Shown piece after piece: positions 1 through 64,000 of a stretch of 64,000 bases of DNA. The stretch spans positions 1-64,000 of the forward strand of contig JAFZIL010000063.1 in NCBI GenBank assembly GCA_017554385.1. The letters are read 5' to 3'. The notes beneath the pieces are model-generated. The model saw only the letters and a list, made by a program, of their open reading frames with translations, did not search any database and was not told the origin of the DNA. The DNA comes from Prevotella sp. (GTDB lineage: Bacteria > Bacteroidota > Bacteroidia > Bacteroidales > Bacteroidaceae). The position numbers and the translations under genes are program-made. How positions within the stretch are numbered: the first letter of the stretch is position 1; every line of letters starts with the position of its first letter.

Positions 1-310
1 GATGCGTTATGTCGTTGACATGATTCGCGGCATGGAGGTGAACAGAGCACTTGGCGTGCTCCACTTCTCGAAGAAGGCTGCAGCAGCCGACGTGGAGAAA
101 CTCCTGCGCTCGGCCATTGCCAACTGGGAACAGAAGAACGACCGCAAGGCCGAGGCCGGCGAACTGTTCATCACCCGCATCTTCGTAGACGAAGGTGTTA
201 CTATGAAGCGAATGAGACCGGCACCACAGGGCCGCGGATATCGAATCCGCAAGCGCAGTAACCACGTGACCCTGTTTGTGGACGCTAAAACTAATGACGT
301 AAAAGAATAA
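1..310 (+). CDS. rplV: 50S ribosomal protein L22, 3' part
   Basis: L22 lines the peptide exit tunnel of the large subunit and binds 23S rRNA. The visible C-terminal 102 residues include the family's basic tail ([18 protein letters not shown]), which identifies it. The gene enters from the left edge, so the native start and roughly 30 N-terminal residues lie outside the window; the ATG at position 2 is probably internal. It is 4 nt upstream of rpsC, the normal S10-operon neighbour. Identity is secure; only the start is unknown. Confidence 0.96.
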
Positions 311-314
311 GAGA

Positions 315-1049
315 ATGGGACAGAAAGTTAATCCGATTAGCAACCGTCTGGGTATCGTACGCGGTTGGGATTCAAATTGGTTCGGAGGCAAGGACTTCGG
401 AGACAACTTGGTGGAGGATCAGAAGATCCGCAAGTACCTCAATGAGCGCCTGGCCAAAGCCAGCGTTTCGAAGATTGTCATCGAGCGCACGTTGAAGCTG
501 GTTACCATTACTATCTGCACGGCTCGTCCGGGTATCGTCATTGGTAAGGGAGGTCAGGATGTGGACAACCTGAAGGACGAGCTGAAGAAGCTCTTCGACA
601 AGGAAGTTCAGATTAATATCTATGAAGTGAAGCGTCCAGAACTCGACGCAACGATCGTTGCCACTAACATCGCTCGCCAGATTGAGGGCAAGATCGCATA
701 CCGCCGCGCTATCAAGCAGGCTATCGCCAATACGATGCGCGCAGGTGCCGAGGGTATTAAGGTGCAGATTTCAGGACGTCTGAACGGCGCCGAGATTGCA
801 CGCAGCGAGATGCTTAAGGAGGGTCGCACACCCCTGCACACTTTCCGTGCTGACATCGATTTCTGCCAGGCCGAGGCTCTCACTAAGGTTGGCCTGTTGG
901 GTATCAAGGTATGGATCTGCCGTGGAGAAGTCTATGGAAAGGTCGACCTGGCTCCCAACTTCACTCAGGAGAAGCAGGGTCCCCGTGGAAACGGTGGTAA
1001 CAGGGATGGCCGTAAGTTCCGTGGCGACAAGAGAAAAAATAACCGTTAA
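315..1049 (+). CDS. rpsC: 30S ribosomal protein S3
   Basis: S3 sits at the mRNA entry side of the small subunit head. The protein is 244 residues, a normal size. It starts [14 protein letters not shown] and carries the KH-domain core [14 protein letters not shown] around residues 75-90. The C-terminal domain is followed by a basic, glycine-rich tail (about residues 218-244) that would be disordered. It lies between rplV and rplP with short gaps, as in nearly all bacteria, and is co-transcribed with them. Confidence 0.98.
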
Positions 1050-1066
1050 AAGAAAGAGAAGCTATC

Positions 1067-1495
1067 ATGTTACAACCTAAGAGAGTAAGATATAGAAGGC
1101 CTCAAGACGGACGCGGCAACAAAGGCAACGCCCATAGAGGCACGACGCTGGCTTTCGGCTCGTTTGGCATCAAGACCCTTGACGCCAAGTGGATTGACAG
1201 CCGTCAGATTGAGGCTGCCCGTGTGGCCATCAACCGTTACATGAACCGTGAAGGTCAGGTGTGGATCCGCATCTTCCCCGACAAACCCATCACCCGCAAG
1301 CCTGCCGATGTCCGAATGGGTAAAGGTAAGGGTGATCCCGCAGGATGGGTGGCACCCGTGACTCCCGGCCGTATCCTCTTTGAAGTGGAGGGCGTTCCTT
1401 TTGACATCGCCAAGGAGGCACTGCGCCTCGGTGCTCAGAAGCTGCCCGTGAAGACCAAGTTTGTTGTAAGACGTGACTACGATAAAAACGCTTAA
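1067..1495 (+). CDS. rplP: 50S ribosomal protein L16
   Basis: L16 organises the A-site tRNA elbow contact on the large subunit. The 142-residue protein starts [11 protein letters not shown] and contains the family signatures [14 protein letters not shown] and [15 protein letters not shown]. Length and order (rpsC-rplP-rpmC) are standard. The rpsC stop is 17 nt upstream, with a GAAAGAGAAG purine stretch just before the ATG that may act as a weak ribosome-binding site. Confidence 0.98.
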
Positions 1496-1501
1496 TTAGT
1501 T

Positions 1502-1696
1502 ATGAAGACGAAGGAACTGAAAGAGCTCGAGACCAAGGAACTGGCCGAGCGCATTGAGACGGAGGTTGCCAAGTACAACCAGATGAAGTTGAACCACAAC
1601 ATCACTCCGCTGGAGAATCCATCACTGATTAAGGCCGCACGTCGCGACATCGCACGCATGAAGACGGAACTCCGTCAGAGAGAACTTAACAAATAA
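1502..1696 (+). CDS. rpmC: 50S ribosomal protein L29
   Basis: L29 is a small two-helix protein near the exit tunnel that helps dock nascent-chain factors. The 64-residue product is almost entirely charged alpha-helix ([14 protein letters not shown] at the N-terminus, [15 protein letters not shown] at the C-terminus). The latter is the conserved L29 C-terminal motif. It starts 6 nt after rplP and is followed at once by rpsQ. Confidence 0.97.
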
Positions 1697-1707
1697 CAAT
1701 GGTCCAG

Positions 1708-1965
1708 ATGGAAACAAGAAATTTAAGAAAGACAAGACAGGGTGTCGTTATCAGCAACAAAATGGATAAAACCATTGTTATTGCCGCCAAGTTCAAGGAG
1801 AAGCACCCTATTTATGGTAAGTTCGTCCAGAAGACGAAGAAGTACCATGTACATGATGAGAAGAATGAGTGCAACGTAGGCGATACGGTGCTCATTATGG
1901 AGACGCGCCCTCTGTCGAAGACAAAGCGCTGGAGATTAGTTCAAATCGTTGAAAAGGCTAAGTAA
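1708..1965 (+). CDS. rpsQ: 30S ribosomal protein S17
   Basis: S17 is a primary 16S rRNA binder with an OB fold. The 85-residue product contains the family motif [12 protein letters not shown] and the C-terminal [14 protein letters not shown]. An ATG at 1699 is also in frame, but the start at 1708 (METRNLRK) matches the usual N-terminus of Bacteroidota S17, so it is preferred. Neither start has a clear Shine-Dalgarno site. Confidence 0.96.
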
Positions 1966-1967
1966 TT

Positions 1968-2333
1968 ATGATACAAGCAGAATCAAGACTTACAGTTGCT
2001 GACAACAGCGGTGCACGCGAGGCACTCTGCATCCGTGTGCTGGGTGGTACCCGCCGCCGTTATGCCAGCGTGGGCGACGTGATTGTCGTTGCCATCAAGA
2101 GCGCTATCCCTACCAGTGACGTGAAGAAGGGTACGGTCTCGAAGGCCCTGATTGTTCGCACCAAGAAGGAAATCCGTCGTGCCGATGGCTCGTACATCCG
2201 CTTCGACGACAATGCCTGTGTGCTGCTGAACAATGCCGGTGAGCTTCGTGGCAGCCGTATCTTCGGCCCTGTTGCCCGCGAGTTGCGTGCAGTGAATATG
2301 AAGGTCGTTTCTTTGGCACCTGAGGTTCTTTAA
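1968..2333 (+). CDS. rplN: 50S ribosomal protein L14
   Basis: L14 lies on the subunit interface of the large subunit and contacts helix 44 of 16S rRNA. The 121-residue protein begins [19 protein letters not shown] and ends IVSLAPEVL-like (VVSLAPEVL), both classic L14 signatures. Length is the family norm. It starts 2 nt after the rpsQ stop, indicating tight coupling in the spc segment of the operon. Confidence 0.98.
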
Positions 2334-2355
2334 CTTTTAAAATGCAGTAATAGTA

Positions 2356-2673
2356 ATGAGCAAGTTACATATCAAGAAAAACGACACCGTGATTGTCCTG
2401 GCCGGTGAGGATAAGGGCAAGAAGGGTAAGGTGCTGAAGGTCTTGGTCGACAAGCAGAAGGCTGTTGTCGAGGGCGTGAACTTCGTCAACAAGAGTTCAA
2501 AGCCCAGTGCCAAGAATCCTCAGGGTGGCTTCGAAAAGGTCGAGGCTCCCATCCACATTTCGAATTTAAGTCTGATCGATCCGAAGAGCGGCAAGCCCAC
2601 CCGTGTTTCTATCAAGCACGAGGGTAAGAACGTGATCCGTATCGCTAAAAAGTCTGGAGAGGAGATCAAGTAA
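2356..2673 (+). CDS. rplX: 50S ribosomal protein L24
   Basis: L24 nucleates early large-subunit assembly. The 105-residue protein has the N-terminal KOW motif ([18 protein letters not shown], about residues 12-29) and ends with a basic tail. Its last base is shared with the first base of the rplE start codon (TAATG junction), so translation of rplE is likely coupled. Confidence 0.98.
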
Positions 2674-3227
2674 TGAATACAGCACAACTTAAGAAGACTT
2701 ATGCCGAGCAGATTGCTCCGGCTTTGATGAAGCAGTTCAACTACAGTTCTGCTATGCAGATTCCCGTTCTGAAGAAGATCGTGGTCAACCAGGGTCTGGG
2801 TGATGCCACTCAGGACAAGAAAATCATCGAAGTGGCCATCAACGAGATTACCACTATCTGCGGTCAGAAGGCCGTGGCTACATACTCGAAGAAGGATATC
2901 GCCAACTTCAAGCTTCGTAAGAAGATGCCTATCGGCGTGATGGTTACCCTGCGTCGCGAGCGCATGTATGAGTTTCTGGAGAAGCTCGTGCGCATCGCAT
3001 TGCCCCGTATCCGCGACTTCAAGGGTATCGAGAGCAAGTTCGACGGACGCGGCAACTACACCCTCGGTGTTCAGGAGCAGATTATCTTCCCTGAGATCAA
3101 CATCGACTCTGTCGACCGCATCCAGGGCATGAACATCACATTCGTTACCTCGGCCAAGACCGACGAGGAGGGTTATGCCCTGCTGAAGGCTTTCGGCCTC
3201 CCATTCAAGAACGCTAAAAACGACTAA
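2673..3227 (+). CDS. rplE: 50S ribosomal protein L5
   Basis: L5 binds 5S rRNA and contacts the P-site tRNA. The 184-residue product has the signatures [16 protein letters not shown] near the N-terminus, [18 protein letters not shown] in the middle and [20 protein letters not shown] at the end. Length and order (rplX-rplE-rpsN) are standard. Its start overlaps the rplX stop by one base. Confidence 0.98.
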
Positions 3228-3232
3228 GAGAT

Positions 3233-3550
3233 ATGGCAAAAGAATCAATGAAGGCCCGCGAGGTGAAGCGCGCCAAGATGGTTGCCCGCTATGCTGAGAA
3301 GCGTGCTGCCCTGAAGAAAATCATCGCCACGGCAGATGTGACGACCGAAGAGGGTGCCATGGCAGCTTATGATGCTGCCCGCAAGTTGCAGGATATTCCC
3401 CGCAATGCCAACCCCATCCGTCTGCACAACCGTTGCAAGATCACTGGCCGTCCCAAGGGATATATGCGTCAGTTCGGTCTCAGCCGTATTCAGTTCCGCG
3501 AGATGGCATCGAGCGGCCTGATTCCCGGCGTGAAGAAGGCCAGCTGGTAA
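3233..3550 (+). CDS. rpsN: 30S ribosomal protein S14, zinc-free form
   Basis: S14 sits in the head of the small subunit. The 105-residue product has the conserved C-terminal block [19 protein letters not shown]. It lacks the paired CxxC zinc-ribbon cysteines and has the longer length of the C-minus class, so it should not need zinc. The longest gap of the operon (106 nt) follows it, before rpsH. Confidence 0.97.
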
Positions 3551-3655
3551 TTGAAGGGAAAAGCGAATAGTGAATAATTTGCTGCGCTTTAACAGAGAGA
3601 GTTAGTTTTATTTAATATTGTCGGGGGAGTCCCGATTAATTAAACAAATTATTTT
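3551..3655 (+). promoter_or_regulatory. structured gap between rpsN and rpsH
   Basis: This 105-nt gap is the longest inside the spc segment. It contains a degenerate copy of the window's short repeat (AATAGTGAATAATTTGC, about 3566-3582) flanked by short AAAGCG/CGCTTT arms. Downstream is a small G/C hairpin, TCGGG-GGAGT-CCCGA, at 3621-3635. Either could be an intra-operon promoter or an RNA feedback site; nothing here proves which. Confidence 0.35.
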
Positions 3656-4051
3656 ATGACAGATCCAATAGCAGATTTTCTGACGAGGTTGAGAAACGCA
3701 ATCATGGCTCATCACCGTGTTGTTGAAGTACCAGCTTCAAACTTGAAGAAGGAAATTACCAAGATCCTCTTCGAGAAGGGTTACATCCTGAACTACAAGT
3801 TCGTAGAGGATGGCCCGCAGGGAACTATCAAGGTTGCCTTGAAGTATGACCCTGCAACCAAAGAGAACGCCATCAAGTTCTTGAAACGTGTCTCAACGCC
3901 AGGTCTTCGTAAGTACACTGGCTACAAGGACATGCCGCGAGTAATTAATGGACTGGGTATCGCTATCTTATCCACATCCAAAGGTGTAATGACAGACAAA
4001 GAGGCCGCACAGCTGAAGATTGGTGGTGAGGTTCTTTGCTATGTATATTAA
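3656..4051 (+). CDS. rpsH: 30S ribosomal protein S8
   Basis: S8 is a primary 16S rRNA binder and, in enterobacteria, a translational repressor of the spc operon. The 131-residue protein starts MTDPIADFLTRLRNA and ends GGEVLCYVY, both diagnostic. The conserved block STSKGVMTDKEA lies near residue 108. Whether it autoregulates here is unknown, but the unusual gap upstream of its own gene is a candidate site. Confidence 0.98.
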   Translation: MTDPIADFLTRLRNAIMAHHRVVEVPASNLKKEITKILFEKGYILNYKFVEDGPQGTIKVALKYDPATKENAIKFLKRVSTPGLRKYTGYKDMPRVINGLGIAILSTSKGVMTDKEAAQLKIGGEVLCYVY

Positions 4052-4067
4052 TTGGAGGACGAGCATT

Positions 4068-4637
4068 ATGTCAAGAATAGGAAAATTGCCAATTAGTATC
4101 CCTGCAGGCGTTACCATTGCTCAGGACAAGGACGGTGTCGTTACCGTAAAGGGTCCGAAGGGAGAACTTTCACAGAAGGTTGATAAGTCAATCATTGTAA
4201 AGATTGAGGACGGACACGTTACGTTCGAGATCGACGAGAACAGCCCTGTCAACCTGAAACAAAAGCAGGCTTTCCATGGCCTGTATCGTGCACTGGTCAA
4301 CAACATGGTTGTTGGCGTGAGCGAGGGTTATAAGAAGGAAATGGAACTCGTAGGTGTTGGTTACCGCGTGAGCAATCAGGGCAACCTCATCGAGTTCGCA
4401 CTGGGTTACACACACCCCATCTTCATACAGCTTCCCAAGGAGGTGAAAGTGGAGACGAAGTCTGAGCGTAACCAGAACCCCCAGATTGTCCTCGAGTCGG
4501 CCGACAAGCAGCTGCTTGGTCTTATCTGCGCTAAAATTCGTTCTTTCCGCAAGCCTGAGCCTTACAAAGGAAAGGGTATCTTGTTTAAGGGTGAAGTTAT
4601 TCGTCGCAAGTCGGGTAAGTCAGCTTCAGCTAAGTAA
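4068..4637 (+). CDS. rplF: 50S ribosomal protein L6
   Basis: L6 lies near the factor-binding centre of the large subunit. The 189-residue protein begins MSRIGKLPISIPAGV and contains the C-terminal signature KPEPYKGKGI. An in-frame upstream ATG at 4020 would add 16 residues inside rpsH. The start at 4068 is preferred because it gives the family N-terminus and is preceded by TTGGAGGA about 10 nt upstream, one of the few clear Shine-Dalgarno sites in this operon. Confidence 0.97.
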   Translation: MSRIGKLPISIPAGVTIAQDKDGVVTVKGPKGELSQKVDKSIIVKIEDGHVTFEIDENSPVNLKQKQAFHGLYRALVNNMVVGVSEGYKKEMELVGVGYRVSNQGNLIEFALGYTHPIFIQLPKEVKVETKSERNQNPQIVLESADKQLLGLICAKIRSFRKPEPYKGKGILFKGEVIRRKSGKSASAK

Positions 4638-4682
4638 TCTTTGAGAAATTGAAAAATTGAAAAATTAAAAGATTAAAAGATT
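4638..4682 (+). repeat. 8-nt tandem repeat leader before rplR
   Basis: The gap between rplF and rplR is an A/T-rich run of near-identical 8-nt units (TTGAAAAA twice, then TTAAAAGA twice) running directly into the rplR start codon. It contains no Shine-Dalgarno site. The pattern resembles the other micro-repeat leaders of this window and could change length by replication slippage. Confidence 0.6.
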
Positions 4683-5027
4683 ATGACAACGAAGAAAGTA
4701 GAAAGACGAATCAAAATTAAATACAGAATTCGTAAGAATGTGTTCGGCACTGCCGAGCGTCCTCGTCTGAGTGTGTTCCGCAGCAACAAGCAGATCTATG
4801 CTCAGGTTATCAATGATAATGAAGGTAAAACTCTTGCAGCAGCATCGTCACTGGGTCTTGAGGCCATGCCGAAGATTCAGCAGGCTGAGAAGGTGGGTGA
4901 ACTGATTGCCGCAAAGGCTCAGGAAGCTGGTGTGAAGACTGTGGTCTTCGACCGTAATGGCTATCTCTATCACGGCCGTGTGAAGTCTCTGGCCGATGCA
5001 GCTCGTAAAGGTGGACTTAATTTCTAA
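4683..5027 (+). CDS. rplR: 50S ribosomal protein L18
   Basis: L18 bridges 5S rRNA to the large subunit. The 114-residue product has [20 protein letters not shown] near the N-terminus and the C-terminal motif [19 protein letters not shown]. The length is typical. It follows an AT-rich tandem-repeat leader and is followed 6 nt later by rpsE. Confidence 0.98.
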
Positions 5028-5033
5028 ACGATT

Positions 5034-5546
5034 ATGGCAATGAACAGAGTTAAAGTAAATAGTGACATTGAACTGAAAGACAGACTGGTTGCCATCAACC
5101 GTGTTACTAAGGTAACGAAGGGCGGTCGCACCTTTACATTCGCAGCTATCGTCGTCGTTGGTGACGGCAATGGTGTCATCGGCTGGGGTCTGGGTAAGGC
5201 CGGCGAAGTCACCGCTGCTATTGCAAAGGGTGTAGAGGCAGCCAAGAAGAATCTGGTCAAGGTGCCCGTGCTCAAGGGTACCGTCCCCCATGAGATGGAA
5301 GCTCGCTTCGGTGGCGCTCAGGTGTTCCTGAAGCCGGCAGCCGCCGGTACCGGTCTGGTGGCTGGTGGTGCTATGCGTGCCGTTCTGGAGAGCGCTGGCA
5401 TCAAGGATGTGCTCGCAAAGTCGAAGGGTTCGTCGAACCCCCACAACCTGGTAAAGGCTACTATCGAGGCACTGAGCCTGATGCGTGATGCATACACCGT
5501 GGCCGGCACTCGTGGTATCAGTATGGACAAAGTATTCAGAGGTTAA
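5034..5546 (+). CDS. rpsE: 30S ribosomal protein S5
   Basis: S5 sits at the mRNA entry pore and influences decoding accuracy. The 170-residue protein has the N-terminal double-stranded-RNA-binding motif ([18 protein letters not shown]) and the C-terminal block [14 protein letters not shown] second in-frame ATG (MNRV) lies 6 nt downstream of the first; the first is kept. Order rplR-rpsE-rpmD is standard. Confidence 0.98.
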
Positions 5547-5564
5547 GTAAGGAGAATATAGACT

Positions 5565-5741
5565 ATGGCAACAATTAAGATTAAGCAGATTAAGAGTAAG
5601 ATCGGTTATCCCGTTGACCAGAAGCGTACACTTGAGGCACTGGGCCTTCATAAGATCTCCCAGGTCGTAGAGAAAGAGGATTCTCCTGCTGTCCGTGGCA
5701 TGATACGCAAGGTTCATCATCTGGTGACCGTTATTGACTAA
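5565..5741 (+). CDS. rpmD: 50S ribosomal protein L30
   Basis: L30 is a small accessory protein of the large subunit. This short frame encodes 58 residues starting [15 protein letters not shown], with the family motif [11 protein letters not shown] and the C-terminal [12 protein letters not shown]. It sits between rpsE and rplO as expected. An AAGGAG purine run precedes the ATG by about 12 nt. Confidence 0.96.
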
Positions 5742-5773
5742 ACAGTAATCACACATTAAAAACGAATGCTATT

Positions 5774-6220
5774 ATGAAACTGAATAATTTGAAACCTGCA
5801 GAGGGCTCAACACATTCACGCCGCAGAATCGGTCGTGGACCCGGCTCTGGCCTGGGTGGCACGTCTACTCGCGGTCATAAGGGTGCCAAGGCTCGCTCTG
5901 GTTATAAGAAGAAGGTTGGTTTTGAGGGCGGTCAGATGCCTCTGCAGCGTCGTCTCCCGAAAGGTGGCTTCAAGAACATCAACCACAAGGAGTACTTCGC
6001 CGTCAACCTTTCTACTCTCCAGAAGCTTGCTGAGACGAAGGGTCTTACCAAGATTGGAGTTGAAGAGCTCGTGGCTGCACGCCTCACCAACGGTAAGGAG
6101 CTGGTGAAGGTACTCGCCAACGGTGAGCTGAAGACAAAGGTCGATGTGGTTGCCCATGCTTTCTCAAAGAAGGCTGAGGAGGCCATCAAGGCTTTAGGTG
6201 GAAACGCAACTATAATCTAA
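5774..6220 (+). CDS. rplO: 50S ribosomal protein L15
   Basis: L15 helps assemble the large-subunit core. The 148-residue protein begins MKLNNLKPAEGSTHSRRRIG and contains the glycine-rich loop GRGPGSGLGGTSTRGHKGAK typical of L15. Immediately downstream (6 nt) is secY, the conserved pairing. Confidence 0.98.
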   Translation: MKLNNLKPAEGSTHSRRRIGRGPGSGLGGTSTRGHKGAKARSGYKKKVGFEGGQMPLQRRLPKGGFKNINHKEYFAVNLSTLQKLAETKGLTKIGVEELVAARLTNGKELVKVLANGELKTKVDVVAHAFSKKAEEAIKALGGNATII

Positions 6221-6226
6221 ACGAAG

Positions 6227-7570
6227 ATGAAGAAGTTAATAGAGACACTGAAGAACATTTGGAAGATCGAAGATCTGAGAACACGTATTGGAATCACGAT
6301 CCTGTTCGTGGCTATCTATCGTTTCGGATCGTTTGTCGTACTTCCCGGTATCAACCCGGCAATGCTTGACAAGTTGTCGTCACAGACTGCTACAGGCCTT
6401 ATGTCGCTGCTGGACATGTTCTCTGGTGGTGCATTTTCCAATGCGTCCATTTTCGCACTTGGAATCATGCCTTACATCTCTGCTTCTATCGTTATGCAGC
6501 TTCTTGCTGTCGCTGTGCCTTATTTCCAGAAGATGCAGCGTGAAGGTGAGAGCGGGCGCAAGAAGATTAGCCAGTACACTCGGTGGCTGACAGTGGGTAT
6601 CCTGCTGTTCCAGGCACCGAGCTACCTGCTGAATCTGAAGGCCCAGGCAGGTGCTGCCCTTGCAACCGGCATTGACTGGTTCTGGTTCATGTTCCCTGCC
6701 ACTATCATCCTGGCTGCAGGAAGTATGTTCATCCTCTGGTTGGGTGAGCGCATTACAGATAAGGGTATTGGAAATGGTATCTCGATGATCATTATGATTG
6801 GTATTATTGCCCGCCTGCCGCAGGCATTCTTCCAGGAGGTGACATCACGCTTTACTGCTATTACCGGTGGTGGATTGGTGATGTTCCTTGTCGAGATTGT
6901 CATTCTCTATGCAGTTGTTTGTGCATCTATCGTTCTGGTACAGGGCGTCCGCAAGATACCCGTACAGTATGCAAAGCGTGTTGTCGGTAACAAGCAGGTG
7001 GGTGGTGCACGTCAGTACATTCCCTTGAAGCTGTTTGCAGCCAACGTGATGCCAATCATCTTTGCTCAGGCAATCATGTTCATCCCGTTGACATTGGCCC
7101 AGTGGTCTAACCCTGAGAATGCAAGCTGGTTCCTGCGCACGATGCTTGATCATCACAGCTGGTTGTACAACCTCATCTTCGCTGCCTTGATTATTGCATT
7201 CACGTACTTCTACACAGCTATTACGCTGAACCCGACACAGATGGCTGAGGATATGAAACGTAACAACGGCTTCATTCCTGGCGTGAAACCCGGTAAGGAC
7301 ACTGCCGATTATATCGACAACGTGATGTCGCGCATCACCCTCCCCGGATCGCTTTTCATTGCCTTCATCGCCATTATGCCGGCATTTGCAAGCCTGCTGA
7401 ATGTGCAGGATGCCTTCTCGCAGTTCTTCGGTGGTACATCGCTGCTGATTCTTGTGGGTGTCGTGCTTGACACGCTCCAGCAGATTGAGAGCCACCTGCT
7501 CATGCGCCATTACGACGGCCTGCTCGACTCCGGTCGTATCCGTGGTCGTGGTGGAGTTGCTGCATACTAA
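6227..7570 (+). CDS. secY: Sec translocon subunit SecY
   Basis: SecY is the protein-conducting channel of the inner membrane. The 447-residue protein shows about ten hydrophobic segments and the family motifs FGSFVVLPGINP at TM1, ALGIMPYISASIVMQLL at TM2 and GERITDKGIGNGIS in the cytosolic loop. It is encoded between rplO and map. The adk gene found at this place in many bacteria is absent, as is usual in Bacteroidota. Confidence 0.98.
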   Translation: MKKLIETLKNIWKIEDLRTRIGITILFVAIYRFGSFVVLPGINPAMLDKLSSQTATGLMSLLDMFSGGAFSNASIFALGIMPYISASIVMQLLAVAVPYFQKMQREGESGRKKISQYTRWLTVGILLFQAPSYLLNLKAQAGAALATGIDWFWFMFPATIILAAGSMFILWLGERITDKGIGNGISMIIMIGIIARLPQAFFQEVTSRFTAITGGGLVMFLVEIVILYAVVCASIVLVQGVRKIPVQYAKRVVGNKQVGGARQYIPLKLFAANVMPIIFAQAIMFIPLTLAQWSNPENASWFLRTMLDHHSWLYNLIFAALIIAFTYFYTAITLNPTQMAEDMKRNNGFIPGVKPGKDTADYIDNVMSRITLPGSLFIAFIAIMPAFASLLNVQDAFSQFFGGTSLLILVGVVLDTLQQIESHLLMRHYDGLLDSGRIRGRGGVAAY

Positions 7571-7575
7571 AGAGC

Positions 7576-8376
7576 ATGAAGATATTTCTGAAGACTGAGG
7601 ATGAAATTGAGCTGATGCGCCAGGCCAACCAACTAGTTGGTAAGACCCTCGGCGAATTGGCTAAGCATATCAAGCCTGGTGTAACGACCCTCCAACTGGA
7701 TCAGATTGCCGACGAGTTCATCCGTGATCACGGTGCCGTCCCAACCTTCAAGGGTTTTCCCAATCCTTATGGAGGGCCGTTCCCCGCAAGCATCTGCACA
7801 TCGGTAAACGACGTTGTAGTACACGGGGTTCCTGACAGCAAAACAGTGCTCAAGGAGGGTGACATTATTTCTATTGACTGTGGAACACTCCTTAACGGAT
7901 TCAACGGTGATTCTTGCTACACATTCTGTGTTGGCGAGGTATCCGAAGAGGTGAAGAAGTTGTTGCGCACTACGAAGGAGTCACTTTATAAGGGTATTGA
8001 AAATGCTGTTGCCAACAAACATGTCGGTGATATCAGCAGTGCAGTACAGGAACATTGTGAGGCTCAGGGCTATGGAATCGTCCGTGAGCTAACAGGCCAC
8101 GGTATAGGCCGCGAGATGCATGAAGATCCGCCTGTACCTAACTACGGACGCCGTGGAAACGGTGTTACGCTGAAAGCAGGAATGTGTATAGCCATTGAAC
8201 CAATGGTTACAATGGGAAAACGTGACATCTACTTGAAAGAAGACAGATGGAGCGTTTGTACCCAGGACGGCAAACCGTCAGCACATTTTGAACACACCAT
8301 TGTCGTACGGCGCGGCCAGGCAGAAATATTGTCCTCGTTTGAAGAAATAGAAACTTTAGAAGGTAAACTTTACTAA
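7576..8376 (+). CDS. map: type I methionine aminopeptidase
   Basis: Removes the initiator methionine from nascent proteins. The 266-residue product has the five metal ligands of the pita-bread fold: two aspartates in [15 protein letters not shown], the histidine in [12 protein letters not shown], the glutamate in AIEPMV and the glutamate in HFEHTIVV. It starts 5 nt after secY, and infA follows 2 nt after its stop, so the three are translated from one message. Confidence 0.97.
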
Positions 8377-8378
8377 GT

Positions 8379-8597
8379 ATGGCAAAGCAATCCGCAATTG
8401 AGCAAGACGGAACTATCATCGAGAGTCTCTCGAATGCCATGTTCCGTGTGGAACTTGAGAATGGAGTACAGATTATAGCGCATATATCTGGTAAGATGCG
8501 TATGCATTACATCCGCATTCTTCCCGGTGACAAGGTGAAGGTCGAGATGAGTCCATACGACCTCACAAAAGGAAGAATTGTATTCAGATACAAATAA
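8379..8597 (+). CDS. infA: translation initiation factor IF-1
   Basis: IF-1 occupies the A site during initiation. The 72-residue OB-fold protein has the family core [11 protein letters not shown] and [24 protein letters not shown]. It lies between map and rpmJ, its usual place. The short spacing to map indicates co-translation. Confidence 0.98.
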
Positions 8598-8612
8598 AAC
8601 GTTTACAAAGAT

Positions 8613-8729
8613 ATGAAGACAAGAGCATCATTGAAGAAGCGCACCCCCGATTGCAAGATCGTACGTCGCAAGGGCCGCCTGTTCGTTATCAACAAGAAGA
8701 ACCCTAAGTACAAGATGCGTCAGGGTTAA
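8613..8729 (+). CDS. rpmJ: 50S ribosomal protein L36, zinc-free form
   Basis: The 38-residue product starts [20 protein letters not shown] and ends NPKYKMRQG. Standard L36 carries a C-C-C-H zinc ribbon; here only one cysteine remains (residue 14), the others being replaced by Thr, Ile/Asn and Lys. This is the C-minus form known in Bacteroidota. It ends the first transcription block, before a promoter that drives rpsM onward. Confidence 0.95.
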
Positions 8730-8776
8730 AATGTTAAATAAGCATAACAAGGGTGGGAAATATGAAATTATTTCCT

Positions 8777-8784
8777 TACCTTTG
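8777..8784 (+). promoter_or_regulatory. internal promoter -7 box before rpsM
   Basis: The word TACCTTTG matches the Bacteroidota -7 consensus TAnnTTTG. It lies in the 112-nt gap between rpmJ and rpsM, about 57 nt before the rpsM ATG. A transcription start near 8790 would give an independent transcript for rpsM-rpsK-rpsD-rpoA-rplQ. No good -33 TTTG is seen. Confidence 0.5.
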
Positions 8785-8841
8785 CATGCTTTTTAGCAAA
8801 TTTCGAAATTTTACACTATTATTTTTTATTATTTATTATCA

Positions 8842-9222
8842 ATGGCAATAAGAATTGTTGGAGTAGATTTGCCCCAGAACAAGCGTGGCGAAATCGCATT
8901 GACCTATATCTATGGTATAGGTCGAAGTAGTTCAGCAAAGATATTGGACAAGGCCGGCGTGAGCCGCGACCTGAAGGTCAGCGAATGGAGCGACGATCAG
9001 GCAGCCAAGATCCGTGAAATCATCGGTGCTGAATTCAAAGTTGAAGGTGATCTCCGTAGCGAGATCCAGTTGAATATCAAGCGACTGATGGATATTGGTT
9101 GCTATCGTGGAGTACGTCATCGTAATGGTCTCCCTGTTCGTGGTCAGAGCACCAAGAACAACGCTCGTACGCGTAAGGGTAAGAAGAAGACTGTTGCTAA
9201 CAAGAAGAAGGCCACGAAGTAA
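8842..9222 (+). CDS. rpsM: 30S ribosomal protein S13
   Basis: S13 forms inter-subunit bridges in the head of the small subunit. The 126-residue protein starts [20 protein letters not shown] and contains the conserved [16 protein letters not shown]. It ends in a lysine-rich tail. It is the first gene after the internal promoter. Confidence 0.98.
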
Positions 9223-9262
9223 TTCTAAAACGTAACAATTAAAAGATTAAAGAATTAAAGTT

Positions 9263-9652
9263 ATGGCAAAGAAAACAGTCGTTTCTAAGAAAAGGAACGT
9301 GAAGGTTACTGCTCTCGGTCAGCTTCATGTTCACAGCTCTTTCAATAATATCATTGTTTCTCTGGCTAACGACGAGGGTCAGGTGATCTCTTGGTCGTCG
9401 GCTGGTAAGATGGGTTTCCGTGGTTCAAAGAAGAATACGCCGTATGCTGCCCAGATGGCTGCAGAGGATTGTGCCAAGGTTGCCTATGATTTAGGTCTTC
9501 GTAAGGTGAAGGCTTATGTGAAGGGTCCCGGTAACGGACGTGAGTCTGCTATTCGTGCCTGTCATGGTGCAGGCATTGAGGTCATCGAGATCGTCGATGT
9601 TACTCCGCTGCCGCACAATGGCTGCCGTCCCCCGAAGCGTCGCCGCGTATAA
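9263..9652 (+). CDS. rpsK: 30S ribosomal protein S11
   Basis: S11 lies on the platform by the mRNA exit. The 129-residue product carries the family motif [22 protein letters not shown] and ends [16 protein letters not shown]. Its 40-nt leader contains AAAAGATTAAAGAATTAAAG, a short imperfect repeat like the one before rplR. The alpha-operon order rpsM-rpsK-rpsD-rpoA-rplQ is standard. Confidence 0.98.
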
Positions 9653-9712
9653 TGTGTGGCGTATTGACGTAATAACGATATAACGTAATAACGATAATTA
9701 TTTTTTTATTTT
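9653..9712 (+). repeat. 8-nt tandem repeat leader before rpsD
   Basis: The 60-nt gap between rpsK and rpsD contains repeated units of the type ACGTAATA / ACGATATA / ACGTAATA / ACGATAAT (about 9666-9699), followed by a T-rich run into the rpsD start. It is another short-period tandem repeat placed in a gene leader. Confidence 0.55.
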
Positions 9713-10321
9713 ATGGCAAAGTATATTGGACCGAAATCTAAAATTGCCCGCCGTTTTGGCGAAGCCATCTACGGACCGGACAAAGTTTTGTCCAGGAGAA
9801 ACTTCCCTCCTGGACAGCATGGCAATAACCGTCGCCGCAAGCAGTCGGAGTATGCTGTCATGCTGGCAGAGAAGCAGAAAGCCAAGTACACATACGGAGT
9901 GCTTGAGCGCCAGTTCCGCATTTTGTTTGAGAAAGCCGCAAAGGCTGATGGCATTACTGGTGAGGTACTGCTGCAGTATCTTGAGAGCCGACTCGACAAT
10001 GTGGTGTTCCGTCTGGGACTCGCTCCTACCCGTGCAGCTGCCCGTCAGCTTGTAGGCCATCGTCACATTATTGTTGATGGTAAGGTAGTCAACATTCCTT
10101 CGTATTCAGTGAAGCCTGGTCAGATCGTGGGCGTTCGCGAGAAGTCGAAGTCGCTCGAGGTCATCGAGGATGCACTTGCAGGCTTCAACCACAGCAAGTA
10201 TCCTTGGATTGAGTGGGACGAGCAGCAGAAGGCCGGTAAGTTCCTTCACCGCCCTGAGCGTGCCGATATTCCTGAGAATATCAAGGAGCAGTTAATCGTT
10301 GAGTTGTACTCTAAGAACTAA
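9713..10321 (+). CDS. rpsD: 30S ribosomal protein S4
   Basis: S4 is a primary 16S rRNA binder that starts small-subunit assembly. The 202-residue protein has the N-terminal block [11 protein letters not shown] and the S4 RNA-binding domain ([20 protein letters not shown], then [14 protein letters not shown]). The N-terminal zinc cysteines are absent. It is followed 14 nt later by rpoA. Confidence 0.98.
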
Positions 10322-10335
10322 AAATCATTAAATTA

Positions 10336-11328
10336 ATGGCGATATTAGCATTTCAAAAACCCGATAAAGTGGTCATGTTGGAAGCCAACGATCGGTTCGG
10401 CAAGTTCGAATTCCGTCCGTTGGAGCCGGGCTTCGGTGTAACCATCGGCAACGCCCTTCGCCGCATACTCCTTTCATCGCTTGAGGGCTATGCTATCAAC
10501 ACCATCCGTATTGCTGGTGTTGAGCACGAGTTCTCGTCTGTACCTGGTGTAAAGGAGGATGTAACCAATATGATCCTGAACTTGAAGCAGGTCCGCTTCA
10601 AGCAAGTAGTAGAAGAATTCGAGAATGAGAAAGTCAGTATCACGGTCGAGAATTCTACCGAGTTCAAAGCCGGTGATATCGGCAAGTACCTGACTGGATT
10701 TGAAGTGTTAAATCCCGATTTGGTGATTTGTCATCTTGACTCGAAGGCAACCATGCAGATTGATCTTACCATCAACAAGGGTCGCGGTTACGTGCCCAGT
10801 GATGAGAACCGTGAGTTCTGCACCGACGTCAACGTCATTGCCATCGATTCTATCTACACCCCAATCCGTAACGTCAAGTTCGCTGTAGAGCCCTATCGTG
10901 TCGAGCAGAAGACCGACTACGACAAGCTCGTGCTTGAAGTGACGACGGATGGTTCCATTCACCCGAAGGATGCCCTAAAAGAGGCAGCCAAGATCCTTAT
11001 CTATCACTTCATGCTCTTCTCTGATGAGAAGATTACGCTCGAGAACACTGAGAGCGAGAACAATCAGGAGTTTGATGAGGAGGTTCTGCACATGCGCCAG
11101 CTGCTGAAGACTAAGCTCGTTGACATGAACCTTTCGGTTCGTGCCCTGAACTGTCTGAAGGCTGCCGATGTCGAGACCCTTGGCGATCTTGTTCAGTATA
11201 ACAAGACCGACCTCTTGAAGTTCCGCAACTTTGGTAAGAAATCGCTCACGGAGCTTGATGATTTGCTCGAGAGTCTGAATCTGTCGTTTGGAACCGATAT
11301 CACAAAGTATAAACTGGACAAAGAATAA
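10336..11328 (+). CDS. rpoA: RNA polymerase alpha subunit
   Basis: Alpha dimerises to nucleate RNA polymerase assembly and contacts upstream DNA and activators. The 330-residue protein has the N-terminal assembly domain ([20 protein letters not shown], about residues 27-46). The C-terminal helix-hairpin-helix domain ([15 protein letters not shown] and [12 protein letters not shown], about residues 274-310) binds DNA. Length and order in the alpha operon are normal. Confidence 0.98.
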
Positions 11329-11376
11329 TGCATGATTCATAATGCATAATTTGCCCAATAAAAGTAAAAAGTAAAA

Positions 11377-11874
11377 ATGAGACACAATAAGAAATTCAAT
11401 CATCTGGGTCGTACTGCATCGCATCGCCAGGCTATGCTTGCCAACATGGCCATCTCGCTGATCATGCACAAAAGAATCACTACGACCGTGGCAAAGGCCA
11501 AGGAGCTCAAGAAGTATGTTGAGCCCCTGATTACCAAGGCAAAGGACGATACCACCAATTCTCGTCGTGTAGTGTTCAGCTACCTGCAGAACAAGGAAGC
11601 CATCAAGGAGCTGTTCGGCCCCGTGGCACAGAAGGTAGGTGACCGTCCCGGTGGCTACACCCGCATTATCAAGCTCGGTTTCCGTCAGGGCGATGCTGCA
11701 CAGATTTGCTTCATCGAGCTCGTCGACTTTGATGAGGCTATGGCTAAGACCGCTGGTGCCGCCAAGAAGACACGTCGTTCGCGTCGTGGTGGTAAGGCTG
11801 CTGCCGAGGCTCCTGCTGCTGAAGCTCCCGTTGCTGAGGCACCTGCTGCAGAAGAGGCTCCCAAGGCTGAGTAA
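11377..11874 (+). CDS. rplQ: 50S ribosomal protein L17 with Ala/Glu/Pro tail
   Basis: L17 sits near the exit tunnel. The core ([20 protein letters not shown] to about residue 125) is standard. It is extended by about 40 residues: a basic stretch ([11 protein letters not shown]), then repeats of Ala-Pro-Ala-Glu/Val type ([22 protein letters not shown] region), probably disordered. Such tails are common in Bacteroidota L17. The 48-nt leader carries a TGCATGATTCATAATGCATAATTTGC repeat-like run. A terminator follows the gene. Confidence 0.97.
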
Positions 11875-11908
11875 TTTGGCTTACATTATCAGATTTCTGA
11901 TTGTAAAT

Positions 11909-11945
11909 AAAAAAGCTCTCGCTCATCAGGCGAGGGCTTTTTTTG
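11909..11945 (+). terminator. rho-independent terminator of the ribosomal operon
   Basis: A strong stem (AAAGCTCTCGC against GCGAGGGCTTT, one G-U pair, 7-nt loop) is followed by a run of seven or more T residues. It lies 35 nt after rplQ and before the convergent DMT gene, so it ends the alpha-operon transcript. Confidence 0.9.
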
Positions 11946-11962
11946 TGTGTACGGTTATGATT

Positions 11963-12898
11963 CTATCCAAGGAAAAACAGACTGACACCAATGACGGAGA
12001 TGACGGCACCGACGACGGCCCGCCATGTAATTCTCTCCTTAAAGAGCCAATATGAGGGTAGAAGAATGATGATGGGTGTCATGGCCATCAGCGTCGAAGC
12101 GATGCCAGCAGCTGTGTATTGCACGGCCATCAGTGAGAAGCCTACGCCAACAAACGGGCCGAATATGGTAGTGGCAGTGGCTACGGTCAGCCCCTTTTTG
12201 TCGTGTAGTGCGTCGCTTAGCGGCTTCATTCCGTCACGTAGCCAGAGCAGTAACAGGAAACCGGCGATGCCAGCAATACAGCGGTAGAAGTTGGCGCTGA
12301 AAGGCACCAGCCACTCAGGCATGCCCACTTCGGCCATTGCCGTGAGGTCGTATTGATCCATGCCTATCTTGCTTAGTACCAGTCCTACGCCCTGACAAAC
12401 GGCAGCTCCAACCGCGTAGAGTACGCCGTTCAGGGGCAGGCGTAGTGAGAATCCTGGATGGTGTGACGCTCTCCCTACGATGGAGATGCCTATACCAAAG
12501 AGTGTCACCAGCATGGCTACGATGTTCATGGCGCTCATCTGTTGTCCTAAGGTTATCCACGCCATCAATGCTGCCGACAATGGGGCAAGTGTCATGAAGA
12601 GCTGACCGTAGCGCGAACCTATGATGATATAACACTGGAATAAGCAGAAGTCACCAATGACGTAGCCCACCAGACCAGACAAAAGCATCCAGCTGCATGC
12701 CTCTGACGAGACGCCTATAGGCAACGGTGAACCTGTGACCACGCCAAACAATACCATCGAGAACAGCAGAGCCATAGCCATGCGTAGCACGTTGAGCGTC
12801 AGGTTACCTAACCGTTTCGACCCAAACTCGCTCAACAGTGCCGTGGCTGTCCATGAGAACGCCACACCTATTGAAATCAGTTCGCCTAAATAAGTCAT
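11963..12898 (-). CDS. DMT/EamA-family membrane transporter
   Basis: The 311-residue protein has about ten hydrophobic segments arranged as two EamA halves, with the usual ending TAAGIASTLMAMTPIIILLPSYWLFKERIT. This family exports or imports small metabolites across the inner membrane; the substrate cannot be read from sequence. Its start codon overlaps the stop of the upstream GH43 gene by 4 nt (ATGA), so the two are translationally coupled. A role in handling sugars or their products is possible but only inferred from that coupling. Confidence 0.85.
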   Translation of the reverse strand: MTYLGELISIGVAFSWTATALLSEFGSKRLGNLTLNVLRMAMALLFSMVLFGVVTGSPLPIGVSSEACSWMLLSGLVGYVIGDFCLFQCYIIIGSRYGQLFMTLAPLSAALMAWITLGQQMSAMNIVAMLVTLFGIGISIVGRASHHPGFSLRLPLNGVLYAVGAAVCQGVGLVLSKIGMDQYDLTAMAEVGMPEWLVPFSANFYRCIAGIAGFLLLLWLRDGMKPLSDALHDKKGLTVATATTIFGPFVGVGFSLMAVQYTAAGIASTLMAMTPIIILLPSYWLFKERITWRAVVGAVISVIGVSLFFLG

Positions 12899-14097
12899 TC
12901 TGCCGTCTTGTTATCGACAATGCAGGGCACCTTGTCAGTCCACTCTATTACAGGGATGCTGCCCGATTCCTCATTTGCCTCAAACTGGATGGGAAGCCAC
13001 AGATGCAAGCTTTCTGACAAGTGTCGCGGGTTCCATATATCGGCCATGAACACCGGTTGCCCGTTGATGTTCATGATGTAGGTACCCTGTGCGCCGAACG
13101 TTTTGTCGGCAGGCATGTTGTGATAGCCCGTTGCCGTACCTCGGAAGGGCGATGGTAGCTGTTTCCATGGTCCCCAGATGCTTGTCGCGGTAAACATACG
13201 TGCCTCGTTGGGAGACCATCCCGTGCAGCCGGAGCATATGAGCCAATACCGTCCTTGGTGTTTGAAGATACAGGGAGCCTCGTTTTGTCCACCGGGTGCC
13301 ACCATGATGTAGCGTCCAGTGTAGTCTTGATAGTCGTCTGTCAGCTCGCTCACCAGTAGCGTCAGGTTCTCCTGCGACGAGGTGATATGGTATGCGTGGC
13401 CGTCATCGTCGATGTAGACTGTCATATCGCGGCTCATCTGTCCTCCCTCAAAGTCGCGCCATAGATACATGCCTTTCTCCACCTCGCGCTGCCATTTGGG
13501 TGTCCACCATTTCTTCCAGCTCTCTGCCCGCGTTTTCTTGGCCTCTGCCTGTTGTCTCTCGTCCATGTTGAAAGGCCAACGTCCTGCATGCAGGCGCTGA
13601 CTGCGCAGATAGCTGAAGGGCCCCGTCGGGGTGTCGCTCACGGCGAAGGCCACACGGGCAGCATCATAGCCACGGTCTTTCAGCTCCAGATGAAAAAGCA
13701 TGACGAACTTTCGCGTCTTCTCGTTATACACCACCTTGGGACGTTCCATGATGCATCCCCGCTCTATGTCATTACCCTGTTCATTGCTTACCGACAGGGC
13801 GATGCCCTCGTCCTTCCATGTCTTCAGGTCGGTCGATGAGTACACGGCAATGCCTTTCTCAGTGGTGAAGCCTCTGTAGGGCCGGTGTTCGCCATACCAG
13901 TAGAAAGTGTCGTTGTAGCGTATGATGTTACCGCCGTGGGCGTTGATGTGATGCCCGTCGACATCCATCCACTGTCTCCCGTTCACGTGTTCACAATTAT
14001 TGTAGGTCGTGTCCGTCTGTGCGGTGGCCTGTACTGCAACTGGGAGCAGCAGTACGGCAAGTAGCGCTTTCAGCGCAAGTGATATTGCTCTCTTCAT
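12895..14097 (-). CDS. secreted GH43-family glycoside hydrolase
   Basis: The 400-residue protein begins with a signal peptide (MKRAISLALKALLAVLLLPVAVQA). Motifs INAHGGNIIRYNDTFYWYGEHR near residue 45, ERPKVVYNEKTRKFVMLFH near residue 110 and NEAPCIFKHQGRYWL near residue 270 place it in GH43. The AHGG and ERPKV motifs resemble the subfamilies that include exo-beta-1,3-galactanases, so galactan side chains are a plausible target (inference). An in-frame ATG at 14121 overlaps the promoter box, so 14097 is chosen. It is coupled to the downstream DMT transporter. Confidence 0.85.
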   Translation of the reverse strand: MKRAISLALKALLAVLLLPVAVQATAQTDTTYNNCEHVNGRQWMDVDGHHINAHGGNIIRYNDTFYWYGEHRPYRGFTTEKGIAVYSSTDLKTWKDEGIALSVSNEQGNDIERGCIMERPKVVYNEKTRKFVMLFHLELKDRGYDAARVAFAVSDTPTGPFSYLRSQRLHAGRWPFNMDERQQAEAKKTRAESWKKWWTPKWQREVEKGMYLWRDFEGGQMSRDMTVYIDDDGHAYHITSSQENLTLLVSELTDDYQDYTGRYIMVAPGGQNEAPCIFKHQGRYWLICSGCTGWSPNEARMFTATSIWGPWKQLPSPFRGTATGYHNMPADKTFGAQGTYIMNINGQPVFMADIWNPRHLSESLHLWLPIQFEANEESGSIPVIEWTDKVPCIVDNKTAE

Positions 14098-14120
14098 GTC
14101 TATCCTCTTTTTCTTCGCCA

Positions 14121-14128
14121 CAAAGTTA
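14121..14128 (-). promoter_or_regulatory. -7 box of the GH43-DMT operon
   Basis: Read on the minus strand the site is TAACTTTG, matching TAnnTTTG. It lies 24 nt upstream of the chosen GH43 start, which supports that start over the longer reading frame. Confidence 0.5.
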
Positions 14129-14314
14129 GTCGTTTTTTTGATAATAACGTTGAGCTGACGGGATATTTTTTTTGTTGGCGTAGCAACTTACTCTTGTTGT
14201 CGAGCTATAGGAGTGCAATGTCTGACAGATTGTCTGCTTCGGCTGACTATTTGTCGGCATAGGAGGGATGGGCACGGTGTTTGAAGCACAATAGTCAGGA
14301 ATAAACACAATTTT

Positions 14315-14321
14315 AAGGAGG
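14315..14321 (+). promoter_or_regulatory. strong Shine-Dalgarno site of clpB
   Basis: AAGGAGG sits 9 nt before the clpB ATG. Such a full anti-16S match is rare in this window, where most genes have none, and suggests a high initiation rate for this chaperone. Confidence 0.7.
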
Positions 14322-14330
14322 AAACAAATC

Positions 14331-16880
14331 ATGACATTCGACAAGTTTACCATCAAGGCGCAGGAAACCGTACAGCAGGCGGTCGCCATTGCGCAGCAGA
14401 ACGGACAGCAGTCCATCGAACCTATACACCTGCTGAAGGGAGTCATCGACAAGGCCGGCGACGTTGTTGGCTTTCTCTTTCAGAAGCTCGGTGTCGGCAT
14501 CCAGCAGGTCCTGTTGCCCGTAGACCAGGAGCTGAAGCATCTGCCTCGCGTTGATGGCGGTCAGCCCTACTTCTCTAACGATACCAATAAAGTGCTCGTC
14601 AAGGCACAGGAACAGTCTACTCAGATGGGTGATGAGTTCGTCAGTATCGAGCCGTTGCTGCTGGCCCTGCTTACCGTCAACAGCACCGCCAGCCGCATTA
14701 TGAAGGACGCAGGTATGACCGAGAAGGATCTGCGTCAGGCCATCCTCGAACTGCGTCAGGGACAGCGTGTGCAGAGCCAGAGTGCCGACGACAACTATCA
14801 GTCACTCGAGAAGTACGCCAAGAACCTCGTCGAGCTGGCCCGTGCCGGTAAGCTCGACCCCGTGATAGGCCGTGACGACGAGATACGTCGTCTGCTACAG
14901 ATTCTCTCGCGCCGTACAAAAAACAACCCTATCCTCATCGGTGAGCCAGGTACAGGTAAGACCGCCATTGTCGAGGGACTGGCCGGTCGTATCGTGCGAG
15001 GCGACGTACCCGAGAACCTGAAGGACAAGCAGGTCTATTCGCTCGACATGGGTGCCCTTGTGGCAGGAGCCAAGTATAAGGGCGAGTTCGAAGAGCGCCT
15101 GAAGAGCGTCATTGGCGAGGTGACGCGCAGTGAGGGCCGTATTATCCTCTTCATCGACGAGATCCACACCCTTGTCGGTGCTGGAGGTGGCGAGGGAGCC
15201 ATGGATGCTGCCAACATCCTGAAGCCCGCTCTGGCACGTGGTGAACTGCGTGCCATTGGTGCCACCACGCTCAATGAGTATCAGAAATACTTCGAGAAGG
15301 ACAAGGCACTCGAGCGACGTTTCCAGACCGTCATGGTCGACGAACCCGACGAGCTTTCAGCCATCTCTATTTTAAGAGGTCTGAAGGAACGCTACGAGAA
15401 CCACCACAAGGTGCGTATCCAGGACGATGCCTGCATTGCTGCCGTCAAACTCTCCGAGCGTTACATCACCGAGCGGTTCCTGCCCGACAAGGCCATCGAC
15501 CTCATGGACGAAGCCGCTGCCAAACTACGCATGGAGCGCGACTCGGTGCCGGAAGAGCTCGACGAGATCAGCCGTCGTCTTGCCCAGCTTGAGATTGAGC
15601 GGGAGAGCATCCGCCGTGAAACCAGTTCGGTCAGCGGTTCTGCCGCTGATACCAAGCTCACCCAGCTTGACAAGGAGATTGCCGAACTTCGTGACCAGGA
15701 ACGCGAGTTCCGTGCCAAGTGGGAAGGCGAGCGCCAGCTGGTCAACCAGATCCAGCAGGACAAGCAGCAGATGGAACAGCTGAAGTTCGATGCCGAGCGT
15801 GCCGAGCGCGAGGGTGACTATGGTCGCGTGGCCGAGATCCGCTACTCTAAGCTGAAGGCACTCGAAGACCACATCGCCTCCATCCAGCATCAGCTGGACA
15901 ACTGTGTGCCCGGCGGTTCTGCCGCCGGAGCTTCCCGCCTCGTTCGCGAGGAGGTCACTGCCGACGACATCGCCGAGGTTGTGTCCCGTTGGACAGGCAT
16001 CCCCGTCAGCCGGATGATGCAGAGCGAACGCGAAAAGCTGCTCCATCTCGAAGATGAGCTCCACCGTCGTGTGGTCGGACAGGACGAAGCCATCCAGGCC
16101 GTCAGCGACGCTGTGCGCCGCAGCCGCGCAGGCTTGCAGGACCCGAAGCGCCCCATTGCCTCGTTTATCTTCATGGGAACCACAGGTGTAGGTAAGACCG
16201 AGCTCGCCAAGGCATTGGCCGAATACCTCTTCAACGACGAGGGCATGATCACCCGCATCGACATGTCCGAGTATCAGGAGAAGCACACCGTCAGCCGACT
16301 CGTCGGTGCCCCTCCGGGCTACATCGGTTACGACGAGGGCGGACAGCTCACCGAGGCTGTGCGTCGTAAGCCCTACAGCGTCGTGCTCTTCGACGAGATC
16401 GAGAAAGCCCATCCTGACGTCTTCAACATCCTGTTGCAGGTGCTCGACGACGGACGGCTCACCGACAACAAGGGTCGCACTGCCGACTTTAAGAACACCA
16501 TTATCATCATGACCTCGAACGCCACGCGCGAACAGCTGCGCATGGTCATGCGGCCAGAGTTCCTCAACCGTATCGACGAGATCATCACCTTCCAGCAGCT
16601 CACCGAGCAGCAGATTGCACAGGTGGTACGGCTCCAGCTCACACGCGTACAGCAGATGCTCCAGCCGCAGGGCTTCGACCTGCAGTTCACCGACCACGCC
16701 GTCGAGTGGCTCGCCCACGAGGGCTACGATCCCGACATGGGTGCCCGTCCCGTCAAGCGCGCCATCCAGCACCATGTGCTCAACGACCTCTCCCGTCGTC
16801 TGCTCGCCGACCAGCTCGACCGCTCCCGTCCCATCATCATCGACGAGTTTGGCGAAGGCCTGGTGTTCAGGCAGCAGTAA
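14331..16880 (+). CDS. clpB: ATP-dependent disaggregase ClpB, shortened in NBD2
   Basis: ClpB is a cytosolic hexameric AAA+ machine that extracts proteins from aggregates with DnaK. The 849-residue protein has the N-domain (1-150), NBD1 with Walker A GEPGTGKT at 204-211, a coiled-coil M domain (about 410-530), and NBD2 with Walker A GTTGVGKT at 616-623. In NBD2 only ten residues (731-740) separate the sensor-1 asparagine (TSN, N730) from the conserved [11 protein letters not shown]. coli ClpB has about 30 there. The frame is intact, so this looks like an internal in-frame deletion. A terminator follows. Confidence 0.95.
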
Positions 16881-16930
16881 GAAACAGGGCACCATACTAT
16901 TTCCAACTGTATGGAATAGGGGGTGCGGAA

Positions 16931-16973
16931 AAAGAAAAAAATCCGAATCGCTTGGCGGTTCGGATTTTTTTGT
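16931..16973 (+). terminator. rho-independent terminator after clpB
   Basis: The stem AAAATCCGAA / TTCGGATTTT with an 11-nt loop (TCGCTTGGCGG) is followed by T residues. The same T-rich segment abuts the -7 box of the GH29 gene, so clpB termination and GH29 initiation are packed into about 50 nt. Confidence 0.85.
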
Positions 16974-16974
16974 C

Positions 16975-16982
16975 TATCTTTG
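16975..16982 (+). promoter_or_regulatory. -7 box of the GH29 gene
   Basis: TATCTTTG matches the Bacteroidota -7 consensus. It is 58 nt before the GH29 start at 17041 and directly follows the clpB terminator. Confidence 0.55.
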
Positions 16983-17040
16983 TCCCGTGCATTCCGATGC
17001 AGACATCAACGTGGATACTGGCCTAAAAACTATGACAAAT

Positions 17041-20000
17041 ATGAAAGCTATCGTTTTATCAATCCTATGTGCAGCTGCTGCTACAGCTGTGGCGCAGCCT
17101 CATGCCGCAGGCTACGTGCGTCCTCATAACGAGATCAACATCCCTACAGAGAATGTGGCAGTAGAGACGGGTGCCTTCACGGCCAACTGGGACAACCTGT
17201 CGGCATGGGAGTGCCCCGAATGGTTCCGCGATGCCAAGTTCGGCATCTGGGCACACTGGGATCCGCAGTGCGAGGCCGAGGATGGCGACTGGTATGCCCG
17301 CAGTATGTATGGCACTGGTGGCCAGCGCAACACTTTCTACAATTATTTCGGCCACTACCCTGACCATGACTGGGGCTACAAGGATTTCTGCCGCTACTGG
17401 ACGGTGGCGCAATGGAATCCCGAGGAGCTTATCAAGCTGTATGCCAGTGCCGGCGCTAAATACTTCATGGCCATGGGACAGCACCACGACAACTATGACT
17501 GCTGGGACTCGCCCTATCAGGAGTGGAACTCGATGAACATCGGTCCCAAGCGCGACATCGTCGGTGAATGGGCCGAGCAATGCCGTAAGTATGGACTGAA
17601 GCTCGGCGTGTCGATGCACGGTGCCCATGCCTGGACTTTCTTCGAGGTAGGGCGCAATGCCGACACGGGTGTGACGAAGGAGGAAGGCGCAGGCACCTGG
17701 TGGGAAGGCTACGACCCGCAGGAGCTCTATGCCCAGAACCACGCCCACAGCGCTAATTGGAGCGACTGGGGCAGTATCCATAGCCAGTGGGGCTGGGGCA
17801 ATGGCGTCTGTCCGCCATCTGTGGCCTATATGCAGAAGTTCCAGAACCGCGTGCTGCAGTGCATCAACAAGTACGACCCCGACATGATTTACTTCGACGA
17901 CACCGTGCTGCCTTTCTACGGTGCCAGTACGAACACCAACGACCAGTACAGCCTCCGCATCCTGCAGCACTACTACAACCACAGCGCTGCCCAACACGAC
18001 GGTGTGCCGCAGGTGGTGGTGACAGGAAAGATTCTTCAGGACATGCACAAGCAGGCCATGCTGTGGGACGTGGAGCGCGGCATCCCCGACCGCTGTCAGG
18101 AGCTGCCCTGGCAGACCTGTACCTGCATAGGCGGCTGGCACTACAGCAAGTACGAGGGTGACAACAATATGTATAAGTCGGCCGAGACGGTCATCCGCAT
18201 GTTGGTGGACATCGTGTCGAAGAACGGCAACCTGCTGCTCAGCATCCCCGTACGCGGCAACGGCACGATTGACAATAACGAAAAACGCATCGTGGCAGGC
18301 ATCAAGGCGTGGATGGATATTAACGGCGAGAGCATCTTCGGCACCCGTCCGTGGAAGGTCTACGGCGAGGGACCGCTCTTCGACAGCGCCAACCCGCTCA
18401 ATGCCCAGGGTTTCAACGAGGGTATCAACTACTCTGCTGAGGATGTACGTTACGTGGAGCGTAATGGGGCTCTGTATGCCACCATCATGCGCTGGCCCTC
18501 ACGCGCTGACTTCACTTTCGAGAGTCTCGGAAAGATTTCGCCTTCCTATTCCGGACAGGTACAGAGCGTGCGACTGTTAGGCTATGGCGATGTTGAGTTT
18601 GAGCAAGGCATTGAAGGGCTGACGGTCACACTGCCTACAAAATCTCAAATCGCTCCAGTCTTTGCCATCACCTTCGACCCAGACGCTCCCACGACTCTCT
18701 CTCTCAGCGAGGTCATCGACATCTACGAGCAGAAAGTCGCTGAGCTGTCCGCACAGGCCTCCAACAACACTGGCAAGCCCAATGCCATGAAGGTGGTCGC
18801 CTTCCAACAGCAGCTCGATGCCGCCCGTAGTGTGCTCGCCAGTTCTCCCAGTGAGGAGGAGCAGGCTGCGGCCATTGCCCGTCTGCATACCGCTTACAAC
18901 GTTCTGAAACAGACTGGCTTCAACCCTGGCGGTTCTCCCGACGAAGTGGGTCAGACCGATGTCACGCTCGACTATCTGATAGAGCGCAACAATTTCTCCG
19001 CCACCGAGATGGGCTCACGCTTCGGCAAACCCGTCAACTGGACGGTGGAGAACTTCTCCATCCCTCAGCTTGACGCCTCTCGTGGAACGAAGAACGGCAT
19101 CGACAACTATCCCGGTCGCAACTGTCTGATGATGGGCAAATGGAGCGGTGAGGACGGCACGCCAGCCATGAACATGACCAATGCCCGCATCTTCCGTAGC
19201 GTGCACCTGCCCGCAGGCCATTATTTCTTCGGCGCTTCGTTCAATGCCCTCTATCAGCTGGGAACTGCCTATATCTATGTCGCTACCGAGCCCCTCAACA
19301 CCTCTGCCATCTATAAGAATGCCATCGCCAAGTTAGCAATGAACAAATGTGCTGCCGACGGCAAGTTCTACGGCATCACCTTCGACCTCACAGAGGAGCA
19401 GGACGTGGTACTCGTCTTCCAGGCCAATATGCAGGGTGGCAATGCCAACCAGGAGTTCCGCGTAGACGAGGTGAAGCTACTCTACAGCGCCGAAGCCGAG
19501 GCACTGCAGCAGACCAATATCACCACAGACAAGCTTATACAGGCCAGCCGATTCTCCCGCGTCAGCGGACAGTCGACCACCACCCGCTATGGCACCCCTA
19601 AGAATTGGACGGTGGAGAACTACAGGATTCCTGCCGGAGGCGACGGCACCCGCAACGGCCTCGACCGCTATCCCGGCTACGACTGTCTGACGCTCGGTGT
19701 ATGGGATGACCGCCAAAACAACACCGAGGGTGACCTCGCCAATGCCCGTGTCTATCGCAGGGTGAGCCTCGATGCCGGCTCATACTATTTCGGTGCCGCC
19801 TACGAGGCCAACTACCAGCTGGCGCAGGCGTATATCTTCGCGTCTTCCGATGTCATCGCCCAAACCTCGGACATTCCTGAACAGTCCATCGCCTACGACG
19901 CTATTGCCGATGCCGGCAAGGACAACACCACGTTCCGTGGCATCTACTTCGAGCTGGACCAACCGCAGGAAGTGGTGCTCGGCTTTCAGGCCGACCTTGC

Positions 20001-20190
20001 CGCAGGTGCTGCCCAGCAGGAGTTCCGTGCCTCGAAGGTCACGCTCATAGGCTTCGGCACAAAGACGGGCATCAGGGACAATTGCCGTGAACCAATAACC
20101 AACAAACCTTATGCCTTCGACCTGCTGGGCCGTCCTCATTATTCAAAGGGCATCTCCATCTTTGACAATAAGAAAGTCATAACAAGATAG
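17041..20190 (+). CDS. secreted GH29-type alpha-L-fucosidase with duplicated C-terminal modules
   Basis: The 1049-residue protein has a signal peptide (MKAIVLSILCAAAATAVAQ; an ATG at 17032 would add three residues). Residues 40-400 form a GH29-like barrel: WFRDAKFGIWAHWDPQ, AKYFMAMGQHHDNYDCWDS, and PDMIYFDDT with D286 as the likely nucleophile. GH29 enzymes release alpha-L-fucose. After a linker helix come two related modules (about 640-810 and 826-1003) sharing N-W-T-V-E-N and YPG-C-L-LG-W motifs, possibly carbohydrate binding. The end (YAFDLLGRPHYSKGISIFDNK) resembles a T9SS type-A sorting tail, so export to the surface by PorU/PorV is plausible. Confidence 0.85.
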   Translation: MKAIVLSILCAAAATAVAQPHAAGYVRPHNEINIPTENVAVETGAFTANWDNLSAWECPEWFRDAKFGIWAHWDPQCEAEDGDWYARSMYGTGGQRNTFYNYFGHYPDHDWGYKDFCRYWTVAQWNPEELIKLYASAGAKYFMAMGQHHDNYDCWDSPYQEWNSMNIGPKRDIVGEWAEQCRKYGLKLGVSMHGAHAWTFFEVGRNADTGVTKEEGAGTWWEGYDPQELYAQNHAHSANWSDWGSIHSQWGWGNGVCPPSVAYMQKFQNRVLQCINKYDPDMIYFDDTVLPFYGASTNTNDQYSLRILQHYYNHSAAQHDGVPQVVVTGKILQDMHKQAMLWDVERGIPDRCQELPWQTCTCIGGWHYSKYEGDNNMYKSAETVIRMLVDIVSKNGNLLLSIPVRGNGTIDNNEKRIVAGIKAWMDINGESIFGTRPWKVYGEGPLFDSANPLNAQGFNEGINYSAEDVRYVERNGALYATIMRWPSRADFTFESLGKISPSYSGQVQSVRLLGYGDVEFEQGIEGLTVTLPTKSQIAPVFAITFDPDAPTTLSLSEVIDIYEQKVAELSAQASNNTGKPNAMKVVAFQQQLDAARSVLASSPSEEEQAAAIARLHTAYNVLKQTGFNPGGSPDEVGQTDVTLDYLIERNNFSATEMGSRFGKPVNWTVENFSIPQLDASRGTKNGIDNYPGRNCLMMGKWSGEDGTPAMNMTNARIFRSVHLPAGHYFFGASFNALYQLGTAYIYVATEPLNTSAIYKNAIAKLAMNKCAADGKFYGITFDLTEEQDVVLVFQANMQGGNANQEFRVDEVKLLYSAEAEALQQTNITTDKLIQASRFSRVSGQSTTTRYGTPKNWTVENYRIPAGGDGTRNGLDRYPGYDCLTLGVWDDRQNNTEGDLANARVYRRVSLDAGSYYFGAAYEANYQLAQAYIFASSDVIAQTSDIPEQSIAYDAIADAGKDNTTFRGIYFELDQPQEVVLGFQADLAAGAAQQEFRASKVTLIGFGTKTGIRDNCREPITNKPYAFDLLGRPHYSKGISIFDNKKVITR

Positions 20191-20225
20191 CCCACACCGC
20201 ACGTCTAAGCCCTCCTTGCTGATGT

Positions 20226-20290
20226 CATTACAAAGTATTTGTAGCGACATTACAAATACTTTGTAACGACATTACAGACTATTTGTAATA
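20226..20290. repeat. 22-bp-periodic array of TACAAAnnnTTTGTA palindromes
   Basis: Three near-palindromic 15-mers lie at 20229-20243, 20251-20265 and 20273-20287: TACAAAGTATTTGTA, TACAAATACTTTGTA and TACAGACTATTTGTA. Spacing is exactly 22 bp, about two helical turns, with spacers GCGACAT and ACGACAT. The first two are also perfect inverted repeats of each other and can form a 15-bp hairpin. Lying 39 nt after the GH29 stop, it could be a multi-site operator or a 3' hairpin; there is no T run. Confidence 0.7.
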
Positions 20291-20317
20291 GCGTTATGAC
20301 TTTTTCTCGAAATAATG

Positions 20318-20400
20318 GCCAAAAATGCTATCGAATGTTCGCTTTACCTCGAGAAAAAGGCAAAAAATGCTATCAAATATTCACTTTCTTGCGAGAAAAA
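20318..20400. repeat. two degenerate 41-nt direct repeats
   Basis: Unit A (20318-20357) and unit B (20359-20400) share GGC-AAAAATGCTATC-AAT-TTC-CTTT-GAGAAAAA with scattered differences. A 67-codon open frame (20315-20518) crosses them and reads as a repeated AKNAI-YSL--EK peptide, but it has no promoter word nearby and no recognised family. I treat the region as a repeat, not a gene. Confidence 0.5.
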
Positions 20401-20670
20401 TGTGCAAAAAGTAGCCAAATTTAAGCAAAAATCGGCGGTTTTTCCTCAAAAAAGCAGTTTGTTGTCATATTTTCATTTGTTGTTATCATTCGCAACAACC
20501 AGATTATCAATAAATTAACTAACGAATAACAACAAAACAACAAATCCGACAAAAAAATTCTTGATAATAACAGTTGAAACCATCTATATAGTACGTCACT
20601 CGTTGTGCCATAATGCGGGGTGAAAATGAAATTTTTTCCTCATTTTCCTTCTTAATTTCAATACTTTTTG

Positions 20671-20678
20671 TATCTTTG
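20671..20678 (+). promoter_or_regulatory. -7 box driving the hsdM leader
   Basis: TATCTTTG matches TAnnTTTG and is followed by GCATC. Transcription from about 20685 would give a leader of about 340 nt before hsdM, far longer than any other leader here. Confidence 0.5.
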
Positions 20679-20684
20679 CATCAA

Positions 20685-21025
20685 GTATCGCCGAAAGCAC
20701 CGTAAACGGTGCACGCTTCGCCAGCGAGGCGCTTTTCCTTGAGCGCAGGGTGGCGGTGCGATTTTTGAGGGAAATAACAAAACAGCATTAATGTTGTTGG
20801 TAATATCTGGGAACCTGAGAAATTCATAGATATTCATATAGTCAACGACAAGTTAATGCCTATGCGATAGCGTAGGCACGACTTATCAGACTATATAGGC
20901 AATCTCAGGGCCTCCAGATATGGGTAAGTAGCGTTCTACGCTATTTCCATGTCCGGAGGTCTTGGTTTTATGCCTATAATCATGCCGATGACGAGTGTGC
21001 TGCCTAAAACTATATCGCATAGACT
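20685..21025 (+). ncRNA. long structured leader RNA upstream of hsdM
   Basis: No protein-coding frame is evident, but many helices can be drawn. They are: GCACCG/CGGTGC near 20698-20713; AATATCT 20802-20808 with AGATATT 20828-20834; CCTGAGA 20814-20820 with TCTCAGG 20903-20909; TGCCTATGC 20857-20865 with GCGTAGGCA 20870-20878; TATAGGCA 20894-20901 with TGCCTATA 20971-20978; and a long imperfect hairpin at 20909-20961 with loop TCT. The segment CTATGCGATA (20860-20869) also pairs with TATCGCATAG at 21013-21022, three bases before the hsdM ATG, so two exclusive folds are possible. It does not show RNase P, tmRNA or riboswitch cores that I recognise. Confidence 0.45.
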
Positions 21026-23284
21026 ATGAATCAGAGTCAATATAACCAACTGTTCTCGTTCATCTGGAATATCGCTACAGATGTATTGGTATATGCCTTC
21101 GAGAAAGGCGAATACAAGAAGATCATCATGCCCATGATGGTGCTACGTCGTATTGACGTGTTGTTGGAACCCACCAAGGAGCAACTGCTGAAGCAAAAGC
21201 AGATGTTGGATGCAAACAATATCCAGAATCAAGACCCCATTCTATATACAGTTACTGGCTATCCCTTCTACAACACATCGAAGTTCACCATGAAGACGCT
21301 GAAGAGTGAGACAGACCCGCTGCGCCTGAAGATGAACTTCATAGACTATCTGAACGGATTCAGCAAGGACGTACAGGACATTATCGATAAGTTCCATCTC
21401 CGTCAGATGGTAGACAACCTGACAGAGGCAGAGCGACTGGGTAGTATCATCGAGAAGTTCACGGACGACAAGATTAACCTCTCAAACAAGCCGGTTCTGG
21501 ATGATAAAGGAAATGTACGACTCCCTGGGCTGGATAACCACACGATGGGAACCATCTTCGAAGAACTGCTTCGTAAGTTCAATGAGGAAAACAACGTGAC
21601 TGAGGCGGGTGAACACTTCACACCTCGTGACTACGTGAAATTGTTAGCAGATTTGGCTGTACTGCCTATTGCAGACAAGATTACAGATAATACCTACCAC
21701 ATCTATGACGGCGCTTGTGGCACGGGTGGCATCTTGACCATCGCGCAGGATCGTATCATGGAAATAGCCAATGAACGAGGCAAGAAGGTGCAGGTAAACA
21801 TCTTCGGACAGGAATTGCAACCTGATACGTTCGCTACATGTAAGGCTGACCTAATGATTTCTGAAAACATCAAGTCGTTCCAATATCAACACGGCATGGA
21901 ATCTCGTGAGTATATTGCTTTCGACAGCACCATCTCGCGCGACGGTCATGCAGGCGAGACTTACGACTTCTGCATCAGTAATCCGCCATTCGGTACACCT
22001 TGGAAAGAGGACTTGAAAAAGCGCGGATTGGGTGAAAACGAGAAGAAGAAATTCACAGATTGTCGTTTCTCTGTAATAGATAATGAAGGCAAGGAACTAT
22101 CATTCATTCCTGATATTGGCGATGCGCAGATGATGTTCTTAGCTAATAATCTATCTCGAATGCGTGAGGATACGGCTCTTGGTACTCGTATTGTTGAAGT
22201 ACACAATGGTTCATCACTCTTTACAGGAAATGCTGGTAGTGGAGCCAGCAATCTGCGCCAGTATATTATTGAAAATGATTTGTTGGAGGCTATTGTTGCT
22301 ATGCCTGAAAAAGACTTCTATAATACAGGTATTGGTACATTCATTTGGGTCATCACCAATCGTAAGGAAGAGCGACGCCGTGGTTATGTACAGTTGATTG
22401 ATGCCACAGAAATCAAGTCACCATTGCGAAAGAATTTGGGTGAAAAGAACTGTGAGACCACAGAGGAAGACCGTGCTCAGATTATGAAGCTATTGATGGA
22501 CTTCAAAGATACACCCCAGAGCAAAATCTTCCCCAACGAAGAGTTTGGCTACTGGAGTGTGAACGTTGAAAGACCTCTGAGAGAGAGTATCACCTTAAAC
22601 AGACAAGTTATGCAAAAGGCTGTTAATAGCTTAATGTGTAAAGATGTAGAGCTAAGTGAGGAGTGTAAGAATAAGCTAATAGAACATGGCATTATTCCAC
22701 CTGTTTCTGATGAGATTCCAGAAATAGAAGAAGGAACATCCATATTAGCAGGGCAATATGCAAAGTTTCGCAAGGTGAAACTCCCTAAGAACATTGGACA
22801 GCTGATGGCAGATATTGCTATCAGTCAATCATTAATGACTCTTTGCGATATGATGGATGAAAAAGAAACGTGGCTTGATATGCAAGCATTCGAGAAACGT
22901 TTCAACGAAGTTACTCTGAATTGGGGAATCAAGTTGAAATACCAAAACGTAGAATCTGTTCTACCTATTTTCAGAGAGCGTAATCCAAAGGCTGAGCCTG
23001 TATTAAAGAAAGGTAAACCTGTTGCAGACCCCAAACTCACAGATACGGAGATAATTCCATTCCACTATGAGGGTGGAATTGAGGGTTTCTTGAAAAATGA
23101 GATTCTGCCTTATTCTCCAGATTCATGGGTAGACGAGAAAAGTATTGTAACAGGCTACGAACTCTCATTTACAAAGTATTTCTATAAACCGAAGCAGTTG
23201 CGGACTATTGAGGAAATCAGCCAAGATATTCGTGGTATTGAGCAGCGCACTGATGGTTTGTTGGACGAAATTTTGGGAAAGTGA
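21026..23284 (+). CDS. hsdM: type I restriction-modification methyltransferase subunit HsdM
   Basis: HsdM transfers methyl groups to adenine N6 within the site chosen by HsdS. The 752-residue protein has an N-terminal helical domain, SAM-binding motif YDGACGTGGIL (from about residue 227), catalytic motif NPPF at 319-322, and a C-terminal extension that makes it longer than the usual 500-550 residues. The motif GEHFTPRDYVKLL precedes the SAM site, as in the family. Its stop overlaps the hsdS start by one base. It is preceded by an exceptional structured leader that may control its synthesis. Confidence 0.95.
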   Translation: MNQSQYNQLFSFIWNIATDVLVYAFEKGEYKKIIMPMMVLRRIDVLLEPTKEQLLKQKQMLDANNIQNQDPILYTVTGYPFYNTSKFTMKTLKSETDPLRLKMNFIDYLNGFSKDVQDIIDKFHLRQMVDNLTEAERLGSIIEKFTDDKINLSNKPVLDDKGNVRLPGLDNHTMGTIFEELLRKFNEENNVTEAGEHFTPRDYVKLLADLAVLPIADKITDNTYHIYDGACGTGGILTIAQDRIMEIANERGKKVQVNIFGQELQPDTFATCKADLMISENIKSFQYQHGMESREYIAFDSTISRDGHAGETYDFCISNPPFGTPWKEDLKKRGLGENEKKKFTDCRFSVIDNEGKELSFIPDIGDAQMMFLANNLSRMREDTALGTRIVEVHNGSSLFTGNAGSGASNLRQYIIENDLLEAIVAMPEKDFYNTGIGTFIWVITNRKEERRRGYVQLIDATEIKSPLRKNLGEKNCETTEEDRAQIMKLLMDFKDTPQSKIFPNEEFGYWSVNVERPLRESITLNRQVMQKAVNSLMCKDVELSEECKNKLIEHGIIPPVSDEIPEIEEGTSILAGQYAKFRKVKLPKNIGQLMADIAISQSLMTLCDMMDEKETWLDMQAFEKRFNEVTLNWGIKLKYQNVESVLPIFRERNPKAEPVLKKGKPVADPKLTDTEIIPFHYEGGIEGFLKNEILPYSPDSWVDEKSIVTGYELSFTKYFYKPKQLRTIEEISQDIRGIEQRTDGLLDEILGK

Positions 23285-24606
23285 TGGAGAGGTATAAGGA
23301 TTATAAAGATAGTGGCATCCAATGGATTGGAGAGATTCCGAGTCATTGGAAAGTGGAACCTTTTGGTAGGCACTTTTCATATGGGAAGGGGCTTCCTATA
23401 ACTAAAGCAGATTTACGACAAGCAGGAGTAGCTGTTATTAGCTATGGACAAATTCATTCAAAGCTGAATACAGGACTTACATTAACGGATGAATTAGTAA
23501 GGTTTGTAGACAAGAAATATTTAGAAACAAACCCCAATGCCATTCTTTCTAAAGGGGATTTTATCTTTGCGGATACATCTGAAGATATTGAGGGCTCTGG
23601 CAACTTTGCTTTTAATGATTACAAAGAAACTATTTTTGCTGGATACCACACTGTTGTAGCAAAACCTAAAGATTTATCTTGTCCCAAGTATTATGCTTGT
23701 TTGTTTTCTTCCAAATCTTGGAAAAGACAAATTCAATCTTTGGTTAATGGCGTAAAGGTATATAGTATCAATAAAGGTCATTTAAAGAAATCTATCTTAT
23801 TGATACCCCCTCTCGCTGAGCAGGAAAAAATAGTGAATTATATCGAAAGCAAAACATCGAAGATTGATGCGTATGTTGCGGAGAAGGAGAAAGAGGTACA
23901 ACTGCTGAATGAACTCAAAGAAGCAGAAATCGCCAAAGTTGTCACACAGGGCCTAAACCCGAATGTGAAGATGAAGGATAGTGGTATCTCTTGGATTGGA
24001 ATGATTCCAGAGCATTGGGAAGTTAAGCGTGTTGCCAGCCTATTTACAGGTAAAGTTAATACCAATTCCGATTTCGCATATCAACATGCTTTCAAATTCT
24101 ACTACGGTACTCTTGTTCCCAAAGATGAGGTTGGCGATGCAGAAGAATATAGAGAAACCTATGTGAAATATCAAGTTATTCAGAAAGACGATATCCTGCT
24201 TAACGGACTCAACTTGAACTATGACTTTGTATCGCAAAGGGTGGCTATAGCACCTTCTGATGGTATTATTACTTCTGCTTATATTGTAGCCCGTCCAAGA
24301 AAAGGAACGAATGCGGATTATTACAATTTCCTATTCAAAGCAATGGATAGTAAAAAGCTATTTCATGGAATGGGAACAGGTATTAGGCTTACGCTCTCTT
24401 TCGATGAACTAAAGAAACAGGTAGTTGTATACCCACCTGCTGACGAGCAACATGCCATCGTAGCCTATATCAACGAAAAGACGGCAAAAGTGGAATCTCT
24501 CATTACTGACCTTCAGGCAGAAATTGATTACCTAAAGGAGTACAAGCAGCGGCTCATCGCTGACTGCGTAACAGGAAAAGTGAACGTACAAAATGATGTG
24601 ATATAA
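23284..24606 (+). CDS. hsdS: type I restriction-modification specificity subunit HsdS
   Basis: HsdS chooses the bipartite DNA site for methylation and cleavage. The 440-residue protein has two target-recognition domains, each opening with a related motif (SGIQWIGEIPSHWKV near residue 11; SGISWIGMIPEHWEV near residue 235). Each is followed by a coiled-coil segment (KTSKIDAYVAEKEKEVQLL; KTAKVESLITDLQAEIDYL). The start at 23284 overlaps the HsdM stop (TGATG), giving translational coupling. There is no second hsdS copy in the window for recombination. Confidence 0.94.
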   Translation: MERYKDYKDSGIQWIGEIPSHWKVEPFGRHFSYGKGLPITKADLRQAGVAVISYGQIHSKLNTGLTLTDELVRFVDKKYLETNPNAILSKGDFIFADTSEDIEGSGNFAFNDYKETIFAGYHTVVAKPKDLSCPKYYACLFSSKSWKRQIQSLVNGVKVYSINKGHLKKSILLIPPLAEQEKIVNYIESKTSKIDAYVAEKEKEVQLLNELKEAEIAKVVTQGLNPNVKMKDSGISWIGMIPEHWEVKRVASLFTGKVNTNSDFAYQHAFKFYYGTLVPKDEVGDAEEYRETYVKYQVIQKDDILLNGLNLNYDFVSQRVAIAPSDGIITSAYIVARPRKGTNADYYNFLFKAMDSKKLFHGMGTGIRLTLSFDELKKQVVVYPPADEQHAIVAYINEKTAKVESLITDLQAEIDYLKEYKQRLIADCVTGKVNVQNDVI

Positions 24607-24724
24607 TAATGCTCTTTGAGGTAGGCCTTGAAGAAGCCAGAGCTCTTTGACATTGTGACACAGTTAGGAAGTAAGATGTTATCACCAAATGTGGCGACAA
24701 CTTTCAAGATGCCAAATTGGCATC
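24607..24724. other. gap with 17-bp palindrome and IR copy after hsdS
   Basis: This 118-nt gap between the convergent 3' ends of hsdS and the ORF6N gene holds the palindrome GATGCCAA-A-TTGGCATC at 24708-24724, directly beyond the ORF6N stop. Positions 24701-24722 are an exact inverted copy of 25105-25126 inside that gene. A short open frame on the plus strand (about 24635-24740) shows no recognised similarity and may be a gene fragment. Confidence 0.55.
24701..24722 (+). repeat. 22-nt inverted repeat, left copy
   Basis: This copy is outside the ORF6N gene. Its exact reverse complement lies at 25105-25126 inside the gene. A 22-nt exact match is not expected by chance over this distance, so recombination or duplication is implied. 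Confidence 0.85.
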
Positions 24725-25306
24725 TCAAGAATCTTCTTCGTCTTTTGGTTGAATAAAGCCAATGGGCTTTCGAGGCTTTCCTACGGCAGGCTTGGCCTGC
24801 AGTTCTGCCAATGCAGTGCTGATGGCATCAAGTTGAGCACGAGTACTCTCGTTGATGTCGTTCTGGTCAGCAAGAATATCGTTAACCTCATTCTTGAGAT
24901 CTTCGATTTGCTTTCTGAGGTCGAGATAAGTGGCTGCAAGAGGTAACTCGGCCAAGTGGCGATAGGCAACGAATGCTCGCATAATCTTTCGGTTTGCCTG
25001 AACGGCAACTTTAGATTTGAGGACTCCGCTTAACATCGCAACCCCAATTTCAGTGAATGCAAAAGGCATGTATTTAAAATTGCTACCTCGTCCTTTGTTC
25101 AAGGTGCCAATTTGGCATCTTGAAAGTTCATCACTGGTTAATTCAAACATAAAGTCCTCTCCTTCAAAGCGTTCGATATTGCGTCGAACTTGGCGTTTGA
25201 GGTGTGAAGTCTCTACTTCATAGATACTTGCTAAATCGAAATCAAGCATCACACGCTGACCACGAATAAAGTAAATCTTGGATTGGATGTTATCAAGTTC
25301 GTTCAT
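24725..25306 (-). CDS. ORF6N-domain DNA-binding protein, antisense inside the hsd locus
   Basis: The 193-residue protein carries the phage-type ORF6N domain: IYFIRGQRVMLDFDLASIYEV (about 10-30), LKRQVRRNIERFEGEDFMFELTSDEL (about 36-61), then KYMPFAFTEIGVAMLSGVL. A coiled-coil C-terminus follows (LRKQIEDLKNEVNDILADQND). These domains occur in phage antirepressors and in orphan genes lodged in restriction loci; the function here is unknown. The start at 25306 gives the family N-terminus; an upstream ATG at 25357 would place the promoter box inside the gene. It lies between hsdS and hsdR on the opposite strand. Confidence 0.85.
   Translation of the reverse strand: MNELDNIQSKIYFIRGQRVMLDFDLASIYEVETSHLKRQVRRNIERFEGEDFMFELTSDELSRCQIGTLNKGRGSNFKYMPFAFTEIGVAMLSGVLKSKVAVQANRKIMRAFVAYRHLAELPLAATYLDLRKQIEDLKNEVNDILADQNDINESTRAQLDAISTALAELQAKPAVGKPRKPIGFIQPKDEEDS
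25105..25126 (-). repeat. 22-nt inverted repeat, right copy
   Basis: This copy encodes the conserved LSRCQIG region of the ORF6N protein. With the copy at 24701-24722 it brackets about 380 bp containing the 3' two-thirds of the gene. Confidence 0.85.
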
Positions 25307-25326
25307 ATAATTGCTATTAGGCGGTA

Positions 25327-25334
25327 CAAAGGTA
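25327..25334 (-). promoter_or_regulatory. -7 box of the ORF6N gene
   Basis: On the minus strand the site reads TACCTTTG, matching TAnnTTTG, 21 nt before the start at 25306. It shows that the gene has its own promoter opposing the hsd genes. Confidence 0.5.
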
Positions 25335-25443
25335 TAAAAAAATACTGACACTTCCAAAACTTTCAGAGAGATATTACTCTTTTAGAATCATAATGTGTCA
25401 CAATTGTCTGGAATATAAAAGATAATAATAAAATAATAGAAAT

Positions 25444-28400
25444 ATGCCAACAGATGTAAGTGAAAAGCAGTTAGAAACCATTCTCGTGAATTATCTGCGA
25501 GACATTCAGGGATATGAACAGGGGATTTCTGAAGAGTACAGCAAGGACTATTCGCTGGATACGGCGCGAGTGAAGCATTTTCTGCTTTCTACTCAGAAAA
25601 AGAAGGTAGACAATACGGGCTGTTTTGCAAGTGAGATATCTGAACGGAAGTTCTTTACTGAGTTGGCAAAGCAATTGGCAAATCGTGGCGTGACAGATGT
25701 GCTCCGTAAGGGTTTCCGTTTCATCTCGGAACTCTTCGACATGTATTATCCGCTTCCATCAGAGTTGAACCCCACAGCTCAGGAACTATACAAAAAGAAT
25801 ATTTTCTGCGTGACTCGCCAATTGTTCTACAGCAAGGAGAATCAGAATAGCATCGACGTGATGATCTCTATGAATGGTCTGCCATTGATGACATTAGAGG
25901 TGAAGAACCACTATACCGGGCAGACGGTAGAGAATGCAGTAAAGCATTATCAAACAGACAGAGACCCCAAAGATCCTTTGCTGGCCCCCAAACGTTGTGC
26001 TGTACACATGGCTGTGGATGATGATGACATCAAAATGTGTACCTGGCTTTGTGGTAAAGCTTCATGGTTTCTGCCATTCAACAAAGGTGTAAATGGGGGC
26101 GCAGGTAATCCCATCAATCCGAATGGCGTAAAGACCGCCTATCTGTGGGAAGAAATCTTAGCAAAAGAGTCTCTATCGGACATCATAGAGAACTATGCTC
26201 AGGTAGTGAAGAAGAAAGACGAAAAGACTGGTACGGAAAAGCAGAGTGTGGTTTGGCCTCGTTATCACCAGTTGGATTGTGTGCGCAAGTTATTGGCAGA
26301 AACAAAGGCTAAGGGTGTGGGGCAGAGATTCCTTATCCAACACTCAGCAGGCTCAGGTAAGTCGAATTCCATCACGTGGCTGGCTTATCAGTTGGTGGGT
26401 TTACTGGATGGCACACAGGCATTGCTGGATAGTGTCATCGTGGTGACAGACCGTGTGAATCTGGACACACAGATTAAGAACAACATCGTGGCCTTTAAGC
26501 GTCTACAGAACTTGGTCGCATGGGCTGATAGTGCCGAGGCTCTGAGGAATCACTTGGAGAGCGGCAAGAAGATTATCATTACTATCGTACATAAGTTCCC
26601 ATATATATTGGAGGCTATTGGTGGAGAGTTGAAGCATAAGCGTTTCGGCATCATCATCGACGAGGCTCATAGCAGTCAGAATGGTTCGCTAAGTGCCAAG
26701 ATGAATATCGCACTAAGTGGTAATGCCGGTGATGATGATATGGATTTGGAAGACCGGCTAACGGCAATCATTGAGGGGCGTAAGATGGTGAAAAACGCCA
26801 ACTACTATGCTTTTACGGCAACGCCTAAGAACAAAACCTTGCAGATGTTTGGTACGCCCTTCCAACAGCCTGACGGAGAGATAGGACACAAGCCCTTCCA
26901 CGAATACACCATGAAGCAAGCCATAGAAGAGGGCTTCATCATGGACGTATTGGAGCACTATACCACCTACACCTCTTTATATAAGATAGTGAAAGCTGTA
27001 GAGAATGATCCGATGTTCGACAGGAAAGAGGCGATGAAGAAACTGCGTGCTTTTGTGGAGAGCAGACCTGAGACTATTCAGCAGAAAGCAAATATCATTG
27101 TGGAACACTTCCATACGCAGGTCATAGACAAAGGAAAGGTTGGCGGGCAAGCAAGGGCAATGGTTGTGACAAGCAGTATCCTCAGGGCCATAGAGTTCTA
27201 TTATGAGATATCACGTTTACTGAAGGAACGAAAGAGTCCTTATAAGGCTATCGTTGCATTCTCTGGTTCTAAGAACTATGGTGGTAAGGATGTGACGGAA
27301 GCCGACATCAACGGCTTCCCCTCAAAGGACATTGAGGAGAATATGGAGCATGACCCATACCGTATTTTGGTTGTTGCCGACAAGTTCCAAACGGGTTATG
27401 ACCAGCCTTTGCTGCATACCATGTATGTGGATAAGGTATTGACGGATGTAAAGGCTGTGCAGACATTATCACGTCTGAATCGTTGCCATCCAAAGAAGCG
27501 GGATACCTTCGTGCTGGATTTCGCTAACGATGCTGACGATATACAGAAATCATTCCAAAGGTTCTATAAGACCACGATCCTCTCCAAGGAAACAGATCCC
27601 AATAAACTCAATGAGTTGTTGATGCAGATAGAAGAGGCCAATATTTATACAGAGGAAGAAGTAAAGGAACTGAATGTAAAGTATTGGAGCAATGCCCCAA
27701 GAGAAACGCTTGACCCTATCGTGAACAAGACCGTAGAGCGATTCAAGGCACTTGATGAAAAAACGCAGATAACCACGAAGAGTAGCATCAAGGGATTCCT
27801 TCGTACCTATCCCTTTATTGCAGCCGTGATGCCATTCAAGAGCACAGAGTGGGAAATGCTTGATACTTATTTCTCATTGCTCATTCATAAACTGCCCAAA
27901 CTGACAGGTGAGGACTTTACAGAAGGACTGATTGAATCTATAGACTTTGACAAATACCGCCTGATTAAGAATGATGAGAAAAAGATAGAACTGGAGAACA
28001 AAAATTCTGAGATTGCACCTATACCAGTAGGAACTGCCCAGGGGCCGCAAGAACCTGAATTAGCCAAGCTTAGCGACATTCTGAATGAGTGGAACGACAT
28101 TCACTTTACCAACATAGAGAAAGCCAAGGAACAATTGGAAGAACTACCAGAGCGTTTGCGTGCTGACGAGACCTTTGTCAATGCTGCCAAGAACAGCAAT
28201 AAGGAAACGGCCATGCAGCAATGCGCAGCTTCGTTGATGATGATTGTGGCAGGAATGCTAAATGAGAATACCGAATTCTGTCGTTACTATCTTGATAATC
28301 CTGACTTTATGGCAGCAATCAATAATCGGGTATTTGAGTCGGTATATGGCGGTTTATTGTTGTCATATAAAAAAATAGCTAATGTAGAAGACGATAGGGA

Positions 28401-28623
28401 TGTTCGTAATCTTATCTTTGATCGTCTGCACTTTGATAGCGCTGTTAGTGATGGTGAACTACAAATTGAAGTGCAGAAAACGTATGGAGAACGTTATCCA
28501 GGAATGAGCTCTAATGACTGGCGTCACGTGATAGAAGCATATACTCCAATGATTAGAGCGGCTTCTCAGCCAAAGGCCAAAGAAGCCTCGATGAATCAAT
28601 ATGGAATGGCGGCAGAAGAATAG
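25444..28623 (+). CDS. hsdR: type I restriction endonuclease/translocase subunit HsdR
   Basis: HsdR cuts unmethylated DNA after ATP-driven translocation in complex with HsdM and HsdS. The 1059-residue protein has an N-terminal PD-(D/E)XK nuclease (D138 ... E152-V-K154), a Walker A HSAGSGKS at 300-307, a DEAH box at 406-409, and later helicase motifs (FTATPKNKTL, DKFQTGYDQP). All catalytic residues are present, so it should be active. It begins about 840 nt after hsdS with the ORF6N gene between, so it probably has its own transcription start; no clear TAnnTTTG is seen directly before it. Confidence 0.95.
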   Translation: MPTDVSEKQLETILVNYLRDIQGYEQGISEEYSKDYSLDTARVKHFLLSTQKKKVDNTGCFASEISERKFFTELAKQLANRGVTDVLRKGFRFISELFDMYYPLPSELNPTAQELYKKNIFCVTRQLFYSKENQNSIDVMISMNGLPLMTLEVKNHYTGQTVENAVKHYQTDRDPKDPLLAPKRCAVHMAVDDDDIKMCTWLCGKASWFLPFNKGVNGGAGNPINPNGVKTAYLWEEILAKESLSDIIENYAQVVKKKDEKTGTEKQSVVWPRYHQLDCVRKLLAETKAKGVGQRFLIQHSAGSGKSNSITWLAYQLVGLLDGTQALLDSVIVVTDRVNLDTQIKNNIVAFKRLQNLVAWADSAEALRNHLESGKKIIITIVHKFPYILEAIGGELKHKRFGIIIDEAHSSQNGSLSAKMNIALSGNAGDDDMDLEDRLTAIIEGRKMVKNANYYAFTATPKNKTLQMFGTPFQQPDGEIGHKPFHEYTMKQAIEEGFIMDVLEHYTTYTSLYKIVKAVENDPMFDRKEAMKKLRAFVESRPETIQQKANIIVEHFHTQVIDKGKVGGQARAMVVTSSILRAIEFYYEISRLLKERKSPYKAIVAFSGSKNYGGKDVTEADINGFPSKDIEENMEHDPYRILVVADKFQTGYDQPLLHTMYVDKVLTDVKAVQTLSRLNRCHPKKRDTFVLDFANDADDIQKSFQRFYKTTILSKETDPNKLNELLMQIEEANIYTEEEVKELNVKYWSNAPRETLDPIVNKTVERFKALDEKTQITTKSSIKGFLRTYPFIAAVMPFKSTEWEMLDTYFSLLIHKLPKLTGEDFTEGLIESIDFDKYRLIKNDEKKIELENKNSEIAPIPVGTAQGPQEPELAKLSDILNEWNDIHFTNIEKAKEQLEELPERLRADETFVNAAKNSNKETAMQQCAASLMMIVAGMLNENTEFCRYYLDNPDFMAAINNRVFESVYGGLLLSYKKIANVEDDRDVRNLIFDRLHFDSAVSDGELQIEVQKTYGERYPGMSSNDWRHVIEAYTPMIRAASQPKAKEASMNQYGMAAEE

Positions 28624-28652
28624 GATGCCAAGGGACAGGTCGTTGACATCTA

Positions 28653-28763
28653 ATAGAATCTGAAATCGACCGCCTCGTCTATCCGCTCGGCTTTGCCGCT
28701 TATATGAGCATAGCGAGTCTTAAGAACTCTACGGGCTGACCTACGATGAAGTCCTCATCGTTC
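28653..28763 (+). pseudogene. remnant of a type IIG-like restriction enzyme C-terminus
   Basis: Thirty nt after hsdR, plus-strand codons read IESEIDRLVY (28653-28682) and then, after a 44-nt out-of-frame insertion, LYGLTYDEVLIV (28727-28762). Joined, this is the C-terminal motif of Eco57I/type IIG-like methyltransferase-nucleases (E-IDRLVY-LYGLT-EE-IV). The inserted piece is itself partly palindromic (GCTCGGCTTTGCCGC...GAGC). Only this short C-terminal scrap is visible, so it is a gene remnant. No other gene is seen up to 28952. Confidence 0.55.
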
Positions 28764-28952
28764 TTGCGTCCCAATGGTAGCAAGCCAGCAGAGCTGGAGC
28801 GGACCCAGAGCGGACCCAGAGACTACTATAACAAGAGAAGCATACGAGATAGAAAGCTAAAAATGAGGCAAAGCGAAAGAATACTAATAAAAAGTCGCCT
28901 AAATATTTGTCACTTTCAGAAATTCTTCCTGTATTTGCACCGTCAGAAATGA

Positions 28953-29288
28953 CTAATCCGGTATTTTCCGTGTGGAGTAAGACAGGACCGACACTACTCC
29001 GTTTTTAAAGGGTTGCTTAGGCAACTCTTTATTTGTTATAGTGAAGATGACATCGCATCCAACGGACAGTGCGCATTGGTATTGCAACAAATCTTCAAAA
29101 TCCTTAACAGGGCCAAAAGCCATTGCGTCATCGAACGACTTTGTACTGACCGAAACAATCTCTACAGCATTTGTCAAGTTTTCAAATATCTGATGAATCT
29201 CTTCTTTTGTATGATGGCGCAAAAGATAGGACATAGTGGCAAACGACATAGTAGCAGCGCAACATCTAATGATGTTAGCACGACTCAG
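28953..29288 (-). pseudogene. truncated PIN-domain (VapC-like) toxin remnant
   Basis: The readable part encodes about 99 residues or slightly more: MSFATMSYLLRHHTKEEIHQIFENL, then a KDFEDLLQYQCALSVGCD motif characteristic of PIN-domain proteins, where the D-E-D acidic residues lie. A complete protein should have about 30 more N-terminal residues containing the first catalytic aspartate. Upstream in frame there is only a short unrelated stretch and a stop. The C-terminus also drifts from the family. No partner antitoxin is seen. It is most likely a dead toxin gene. Confidence 0.6.
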
Positions 29289-29346
29289 CCTTCACTTTGG
29301 CTGGAAATCTTTCGGGTTCTTTCTTGGTGATTTCCGGAAAAAGATG

Positions 29347-29354
29347 TAATTTTG
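29347..29354 (+). promoter_or_regulatory. -7 box 7 nt before a GT4 start codon
   Basis: TAATTTTG matches TAnnTTTG and is followed by CGGGCAA and then the ATG at 29362. Transcription normally starts 4-8 nt after the box, so the message may begin at or next to the start codon. Confidence 0.5.
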
Positions 29355-29361
29355 CGGGCAA

Positions 29362-30636
29362 ATGAGAGTACTGATTGTAAATACGAGTGAGCGCACAGGT
29401 GGGGCTGCCGTTGCAGCCAACCGGCTGATGTATGCGCTGAACAACAACGGGGTGAAGGCGAAGATGCTGGTGCGCGACCGGCAGAGCGACGACCCGAGAG
29501 TGGTGGGCACAGGGCGTCGGAGCCTGATGCGCTGGCGTTTTCTCTGGGAGCGGTTTGTCGTCTTCCTGTGTCTTCATCTGAAGCGTACCCATCTTTTCGA
29601 TATCGATATTGCCAACACGGGCATGGACATCACCTCGCTGCCGGAGTTCCGCGAGGCCGACGTGGTGCACCTGCACTGGGTGAACCAGGGCATGCTGTCG
29701 CTGAAGGATATCAGGAACGTCGTGCGCTCAGGCAAGCCCTTGGTGTGGACGATGCACGACATCTGGCCTGCTACGGCCATCTGTCACCTGACGTTAGGGT
29801 GCCGTAGTTTCCGCAGTCGCTGTCACAACTGCAAGTACCTGCCCGGCAACGGCTCGGCGAACGACCTTTCCTCAAAGGTGTGGCGTCGCAAGGAGCGCCT
29901 GCTGCGCGAGGCCAATGCCGTGTTCGTAGCTTGTAGCCGATGGCTTGAAGGCGAAGCTAAGGGCAGTGCGCTGCTCAAGGGCCATCGCGTGGTGAGCATC
30001 CCCAACCCCATCGACACGCGCGTGTTCTGTCCCGGTTCGCAGACAGAAGCGCGCGAGCAGCTGCACCTGCCTCAGGACAAGCTGCTGCTGCTCTTCGTAT
30101 GCCAGCGCGTGACGAACGTCAACAAAGGCATGACGTTTCTTGCTGAGGCCTGCCAAAAGCTTGCTGTCGACTATCCGGAGCTGAAGGAGCGCTTAGGGCT
30201 GGTGCTGATGGGCGGTCATGCCGACGAGGTGGCGGAGTCGCTGCCGTTCGTGTCCTATCCGTTGGGCTATATCACCGACGAGAACCAGATAGTCAGTGCC
30301 TATCGTGCCGCCGACCTGTTTGTGCTGCCCTCGCTATCCGAGAACCTGCCCAACACCATCATGGAGGCGATGGCCTGCGGCGTGCCCTGCGTGGGCTTCA
30401 AGGTAGGGGGAATACCTGAGGAAATTGACCACCAGAAGAATGGCTACGTTGCAGCCTACCGCGACAGCGACGACCTGGCGCGAGGCATCAGCTGGGTACT
30501 GTGCGAGGCCGACCGCGGGGCATTGTCGCATGCCGCCGTGCGCAAGGTGACGCAGAACTATTCACAGAGCAGCGTGGCCCTGCGCTACAGCGAGCTCTAT
30601 CAGGAAATACTGGCACAGAAACATTTCAAACTATGA
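29362..30636 (+). CDS. glycosyltransferase family 4 protein
   Basis: GT4 retaining enzymes transfer sugars from nucleotide donors during surface polysaccharide synthesis. The 424-residue protein opens MRVLIVNTSERTGGAAVAANRL, the donor-independent N-terminal Rossmann motif. It carries the C-terminal donor-binding motif PSLSENLPNTIMEAMACGVPCVGFKVGGIPE (about 325-355), with the E-x7-E pair typical of the family. A cysteine cluster near residues 144-158 (C-RSFRSRCHNC) may bind metal. Its stop overlaps the next GT2 start by 4 nt. Acceptor unknown. Confidence 0.92.
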   Translation: MRVLIVNTSERTGGAAVAANRLMYALNNNGVKAKMLVRDRQSDDPRVVGTGRRSLMRWRFLWERFVVFLCLHLKRTHLFDIDIANTGMDITSLPEFREADVVHLHWVNQGMLSLKDIRNVVRSGKPLVWTMHDIWPATAICHLTLGCRSFRSRCHNCKYLPGNGSANDLSSKVWRRKERLLREANAVFVACSRWLEGEAKGSALLKGHRVVSIPNPIDTRVFCPGSQTEAREQLHLPQDKLLLLFVCQRVTNVNKGMTFLAEACQKLAVDYPELKERLGLVLMGGHADEVAESLPFVSYPLGYITDENQIVSAYRAADLFVLPSLSENLPNTIMEAMACGVPCVGFKVGGIPEEIDHQKNGYVAAYRDSDDLARGISWVLCEADRGALSHAAVRKVTQNYSQSSVALRYSELYQEILAQKHFKL

Positions 30637-31421
30637 TACGCTTTACCGTTGTCACCATCACCTACAATGCTGAAGCCGTGCTTCGACGCACCCTGCAGAG
30701 CGTGATGCGCCAGAGCTACGAGGGTGTGGAGCACCTCATCATCGACGGTGCCTCGACCGACGGCACCCTGGCGATGGCACAGAACTACAAGACTGAGAGC
30801 GATGCTTCGGACAGCAGTCACAAGGTCATCATACAGTCGGAGCCCGACCAGGGCATCTACGACGCCATGAACAAAGGACTGACGCAGGCCTCGGGCGACT
30901 ACATTGTATATATGAACGCGGGCGACTTCTTCCCCAACGACGATACGCTCGAACAGATTGCCCACCGGTGCCAGTTGAACCAGACACCTACCGATGAGCT
31001 GCCCGCCGTGCTCTACGGCAATACCGACATCGTCGACAGCGAAGGCCGCTACCTGCACCCGCGCCGCTTGCAGCCACCCGAGCAGCTCACGTGGCGCTCC
31101 TTCCGTCAGGGCATGCTCGTGTGTCATCAGGCGTTCTATGCGCGTACCGACATTGCGAAGAACCTGCAATACGACACGCGCTACCGCCATTCGGCCGACG
31201 TCGACTGGTGCATCCGGGTGATGCGCGAGGGTGAGCGCATGGGCCTGCAGCTCTGTAACACCCACATGGTCATTGCCTGCTATACCGAAGAGGGCAATAC
31301 CACCCGCTACCACCGCGCCTCACTGCGCGAACGCTATCTCGTCATGGCCCGTCACTACGGGCACCTACAGACCTTCCTCCTGCACTGCTGGTTCGTAGTG
31401 CGGGCAGTCATCAAGAAATAA
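30633..31421 (+). CDS. glycosyltransferase family 2 protein
   Basis: The 262-residue inverting GT-A enzyme has FTVVTITYNAEAVLRRTLQSV at the N-terminus, the EHLIIDGASTDGTL nucleotide motif, SEPDQGIYDAMNKG and a metal-binding acidic pair in YMNAGDFF. It resembles the colanic-acid WcaA/WcaE-like group. The start overlaps the GT4 stop (ATGA), so the two enzymes are made together and probably add successive sugars to the same glycan. No transporter or polymerase gene is adjacent. Confidence 0.9.
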   Translation: MIRFTVVTITYNAEAVLRRTLQSVMRQSYEGVEHLIIDGASTDGTLAMAQNYKTESDASDSSHKVIIQSEPDQGIYDAMNKGLTQASGDYIVYMNAGDFFPNDDTLEQIAHRCQLNQTPTDELPAVLYGNTDIVDSEGRYLHPRRLQPPEQLTWRSFRQGMLVCHQAFYARTDIAKNLQYDTRYRHSADVDWCIRVMREGERMGLQLCNTHMVIACYTEEGNTTRYHRASLRERYLVMARHYGHLQTFLLHCWFVVRAVIKK

Positions 31422-31446
31422 AAGTCAACAAGGAGTATCGCTTGGG

Positions 31447-33708
<2,262 letters not shown>

Positions 33709-33716
33709 TTATGCGA

Positions 33717-33724
33717 CAAAGATA
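33717..33724 (-). promoter_or_regulatory. -7 box of the GH97 gene
   Basis: On the minus strand the site reads TATCTTTG, matching TAnnTTTG, 30 nt upstream of the GH97 start codon. Confidence 0.55.
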
Positions 33725-33780
33725 GTAAGAACGTCTGACATCCCAACAACATGCCTTCACTTTCGTCGCCCGCACAAAAC

Positions 33781-33792
33781 GCAATCGTTTGC
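33781..33792. promoter_or_regulatory. LacI-type operator-like palindrome
   Basis: GCAATCGTTTGC is a near palindrome centred on CG, with one mismatched pair, of the shape bound by LacI-family repressors (GCAAnCGnTTGC). It lies about 57 nt upstream of the GH97 -7 box. Control of GH97 by sugar is a reasonable inference; no LacI gene is in the window. Confidence 0.35.
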
Positions 33793-33884
33793 ACGAGAGC
33801 GCGATTAATACGTGAATGCTTACATCTTCTTCCGATGACGAAGCTTTTTTTATGCTATTGTTTCCGTATTTCGCAAAAAATATG

Positions 33885-33892
33885 TAATTTTG
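33885..33892 (+). promoter_or_regulatory. -7 box of the AAA-ATPase-like gene
   Basis: TAATTTTG, matching TAnnTTTG, followed by CAGC. It is 53 nt before the start at 33945 and divergent from the GH97 promoter. Confidence 0.5.
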
Positions 33893-33944
33893 CAGCTACT
33901 ATGGAAGTCTAGTAATGTTGTAGTGCAACAAAACAATCAGAGTT

Positions 33945-35525
33945 ATGACAGAGAAACGATACCCCGTAGGCATACAAACGTTCTCGGAGATCATCCGGGG
34001 AAGATACTACTATGCCGACAAGACCGATCTGGTATGGCAGCTGCAAAGCTATGCCAAGTACATCTTCCTTAGCCGTCCCAGGCGGTTCGGCAAGTCGTTA
34101 CTGTCTACCACCCTGGTATCCTATTTCCGAGGAGAGCGTGAGCTGTTCGAGGGACTGAAGATTATGGAGATGGAACGGGAGTGGAAGCAGTATCCCGTGA
34201 TACACCTCGACCTGAGCATGGCAAAGAGTCAGGAGGAAGTGGCAACGCTAAGGAATACCCTTTCTTTACTGATTGAACCATACGAGCGAATCTACGGTGC
34301 TTTACCATCGGAGATGAGCCCGGGCATGAAACTGAGAAGGCTCATCGAACGTGCCAGTGAACAGTGTTCCTCGCAGGTGGTCATCATCATTGACGAATAC
34401 GACGCACCCTTGCTCGACGTGCTGCACGACGACAGCCGATTGGACGATTACCGCCGGGTGATGCAGGAGTTCTACCAGCCGCTGAAGGCATCAGAGGCAC
34501 TGATACGGTTCTGCTTCATCACCGGCATCACCAAGTTTTCGCAGCTCAGCATCTTTTCTACTATCAACAACCTGACGAACATCACCATGCTGCCGCGGTT
34601 TGCCACCATTTGCGGCATCACCGACCAGGAACTGACCACCGTCATGGCCGACGGCATTAGTGCCATGGCTGGGAAGTTCGGCCTTACCCCCCAAGAGATG
34701 CACATAAGGCTGCGGCAGCGTTACGACGGTTACCACTTCGCCGAGGACAGCGAGGGAGTATATAATCCCTACAGCCTGCTGAACGCACTGCTTAACGAGA
34801 AACTAAATAACTTCTGGTTTGACACAGGCACCCCGTCTTTCCTTATCCGACAGATGCAGCACTTCCGCACCGACATCACAGCGATGGACAACATTGAAGT
34901 GCCAGCGACGGCTTTCGACCGCCCTACAGAGGCCATGACCGATGCACTGCCACTACTCTATCAGTCTGGCTACCTCACCATTAAGGGCTATGACCACGAA
35001 GCGATGATATACACCCTCTCTATTCCCAACCAAGAGGTGCGCGTGGGCTATGCCGATGGTCTGCTTCCCATCTTCACAGGAATGAACGGTGCTACCGTGC
35101 AGACAGGATTCGCACTGAAGTTCTGGCGCGCCTTGAAACAGGGCAATGCCGACCTGGCCATGCGCGAGCTACAGGCCTATATGGCTGGTCTGCCCTACGT
35201 CGAGGGATTCAAGAAAAAACTCACCGAAGCGGCTACGGCCGAAGGGTTCTATGAGTACACCCTCTACCTCATCTTCTCCATGCTTAACGTCTATGTGCGT
35301 ACGCAGGTAAAGTGCATTGCTGGGCGTGTCGACATGGTGGTATGGATGCCCGACACCATCTATGTGTTTGAGATGAAACGTGACATGAGTGCTCATCAGG
35401 CCCTGCAGCAGATTGATGACCGAGGCTACGCCATACCCTATCAGACCGACGGACGGCGCGTAGTGAAGGTAGGCGTACGCTTCAACGCCGACACCCGGGT
35501 GCCGGAGGAGTGGGAGATTGCATAA
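33945..35525 (+). CDS. AAA-ATPase-like protein with C-terminal PD-(D/E)XK nuclease domain
   Basis: The 526-residue protein starts with the family motif YPVGIQTFSEIIRGRYYYADKT. It has a modified Walker A RPRRFGKSLL (about 44-53), Walker B VVIIIDEYDAPL (about 145-156), and a C-terminal PD-(D/E)XK-like motif GRVDMVVWMP...YVFEMKRD (about 464-485). This matches the AAA-ATPase-like plus PDDEXK_9 architecture, heavily expanded in gut Bacteroidales. The biological role of the family is not established; defence or selfish DNA functions have been guessed. All key residues appear intact. Confidence 0.85.
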   Translation: MTEKRYPVGIQTFSEIIRGRYYYADKTDLVWQLQSYAKYIFLSRPRRFGKSLLSTTLVSYFRGERELFEGLKIMEMEREWKQYPVIHLDLSMAKSQEEVATLRNTLSLLIEPYERIYGALPSEMSPGMKLRRLIERASEQCSSQVVIIIDEYDAPLLDVLHDDSRLDDYRRVMQEFYQPLKASEALIRFCFITGITKFSQLSIFSTINNLTNITMLPRFATICGITDQELTTVMADGISAMAGKFGLTPQEMHIRLRQRYDGYHFAEDSEGVYNPYSLLNALLNEKLNNFWFDTGTPSFLIRQMQHFRTDITAMDNIEVPATAFDRPTEAMTDALPLLYQSGYLTIKGYDHEAMIYTLSIPNQEVRVGYADGLLPIFTGMNGATVQTGFALKFWRALKQGNADLAMRELQAYMAGLPYVEGFKKKLTEAATAEGFYEYTLYLIFSMLNVYVRTQVKCIAGRVDMVVWMPDTIYVFEMKRDMSAHQALQQIDDRGYAIPYQTDGRRVVKVGVRFNADTRVPEEWEIA

Positions 35526-35557
35526 ACAGGGAATCATTTTCATTTCTAATTCGTCAA

Positions 35558-36196
35558 ATGAAGATATTTGGAGTAGGTATGAACTACATCCAGCACAATA
35601 AAGAGCTGGATGGTGCGTTATATAAACCAGAGGAGCCCGTGATTTTCACGAAGGCAGACTCGGCTTTGCTGAAGGACCACAAACCGTTTTTCATCCCCGA
35701 CTGGTCGTCGCGGGTTGACTACGAGGCGGAGTTGGTGGTTCGCATTTGTCGTCTCGGCAAGGGAATACCCGTGCGTTTCGCCCATCGCTACTATGACGCG
35801 ATGACCGTGGGCATTGACTTCACGGCTCGCGACCTGCAGGAGAAGGCCCGCCAGAAAGGTCTGCCCTGGACCATCTGCAAGGGCTTCGACGGAAGTGCCG
35901 TGATTGGCGAATGGGTAGAAGTGGAAGCGATAGGTGAGAAGGAAGAGGGAAGAGACGAGAAGAGCGGATACCATTTCCACCTTGACCTGAACGGCCAGAC
36001 GGTGCAGCAGGGCAACACAGTCGACATGCTCTATAGCATTGACGAGCTGATAGCCTATATCTCGCAGTTCTTCACACTGAAGACGGGCGACTTGCTGTTC
36101 ACCGGGACACCTGCCGGCGTAGGTCCCGTCAGCATCGACGACCATCTGGAAGGATGGCTCGAAGATAGGAAAGTATTGGATTTTCATTGCAAATAA
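35558..36196 (+). CDS. fumarylacetoacetate hydrolase (FAH) family protein
   Basis: The 212-residue protein has the FAH metal and substrate motifs: DYEAELVVRI (E-x-E type metal ligands), FTARDLQEKARQKGLPW, KGFDGSAVIG and GDLLFTGTPAGVGPV. FAH-fold enzymes hydrolyse or decarboxylate diketo acids; short single-domain members often act as oxaloacetate decarboxylase or acylpyruvase. Which reaction occurs here cannot be read. The start at 35558 is chosen because the longer frame overlaps the preceding gene. It is 10 nt from porU, so it joins that transcript. Confidence 0.9.
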   Translation: MKIFGVGMNYIQHNKELDGALYKPEEPVIFTKADSALLKDHKPFFIPDWSSRVDYEAELVVRICRLGKGIPVRFAHRYYDAMTVGIDFTARDLQEKARQKGLPWTICKGFDGSAVIGEWVEVEAIGEKEEGRDEKSGYHFHLDLNGQTVQQGNTVDMLYSIDELIAYISQFFTLKTGDLLFTGTPAGVGPVSIDDHLEGWLEDRKVLDFHCK

Positions 36197-36206
36197 ACAT
36201 AAGGAG

Positions 36207-39200
36207 ATGACCAAACGACATATACTGACACTGCTATGGCTGCTATGCACACTGACTGAGGCGAGCGCACAGCAGTTTTTTAACCTGACTGCCGATGAGG
36301 TGCGCATCGATTCGATGCTGCCTCATTTTAGCCATGCGGTGGAGCTGGGGGCAGACTATGCCAGTGCGGGTTACGACGTGGCGATAGAATACCCGGAGTT
36401 CATCGATATGTCGGCAACCGACGTGATGCGCTATCAGAAGATACGCCGCGATACACTGCCCGAGATGCCTGAGATTGACCAGTATGTGGGCATCTCGCGC
36501 AAGAAAGCCACGCTCTACCTGTCGTTCATCCCTATCGTGTTCCGTGAGGGTCGCTTCCAGAAGCTGGTCAGCTTCAAGCTTGCCGTGACACCGAAAAGCC
36601 TTGCACGCGGTGCAAAATACAAGGCAAGGGATGTCGACTCTACACGCTACACAGCCCATTCGGTACTGGCAACAGGCCAGTGGGCCAAGATTCGTGTGGC
36701 AGAAACAGGATTCCATCAGCTGACCGACGATGTTGTGCGTCAGGCAGGCTTCAGCAGTGCGAGCAAGGTCAGGATCTACGGCTATGGCGGTGCCATGCAA
36801 CCCGAGAAACTTACCGCTGACTATATCAAGGAAACCGACGACCTGAAAGAGCTTCCGTCGGCTATGGTGAACGGTCGCAGAATATTCTGGGGCAATGGGC
36901 CGGTGAGTTGGAGCTCGAACGAAACCCTTACGCGTACGCGCAATCCTTATTCTGATTATGGCTACTATTTCATTACCGAGACTGATGAAGATCCGCTCCT
37001 GGTAAGTGGCGACTCGCTGATTGCCGGGTTCTATCCGTCAACGTCAGACTATCACTCGCTATACGAGGTGGAAGAATACGCTTGGTTTCATGGCGGACGT
37101 AACCTGTATGAGAGCACTCCATATACCATCGGCGTGGCACGCAACTACACGTTGTCGGCCTATGGCACTGAAGGCAAGATGGCTATCACAATGACCTACG
37201 ACGGTCCGTTTGAGGCCACCGTCAGCATGAATGGTGAGCCCGTGGGCACTATTTCTGCTTCCAACAAACCGGCGAGCTATAGTCGTGCGTCAGTGAAAAC
37301 ATGGAACAACTTTACGCTTGGGGCGTTGCAGGGCACCAACACCGTCAGTATTACGCAGACCAGCGGCAGTAAGGTCAGGTTGGACTATATCTCATTGTAC
37401 AGTGTCGAGCCGAAGGCACGACCGGACTTGACGAACGGAACCTTCCCTACGGCTGAATATGTTCACAACATTACCAACCAAGACCATCATGCCGACCCGA
37501 CGGCCGACATGGTCATCGTTATTCCTACTACGCAGAAAGTGCTTGCACAAGCCCAACGGCTGAAGGAACTGCACGAACAGAAAGACAGTCTGCGCGTGAA
37601 CATTGTCCCTGCCGACGAGATCTACAACGAGTTCTCCAGCGGAACGCCTGATGCCAATGCCTATCGACGCTATGTGAAGATGTTCTACGACCGTGCTGCC
37701 ACCGAGGCCGACATGCCGCGCTATCTGTTGCTCTTTGGCGACGGAGCCTGGGACAACCGTATGCATGAGTCGAACTGGCGGAATTACTCGCCTGACGATT
37801 TCCTGCTCTGCTATGAGAGCGAGAACTCGTTGAGCGAGACCGACTGCTATGTCACCGATGACTACTTCTGCATGCTCGACGACGATGAGGGTGGCAACCT
37901 GAAGTCTGCTGACAAAGGCGACGTGGCCGTGGGACGCCTTACGGCACGTAACGATGCACAGGCAAAGATACTGGTCGATAAAATTTACAGTTATCACAAC
38001 AACGAACTGGCGGGCGCATGGCAGAACACACTCTGTTTTATGGCCGACGACGGCAACGGCGACGACCAGAACCAGCACATGAACGATACGGAGAAAGTGG
38101 CCAACGCGATTACCAGTCAGACTTCGGGCTTCATGTTGAAGAAGATCTACTGGGATGCCTATATCCGTCAGTCGTCGGCTACGGGCAATACCTATCCGGA
38201 TGCTTCGCGTCTGGTGAAGCAGCAGATGCGCAATGGTGCGCTGCTGATGAACTATACCGGTCACGGCTCTCCTACCCAGTTGTCGCATGAACAGGTGCTT
38301 CTGTTGGCCGATTTCGAGACATCGACATCACTGCGACTGCCGTTCTGGGTGACAGCATCGTGCGATACGTCTCCGTTTGATACCACCGAGGATAACCTTG
38401 GTGAGACAGCTATGATGAACAAGAACGGTGGCGCCATCGCCTTCTTGGGTACTACCAGGACCGTCTATGAAAACCTTAACGTGAAGATCAACCGGGCGGT
38501 GATGCGCTTCCTCTTCAATCCCGCCAACAGTAAACTCAGCATTGCTGAGTGTGTGCGTCAGGCCAAGAACAGCCTGATTACCGCGAGAACGTCTGACGAG
38601 CGCGACAACTCAGTCAACAAATTGAATTATGTGTTTCTTGGCGACCCGGCCCTTAGACTGGCCATTCCACAATGGAAGGCTGTCGTCGACAGCATTAATG
38701 GCCAGCCTGTTGACGGTGAGCCGGTCACTGTTCATGCCGGGGCGCATGCTACCATCTCGGGGCATATCGAGGGCGCTGCTGACTTCGATGGCACGGCTAC
38801 CATTAGCGTTAGAGACGTAGAGCAGACCATCGTGTGTAAACAGAACTACGTTGCAGCAGACGAGCCCTTCGTGTTCCAGGACCGACCGAATACACTCTAT
38901 CAAGGATCTGACTCCGTCAGTAGAGGGCGTTTCAACTGTACCTTTGCCGTGCCGACCGACATCAGCTTCTCTGACATGACCGGCCAGGTGCTGGTGTTTG
39001 CTGTAGACGACCAGAAAACGCGCTCGGCTCATGGCGAGAATGATAACTTCAAGATGATGGTTGGTGAAGACAAGAGTAACGATGGGGTGGGGCCCAACAT
39101 CTATTGCTACTTGAACCATGCGTCTTTCACCAATGGCGGTACAGTCAATTCCACACCTTTCTTCTATGCTGAAGTGTCTGACAAAGACGGCATCAATGCT

Positions 39201-39743
39201 TCAGGCAGCGGCATTGGCCACGACTTGGAGCTTATTGTCGATGGCGATGTAGGTCGTACCTATCAGTTGAATGACTATTTCCAGTATGATTTCGGTAACT
39301 ATCAGAGCGGCAATGTCTCCTATAGCATCCCTCAACTGTCCGAAGGTACTCATAAACTACTGTTCCGTGCATGGGACGTGCTGAATAACTCGTCGGTGGC
39401 AGAGCTTACCTTCGTGGTCGACCCGCAGCAAGAGCCCAGCATCTCGCAGGTCGTCTGTACACGTAATCCTGCTGTCACATCGACATCGTTTGTCATCACT
39501 CACGACCGCGCAGGGAGTGAGGTCGATGTGGTTCTTGAAATCTTTGACACTTCTGGCCGGAAACTATGGCAATACGCTCAAACCGGAGTCTCGACCGATC
39601 AGTATACCACTATCGACTGGGACCTAACCACTGCATCAGGCAGTAAACTGCGAACAGGTGTCTATTTGTATCGTGTGCTTGTCAGCTCGGCAGGTAGTTC
39701 GCAGGCTTCGTCGGCTCATAAACTCATCATTTTAGCAAAATAA
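36207..39743 (+). CDS. porU: T9SS C25-family sortase PorU
   Basis: PorU cleaves the C-terminal sorting domain of type IX substrates and links them to A-LPS at the cell surface. The 1178-residue protein has a signal peptide (MTKRHILTLLWLLCTLTEASA), an N-terminal region of about 130 residues, the gingipain-like domain with catalytic H686 (NYTGHGSP) and C719 (TASCD), 33 residues apart as in P. gingivalis PorU, Ig-like domains, and a FlgD-like C-terminus. The porU-porV-ispF order is conserved in Porphyromonas. Here a second sortase gene intervenes. Confidence 0.93.
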   Translation: MTKRHILTLLWLLCTLTEASAQQFFNLTADEVRIDSMLPHFSHAVELGADYASAGYDVAIEYPEFIDMSATDVMRYQKIRRDTLPEMPEIDQYVGISRKKATLYLSFIPIVFREGRFQKLVSFKLAVTPKSLARGAKYKARDVDSTRYTAHSVLATGQWAKIRVAETGFHQLTDDVVRQAGFSSASKVRIYGYGGAMQPEKLTADYIKETDDLKELPSAMVNGRRIFWGNGPVSWSSNETLTRTRNPYSDYGYYFITETDEDPLLVSGDSLIAGFYPSTSDYHSLYEVEEYAWFHGGRNLYESTPYTIGVARNYTLSAYGTEGKMAITMTYDGPFEATVSMNGEPVGTISASNKPASYSRASVKTWNNFTLGALQGTNTVSITQTSGSKVRLDYISLYSVEPKARPDLTNGTFPTAEYVHNITNQDHHADPTADMVIVIPTTQKVLAQAQRLKELHEQKDSLRVNIVPADEIYNEFSSGTPDANAYRRYVKMFYDRAATEADMPRYLLLFGDGAWDNRMHESNWRNYSPDDFLLCYESENSLSETDCYVTDDYFCMLDDDEGGNLKSADKGDVAVGRLTARNDAQAKILVDKIYSYHNNELAGAWQNTLCFMADDGNGDDQNQHMNDTEKVANAITSQTSGFMLKKIYWDAYIRQSSATGNTYPDASRLVKQQMRNGALLMNYTGHGSPTQLSHEQVLLLADFETSTSLRLPFWVTASCDTSPFDTTEDNLGETAMMNKNGGAIAFLGTTRTVYENLNVKINRAVMRFLFNPANSKLSIAECVRQAKNSLITARTSDERDNSVNKLNYVFLGDPALRLAIPQWKAVVDSINGQPVDGEPVTVHAGAHATISGHIEGAADFDGTATISVRDVEQTIVCKQNYVAADEPFVFQDRPNTLYQGSDSVSRGRFNCTFAVPTDISFSDMTGQVLVFAVDDQKTRSAHGENDNFKMMVGEDKSNDGVGPNIYCYLNHASFTNGGTVNSTPFFYAEVSDKDGINASGSGIGHDLELIVDGDVGRTYQLNDYFQYDFGNYQSGNVSYSIPQLSEGTHKLLFRAWDVLNNSSVAELTFVVDPQQEPSISQVVCTRNPAVTSTSFVITHDRAGSEVDVVLEIFDTSGRKLWQYAQTGVSTDQYTTIDWDLTTASGSKLRTGVYLYRVLVSSAGSSQASSAHKLIILAK

Positions 39744-39757
39744 TCACTACGAGTAAT

Positions 39758-42700
39758 ATGTTCAACACTCGCGTTATTATCCTGCTTCTTGCAGGCTGGC
39801 TCGGAGCAGTAGCTACAGCCATTGCCCAGTCGGAAACACCTGACACGCGCTATGCCAGCCATTCGGTACTGGCACAAGGTCGATGGGTAAAGATACGTAT
39901 CCCGGAAACAGGACTATACCAGATTACTGACTCTGTGGCACAACAGGCTGGCTTTACTGATGCAGCCCATGTCAGCGTGTGGGGTTACGGTGGTGCCCTA
40001 CAGCCCGACCTGCTTAGCGAGTCGTATCTTATCAGTACTGATGACTTGAAGGAATTGCCCACCTGCTATTTCAATGGCAGACGCTTGTTTTATGGTGTCG
40101 GACCTGTCAATTGGAATTCATTAGGTTCCGATCCCCGTATTCGCAACTTCTATTCCAGCTATGGTTATTACTTCCTGACAGATGCTCCTGAGAAGGAGGC
40201 TGAGCCTGAGGAGGAGACTGAGCCCGGAGAAGAAACTGAACCTGGTGAAGAAACGGAGCCTGGAGAAGAAACGGAGCAGGAGGAGACTGAAACTCCTGAT
40301 AACAATGAAGATACTGGACAAGAAGTGACAGGTACTCCAAGTGATGATGAAGACGAAAACCCCATCATTCCAGAAGAGTCAGAGCAGCAACAGGATAGTA
40401 TCGCTTTTGTTTCGACGTTCTATCCATCGTCCTCCGACTATCATTCTATTTATGAAAAGGACGATTATGCATGGTATTCCGGTGGACGTCAGCTCTTCGA
40501 CAAAGAACTGTTCAAGTTGAACGAGCCCCGAACCTATCAGTTGCCGGCTTACTCCCAGAGTGGTTCGGTAACCCTTTCTATGGTATTCAAGAAGAAATTC
40601 ACGGCCAATGTTTACGTCAACGACTCACTTGTCAGTACGATAACGCCAGGCTCCAATGTTGTCAGTCCGACAACAGGTGCCCTCATAGACGCGTGGGCAA
40701 AGGCTGGCTACTATTCATGGAGACTGCCCGTGAATAACCTTACGGAGATGAATACCATTACTATAGAGCAGTTGACGGGCTCGTCATTGCGATTGGACTA
40801 TGTGGCTATCAACTCCAATAGCCCTCGTCCCATGTGCGAACTGTCTGACAGTTTGTTGCCTGTACCCGAGATTGTAGGCTTGGTGGCTTCTCAGGACCGT
40901 CATGCCGACCTGGCGGCCGACATGGTCATTATTATCCCGGCTAACCGTGTGATGCAGGAGCAGGCTGAACGGTTGAAACAGTTGCACGAGCAAGCCGACG
41001 GCTTGCGGGTAACTGTTGTCCCTGCCGACGAGCTCTACAATGAATTCTCCAGTGGTACACCCGACGGAAATGCCTATCGCCGCTATATGAAGATGCTCTA
41101 CGACCGGGCAGAGACACCCGAAGACCGCCCGCGATTCTTGTTACTCTTCGGTGACGGAGCATGGGACAACCGGCTTATACTCAGTGACTGGGGAACAGCC
41201 ACACAAGACGACTACCTGCTCTGCTATGAGAGTGAGAACTCTTACAGCGAGACAAAATGCTATACCAGCGATGACTATTTCGGTCTTCTTGCCGACGGTA
41301 AGGGCAAGAGCAAAGACAGCATGCTGCGTAGTGACCAGTTAGACCTGGCAGTGGGACGCTTTCCTGTTTCAACCTCTGAAGATGCTGTAATCATGGTCGA
41401 CAAGGTGGTGAACTATTATTCCAACACCGAGGCAGGTCCTTGGCAGAACCTGCTTTGCTTCATGGGTGATGACGGTAATCAGAACATGCACATGAACGAT
41501 GCTGAGGTGGTCATCTCCGAGGTGGAGAAAAACTATTCAGGCTTTAACATTCAGAAAATCTACTGGGATGCCTATAAGCGTGAGACATCGACAGCAGGCG
41601 ACCGCTATCCTGATGTGGAACGGCTTGTCAAGCAGAACATGCAGAACGGAGCACTGCTGATGAACTATACCGGACATGGCGGTCCCCGCTCACTCTCACA
41701 TGAATACGTGCTGCGACTGGCTGACTTCGAAAGCATAGAGTCGACGCGTCTGCCGCTTTGGATGACGGCCTCTTGCGACATTATGGCCTTCGACGGTCAC
41801 GAAAAGACGCTTGGTGAAGTAGCTGTGTTGGCACCACGGGGCGGAGCTATTGGCTTCTTCGGTACGGCACGTACGGTCTATGCCTATTTCAACCAATACA
41901 TGAACAGGTACTTTACCCGTCACTTGCTTGGCTCGACCAACGGTCGGCGTAATACCATCGGCGAAGCTGCAAAGCTGGCCAAAAACGAACTGATGTCCAG
42001 CGGTGACGATCAAACGGAGAACAAGTTCCAGTATGTACTGTTAGGCGACCCTGCTCTTGTGCTGGCAGCTCCCACGCTCGATGCTGCCGTCGAGACCATC
42101 AACGGGCAGCCTGTAGGCAATGGAATTATCGAGCTGCCTGCAGGTAAGCGAGTCACCATCAAGGGCAGCATCGTGGGCCATGATGACTTCGAGGGCAAGC
42201 TCTTCATTACCGTTTTCGATGCCGAACAAATCATTATGGGTCAGAAGAATAATAAGAGCCAAACCGACACAGCTATCGTTTTTCGCGATTATCCTAACAT
42301 TATCTATTCAGGCACGCAACGCGTGAGTGGCGGTCACTTCTCGCTGACCTTTACTGTGACGCGTGACCTCAGCTATACCGACGCACCGGCCAAGATGGTT
42401 CTCTATGCCGTGAGCGACGACCTGAAGCAAATGGCTCATGGTGAGAACCGTGACTTCCAGTTCGTTCAAGGACAGGAAGACGATGAAGAGGGCGAAGGTC
42501 CACAGATTACGTGCTATCTGAACAACGATTCTTTTGTCGATGGAGGACAGATTGAGCAGCAGGCAATCTTCGTGGCCAACCTATACGACGAGGACGGCAT
42601 TAATTCGTCGGGCAGCGGTATTGGTCACGACCTGGAGCTGGTCATCGACAAAAAGATTGCCTATACCTATAATCTGAATGGTTTCTTCGAGAGTGTCAAC

Positions 42701-42991
42701 GATGACTACCGTCAGGGAGTGGTGGAGTATCAGCTGCCCATGCTCAGCTATGGACCTCACCAGCTGCGTTTCCGTGCATGGGACACGCTCAACAACTCGT
42801 CATCGGTAACACTTCGTTTCGAAGTGGTCGATCCGTTGGGTATCAGCAACGTGAGTACCGATACTGTCGGAACATCGGAATTCTTTGATGCTACCGGTCG
42901 CAAACTGGGCAACAAACCACCTCGCAAAGGACTTTACATCTGCCGTACACCCAATGGGCAAGTTAAGAAATTAACAAATCCGAAACAATAA
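39758..42991 (+). CDS. second PorU-like C25 sortase (tandem paralogue)
   Basis: The 1077-residue protein is collinear with the preceding PorU over the middle and C-terminal domains (SHSVLAQGRWVKIRIPETGLYQITD vs the same block in PorU). It keeps the catalytic pair H640 (NYTGHGGP) and C673 (TASCD), again 33 apart. It lacks PorU's N-terminal 130 residues after the signal peptide. It gains an acidic insert (about 147-210) with four 6-residue GEETEP-type repeats. The C-terminus ends in a short T9SS-like tail (FDATGRKLGNKPPRKGLYIC). It is probably a duplicated sortase with a different clientele. Confidence 0.88.
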   Translation: MFNTRVIILLLAGWLGAVATAIAQSETPDTRYASHSVLAQGRWVKIRIPETGLYQITDSVAQQAGFTDAAHVSVWGYGGALQPDLLSESYLISTDDLKELPTCYFNGRRLFYGVGPVNWNSLGSDPRIRNFYSSYGYYFLTDAPEKEAEPEEETEPGEETEPGEETEPGEETEQEETETPDNNEDTGQEVTGTPSDDEDENPIIPEESEQQQDSIAFVSTFYPSSSDYHSIYEKDDYAWYSGGRQLFDKELFKLNEPRTYQLPAYSQSGSVTLSMVFKKKFTANVYVNDSLVSTITPGSNVVSPTTGALIDAWAKAGYYSWRLPVNNLTEMNTITIEQLTGSSLRLDYVAINSNSPRPMCELSDSLLPVPEIVGLVASQDRHADLAADMVIIIPANRVMQEQAERLKQLHEQADGLRVTVVPADELYNEFSSGTPDGNAYRRYMKMLYDRAETPEDRPRFLLLFGDGAWDNRLILSDWGTATQDDYLLCYESENSYSETKCYTSDDYFGLLADGKGKSKDSMLRSDQLDLAVGRFPVSTSEDAVIMVDKVVNYYSNTEAGPWQNLLCFMGDDGNQNMHMNDAEVVISEVEKNYSGFNIQKIYWDAYKRETSTAGDRYPDVERLVKQNMQNGALLMNYTGHGGPRSLSHEYVLRLADFESIESTRLPLWMTASCDIMAFDGHEKTLGEVAVLAPRGGAIGFFGTARTVYAYFNQYMNRYFTRHLLGSTNGRRNTIGEAAKLAKNELMSSGDDQTENKFQYVLLGDPALVLAAPTLDAAVETINGQPVGNGIIELPAGKRVTIKGSIVGHDDFEGKLFITVFDAEQIIMGQKNNKSQTDTAIVFRDYPNIIYSGTQRVSGGHFSLTFTVTRDLSYTDAPAKMVLYAVSDDLKQMAHGENRDFQFVQGQEDDEEGEGPQITCYLNNDSFVDGGQIEQQAIFVANLYDEDGINSSGSGIGHDLELVIDKKIAYTYNLNGFFESVNDDYRQGVVEYQLPMLSYGPHQLRFRAWDTLNNSSSVTLRFEVVDPLGISNVSTDTVGTSEFFDATGRKLGNKPPRKGLYICRTPNGQVKKLTNPKQ
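40211..40282 (+). repeat. 18-nt tandem repeat in the second sortase
   Basis: Four 18-nt units in frame (GAAGAAACTGAACCTGGT type) encode EETEPG-like hexapeptides. The stretch is acidic and proline-containing, so probably a flexible linker. Copy number could vary by slippage. Confidence 0.85.
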
Positions 42992-43020
42992 ATCACAAAC
43001 ACACAGCGTTTATAACTACG

Positions 43021-44184
43021 ATGAATAGCTTACTAAGATTATATCTTGCGGCCTTCTTGGTGCCCTTTGCCCTTACGGCTGCAGCACAGGACGACAAATC
43101 CACGATGTTCAATCCCGTGGAGCATGCCGTCATTTCTCAGACCATTGCCCCCGATGCACGCTCGGCAGGTATGGGTGACGTAGGTGCAGCCACTGATCCT
43201 GATGTCAATTCACAGTACTGGAACCTCGCGAAATATCCTTTCTGTATCAGTCGTGCAGGTATCGCACTCAACTACACACCGTGGCTACGCCAACTGGTGA
43301 ATGACATTGACATGGCCTACGTGGCTGGCTACTATCGCATTGGCGATTATTCCGCTCTGTCAGGCTCGCTGCGCTATTTCTCGCTTGGCGAGGTGTTTAC
43401 CAGCGAGACAAGTGACGTTACGGTGAAGCCTTATGAAATGTCACTCGACGTGGCCTATTCCCGTATGCTCAGTGAAACGTTTTCGCTCGGTGTTGGCCTG
43501 CGCTGGATTTACAGTGACCTGCGCTACGACTATAGCGAAGATTCAAAGCCAGCTTCGGCCTTTGCTGCCGACGTGGCCCTGTACTACAATAACTATGTCA
43601 TGTTAGGCCAGCGGGAATGTCAGCTGGGACTTGGTCTTGTGGCAAGCAATATTGGTAGTAAGATCTCATACTATGGCGATGAGGAAAGTCAGTTCATACC
43701 AGCTAACCTGCGTCTTGGTGCTTCGCTCATGGTTCCTGTAGACGAGTGGAACCGCTTCTCGTTCTCAGCTGATGCCAACAAGCTGATGGTACCCACCGTG
43801 CCACGACAGGGTGTTGATGAATCGAACAGCGACTATCAAGATCGCGTACGTCGCGAGTATAGTGATGTGGGAAGCATCAGCGGTATGTTCAAGAGCTTCA
43901 GCGATGCACCCGGTGGCTTCAAAGAGGAATTGGAGGAAGTACAGTGGAGCGTTGGTGGCGAATATACCTATCACGACCAGTTCTCTATCCGTGCTGGTTA
44001 CCACCATGAGTCTGAGTCGAAAGGTAACCGTAAGTATTTCACCGTGGGTGGTGGTTTCCGCATGAACGTCTTCTCGCTCGACGTTGGCTATGTCATCGCT
44101 ACCGGACAGAGCAATCCGCTCGACAAGACCCTTCGCTTCACTCTGGCCTTCGACATGGACGGCATTAAGGACCTGTTTAGGTAA
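43021..44184 (+). CDS. porV: T9SS outer-membrane protein PorV
   Basis: PorV is a FadL-like beta-barrel that carries T9SS cargo from the translocon to PorU. The 387-residue protein has a signal peptide (MNSLLRLYLAAFLVPFALTAAAQ) and the family motifs IAPDARSAGMGDVGAATDPDVNSQYWN (about 41-67) and GLRWIYSDL. It ends with a barrel-type strand finishing in hydrophobic residues (LDKTLRFTLAFDMDGIKDLFR). It lies 29 nt after the second sortase and before ispF, as in Porphyromonas. Confidence 0.93.
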   Translation: MNSLLRLYLAAFLVPFALTAAAQDDKSTMFNPVEHAVISQTIAPDARSAGMGDVGAATDPDVNSQYWNLAKYPFCISRAGIALNYTPWLRQLVNDIDMAYVAGYYRIGDYSALSGSLRYFSLGEVFTSETSDVTVKPYEMSLDVAYSRMLSETFSLGVGLRWIYSDLRYDYSEDSKPASAFAADVALYYNNYVMLGQRECQLGLGLVASNIGSKISYYGDEESQFIPANLRLGASLMVPVDEWNRFSFSADANKLMVPTVPRQGVDESNSDYQDRVRREYSDVGSISGMFKSFSDAPGGFKEELEEVQWSVGGEYTYHDQFSIRAGYHHESESKGNRKYFTVGGGFRMNVFSLDVGYVIATGQSNPLDKTLRFTLAFDMDGIKDLFR

Positions 44185-44283
44185 AAGTGAAAAGTGAAGA
44201 GTGAAAAGTGAAGAGTGAAAAGTGAAGAGTGAAAAGTGAAGAGTGAAAAGTGAAGAGTGAAAAGTGAAGAATTTGCTACCGCT
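44185..44283. repeat. 7-nt tandem repeat with AATTTGC end before ispF
   Basis: Heptamers of GTGAAAA and GTGAAGA type alternate about a dozen times, ending in AATTTGCTACCG (44270-44281) directly before the ispF start. The AATTTGC end is the same as in the repeats at 3576, 11348 and 46783. Confidence 0.85.
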
Positions 44284-44760
44284 ATGAATATCAGGGTAGG
44301 TATGGGCTATGATGTCCATAGATTAGTGGAGGGGCGAGACCTTTGGATAGGGGGAATTCTTATTCCTTATGAGAAAGGATTATTGGGGCACAGCGATGCC
44401 GATGTGCTCATCCATGCCATCTGCGATGCATTGCTCGGAGCTGCCAATATGCGTGATATTGGCTATCACTTTCCCGATACATCAGAAGATACGTTGAACA
44501 TGGATAGCAAAATCATCCTTCGCAAGACCATCGACCTTATTGCCACGAAAGGTTATCGGTTAGGTAATGTTGATGCGACTATCTGTGCAGAGCGTCCCAA
44601 GATGAATCCCCACATCCCCCAGATGCAGGCATGTCTGGCCGAAGTCATCGGTTGTGAACCCGATCAGATTTCCATCAAGGCTACCACCACCGAGCGTCTC
44701 GGCTTCACTGGTCGTGAGGAAGGTATCTCGGCATACGCAACCGTACTCATAGAACGCTGA
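44284..44760 (+). CDS. ispF: 2-C-methyl-D-erythritol 2,4-cyclodiphosphate synthase
   Basis: IspF makes the cyclic diphosphate intermediate of the non-mevalonate isoprenoid pathway. The 158-residue protein has the metal-binding DVH (GMGYDVHRL), the GHSDADVLIHAICDAL motif, and the C-terminal KATTTERLGFTGREEGISAYA. An upstream in-frame GTG/ATG would lie in the tandem repeat; the ATG at 44284 is chosen because it gives the family N-terminus. A perfect-stem terminator follows. Confidence 0.96.
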   Translation: MNIRVGMGYDVHRLVEGRDLWIGGILIPYEKGLLGHSDADVLIHAICDALLGAANMRDIGYHFPDTSEDTLNMDSKIILRKTIDLIATKGYRLGNVDATICAERPKMNPHIPQMQACLAEVIGCEPDQISIKATTTERLGFTGREEGISAYATVLIER

Positions 44761-44827
44761 GCATTAGCCGTCCGATGATCAGACATTCGTTTCCTTGTGA
44801 CCAAGCATTGGTTCGCAAATGACAAAT

Positions 44828-44862
44828 AAAACGACCACGAATTCGTGGTCGTTAATTTTTTT
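44828..44862 (+). terminator. terminator after ispF
   Basis: The perfect palindrome ACGACCACGA/TCGTGGTCGT (44831-44852) with AATT in the centre is followed by TAATTTTTTT. It ends the porU-porV-ispF transcript. Confidence 0.9.
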
Positions 44863-44875
44863 GTGGACTTTCCTG

Positions 44876-45118
44876 TTACACTTGGAACGAGTCGCGTTCG
44901 TCGGGCTTATAGGCTTTGTTGTCCTCTTTTAGGTAAATCTGCAGGTCACTGAAATAGCCAGTCTCCTGTAGTTTCTTCAGGTCTTTACGTGCCACTTCCT
45001 CGTCGTAGATTTCCTTAGCACTGGCCAGATGGTTGGTGAACTCAAGTTTTTTCTTCTCTGTGTCTAAGACCGAAATCCATTCGTCTTTTAGACGGTCACC
45101 GATGACATACTTCTTCAT
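44876..45118 (-). CDS. hypothetical 80-residue charged protein
   Basis: I do not recognise this family. The product (MKKYVIGDRLKDEWISVLDT... ending YKPDERDSFQV) is rich in Lys, Glu and Asp, with a likely central helical region and no signal peptide or cysteine pair. It has its own -7 box (45169-45176) 51 nt upstream and faces away from gdhA, which supports it being a real gene. A cytoplasmic role is likely. Confidence 0.6.
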   Translation of the reverse strand: MKKYVIGDRLKDEWISVLDTEKKKLEFTNHLASAKEIYDEEVARKDLKKLQETGYFSDLQIYLKEDNKAYKPDERDSFQV

Positions 45119-45168
45119 AGATGTAAAAAATTAGATTGTAAACTGTAGTTTGTTTTTAAAAGTCGGTG

Positions 45169-45176
45169 CAAAGATA
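45169..45176 (-). promoter_or_regulatory. -7 box of the 80-residue gene
   Basis: On the minus strand TATCTTTG, followed by GCACC. It lies 51 nt upstream of the small gene's start and diverges from the gdhA promoter. Confidence 0.5.
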
Positions 45177-45300
45177 CATCAAAAAGAACGAATGACCAAA
45201 CTATCTTCAATTTATCTTCAGAAAAAGTTTGTTTTAACAAATTGTAACCTGTTAGGGAAAAAATATCCCAATTTTTCTTGGTGGGTATTGTTTTTTTCCT

Positions 45301-45308
45301 TAAATTTG
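45301..45308 (+). promoter_or_regulatory. -7 box of gdhA
   Basis: TAAATTTG matches TAnnTTTG and is followed by CC. It is 45 nt before the gdhA start. Confidence 0.5.
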
Positions 45309-45352
45309 CCACGTTCTAATAACAAACCGACATACTTTTAAATCGTAACACT

Positions 45353-46693
45353 ATGGAAGTTGAGAAAATTATGCAAGGCTTGGAGCGCAAGCATCCAGGT
45401 GAGTTGGAATTCCTGCAGGCAGTCCGCGAAGTGCTGGAATCTATCAAAGACGTCTACAATCAGCACCCCGAATTTGAGAAAGCCAAGATTGTAGAGCGTA
45501 TTGTTGAACCCGAGCGTATCACCACGTTCCGCGTGCCTTGGGTCGATGACAAGGGCGAGGTACAGGTGAACATAGGTTATCGCGTGCAGTTCAACAGCGC
45601 CATTGGTCCGTACAAAGGCGGTCTGCGCTTCCACCCTTCGGTCAATTTAAGCATCCTGAAGTTCCTCGGCTTTGAGCAGACCTTCAAGAATGCACTCACC
45701 ACACTGCCCATGGGCGGCGGCAAGGGAGGCTCTGACTTTGCACCGCGTGGCAAGAGTGATGCTGAGATTATGCGTTTCTGCCAGGCCTTCATGATGGAAC
45801 TTTATAAGGTCATCGGTCCCGATATGGATGTGCCCGCAGGCGACATCGGCGTGGGTGGCCGTGAGATTGGTTATCTCTTTGGCATGTACAAGAAGCTTAC
45901 CTCACAGTTCCATGGTGCCACCCTCACAGGTAAGGGCATGGAGTGGGGTGGCTCTATACTGCGTCCAGAGGCTACAGGTTTTGGCGCACTATACTTCGTA
46001 CACCACATGATGGAGACCCACGGACTCGATATCAAGGGTAAGACAGTTGCTCTCTCAGGCTTCGGCAACGTGGCTTGGGGCGCTGCCAAGAAGGCTACCG
46101 AGTTGGGTGCAAAGGTTATCACGATCAGCGGTCCTGATGGCTATATCTACGATCCTGCAGGTCTTGATGCCGAGAAAATCGACTACCTGCTTGAGCTGCG
46201 TGCATCGGGCAACGACATCTGTCAACCCTATGCCGACGAGTTCCCCGGTTCACAGTTCTTCGAAGGGAAGAAACCCTGGGAGCAGAAAGCCGATATCTAC
46301 CTGCCGTGTGCCACGCAGAATGAGCTGAACGGTGACGATGCTGACAAGATCCTGGCCCAGAAGCCGCTGTGCGTGGCTGAGGTGTCGAACATGGGTTGTA
46401 CTGCCGAGGCTGTCAACAAGTTCATTGCCGCTGGCCAGCTCTTTGCACCTGGTAAGGCTGTCAACGCTGGTGGTGTAGCCACCTCGGGTCTTGAGATGAC
46501 GCAGAACTCCATGCGCATGTCGTGGACTGCCGAAGAGGTTGACCAGCGTCTGCATCAGATTATGGCTGGTATCCACCAGCAGTGTGTGAAGTATGGCAAG
46601 GAGCCCAGTGGATACATTAACTACGTGAAAGGTGCCAATGTCGCCGGCTTCATGAAGGTCGCTAAGGCCATGCTGGCGCAGGGCATTGTGTAG
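45353..46693 (+). CDS. gdhA: glutamate dehydrogenase (NADP-type)
   Basis: Interconverts 2-oxoglutarate plus ammonium and glutamate in the cytoplasm, the main ammonium entry route in many Bacteroidota. The 446-residue protein has the catalytic lysine motif LPMGGGKGGSDF (about 120-131), the dinucleotide fold GFGNVAWGAAKKATELGAKV, and the C-terminal QNSMRMSWTAEEVD. Length is that of hexameric small GDHs, which favours NADP(H). Single-gene transcript with its own promoter; a 7-nt tandem repeat follows. Confidence 0.95.
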   Translation: MEVEKIMQGLERKHPGELEFLQAVREVLESIKDVYNQHPEFEKAKIVERIVEPERITTFRVPWVDDKGEVQVNIGYRVQFNSAIGPYKGGLRFHPSVNLSILKFLGFEQTFKNALTTLPMGGGKGGSDFAPRGKSDAEIMRFCQAFMMELYKVIGPDMDVPAGDIGVGGREIGYLFGMYKKLTSQFHGATLTGKGMEWGGSILRPEATGFGALYFVHHMMETHGLDIKGKTVALSGFGNVAWGAAKKATELGAKVITISGPDGYIYDPAGLDAEKIDYLLELRASGNDICQPYADEFPGSQFFEGKKPWEQKADIYLPCATQNELNGDDADKILAQKPLCVAEVSNMGCTAEAVNKFIAAGQLFAPGKAVNAGGVATSGLEMTQNSMRMSWTAEEVDQRLHQIMAGIHQQCVKYGKEPSGYINYVKGANVAGFMKVAKAMLAQGIV

Positions 46694-46883
46694 GTAATAG
46701 TGAAAAGTGAATAGTGAAAAGTGAATAGTGAAAAGTGAAGAGTGAAGAGTGAAAAGTGAAGAGTGAAGAGTGAAAAGTGAAAAATTTGCTACCGAAGTGT
46801 TGTTGAGACGTGTAATCGTATTGTGCGTCTTTCTCGTTGGTGCGGTAGCAAATTTCTCACTTTTCACTTTTCACTTTTCACTT
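46694..46883. repeat. 7-nt tandem repeat and its inverted copy around the rlpA-like start
   Basis: A left array of GTGAAAA/GTGAATA/GTGAAGA heptamers (46694-46782) ends in AATTTGCTACCG (46783-46794). After about 48 nt comes the inverse, CGGTAGCAAATT, followed by repeated CTCACTTTTCACTTTTCACTT (about 46843-46883). Together they form an inverted repeat able to make a long hairpin. Its interior and right arm encode the signal peptide of the next gene. Confidence 0.85.
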
Positions 46884-47384
46884 AGCAAGGCCTCTGGCCA
46901 GACGCAAAAGGGCATTGCGTCTTATTACTCGAAAAAAGCTACGGGGCGGAAAACTTCGAGTGGAGAGCGCCTGCATCACGACAGCCTGACTTGTGCCCAT
47001 AGGACGTTTCCCTTTGGGACGTTGCTTAAAGTGACCAACCCGGCCAACGGACGCGTGATCGTCGTGCGCGTAACTGACCGTGGTCCCTTTGGCCGTGGTC
47101 GCATCATAGACCTCTCGTGGGGCGCGGCCAAGCAGTTGGGTATCCTCTCACAAGGTATTGCATCCGTTGTTGTCGAACGTGTCAGCGAGACCAATATTCC
47201 ACTTAAGGATACTACACAGGTAAAGATTCCCGAACTGGAGCTGGCCGCTCAGAAAATGGAACCGCGTATGAAGCCCGTGTGGCAGGACTCTATGCAGATT
47301 GATCATGGCAGCGTCCATCACCAAATGGAACAGACAGCCAAGAAAAGCTGGTATGAGCGTTTTCTTGACTATCTGAACCAATAG
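46770..47384 (+). CDS. RlpA-like double-psi beta-barrel protein
   Basis: RlpA-type proteins act on peptidoglycan in the cell envelope. The mature part has the DPBB core KGIASYYSKKATGRKTSSGERL, LKVTNPANGRVIVVRVTDRGPFGRGRIIDLSWGAAKQLG, including the conserved DRGPF and D. A C-terminal linker without an SPOR domain follows. The start is uncertain: GTG 46770 lies in a tandem repeat, GTG 46797 and TTG 46800 are alternatives giving (M)LLRRVIVLCVFLVGAVANF. The signal peptide reads through an inverted repeat copy (VANFSLFTFHFSL). Confidence 0.85.
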   Translation: MKSEKFATEVLLRRVIVLCVFLVGAVANFSLFTFHFSLSKASGQTQKGIASYYSKKATGRKTSSGERLHHDSLTCAHRTFPFGTLLKVTNPANGRVIVVRVTDRGPFGRGRIIDLSWGAAKQLGILSQGIASVVVERVSETNIPLKDTTQVKIPELELAAQKMEPRMKPVWQDSMQIDHGSVHHQMEQTAKKSWYERFLDYLNQ

Positions 47385-47404
47385 TACTTCGAAGTCGATG
47401 TCTA

Positions 47405-48229
47405 TTATTTTTTGCGAGTAGGTATCGACAGCTCCTGTATCTGCGATACTACCTCGCTCCTATTGTGCGTCACGGCTATCCGCATCTTCACTTCACCGTC
47501 TTTCAGCTTGCCGTCGGCCAGAATGGTGGCCGTATAGCGTATACCTCCCTTGGCGGGAATGCTTTCGACATCAAGGTTCGGCGAGATGTGGACGTGCTTA
47601 TTGCCCGTCAACTCAATAAGCGTAGGCCTGACGTTGAACACGGGATGGTCGGTGTTGTTGATGATTTCAAATGAAATCTTACACTCCTCGTTCCTTGTGA
47701 GAACCATGTCATGGTTGGCATCAACAACGCGTGCGTTGCGTATAAGGAGTAGAGGGCACTGTCGATAGTCCTCACCGTCGACCGAAGCAATGTTTTCTTC
47801 AGTTGGCTCTAAGTCACGCGGGTTCGATATGGTGTATCGTCCACGCGACGACGGTTCGCCCTCGTCGAAGACAATACGGTCGTCGCCTCGTCCCTGTGGA
47901 TCATAGCCGCTCTCGTCGGCTGTGCCTTGCTGGTGCTGGGAGCCTTGCCCTTGTGGTCTTACTGTCTGTCGTTCTGTTGCAACCTTCTCATAACGTTTCT
48001 GTTGGGCGTTGTCTACAGCGGCACCGATGGCAGCACCAGCCACAGCACCTCCTACGGTACCAATCAGCGAACCTACTTCGTGGCCGCGAAAGCCACCGGT
48101 GATGCCACCGATAGCCGAGCCTATCACATGTCCAAACTGGCCGCCCATATAGGCTCCTGTGCCTGCCGATGTAGTACAACTGGCAAGCAGGATGGCGCAA
48201 CCCAAGCCAAGAGTCAATGTCTTTTTCAT
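47405..48229 (-). CDS. glycine-zipper lipoprotein
   Basis: The 274-residue protein starts MKKTLTLGLGCAILLASC, a lipoprotein signal with lipidation at the last cysteine. Residues 20-75 are glycine-rich zipper repeats (GAYMGGQFGHVIGSAIGG, GSLIGTVGGAVAGAAIGAAV) that could insert in or span a membrane. The C-terminal half is an unrecognised beta-rich domain that may be Ig-like. The longer frame from 48292 lacks a credible signal, so 48229 is used. Function unknown. It is downstream of the DUF3467 gene on the same strand. Confidence 0.75.
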   Translation of the reverse strand: MKKTLTLGLGCAILLASCTTSAGTGAYMGGQFGHVIGSAIGGITGGFRGHEVGSLIGTVGGAVAGAAIGAAVDNAQQKRYEKVATERQTVRPQGQGSQHQQGTADESGYDPQGRGDDRIVFDEGEPSSRGRYTISNPRDLEPTEENIASVDGEDYRQCPLLLIRNARVVDANHDMVLTRNEECKISFEIINNTDHPVFNVRPTLIELTGNKHVHISPNLDVESIPAKGGIRYTATILADGKLKDGEVKMRIAVTHNRSEVVSQIQELSIPTRKK

Positions 48230-48269
48230 GTCGATTCTTTTACGTTGGCATCGTTGTCGCGAGAAAGAC

Positions 48270-48599
48270 CTAAGCCTCGCCCTTGCTGCCACCTACATTG
48301 AAGGGGGCAATGGTGCGTGGAGCTTTCTGGTTCTCGGGCATCTTGATCTGGCCGAACTGGTGCTCGTAGCGCATGATATTCTCCTGAAGGGCACCCAGCA
48401 GGCGCTTGGCATGTTCGGGAGCCAGAATGACGCGGCTGCGTACCTGTGCCTTGGATACACCGGGTAGCATGCGTGCGAAGTCGATGATGAACTCCGAGCT
48501 GGAGTGTGTGATGATAGCAAAATTAGCATACTCGCCTTGAGCTGTCTCAGGCGTTAGTTCTATCTGCAGGCCTTGCTGCTTCTGTTCGTTTTCATTCAT
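48270..48599 (-). CDS. DUF3467-family protein
   Basis: The 109-residue protein matches the DUF3467 pattern: LTPETAQGEYANFAIITHSSSEFIIDFARMLPG, then SRVILAPEHAKRLLGALQENIMRYE. Members are small cytoplasmic proteins of Bacteroidota and others; function is not known. It has its own -7 box and lies 40 nt upstream of the lipoprotein gene, so the two may share a transcript. Confidence 0.85.
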   Translation of the reverse strand: MNENEQKQQGLQIELTPETAQGEYANFAIITHSSSEFIIDFARMLPGVSKAQVRSRVILAPEHAKRLLGALQENIMRYEHQFGQIKMPENQKAPRTIAPFNVGGSKGEA

Positions 48600-48630
48600 T
48601 GTAAATAGTATTTTGGTGATTAATGTGGGG

Positions 48631-48638
48631 CAAAGGTA
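48631..48638 (-). promoter_or_regulatory. -7 box of the DUF3467 gene
   Basis: On the minus strand TACCTTTG, matching the consensus, 32 nt before the start at 48599. Confidence 0.55.
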
Positions 48639-48746
48639 CGCCTTTTTTCTGAATTCTGCAACATTATCGGTACAAAAAAATGCGGTGGCTTGGCAGTTTC
48701 ATGCGTTAATCTTCCAAAATCGTTTTGCCGTATCGGCTTTATTTTG

Positions 48747-48754
48747 TATATTTG
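48747..48754 (+). promoter_or_regulatory. promoter of trxA (-7 box, with -33 TTTG)
   Basis: TATATTTG matches TAnnTTTG, and TTTG at 48724-48727 sits 19 nt upstream in the expected -33 position. The start of trxA is 89 nt downstream of the box. Confidence 0.6.
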
Positions 48755-48842
48755 CAGCGTCACTTGTGGGAAGTGCCATTCATGGCGGCGCAAGTGGTAA
48801 TGAAAGAATCATTATCAACCCTATAAAACAATAGTAACTGAG

Positions 48843-49157
48843 ATGGAAGTACAATTGACAAGCGAAAATTTTGAGAGTCTGAAGAAGGGCGACCTGCCTT
48901 TTGTAGTTGATTTCTGGGCAACGTGGTGCGGACCTTGCCGCATGGTGGCTCCAATCCTGAGTGAGCTCGCCGAGAAGTACGACGGCAAGATTGTCGTGGC
49001 GAAATGTGACGTGGAGGATAACGACGACCTGGCTGCCGAGTTCAATATCCGTAACATCCCTACGATTCTGTTCTTCAAGAATGGAGAAGTGGTAGACAAA
49101 CTGGTTGGCGCACTGCCTAAGCAGAAGTTTGAGGAGAAATTCGAGGCACTGCTTTGA
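48843..49157 (+). CDS. trxA: thioredoxin
   Basis: Cytoplasmic dithiol reductant. The 104-residue protein has the active site WCGPC at residues 28-32, preceded by VVDFWAT and followed by the cis-proline region NIPTILFFKNG. Length is that of classical thioredoxin. An unrecognised acidic gene begins 1 nt after its stop, so the two are likely translationally coupled. Confidence 0.96.
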   Translation: MEVQLTSENFESLKKGDLPFVVDFWATWCGPCRMVAPILSELAEKYDGKIVVAKCDVEDNDDLAAEFNIRNIPTILFFKNGEVVDKLVGALPKQKFEEKFEALL

Positions 49158-49158
49158 T

Positions 49159-49476
49159 ATGGCGAGTATTGACGATGAACTCCTCATGGATGAGGAAGAG
49201 ACCCGACGCGAGATGGCTTTCATCAGGAAGCAGCTGCCTCAGGACATGAAGGAAAAATACAGCGACAAGCAGTTGCTGTGGATGCTCGATGAGATCGTGG
49301 AATACTATGTGTCGAGTGGAGTCCTCGACACCAATGACGAAGAGATAGACATCGACATGGAGAAAGTGGCAGCCTACGTCTGTGAACAGTCGTTGAAGCA
49401 GGGCCAAGGTGAGCTCGACCCACAGGAGGTGAGCTTCGTGGTTGAGGCCGACCTCGACTTTCAGGAGCAGGCTTGA
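49159..49476 (+). CDS. hypothetical acidic 105-residue protein coupled to trxA
   Basis: I do not recognise a named family. The product is strongly acidic (MDEEETRREMAF..., DTNDEEIDIDMEKV), with helical segments and one cysteine near residue 75. The start at 49159 is separated from the trxA stop by a single base, which is why it is chosen over a frame starting at 49105 inside trxA. The coupling suggests a redox or stress connection, but that is inference only. Confidence 0.65.
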   Translation: MASIDDELLMDEEETRREMAFIRKQLPQDMKEKYSDKQLLWMLDEIVEYYVSSGVLDTNDEEIDIDMEKVAAYVCEQSLKQGQGELDPQEVSFVVEADLDFQEQA

Positions 49477-49506
49477 TGGGGCCAAGAAAAAGGAAAAACA
49501 AAAAAA

Positions 49507-49555
49507 AACGGGACGACTGTAACTTTTCGGTTTCTCAGTCGTCCTATTATTATAC
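49507..49555. terminator. hairpin between the trxA pair and the ECF sigma gene
   Basis: GGACGACTG (49511-49519) pairs with CAGTCGTCC (49536-49544). It is preceded by a run of A and followed by TATTATTATA. It can end transcription in either direction, more clearly on the minus strand, and lies 17 nt before the sigma factor ATG, where it could attenuate read-through. Confidence 0.6.
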
Positions 49556-49560
49556 AGAGG

Positions 49561-50079
49561 ATGAAAAATATCAGTTTCCGTGCCGACGTGCTACCGCTGA
49601 AGGACATGCTCTTCCGGTTGGCACTCCGCATCACCCTCAATAGTGCGGAGGCCGAGGATGTTGTGCAGGAAACGATGATCAGGGTGTGGAACCGGCGTGA
49701 ACAATGGAGCGAGATAGAATCTATCGAGGCATTCACGACAACCATCTGCCGCAATCTGGCACTTGACAGGCAAAAGCGAATGAGCAACCTGCAATTGTCG
49801 CTGAACGCACAGGAACATGACACACCCGACTTCTCGACAAGGGCCAACCCAGAGCAACAGGCAGTGGCCAACGACCGAGTCAGTCTGGTGAAAAGACTGA
49901 TGGATGAACTGCCCGAGAAACAGCGAACCTGCATGCAGCTGCGCGACATCGAGGGAAAGGCCTATAAGGAAATCGCAGAGGTGATGGGTATCAGTGAGCA
50001 ACAAGTGAAGGTCAGCATCTTCAGAGCTCGCCAGACCATTCGCCAACGTTTCATCGAAACCGAAAAGTATGGACTATAA
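49561..50079 (+). CDS. ECF-type RNA polymerase sigma factor
   Basis: The 172-residue protein has region 2 (LFRLALRITLNSAEAEDVVQETMIRVW, about 17-43) and region 4 (LPEKQRTCMQLRDIEGKAYKEIAEVMGISEQQVKVSIFRARQTIR, about 117-161), joined by a linker. It directs RNA polymerase to a small set of promoters. The next gene overlaps its end by 11 nt and encodes a single-span membrane protein, presumably its anti-sigma factor. No TAnnTTTG is evident just upstream, so it may be auto-regulated. Confidence 0.93.
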   Translation: MKNISFRADVLPLKDMLFRLALRITLNSAEAEDVVQETMIRVWNRREQWSEIESIEAFTTTICRNLALDRQKRMSNLQLSLNAQEHDTPDFSTRANPEQQAVANDRVSLVKRLMDELPEKQRTCMQLRDIEGKAYKEIAEVMGISEQQVKVSIFRARQTIRQRFIETEKYGL

Positions 50080-50590
50080 ATACATAGAACAGCTTGTGGA
50101 GCACTATTTCCAGTGCGAGACCACACTGCAGGAAGAACAAATCCTGCGCACGTTCTTTGCCCAAGACGAGGACAAAGTGCCTGAGGCATTACGCCATTAC
50201 AGGCCGCTCTTCGCCGCCTTGGCCGAAAAGGAGCTGCTTGCTGACGACTTTGACGAGCGCATCCTTGCACTGACCGAAGGCGCACCGAGGGTGAAAGCCC
50301 GCACTGTGAGCCTTGCCGAGCGCATGCGGCCATTGCTCAGAGCTGCCGCTGTGGTGGCCATAGTGCTTGCGCTGGGACAGGCTATGAACCTATCGACGAG
50401 TAGTTCGAGCCAACAGTCTGACGATATTAACTACGCCAACTATAAGGACACCTATGACGATCCGGGCATGGCATGCGATCAGGTGGAAGACGCCTTGCAG
50501 CTCATGAGCGAGGGCTTTATCCAAGCAAGCAAGGGCGACTCGCTCATGTCGGTGCTCACGCAGCAGCCCGATTCGATGTCCATCAACTGA
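50069..50590 (+). CDS. probable membrane anti-sigma partner
   Basis: The 173-residue protein has a cytoplasmic N-terminus (MDYKYIEQLVEHYFQCETTLQEEQILRTFF..., about 1-85), one membrane span (LLRAAAVVAIVLALGQAM, about 88-105), and an extracytoplasmic acidic tail. The N-terminal sequence resembles the sigma-partner proteins seen after ECF genes in Bacteroidota. It overlaps the sigma gene by 11 nt. Its role as anti-sigma is inferred from position and topology. Confidence 0.7.
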   Translation: MDYKYIEQLVEHYFQCETTLQEEQILRTFFAQDEDKVPEALRHYRPLFAALAEKELLADDFDERILALTEGAPRVKARTVSLAERMRPLLRAAAVVAIVLALGQAMNLSTSSSSQQSDDINYANYKDTYDDPGMACDQVEDALQLMSEGFIQASKGDSLMSVLTQQPDSMSIN

Positions 50591-50641
50591 TAGAAGCCCG
50601 CTGGGCCACTGAAGAAAACTGACTACTGCCTTCATGGAAGT

Positions 50642-51145
50642 ATGAAAACGAAAAGGATACTGACACTGCTCCTGACAATAACCATAGCGATGGTTGCTCA
50701 AGCTCAACAGGCGATGGACTTCGTGGGGAAGTTTATGACCGTCTGCAAGGGCGACTCGATGGTGAAATGTATCACCGTGAGTCCGAAGATGATGGAGCAG
50801 ATTGTTGAGAGCCATCAGGGGGATGACGAACGATCGGAAGCGTTCGAACAAGCCATCAGCAAGCTGAAGAGCGCACGCATCGTCACAGCCCCCGCTGAGT
50901 ATTACGAGCGAGCTGAGCTACTCATTAGGAAATATGCAAGCCGTTTCAAGGCTGAGCAGGACTTTCAGACCGATGAGGTGCGAGGCACGTTCTACACTCG
51001 ACAGGATAAGAAAGGGCGCACTGCTGAACTCATCATGCTACGTGAGGACAGCGTGCGCAAGCAGATGACCATCGTCTGCCTGACGGGTGACATTGACAAG
51101 GAATTTCTATGCTTTCTCTATAATAATAAATCATTGAAGGATTAA
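50642..51145 (+). CDS. DUF4252-like secreted protein
   Basis: The 167-residue protein has a signal peptide (MKTKRILTLLLTITIAMVAQAQ). The mature protein has VSPKMMEQIVESH and a C-terminal IMLREDSVRKQMTIVCLTGDID segment, the pattern of DUF4252 proteins that usually follow ECF sigma and anti-sigma genes in Bacteroidota. Function of the family is unknown; it may sense or respond to envelope stress. It is 51 nt after the anti-sigma gene, and a terminator follows. Confidence 0.75.
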   Translation: MKTKRILTLLLTITIAMVAQAQQAMDFVGKFMTVCKGDSMVKCITVSPKMMEQIVESHQGDDERSEAFEQAISKLKSARIVTAPAEYYERAELLIRKYASRFKAEQDFQTDEVRGTFYTRQDKKGRTAELIMLREDSVRKQMTIVCLTGDIDKEFLCFLYNNKSLKD

Positions 51146-51203
51146 AACACACCAACAGAGCAGACTGAGAAGTTGTATCTCTGTTTTCTAACAATTTCAA
51201 GGA

Positions 51204-51258
51204 ATACGGCCATCAAGCCAGCGAGCGTTGCTGGGATGGCCGTTTTCATTTTTTTTTC
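51204..51258 (+). terminator. terminator after the ECF cluster
   Basis: ACGGCCATC (51206-51214) pairs with GATGGCCGT (51235-51243), with an inner CCAGC/GCTGG stem. A run of nine T residues follows shortly after. Confidence 0.88.
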
Positions 51259-51292
51259 TGGTTAATTGTTTTGCCGTTTCCCCATTTATGAT

Positions 51293-51300
51293 TACCTTTG
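51293..51300 (+). promoter_or_regulatory. promoter of the rRNA methyltransferase, 4 nt before its ATG
   Basis: TACCTTTG matches TAnnTTTG, and TTTG at 51270-51273 is 19 nt upstream as the -33 element. The ATG at 51305 is only 4 nt after the box, so transcription should start at or just before the start codon. Confidence 0.6.
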
Positions 51301-51304
51301 CAGC

Positions 51305-52090
51305 ATGACAGCAACAATCATTACAAGTGCACAGAATCTGAAGGTGAAGCAGCTCATGGCACTGCAGCAGAAGTCATCAGAGCGTCGCAAGGAAGGACTG
51401 TTCGTCGTCGAGGGCAGGCGTGAATTGGAACACTGCCTCGACGGTGGATTCCAGATTGACAGTGTGTTCTTCTGTCCCGCTATCTGCGGGACGTTGCCAC
51501 CATTGTCGGCCGACGTGAAGCTTTATGAGGTTTCTGCCAGTCTCTATGAAAAGATGGCCTACCGGGGCGGTACTGAGGGCATCATGGCCGAGGTGAAGAC
51601 GCGTACGCTAAGACTATCAGACTTGCAGTTGCCGCAGAATCCGCTGCTCGTGGTAGTTGAGAGTGTGGAGAAACCTGGTAATCTGGGAGCTATCCTGCGT
51701 TCGGCCGATGCGGCCAAGGTCGATGCTGTCATTGTGTGTGACCCGCTTACGGACTTGTTCAACCCCAACCTCATACGGTCGAGTGTCGGCGGATTCTTCA
51801 GCGTGCCCTCGGTAGCTTGTACGTCGGAGGAGTGCATTGCCTTCCTGAAACAGAACGGTATCAGCATTCTTACTGCCCAGCTACAAGATTCCAGTTTGTA
51901 CTACGATACCGATATGCGTCGTGCCACAGCCATTGTGATGGGCACTGAATCGACTGGGCTCACCAACCAGTGGCGCGAGGCTGCCGATGCACATATCCGC
52001 ATACCCATGTTGGGACGTATCGATTCTCTGAATGTCTCGGTGTCGGCAGCAATCCTGATGTTCGAGGCGGTAAGGCAGAGAAACTTATAG
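51305..52090 (+). CDS. TrmH/SpoU-family RNA 2'-O-methyltransferase
   Basis: Methylates ribose 2'-OH in rRNA or tRNA using SAM. The 261-residue protein has an N-terminal substrate-binding domain (ERRKEGLFVVEGRRELEHCL) and the SPOUT knot motifs VVESVEKPGNLGAILRSADAA (about 118-138), NPNLIRSSVGGFFSVP and VMGTESTGL...IPMLGRIDSLNVSVSAAILMFE. The start at 51305 is favoured by the promoter and family N-terminus over a frame from 51266. Its target nucleotide cannot be deduced. It abuts the convergent downstream gene with no gap. Confidence 0.9.
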   Translation: MTATIITSAQNLKVKQLMALQQKSSERRKEGLFVVEGRRELEHCLDGGFQIDSVFFCPAICGTLPPLSADVKLYEVSASLYEKMAYRGGTEGIMAEVKTRTLRLSDLQLPQNPLLVVVESVEKPGNLGAILRSADAAKVDAVIVCDPLTDLFNPNLIRSSVGGFFSVPSVACTSEECIAFLKQNGISILTAQLQDSSLYYDTDMRRATAIVMGTESTGLTNQWREAADAHIRIPMLGRIDSLNVSVSAAILMFEAVRQRNL

Positions 52091-53905
52091 CTATCTACTA
52101 ATTAGATCGTGCGACGTGAGCTGTAGCAATGCCTTGGCACGTTCTAACAGTTCCTGTTCGTTTTGGCCTTCACGGGCTATGACCTTCTCTACGTCGAGGT
52201 CATAGGCCACGAAGCCTGCAGTGTCATAGACCGTCACGCCATTATTATATGTATGCCAGGCCATCGGTATGAGACTGTCGTTGCTCATAATGTCGCGGCT
52301 GAAGGTGAACGCCGTATGGTCTATGCCCATCTGACCAAGAAGCGTGGCGGCCAGGTCACTTTGGTTGCACAACCGGTCTATGATGCGGTGTCCTCTGATG
52401 GCTCCACCAGTCCATATCATGGGGATGTGGTTGTAGAGACGGGTGGTCTCGTCGATGTCCTGGTAGCGGTAGCCGTGATCAGGCAGAAAGACAACGAGCA
52501 GGTTTTTCCATTGGGGCATCTGGCGCAGACTATCGACAAACTGGCCTACGCAATTATCTAAATAATGAAAGGCATTGTAGACTTTATCATCAAGGTTGTG
52601 TGTCGGAACGTCCCAAGGTTCATGGCTGGAAAGTGTCAGCAAGGTCTTCATCCAGTGCTCGGACTGTTCATGCCTGATGTCGTCAAGCAGTGAAGCGAAC
52701 ATCAGGTCGTCGCGCACACCCCATTGTGCTGACCGCTGTTCACTTATGCCGTAGTCGGCTTTCCAGCGCAGATGCTTATAGCCTGATGACATGACGTAAC
52801 TGCGCATGTTGGTAAAGTTGATATCGCCGCCATAAAAGAAACTGTTCTCATAGCCCTCCTGTGCTAATGAAGCAGCGATAGAAGGTAGCTTGCGGCTTCT
52901 CTCGGGTTCCTTCATCACTGATGTGATGGGAAAGGCAGGATAGCCGCTGAGGACGCTCACCGTACCTTTGTCCGTTCGCCATGAGTTGGCATAGCACTCC
53001 GTGAAGTTGACGCCCTCGTCCATCATTCGGTTTAGGTTAGGCGTGATGTCATCGTGACCGCCAATCTTCGTGAATTGTCCACCACAGCTCTCCATCAGGA
53101 TGATAATGATGTCGGGACGAGTGGTACAGAGTAGTGTGTCGGAGTCAGTGCTTTGGGTGGAGAAAAGACCGTTGGTGAGTCGCTTGGATTCCTCGTCGTT
53201 GTAGAAGTCGTATGTGGTGATATGGTCGCCTGACTTGTCGAGGCTGGCAAGAAACGAGAATACGGGATTCACGGCTGAGTGGTTCAGGAACTGGTTGTCG
53301 CTGTAGTACACCTGACCGATGTTGGTAGTCGACTCGTCGAGTCCGCCACGTATGCCAATGACAATAAAAGGAACGAGAAGGACGAAAAGTAGGGTGTTCC
53401 ACATTCGATGGCTTATGGAGGAGATTGCTGGGTGCTCTAAACTGTCTGTTTTCCACATTAAGCTGCCTATAGCAGCAGCCACTCCGATAACTACAAGCAG
53501 GCGTATCAGGAGATAGCCAAAGCTAACACTGGCCATAGCCTCTGTGGGTGTCTCAAGATATTGCAGACAAGAGGAGTCGAGCTTGAAGTGCCAGAACCCG
53601 TAGAGGCTGGTGTCGGAAACAAAAGCCAAGGAAAAAGCTACTGCCACGAGGACGTAGTAGGCACGGAACACCCATTTGGGTATTTTTGTCCAGAAGCTGA
53701 CAATCGTAAGAAGAAAGGGTACGATGAGAAAGTAGAGTGCGGTGCTGAGGTCGAGACTCAGTCCGTGGCGAACGACATTGCAGACATCACCCATACTGAA
53801 GGGCTGCTCACCGTAGTAAGAGAGCATGAACACCACCTTGGCCGTGATGAACACGAGTACCAGTAGCAGGTAGAACTTCAACAGGAAAAAGAGACGTTGT
53901 TTCAC
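52091..53905 (-). CDS. LTA-synthase-like sulfatase-fold membrane enzyme
   Basis: The 604-residue protein has five hydrophobic segments in its first 190 residues and a periplasmic alkaline-phosphatase-fold domain: PDIIIILMESCGG, NSWRTDKGTVSVLSG (Thr as likely nucleophile), and LPDHGYRYQD. It belongs to the lipoteichoic-acid-synthase/phosphoglycerol-transferase group. Gram-negative bacteria have no LTA, so here it probably transfers a phospho-group onto a surface glycan or lipid; that is inference. Its start overlaps the ABC exporter stop by 4 nt. Confidence 0.88.
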   Translation of the reverse strand: MKQRLFFLLKFYLLLVLVFITAKVVFMLSYYGEQPFSMGDVCNVVRHGLSLDLSTALYFLIVPFLLTIVSFWTKIPKWVFRAYYVLVAVAFSLAFVSDTSLYGFWHFKLDSSCLQYLETPTEAMASVSFGYLLIRLLVVIGVAAAIGSLMWKTDSLEHPAISSISHRMWNTLLFVLLVPFIVIGIRGGLDESTTNIGQVYYSDNQFLNHSAVNPVFSFLASLDKSGDHITTYDFYNDEESKRLTNGLFSTQSTDSDTLLCTTRPDIIIILMESCGGQFTKIGGHDDITPNLNRMMDEGVNFTECYANSWRTDKGTVSVLSGYPAFPITSVMKEPERSRKLPSIAASLAQEGYENSFFYGGDINFTNMRSYVMSSGYKHLRWKADYGISEQRSAQWGVRDDLMFASLLDDIRHEQSEHWMKTLLTLSSHEPWDVPTHNLDDKVYNAFHYLDNCVGQFVDSLRQMPQWKNLLVVFLPDHGYRYQDIDETTRLYNHIPMIWTGGAIRGHRIIDRLCNQSDLAATLLGQMGIDHTAFTFSRDIMSNDSLIPMAWHTYNNGVTVYDTAGFVAYDLDVEKVIAREGQNEQELLERAKALLQLTSHDLISR

Positions 53906-55767
53906 AGGGATTGCATGTCGTTGAGTTTCTTGTAATAGCCGTCGAATGAGAGCAACTCGTCGTGGGTGCCGCGCTCCACAATGCGCCCCTCATGCAGCAC
54001 TATGATCTCGTCAGCGTTCTTGATGGTCGACAGACGGTGGGCTATGGCCACGGTGGTGCGGGTTTTCATCAGTCGTTCTAAGGCATCTTGTACTAAACGT
54101 TCGCTCTCGGTGTCGAGGGCGCTGGTAGCTTCGTCGAGGATGAGGATGGGCGGGTTCTTCAGAATGGCACGGGCGATGGATACACGTTGGCGCTGACCAC
54201 CAGAGAGACGCCCGCCGCGGTCGCCGATGTTGGTGTCGAAGTGCTGTTCCGACTGCATGATAAAGTCGTAGGCATTAGCAATTTTGGTCGCTTCCTCGAT
54301 GCGGGCATCAAGGCTCTTCGGTTTGTCCGGATTATCAGGAGATTCCGGACTTTCCGGAACTCCGAACGCGATGTTGTGGCGGAAGGAGTCGTTGAAGAGG
54401 ATGGCCTCCTGGTTCACGTTGCCGATGAGCTGGCGCAGGTCGTGGATGCCTAACTCCTTCACGTTGATGCCGTCGATGAGCACCTCGCCCTCCTGCACGT
54501 CGTAGTAGCGGGGGATGAGGTCCACAAGGGTGGACTTGCCGCTGCCCGACTGTCCCACGATGGCGATGGTCTTACCCTTCGGAATGACGAGGTTGATGTC
54601 GCGGAGCACCCACTGCTCCCCATAGCGGAAGGACACATGGCGGAACTCTATCTGGTGCTCGAACGACTGTATGTGCTTCGGGTGCTCTGGCTCGCGGATG
54701 GTGTCCTCGGCCATCAGGATCTTGTCGATGCGCTCCATCGAGGCCAGTCCCTTGGGAATGTTGTAGCCGGCCTTGGAGAATTCCTTCAGCGGGTTGATGA
54801 TGCTGTAGAGTATCACCATATAATATATAAAGGTGGGGCCGGTGATGGTCTGGTTGTTCAGCACGAGAATTCCTCCGAACCACAGCACGATGACAATCAT
54901 CACCGTACCGAGGAACTCGCTCATGGGGTGTGCCGACGCTTGACGGATGTTCACGCGCATGAGGTCGTTGCGATAGGAAGAGTTGATGCGGTCGAAGCGG
55001 TGGTTCATCTTCTCCTCAGCACAGAACGCCTTGATGATGCGCAGTCCGCCGAGCGTCTCCTCTACCTGGCTCATCGTGTCGCTCCAGAGCGCCTGCGCCT
55101 TGATGCTCTGTGCCTTCAGCTTTCGTCCTACGAGTCCCATGAACCAGCCCATGACGGGCACGATGATGAGGGTGAAGAGCGTAAGCTCCCACGAGATGAA
55201 GACCAGCGTGGCAAAGTAGGCGATAATGAGCACGGGGTTCTTGAAGAGCATGTCGAGCGAGGCCATGATGCTGTTCTCCACTTCGGCCACGTCGCCGCTC
55301 ATGCGGGCAATGATGTCACCCTTACGTTCCTCGGTGAAGAAGCCCAAGGGCAATGACGTAATCTTGCGGTAAAGCTGGTTGCGGATGTCGCGCACTACAC
55401 CGGTACGGATGGGCACGATACAGGCCGTGGTGAGGAAGTAGGCACCCGTCTTCAGGAACGTTGTCACGGCGAGGAACAGTCCGATTAACAGCAGTGTCGT
55501 CGTGGGGCCGAAGTCGGCGATGAGCCCATTGACCGTGTAGTTCAGGTTGTTCATCAGCACCGCCTGCGCGTTGCCCCAGTCCCAGGCCATCAGCTCAGTG
55601 GCGGCCTCGGCGTCGCCCGTCTGGAACAGAATCTGCAGGATGGGGATGAGTGCGGCGAAAGAGAAGATGTTCAGCACCGCCGAGAGAATGTTGAATACCA
55701 CCGACAGCACTAAGTATTTCTTGTAGGGCGGCACGAACCGCCGAAGTACTTGCAGAAATTCTTTCAT
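53902..55767 (-). CDS. ABC exporter (MsbA-like half-transporter)
   Basis: The 621-residue protein fuses a six-span membrane domain (1-330) to an ATPase domain with Walker A GQSGSGKST (about 410), signature LSGGQ and Walker B ILILDEATSALD. It is like lipid A or drug exporters. An insert rich in Pro-Glu-Ser/Pro-Asp (VPESPESPDNPDKPKSLD, about residues 479-495) lies between the Q-loop region and the signature and is encoded by 9-nt DNA repeats. It is 4-nt coupled to the LTA-synthase-like gene, suggesting a shared envelope substrate. Confidence 0.92.
   Translation of the reverse strand: MKEFLQVLRRFVPPYKKYLVLSVVFNILSAVLNIFSFAALIPILQILFQTGDAEAATELMAWDWGNAQAVLMNNLNYTVNGLIADFGPTTTLLLIGLFLAVTTFLKTGAYFLTTACIVPIRTGVVRDIRNQLYRKITSLPLGFFTEERKGDIIARMSGDVAEVENSIMASLDMLFKNPVLIIAYFATLVFISWELTLFTLIIVPVMGWFMGLVGRKLKAQSIKAQALWSDTMSQVEETLGGLRIIKAFCAEEKMNHRFDRINSSYRNDLMRVNIRQASAHPMSEFLGTVMIVIVLWFGGILVLNNQTITGPTFIYYMVILYSIINPLKEFSKAGYNIPKGLASMERIDKILMAEDTIREPEHPKHIQSFEHQIEFRHVSFRYGEQWVLRDINLVIPKGKTIAIVGQSGSGKSTLVDLIPRYYDVQEGEVLIDGINVKELGIHDLRQLIGNVNQEAILFNDSFRHNIAFGVPESPESPDNPDKPKSLDARIEEATKIANAYDFIMQSEQHFDTNIGDRGGRLSGGQRQRVSIARAILKNPPILILDEATSALDTESERLVQDALERLMKTRTTVAIAHRLSTIKNADEIIVLHEGRIVERGTHDELLSFDGYYKKLNDMQSL
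54322..54366. repeat. 9-nt tandem repeat in the ABC exporter gene
   Basis: Five 9-nt units (plus strand TTTGTCCGG, ATTATCAGG, AGATTCCGG, ACTTTCCGG, AACTCCGAA) encode the Pro-Glu/Asp-rich insert. The period of nine preserves reading frame. Confidence 0.8.
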
Positions 55768-55816
55768 GACAAATGTGACTATTGGGTCTTAAGTGACACT
55801 AATATTCCTTCTGGTC

Positions 55817-57187
55817 TTACGTCAGTGGTTCGCCAAAGAGGGTGGCACTGGTACTGCCTGTTATTCTCACCCGCACGGTCTCACCGATATGATGGCCCTG
55901 CTTGTCAAAGACCACCATCTTGTTCTGCTCGGTGCGTCCGCAAAGCTGCTCGCGAGAGCGTTTCGAGAAGCCCTCGACAAGCACGTCGAAAACGCGTCCC
56001 TCATCTTTTTTGTTCTGTTGGGCAGAAATCTCTGTCTGTAAGGCAATAAGTTCGTTGAGTCTTCTGATCTTCCCCTCTTCAGGCACATTGTCAGGAAGAT
56101 GTTTCGAGGCGTATGTGCCGGGGCGTTCAGAATACTTGAACATAAAGGCCGAGTCGTATCCCACCTCACGCATCAACGATAGCGAGAGCTGGTGGTCTTC
56201 CTCTGTCTCGTCGTGATAGCCCACGAAGATGTCGGTCGACAGGCCGCAGTCAGGGATGATTCGGCGGATGGCAGCTACGCGTTCCATATACCACTCGCGG
56301 GTGTACTTGCGGTTCATCAGCTTTAAAATCTTGTCGCTTCCGCTCTGTACAGGCAGATGGATGTGCTTACAGACATTCGGTTCCTCGGCAATGACGCGCA
56401 ACGTCTCGTCGCTCATGTCCTTCGGATGGCTGGTGGTGAAACGCACGCGCATCTCAGGCACTTCCCGGGCTACCAACCTTAACAGCCTCGCAAAAGTAAT
56501 GTCCTCTAACTCCCTTTCACTTCCTCTAACTCTTTCTAACTCCTTTCTGAAAGAGTTCACGTTCTGGCCCAGCAGTGTCACCTCTTTATATCCTCGGTCG
56601 CGCAAATCGCGCACCTCTTTTAGTATACTCTCCACATCGCGGCTACGCTCACGTCCACGGGTGTAGGGCACGATGCAATAGTGGCAGAAATTGTTGCAAC
56701 CACGCATGATGCTTACAAAGCCACCGATACGTGCACCATGCAGACGTTGGGGAACGATGTCGCGATAGGTCTCTGTGAGCGACAGTTCGATGTTGATGGC
56801 TTTGTGACCCGTTTCTGCCTGTGCTGTCAGGTCAGGCAGGCTGAGGTAAGCGTCAGGTCCGGCTACCAGGTCGGCATGATGATGATCTAATAAATCTTCT
56901 TTCACTCGTTCAGCCATACAGCCTAATACACCAATGATCAGTCCTGCAGGCTGGTTAGTGTTGTTCGAGGTTTGGCGTTGGCGGCGCAGCGCGTTCAGTG
57001 CCTCTAACCGATGCAGGATCTTCTGTTCGGCATTGTCGCGCACGGAGCAGGTATTCAAGAACACCGCGTCGGCGTCATCTATAGAGTCAGTTGTCTCGTA
57101 GCCAGCCATCTGCATGATACTGGCTACGACCTCCGAGTCGGCCACGTTCATCTGGCACCCATAGGTCTCAATATACAGTTTTTTCAT
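55817..57187 (-). CDS. miaB: tRNA methylthiotransferase MiaB
   Basis: MiaB adds a methylthio group to i6A37 of tRNA using two [4Fe-4S] clusters and radical SAM chemistry. The 456-residue protein has the N-terminal UPF0004 cysteines (YGCQMN, LNTCSVRDNA, GVLGCMAERV), the radical-SAM CNNFCHYC (C164, C168, C171), and a C-terminal TRAM domain. Residues about 218-231 (KELERVRGSERELED) are an extra charged insert encoded by a 10-nt tandem repeat. It has its own promoter and may read into the ABC exporter 50 nt downstream. Confidence 0.95.
   Translation of the reverse strand: MKKLYIETYGCQMNVADSEVVASIMQMAGYETTDSIDDADAVFLNTCSVRDNAEQKILHRLEALNALRRQRQTSNNTNQPAGLIIGVLGCMAERVKEDLLDHHHADLVAGPDAYLSLPDLTAQAETGHKAINIELSLTETYRDIVPQRLHGARIGGFVSIMRGCNNFCHYCIVPYTRGRERSRDVESILKEVRDLRDRGYKEVTLLGQNVNSFRKELERVRGSERELEDITFARLLRLVAREVPEMRVRFTTSHPKDMSDETLRVIAEEPNVCKHIHLPVQSGSDKILKLMNRKYTREWYMERVAAIRRIIPDCGLSTDIFVGYHDETEEDHQLSLSLMREVGYDSAFMFKYSERPGTYASKHLPDNVPEEGKIRRLNELIALQTEISAQQNKKDEGRVFDVLVEGFSKRSREQLCGRTEQNKMVVFDKQGHHIGETVRVRITGSTSATLFGEPLT
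56501..56550. repeat. 10-nt tandem repeat in miaB
   Basis: Five 10-nt units on the plus strand: GTCCTCTAAC, TCCCTTTCAC, TTCCTCTAAC, TCTTTCTAAC, TCCTTTCTGA. They encode an arginine/glutamate-rich insert not expected in MiaB. Confidence 0.8.
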
Positions 57188-57209
57188 CTTTCAAGCTTGA
57201 TTTGCGCTG

Positions 57210-57217
57210 CAAAGGTA
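57210..57217 (-). promoter_or_regulatory. -7 box of miaB
   Basis: On the minus strand TACCTTTG, followed by GCAG, 23 nt upstream of the miaB start. Confidence 0.6.
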
Positions 57218-57311
57218 AGGAAAATTTGCCAAAAAGAAGGTTCAAAAGTAAAAAAAAGCCGGTTTTTATAACTTTCAAGAGTTTTTATGTTGATTTTTCG
57301 TGAAAAAGATG

Positions 57312-57319
57312 TATCTTTG
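57312..57319 (+). promoter_or_regulatory. -7 box of the LruC lipoprotein gene
   Basis: TATCTTTG followed by GCATC, 37 nt before the start at 57356. An upstream in-frame ATG at 57287 precedes the box and so cannot be used. Confidence 0.6.
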
Positions 57320-57355
57320 CATCCGAATTCGAATCAACCAAAAAGTACTTTTATT

Positions 57356-59479
57356 ATGAGATTTATTAATGTAGGTTTACTGATGGCCTTGCTCGTAGTT
57401 GTTTCTTCGTGCAAGGAAAAGGACTTGTATAATCCGGAGGCCAACAATGAGCCTGCCAAAGTGGCAAACACCTTTGACTTCTCGACAATCAAGAATGTGA
57501 AGCTGACTGTCGACTATTCGGCTTTCGAGACTTATGGACCTGTGTTCTTTAGTATCTATGCAGAGAATCCCATCATTACTGAAGGCGACGAGGAGTATCT
57601 TGATGAAAGCATTTCGCCTATTTTCGAGGATTACACAAATGCCGATGGGCGTTACAATATGCTCATTCAACTGCCGTCTTTTGCTAAGCACCTCTATGTG
57701 GTGACGGGACACTTCCTGGTTAACGACCATGTGATTGAGGTCAATGTGGAGGACGGTGCTGCCTCAGCTGTGGCCAGCAATCCCGTTGCCTCCAGGAAGC
57801 GTAGCGCAGTTGTTACCAGAAGCGGCGAACAGACTGACGACATCTCGACCATGCCCTATCTGTCATTTATTGTCGACGAGAAGGGTAATAACACTGGCGA
57901 GCGTATTTACAAAGACTGGCTTACTCCGCTGGGCACATGGGACTCTGAGAGCGGACGTCCCAGCTATATTCTTCAACCGGGTGAGGCAGACGATGATCTG
58001 TTCTTTACCAGTGATGAGATTGCCGGATTGTATTCGACCGTTGGACAGGCACTCAGCACGAACAAGGCCTGCAGTTCTGAGTATCTTGACTATCCTGACC
58101 TGACTTTAGAGAAAGCGTCGGAGGTATCACTTACGCTGTTGGGTGGAAGCACCTGCTGGAATTGCACGCTGGGCTATTATTATTACAAGGAAAGTGAGCA
58201 TCCTTCCGGTCCTGCCGACTTGAATATCATCATGTTGTTTCCCAATACTCAGGACGGTCTGTGGGCTAATTTCAAGAGTAACATGGACTATAACGGCAAT
58301 ATTGCCTTGAACCGTGGTGATGCTGTTCAGTTGATGTACTATCCCAACATTGCTAACAATGGTGACCTGTCGGAGGCTACAAAAATATTCCCTGCCGGCA
58401 TCAAGATTGGCTTCATCCTGAAAACCAATGGTTGGGGCATGCAGAACGACAATAACGTGATTAAAGGCTTTGGCGACGGCAAGCGTAAGTATAATGTATG
58501 GGGAACGTCGACGCCCGGAGCATCCTACTGCCGTCCCTTCGGCCAGCCTGGTAAAGCACCCTATCAGTATCCCAATCCAGAAGGCAAGAGCCGTTCGGCC
58601 AAGTTCTCTTATATTTCACCTGAGGGTGACAAGTATGCCATCGTCTCCTTCGAAGATGCCTGCAACGACCAGGACTATGATGACGTGATCTTTGCCCTGA
58701 AGCCAGTCAATGCTTTCACTCCGCTGCCTATGGTAGAGGACAAAAAATCGACGACGATGGGTGTCTATGCTTTTGAGGACATGTGGCCCAACAGGGGTGA
58801 CTATGACTTGAACGACGTTATTGTGGACTACAAGCACGAGAAGCTGATGTCAAAGCAGAGCGGTGAGAAAGAATACAAGATTATTAAGGAGACATTCTAT
58901 CTGACGACTTATCAGAACTATGTGGAACTTAAGAGTGGTCTTGCGTTGAAGTTGAATACGCCCGTCACTCCTTCGAGTGTCGTCATGAAGAAGATGGCTG
59001 CCGGCTCAACCGAAGTTGTTGATGCAAACTATGCTGTTTCAGACGGTGTGTATTATCTTACCAGCGATGTAAAGGCAGAGCTGGGTACAACTTATATCAT
59101 CGAAGTGAACTATTCTAAGGGTCAGACCTCCAACTCACTGGCCTCTGTACAGCCATTCATCTATCGTGAGGAAGCCAACGACAAGACCTGGGAGGTTCAT
59201 ATCCCGTTCGAGGCTCCTACAGCGAAGATGGTTTTTGACTATTTCGGAACGAAAGACGATGCTTCAATTCCAGAGGAAGGAAAATACTTCGTTCGCGACA
59301 GTGACTATCCCTTTGCTTTCTTCCTCTATGGTGCAGACATCGATAACTTCAAGAACACAATCCTCAAGAGGGAGAACGAGAGCACGAAGATTGATGACAT
59401 TTATCCCGGATTCCTTCTGTGGTCAACTTCCAAAGGTGCTGAGAATGCCGACTGGTATCTGCACCCTATAGCCCAATAG
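57356..59479 (+). CDS. LruC-domain lipoprotein
   Basis: The 707-residue protein has a lipoprotein signal (MRFINVGLLMALLVVVSSC, cysteine 19). Residues about 350-475 form a DUF4114-like part ending EDACNDQDYDDVIFALKP. The LruC region follows (YAFEDMWPNRGDYDLNDVIVDYKHE, about 480-505, to the C-terminus). Acidic D-x-D-x-D-like loops in these modules suggest calcium binding. It should be a surface- or outer-membrane-anchored protein of unknown role. The promoter position fixes the start at 57356. Confidence 0.85.
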   Translation: MRFINVGLLMALLVVVSSCKEKDLYNPEANNEPAKVANTFDFSTIKNVKLTVDYSAFETYGPVFFSIYAENPIITEGDEEYLDESISPIFEDYTNADGRYNMLIQLPSFAKHLYVVTGHFLVNDHVIEVNVEDGAASAVASNPVASRKRSAVVTRSGEQTDDISTMPYLSFIVDEKGNNTGERIYKDWLTPLGTWDSESGRPSYILQPGEADDDLFFTSDEIAGLYSTVGQALSTNKACSSEYLDYPDLTLEKASEVSLTLLGGSTCWNCTLGYYYYKESEHPSGPADLNIIMLFPNTQDGLWANFKSNMDYNGNIALNRGDAVQLMYYPNIANNGDLSEATKIFPAGIKIGFILKTNGWGMQNDNNVIKGFGDGKRKYNVWGTSTPGASYCRPFGQPGKAPYQYPNPEGKSRSAKFSYISPEGDKYAIVSFEDACNDQDYDDVIFALKPVNAFTPLPMVEDKKSTTMGVYAFEDMWPNRGDYDLNDVIVDYKHEKLMSKQSGEKEYKIIKETFYLTTYQNYVELKSGLALKLNTPVTPSSVVMKKMAAGSTEVVDANYAVSDGVYYLTSDVKAELGTTYIIEVNYSKGQTSNSLASVQPFIYREEANDKTWEVHIPFEAPTAKMVFDYFGTKDDASIPEEGKYFVRDSDYPFAFFLYGADIDNFKNTILKRENESTKIDDIYPGFLLWSTSKGAENADWYLHPIAQ

Positions 59480-59519
59480 TAGAATAGTTGTGTTTGAAGC
59501 ACTTATTTAGCATGCCACG

Positions 59520-59558
59520 GAAAAGCCGCCCGGTTCATCGCAACCAGGCGGCTTTTAG
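59520..59558 (+). terminator. terminator after the LruC gene
   Basis: AAAAGCCGCC (59521-59530) pairs with GGCGGCTTTT (59547-59556), with an inner GGTT/AACC stem. The T run is short (four) but the stem is strong and could act in both directions. Confidence 0.75.
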
Positions 59559-59573
59559 CAAATAAAAAGAACT

Positions 59574-60503
59574 ATGGATATTATTACAGTGCCCAAGAAG
59601 AGCATTTTCAAGGAAGTGCGCGATTATATGACCATTGCCATTGGTATGTTGAGCTATTGCATCGGATGGTCCATCTTCCTGTTGCCCAACAATATTACCA
59701 CAGGCGGTATTGCCGGTGTGTCTAGTATTTTGTTCTGGGGTACGGGTATTCCTGTGCAGCTGAGTTATTTCTTCATCAATGCTGTGCTACTGCTCATCGC
59801 ATTAAAGGTCTTAGGCTGGCGCTTCTGCGTGAAGACAATCTTCGCGGTGACCGTGCTCACCTTGGGTGTGTCAGTAGTGCGCGCCAACTATAATGCCCAT
59901 CTGCTGGCCGACCAGCCATTCATGGCAGCAATTATAGGTTCGGTGTTCTGTGGCTGCGGTGTGGGACTGGGTCTGTCAGTGGGAGGTTCTACGGGCGGTA
60001 CCGACATCATAGCTGCCATTATCAACAAGTATCGCGACATCTCGTTGGGACGCGTCATTCTTATTTGCGATGTCTTTATTATCTCCAGCAGTTATTTGGT
60101 GTTGAAAGACTGGGAGAAGGTCATTTATGGCTATGTGGTGCTCTATGTCACTGCTTTTTGTATTGACCAAGTAGTGAACTCCAGCCGTTCTTCGGTTCAG
60201 TTCTTCATTGTCAGTCAGAAATGGGAGGAGATAGGCCGTCGTATCAACATGGCGCACCGTGGATGTACTGTCATCAATGGTACCGGCCTCTACACAGGTC
60301 ATGAGGTGAAGCTGCTCTTCGTATTGGCCAAGCGTCGTGAGAGTAGCATGATTTTCCATATCATCAACGAGATAGATCCGCAGGCCTTTGTGTCTCAGAG
60401 TGCTGTCATTGGCGTGTATGGCGAAGGTTTCGACCGCTTCAAGGTGGGTCGTAAGAAAGACAACGGGACACGTTCTGAGATGATGAAAAATCTTCAATTA
60501 TAG
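59574..60503 (+). CDS. YitT-family membrane protein
   Basis: The 309-residue protein has five or six hydrophobic segments with the YitT motifs LLPNNITTGGIAGVSSILFW and GLGLSVGGSTGGTDIIAAI (about 130-150), then a C-terminal DUF2179 cytoplasmic domain (RGCTVINGTGLYTGHEVKLLFVLAKRRE). The substrate of the family is not known. It is followed 4 nt later by the OPT transporter and is probably co-expressed with it. Confidence 0.9.
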   Translation: MDIITVPKKSIFKEVRDYMTIAIGMLSYCIGWSIFLLPNNITTGGIAGVSSILFWGTGIPVQLSYFFINAVLLLIALKVLGWRFCVKTIFAVTVLTLGVSVVRANYNAHLLADQPFMAAIIGSVFCGCGVGLGLSVGGSTGGTDIIAAIINKYRDISLGRVILICDVFIISSSYLVLKDWEKVIYGYVVLYVTAFCIDQVVNSSRSSVQFFIVSQKWEEIGRRINMAHRGCTVINGTGLYTGHEVKLLFVLAKRRESSMIFHIINEIDPQAFVSQSAVIGVYGEGFDRFKVGRKKDNGTRSEMMKNLQL

Positions 60504-60507
60504 TATT

Positions 60508-62484
60508 ATGGATGAAATCAAAAGCCAGTTGCCCGAAAATGCGTTTCGGGAACTGAAAGAAGGAGAGAGTTACGAACCGCTCATGTCGACCAAGGGCGTT
60601 TTCCCTGAGGTGAATGCCTGGTCGGTGATATGGGGTGTGATTATGGCCATGCTGTTCTCGGCCGCTGCTGCCTATTTAGGATTGAAGGTAGGTCAGGTGT
60701 TCGAGGCTGCCATTCCCATAGCTATTATAGCCGTGGGAGTCAGTACAGCCACGAAGCGGTCAAAGGCTTTAGGCGAGAATGTCATCATCCAGTCGATTGG
60801 GGCCTGCTCCGGTGCCGTGGTGGCTGGAGCCATCTTTACTTTGCCTGCCATCTACATTCTTCAGGCGAAGTACCCGGAGATGTCGGCATCGTTCATCAAC
60901 ATTTTCATCTCGTCGCTACTTGGCGGCATTATCGGCATATTATTCCTGATACCGTTCCGCAAGTATTTTGTCAGCGACATGCACGGCAAATATCCGTTCC
61001 CAGAAGCAACGGCTACTACACAGGTGCTGGTGAGCGGCGCAAAGGGAGGCGACCAAGCTAAGCCACTCTTGTTGGCAGGACTGGTAGGTGGCCTATACGA
61101 CTTTATTGTCGCTACGTTTGGTTGGTGGAATGAGAACTTCACTTCGCGCGTGGTTAGCTGGGGCGAACAGCTGGCCGACCAGGCTAAACTTGTGTTCAAG
61201 GTAAACACAGGTGCTGCCGTCCTCGGTTTGGGCTATATTATTGGTTTGAAGTATGCGCTGATTATCTGCCTCGGTTCGGTTGCCGTCTGGTGGCTGGTGG
61301 TGCCTGGCATGGCCTTGACCTTGGGCAGTGACGTACTGAACCAGTGGGATCCGTCGATAACAACAGCAGTAGGCGACATGTCGCCCGAACAGATATTCAA
61401 GAGCTATGGCAAGAGTATCGGTATCGGCGCTATTGCCATGGCCGGTATCATCGGCATCATCAAGTCGTGGGGTATCATCAAGGGAGCCGTGTCGCTGGCT
61501 GCTAAGGAGATGAAGGGAAGCGAAGGTGCTTCGATAGAATCGAAGCGTACGGAGAAGGATCTGCCTTTCAAGTTCATTATGATTGCCTCGGTGGTAACCA
61601 TTCTTCTGACGTTCGTTTTCTTCTGGTTCGGCGTGATGGACGGCAACATGCTCTTTGCATTGGTAGCCATCGTATTAGTGACGGTCATCGCCTTCCTGTT
61701 TACTACCGTTGCAGCCAATGCCATTGCCATCGTTGGATCTAACCCTGTGTCGGGCATGACGCTGATGACGCTTATTCTTGCCTCGGTGGTGATGGTGGGC
61801 GTGGGCCTGAAAGGTACCAGCGGCATGGTTGCCGCACTGATTATGGGCGGTGTGGTTTGCACTGCTCTCAGTATGGCTGGTGCTTTCATTACTGACCTGA
61901 AGATTGGTTACTGGTTGGGCACGACTCCCCGAAAGCAAGAGACATGGAAGTTCCTGGGCACACTGGTGTCGGCAGCTACCGTAGGCGGTGTGATGATGCT
62001 GCTCAACGAGACCTATGGTTTCGCTTCGGGTCAGCTTGCCGCCCCGCAGGCCAATGCCATGGCTGCTGTCATCGACCCGCTGATGAATGGTGTTGGAGCG
62101 CCTTGGCTGCTCTATGCCATCGGTGCCGCTATTGCCATCATCCTGACTCTGTGTAAGGTACCTGCGTTGCCCTTCGCATTGGGCATGTTTATTCCCCTGG
62201 AGCTGAACCTTCCGCTGCTGGTAGGTGGAGCCGTGAACTGGTACGTCACCACGCGGTCGAAGGATAAGGCCGTCAACGATGCCCGTGGTGAACGTGGCAC
62301 GCTCATTGCCTCAGGTTTCATCGCAGGTGGTGCACTGATGGGTGTGGTGAGTGCACTGTTACGCTTTGGTGGTGTGAACCTTGTCAACGAAGCATGGCTC
62401 GCTAATCCGCTTTCAGAGCTTCTGGCTCTCCTCGCGTACATATTATTAATATTATACTTCGTTCGGGCAACTCGGACAAAGTAG
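60508..62484 (+). CDS. OPT-family oligopeptide transporter
   Basis: The 658-residue protein has about 15 hydrophobic segments and the OPT signatures RELKEGESYEPLM at the N-terminus, FPEATATTQVLVSGAKGG (about 165-182), and NPVSGMTLMTLILASVVM. Members import peptides or siderophore-metal complexes by proton symport. Bacterial OPT proteins of this type are generally annotated as peptide transporters; the substrate is not proven. It lies 4 nt from the YitT gene. Confidence 0.92.
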   Translation: MDEIKSQLPENAFRELKEGESYEPLMSTKGVFPEVNAWSVIWGVIMAMLFSAAAAYLGLKVGQVFEAAIPIAIIAVGVSTATKRSKALGENVIIQSIGACSGAVVAGAIFTLPAIYILQAKYPEMSASFINIFISSLLGGIIGILFLIPFRKYFVSDMHGKYPFPEATATTQVLVSGAKGGDQAKPLLLAGLVGGLYDFIVATFGWWNENFTSRVVSWGEQLADQAKLVFKVNTGAAVLGLGYIIGLKYALIICLGSVAVWWLVVPGMALTLGSDVLNQWDPSITTAVGDMSPEQIFKSYGKSIGIGAIAMAGIIGIIKSWGIIKGAVSLAAKEMKGSEGASIESKRTEKDLPFKFIMIASVVTILLTFVFFWFGVMDGNMLFALVAIVLVTVIAFLFTTVAANAIAIVGSNPVSGMTLMTLILASVVMVGVGLKGTSGMVAALIMGGVVCTALSMAGAFITDLKIGYWLGTTPRKQETWKFLGTLVSAATVGGVMMLLNETYGFASGQLAAPQANAMAAVIDPLMNGVGAPWLLYAIGAAIAIILTLCKVPALPFALGMFIPLELNLPLLVGGAVNWYVTTRSKDKAVNDARGERGTLIASGFIAGGALMGVVSALLRFGGVNLVNEAWLANPLSELLALLAYILLILYFVRATRTK

Positions 62485-62508
62485 TGCTAAAAAGTGGATA
62501 AAGCGTTG

Positions 62509-63090
62509 TTAAAGAAGATAGAAGATACTTTCCGGTCCCATGTTGAAGAGTAAGTCGAGTATGCTCAGATTGGGTAGGAAACCATGCTTCTGTTCGTAAA
62601 CCTGATAGTAGCGCCGGGGCTGAAAGTCAGCATCCGGCGCTACTATTTTCGGTTGGATGCTGTTGCGGAAGTCATTTTCGGGGTGATGCTGATATTCGGT
62701 CGTTGCACTGACAACAGGATGAATGTCGAGCAGTTCGCACATTTTCTGGCGGATAGCCTCGTTATAGTCGTATAAATGCTCCCACCGCTCAGTGTAGAAA
62801 GGACGAAGGTCGTCTTCGTAATACTCGAAGAACGGCGAGTCGCCATAGGCCGATTGTAGTGCCTGCCAGTGCTGGTGTCGCCAGTTGCCATGGTCGGAAA
62901 TATTCATTGTTGAGTGTTCTACCGGAATGGTAAGCGCCTGCACACCATTGGTCGAGGCGATGAGACAGCGGTTGCGGTAGGTCTGCTTCTGGTAGCTATC
63001 GCAGTGCTCAATGAACACATGGTCGTAGCGCAGAAGTTTCTGATACCACTGTACAGGTCCGAAATAGGTAGAACTGAGCGTAGCCGTCAT
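62509..63090 (-). CDS. WbqC-family protein
   Basis: The 193-residue protein has the WbqC pattern: STYFGPVQWYQKLLRYDHVFIEHCDSYQKQTYRNRCLI, then IPVEHSTMNISDHGNWRHQHWQALQSAYGDSPFFEYY. Members are linked to glycan or O-antigen loci in some bacteria, but this one sits next to signal peptidase genes, an arrangement seen in Bacteroidota. The start at 63090 overlaps the preceding stop by 4 nt (ATGA); an ATG at 63129 is inside the upstream gene. Confidence 0.9.
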   Translation of the reverse strand: MTATLSSTYFGPVQWYQKLLRYDHVFIEHCDSYQKQTYRNRCLIASTNGVQALTIPVEHSTMNISDHGNWRHQHWQALQSAYGDSPFFEYYEDDLRPFYTERWEHLYDYNEAIRQKMCELLDIHPVVSATTEYQHHPENDFRNSIQPKIVAPDADFQPRRYYQVYEQKHGFLPNLSILDLLFNMGPESIFYLL

Positions 63091-63632
63091 GGTAGGAGTA
63101 GCAGGCGATTGCCCTTCCATCCACGCCACAGAGGTTGTTCTGCATCATGGTTGAAAACAACGAGGAAGGCGCGACCAATAATATTGCGTTCGCTGATAAA
63201 GCCCAGCACTCGGGAGTCGGTAGGATTGCCTTCGCCTAAGGCGCGTATCCAGTAATAGTCAGCATCGGCACAGTCTTTTGTGCTGGGCACCACGTTCAGC
63301 TGCCCGTCATAGTAGACTGTGTCGCCCGGCAATGCCTGACAGCGTCCGAAGAGAATGGTCTGACAGGTAGAGTCGCGTGGGTCTTCATACGCGACAAAGT
63401 CGCCTACTTCGACCGGCTGACGGCACAGTCGTCCGTAGCTGAACAACCCGTTGTCGCTGCCTGTGCGCAAACCGTAGCTCCAACGGTTCACCATTACACG
63501 GTCGCCAGCAAGGAAGGTCGGAGCCAATCCCTCGCCTTCGACGGTATAGATGGTTACTACCAACGACCGGAATACCATCATCGCTATCAGCGAGACGGTC
63601 AGCGTCAGCAGGAACTTTAGGGTTTTACGCAT
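63087..63632 (-). CDS. signal peptidase I paralogue lacking both catalytic residues
   Basis: The 181-residue protein keeps the S26 layout: an N-terminal membrane anchor, the box-B-like region VEGEGLAPTFLAGDRVMVNRWSYG, and the box-D-like GRCQALPGD. In LepB these hold the catalytic Ser (S-M-x-P-T) and Lys (K-R-x4-PGD). Here they are Gly35 (G-L-A-P-T) and Gly96. So it should not cleave signal peptides by the Ser/Lys mechanism. It lies between a true LepB and WbqC on one strand, 4-nt coupled to WbqC. A binding or assembly role is possible. Confidence 0.88.
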   Translation of the reverse strand: MRKTLKFLLTLTVSLIAMMVFRSLVVTIYTVEGEGLAPTFLAGDRVMVNRWSYGLRTGSDNGLFSYGRLCRQPVEVGDFVAYEDPRDSTCQTILFGRCQALPGDTVYYDGQLNVVPSTKDCADADYYWIRALGEGNPTDSRVLGFISERNIIGRAFLVVFNHDAEQPLWRGWKGNRLLLLP

Positions 63633-63679
63633 AGACGGGTATAAGGGGCTGTTTGTTGTGACTGAGTCGCAACCTACGA

Positions 63680-64000
63680 TTACTTAATGTTGTCGACCAT
63701 TCGGAACAGACGGTGCCAGCGAATACCTGAGATGCCGTGACGGTCGGGATCGCTACTCCACCAGATGAAGATGGGCTTGCCGACAATATGGTCTTCGGGC
63801 ACGAAGCCCCAGTAGCGTGAGTCGGCCGAGTTGTGGCGGTTGTCGCCCATCATCCAGTAGTAGTCCATCTTGAAGGTGTACTTCGTAGCCTGTTCGCCAT
63901 TGATGAATATCTTTCTGTCGCGAACTTCCAACTCATTGCCTTCGTAGACACGGATGGGGCGTTCGTAGATGGGCAGGTTCTCCAGTGTCAGGTCGATGCT
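63680..64000 (-). CDS. lepB: signal peptidase I, C-terminal part
   Basis: The gene runs off the right edge; the visible 106 residues (stop at 63680) are the C-terminal part of an active-type LepB. They contain box E, MMGDNRHNSADSRYWGFVP, with the conserved GDNR-NS-DSR, and end in a short tail. The catalytic Ser and Lys would be outside the window. The start codon is also outside; TTG/ATG codons here are internal. It is upstream of the catalytically dead paralogue on the same strand. Confidence 0.93.
   Translation of the reverse strand, partial: SIDLTLENLPIYERPIRVYEGNELEVRDRKIFINGEQATKYTFKMDYYWMMGDNRHNSADSRYWGFVPEDHIVGKPIFIWWSSDPDRHGISGIRWHRLFRMVDNIK

Follow-up and report, generated by a model that had tools for sequence, protein, structure and literature searches.

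Evidence for a large family of leader RNAs with mutually exclusive pairings before restriction-modification operons of Bacteroidales

What does a long noncoding stretch do in front of a restriction-modification (RM) operon? The window, by which we mean the whole 64,000-nt stretch of DNA analysed, carries hsdM (21026-23284), hsdS (23281-24606) and hsdR (25444-28623) on the + strand. Pfam matches, to HsdM_N and N6_Mtase, to Methylase_S, and to HSDR_N and SWI2_SNF2, respectively, confirm these genes as a type I RM system. Between hsdS and hsdR lies an ORF6N-domain gene on the - strand (24725-25357). A first-pass annotation had described a promoter word at 20671 followed by about 340 nt with no coding frame, and our word search and ORF scan agree with it. 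The word, a -7 element TATCTTTG (20671-20678, + strand), is the sole copy of TAnnTTTG, the Bacteroidota promoter word, on the + strand of 20401-21030, the whole window having 18 and 19 copies on its two strands; no ORF of at least 60 aa was found on either strand within 20685-21025. Further upstream, from a fucosidase gene to the leader, short repeats occupy 20222-20400, both inverted and direct (ACAAAGTATTTGTA / TACAAATACTTTGTA), with AAAAATGCTATC also repeated.

We folded the RNA with nearest-neighbour energies, a treatment without pseudoknots or kinetics. The segment 20685-21060 reached -140 kcal/mol, compared with -99.9 (sd 5.8) in 100 shuffles, a z of -6.9. The reverse strand is also well folded (z -5.4), so folding energy by itself cannot assign the strand; we place the leader on the + strand because of its promoter spacing and a covariation that tolerates G·U pairs. 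All the helices named in the first-pass annotation are present in the window. P5 is a local hairpin, TGCCTATGC/GCGTAGGCA (20857-20865/20870-20878), with eight Watson-Crick pairs and one G·U, and P6 joins TATAGGCA and TGCCTATA (20894-20901/20971-20978). P9 pairs CTATGCGATA (20860-20869) with TATCGCATAG (21013-21022) at 10 of 10 positions, the second strand ending 3 nt 5′ of the hsdM ATG at 21026. The long hairpin placed at 20909-20961 does exist, but we redrew its extent as 20905-20965 (P7). Further helices were absent from that annotation, and their pairs were checked in the window: the P1 domain (20683-20771), which has a closing helix at about 20685-20693/20752-20760 and inner hairpins; P2 (20785-20799 with 20843-20859); P10 (20869-20875 with 20936-20942); and X:Y. 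In the last, strand X (20803-20820) pairs with strand Y (20903-20921) in two segments, 20803-20810 with 20914-20921 and 20814-20820 with 20903-20909. Y is common to two pairings, since in P7 it pairs with strand Z. P4 joins 20836-20843 to 20889-20896. All of these lie on the + strand.

Does this leader have relatives? When 100 related genomes were searched at the DNA level, 18 had matches, several of them to the promoter word alone. We built two covariance models, each from 16 relatives: R1, covering the 5′ domain P1, and R2, covering P5 to P7. On the + strand of the window they match only at 20683 and 20853, R1 with 75.9 bits for a window that belonged to its own training set. Across the genus, R1 was found at E ≤ 0.01 in at least 124 of 398 genomes (50 of the 175 of good quality), with up to six places per genome. 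R2 at E ≤ 0.001 occurs in at least 86 of 251 genomes of the family, representing 18 of 30 genera, and in at least 44 of 295 genomes of the order, weak matches included; order-wide matches at E 1e-3 to 1e-5 were excluded as members unless inspected. A phylum-wide search at E ≤ 1e-5 returned 1 of 296 genomes, namely the window's own. These genome counts are lower bounds, since strict filters apply to any search that spans more than 40 genomes.

For a census we assembled 123 loci, the model-building loci included: 18 of 30 from the DNA search (those dropped were the duplicate L003 and 11 others that lacked an R1 match), 25 of 30 from the R1 search (five duplicated earlier loci) and 80 further R1 places, taken in rank order to E 2.1e-9 with G050:C4 skipped. 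R2 could be placed in 110 of the 123. Twelve loci lack an ORF, 10 of them near a contig end (within about 510 nt); L077 and L110 are not near one. Long enough for comparison were 118 leaders, or 109 after removal of near-identical ones, and 98 of the 109 have R2, placed 131-273 nt (median 161) from the P1 start. The promoter word stands no more than 30 nt 5′ of P1 in 106 of 109 leaders, at a median distance of 13 (5-95%: 12-13). The start codon lies 285-450 nt past the P1 start in 106 of 111 leaders, and 33-75 nt past strand Z in 84 of 85 that had been preselected for a distance of 30-100 nt. We define the family by the promoter word, P1, X/Y/Z, P5, P6 and P10 in a fixed order and then an ORF; every one of these occurs in the window. 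The window has no Rfam match at or above gathering, and among its relatives we saw only far-below-gathering matches, up to E 5 at seven loci and up to E 1 at 19 order-level loci. No match to the window leader was found in phages and plasmids, nor was one exact P1 pattern found in viral contigs. These sequences give strong evidence that 20683-21025 is a member of a new, large leader-RNA family without an Rfam model. Two loci, L041 and L130, have apparently shortened leaders, in which P1 is followed after only about 190-215 nt by an RM-type gene, with no R2 match.

The first-pass annotation had proposed a long leader RNA with exclusive folds and named a covariation search as its check. Compensatory changes across homologues are indeed present, and they support that proposal. 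P1 is 95.1% paired in a count of 16 sequences, with two-sided change in 10 of 18 pairs, a result that 0 of 500 shuffles reached. We also used an alignment-free swap test, in which duplex energies of a leader's own strands are compared with those of swapped strands (98 leaders, 2000 permutations). The best helix of the family is X:Y, with -25.7 vs -12.0 kcal/mol for own and swapped strands (z -32). In a 56-leader alignment (A4, hand-picked mainly for high R2 score) its two segments are 96.2% and 99.7% paired, 13 of the 15 pairs show changes on both sides, and RNAalifold picks X:Y unprompted. For P7 the swap z is -22; its 25 pairs are 86.3% paired and 16 changed on both sides, the two innermost being 44.1% paired. 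P6 has z -14 with 85.9% paired and 6 of 8 pairs two-sided, and P5 has z -12 with 95.6% paired and 4 of 9 two-sided on the 56-leader alignment. Seven pairs of P2 (z -16) are 84.2% paired, 5 of them with two-sided change, and its remaining 8 pairs are 49.7% paired. P4 has a swap z of -25 and is 46.9% paired on fixed columns; P4b is 55.1% paired. Other swap values were -11 for P8 (ACTTATC with GATAAGT), -3.9 for X1:X2 and -4.3 for a terminal hairpin. Controls gave -0.9, -2.7, +3.1 and +2.4, and the two controls for P10 gave -4.1 and +2.5; since one of these reached -4.1, a swap z near -4 is not to be trusted.

Which of these helices exclude each other? In all 98 leaders X and Z both claim 8 nt of Y or more, with a median of 16 nt. 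X and Z thus claim the same bases, and X:Y and Y:Z are mutually exclusive. When growing prefixes of the RNA were folded, a hand-over from X:Y to Y:Z was predicted in 75 of 85 leaders, and the two global folds are near isoenergetic, with a mean difference of -0.7 (sd 12.4) kcal/mol over 85 leaders. Fold I (X:Y, P4, P4b and P5) is 82.1% paired vs 66.2% for shuffled alignments, with 0 of 500 as good; in number of pair types it does not surpass the shuffles. Fold II (P2, P9, P6 and P7) beats 500 of 500 shuffles on paired cells and on covariation score; in pair types it does not clearly exceed them (62 of 500). The alternation of X:Y with Y:Z, which the first-pass annotation lacked, is the best-supported candidate switch in these alignments and folds. 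Two further ideas about X:Y did not hold. Orthogonality of X:Y within a genome was not seen, cross-pairing being -14.2 in 116 ordered pairs within genomes vs -14.1 in 11,656 between genomes. A near-absence of G·U from X:Y on the alignment shrank to 11%, vs 19% in Y:Z, once the helices were re-found singly.

The exclusive pair that had been proposed originally was a different one, P5 against P9, with P9 hiding the hsdM start. Since Shine-Dalgarno starts are rare in Bacteroidota, an open A/U-rich stretch ahead of the ATG is important there. The start-hiding alternative recurs in many subfamilies. In the swap test P9 has z -9.4 (0 of 2000), and over 85 leaders pairing of the P9 arm with the start-proximal sequence of the same leader gives -12.1 kcal/mol, compared with -9.2 for those of other subfamilies, -7.6 for its own sequence shuffled and -10.2 for a control in which the other P5 arm was used. 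The own arm is favoured in 24 of 38 start-proximal subfamilies; on average, an equally good pairing is reached by 30% of cross pairs and by 20% of shuffles. The partner strand ends within about 4 nt of the ATG or overlaps it, and its letters differ before unrelated genes; strong cases with different letters stand before helicases, 'MPNKDES' proteins and HsdM, and P9 is weak in several Eco57I-type leaders. The same alternative fails on fixed columns, where P9 does not covary (it is 52.8% paired, 313 of 500 shuffles do equally well and register -2 is better), and in the window alone folding favours the local P5 hairpin (0.99) over P9 (0.01). In full-length folding P9 exceeds 0.5 in 13 of 85 leaders. 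From these comparisons we take P9 to be real in the branch that holds the window, though not throughout the family.

Another candidate output involves P10. It is 94.4% paired with 6 of 7 pairs two-sided in 94 rows of an alignment that was not fitted to it, and its swap z is -14. On the 56-leader alignment it is 88.5% paired with 3 of 7 two-sided; of 500 shuffles, 299 reach that number of pairs and none the number of paired cells. Like P5 and P7, it varies by paired substitutions with G·U intermediates. In 55 of 98 leaders, the 8 nt after P10 hold at least five T, compared with 6.9% of random 8-mers. An attenuator of the intrinsic-terminator kind has a G+C helix with a U run directly after it and an anti-terminator that competes. 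In the leaders P10 is conserved, many have the U run, and P5 competes with P10; on the other side, P10 is unfavoured in folding (above 0.5 in 0 of 85 leaders by prefix folding), and the U run, interrupted in the window (ATTTCC), has pairing partners within P7 as well. With P10 favoured in none of the 85 leaders and P9 in 13, the OFF states would need help.

We then asked which genes follow the leader. The first gene is readable in 111 of the 123 census loci, and 101 of these belong to RM clusters of unrelated kinds, as classed by BLAST clusters together with Pfam on representatives and on 84 of the 111. They comprise PLD-SNF2 helicases (27), an 'MPNKDES' group linked to Eco57I (17), Eco57I/MmeI-type enzymes (16), HsdM (13), EcoRI-type methylases (10), type III Res (6), N6_N4 methylases (6), D12 methylases (4) and two further methylases, L121 and L128. 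The helicases count as RM on account of the methylase-like genes that follow them: an Eco57I match by Pfam in L134, no more than a sub-threshold match to the MmeI helicase-spacer in L109, and a reading by eye for the others. PADLOC places the L134 and L109 helicases best in a candidate HKD+Snf2 family; if all helicases are set aside, the RM share is 74 of 84. In the 'MPNKDES' cluster, L060 matches Eco57I, and in L068 a type IIG enzyme is matched by the gene that comes next; the member L020, taken by itself, matched no Pfam family. The first gene of L007 is a DrmD-like helicase, and the second gene of L081 is a C5 methylase. Among the eight others, first genes are SusD-like (L063), AMP-binding (L067), SLT (L095) and TPR (L139); those of L127 and L137 matched no Pfam family, and L065 and L114 have short ORFs resembling nothing known. 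As a control, 0 of 9 promoter-only loci stand before an RM gene, by eye.

The leader is therefore not an hsdM leader, an identity that we dropped: relatives precede other HsdM types, PLD-SNF2 helicases and methylases. Even among HsdM_N loci listed for the genus, R2 occurs at 2 of 30, and at EcoRI-methylase loci it occurs at 6 of 29, plus one by R1 alone. Elsewhere in the family, 28 loci from other genera were read by eye: about 20 look RM-like and five clearly do not. Outside the family, the genes at the six strongest loci of the order (L201-L206) read as RM genes, with the Pfam test made on L206. Leaders follow their genes: for 76 of 90 leaders, the nearest relative stands before a gene of the same family (14 expected). 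By the P1 part only, nearest neighbours agree in 28 of 90. Closely similar leaders also precede unrelated genes, as in L066 (helicase) and L056 (HsdM) and in L033 and L072. Leaders mostly move with their operons and are sometimes exchanged.

What could such an RNA do? The family probably acts in cis, and we consider it likely that the leader is an RNA of about 330 nt, made from its own promoter, that regulates the following operon, most often an RM operon. One RNA device may thus control many different bacterial defence systems. We infer the cis action, the direction of control, a signal and an output by termination or start access as follows. During transcription P1 would fold first and then P5, after which Y would pair with X, in the predicted order. 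The emerging strand Z would take Y from X as the long hairpin P7 forms. In the second set of pairings (P2, P9, P6 and P7) the sequence next to the start would be hidden; the third state, P10 with the U-rich run after it, looks like an intrinsic terminator. The choice of state, and with it the level of expression, would fall to some signal, perhaps bound at P1 or near X and Y. More tentatively, and we regard this as possible and no better than that, the family could be one class of sensing switch dedicated to defence that has spread through Bacteroidales, responds to one general cue, of infection or of naive DNA, and adjusts expression of whichever defence operon follows.

A switch without any sensor is doubtful. 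The leader would then be a ligand-free kinetic timer, translatable until Z displaces X and the later helices form, so that each transcript gives one burst of expression. The predicted order of X:Y and Y:Z and the near-equal mean energies of the global folds agree with this; the conserved P1 domain, however, has no part in a timer, and the full-length RNA leaves P9 mostly open. It is improbable that the leader works in trans, being cut or terminated to act elsewhere while the downstream gene is expressed by read-through. P10 and its U run do look like a terminator, and such RNA-based control is described for AbiF in a portion of PMC12373285, where it is proposed for abiF RNA. Yet in many leaders the pairings come within a few nt of the start codon, leaders follow their downstream genes, and no shared partner protein is evident, given that the downstream proteins are unrelated.

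It is very unlikely that the leader is a passive 5′ structure, one that makes the mRNA more stable or insulates it but does not switch: strong folding and a compact 5′ domain would suit this, but such a structure needs only one helix on strand Y, and two exclusive ones covary. Still less credible is the purpose given in the first-pass annotation, by which the leader holds restriction back while methylation is being established. In favour of this idea, the region of the hsdM start can be covered by P9, but the idea is unsupported because the leader precedes the modification gene and hsdR, at 25444, has no copy, and because relatives precede methylase-first, Res-first and single-chain systems alike. 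Most improbable is an element acting as DNA, a cassette boundary or recombination site by which RM operons spread. Similar leaders before unrelated genes and the poor agreement of P1-only neighbours would fit it; the G·U intermediates in P5, P7 and P10 and a promoter at fixed distance argue against it.

T-box and ribosomal-protein leaders place one architecture before many operons, with exclusive helices and a terminator-like or start-covering output. The family shares the architecture and the exclusive helices with riboswitches and attenuator leaders and would share such an output, but it has no Rfam match or known ligand, and the regulated genes found are mostly RM. Riboswitches are defined by a conserved aptamer and an exclusive expression platform; exclusive helices are seen in the leader. 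Rfam searches gave nothing plausible as a known RNA. A resemblance to the T-box (AGGGTGG in P1) was dropped; the T-box model (RF00230) matched neither the window nor seven relative loci. The abiF RNA model RF03085 likewise had no match in the window and those seven loci.

C proteins control RM systems. Like the leader as proposed here, they and RptR, a repressor of RM systems according to part of PMC12255303, provide shared RM control, but as activator and repressor proteins, respectively, and not as RNA. At the RNA level, passages of a review (PMC12707154) cover control by repressing methylases, antisense RNA and single hairpins, with hairpins at REase starts, antisense RNA in EcoRI and Eco29kI and the res delay of EcoP15I. 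These cases resemble the proposed action of the family, RM control through RNA, but they are single systems and concern mainly the endonuclease, whereas the leader stands before the operon's first gene in unrelated systems. The abiF RNA motif (RF03085 / RCd22) is a structured RNA upstream of a phage-defence gene for which riboswitch-like termination is proposed, and the AbiD1 5′UTR is bound by a phage protein, in the sections of PMC12373285 that treat them; the abiF RNA is like the leader in its structured form and its place before a defence gene, but it is at most 132 nt and tied to one toxin family. Within the article texts and passages searched, those of Weinberg 2010 (PMC2864571) included, we found no description of this leader RNA and no leader common to unrelated RM systems. 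The many unnamed candidates of Fremin and Bhatt, as far as PMC8040213 presents them, may include it.

The safety and timing of restriction systems is an old question that has so far been answered system by system. One RNA common to unrelated restriction types would offer a single handle on many of them. The family predicts pairings to mutate and points toward a common signal to seek. It also adds a large RNA family without an Rfam entry, and its search model can be used for finding defence operons.

Several loci deserve separate mention. The leaders of L063, L067 and L095 have good R1 and R2 scores and stand before SusD-like, AMP-ligase and transglycosylase genes; they are possibly remnants after loss of an RM operon. 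In L127 (1455-6108), the leader is followed by an uncharacterised gene and then by a gene with weak HerA/mads_8 matches, and this may be a non-RM defence operon. L008 has at about 1430-1580 the 5′ part of P1 fused to a leader 3′ end with a window-type hsdM start, followed by a different hsdM; the element looks like a decayed leader copy. Finally, in genomes G716 and G908 of another Bacteroidales family, a leader core without P1 scores ten times per genome (L273-L292). It precedes a BspA-like LRR surface protein by Pfam in L274, with similar-looking proteins at other loci, a ZorA2/ZorB2 pair by PADLOC in L275, a restriction helicase in L291 and other genes elsewhere. Many of its P7 strands read like GTCCCACG and are followed by about seven T.
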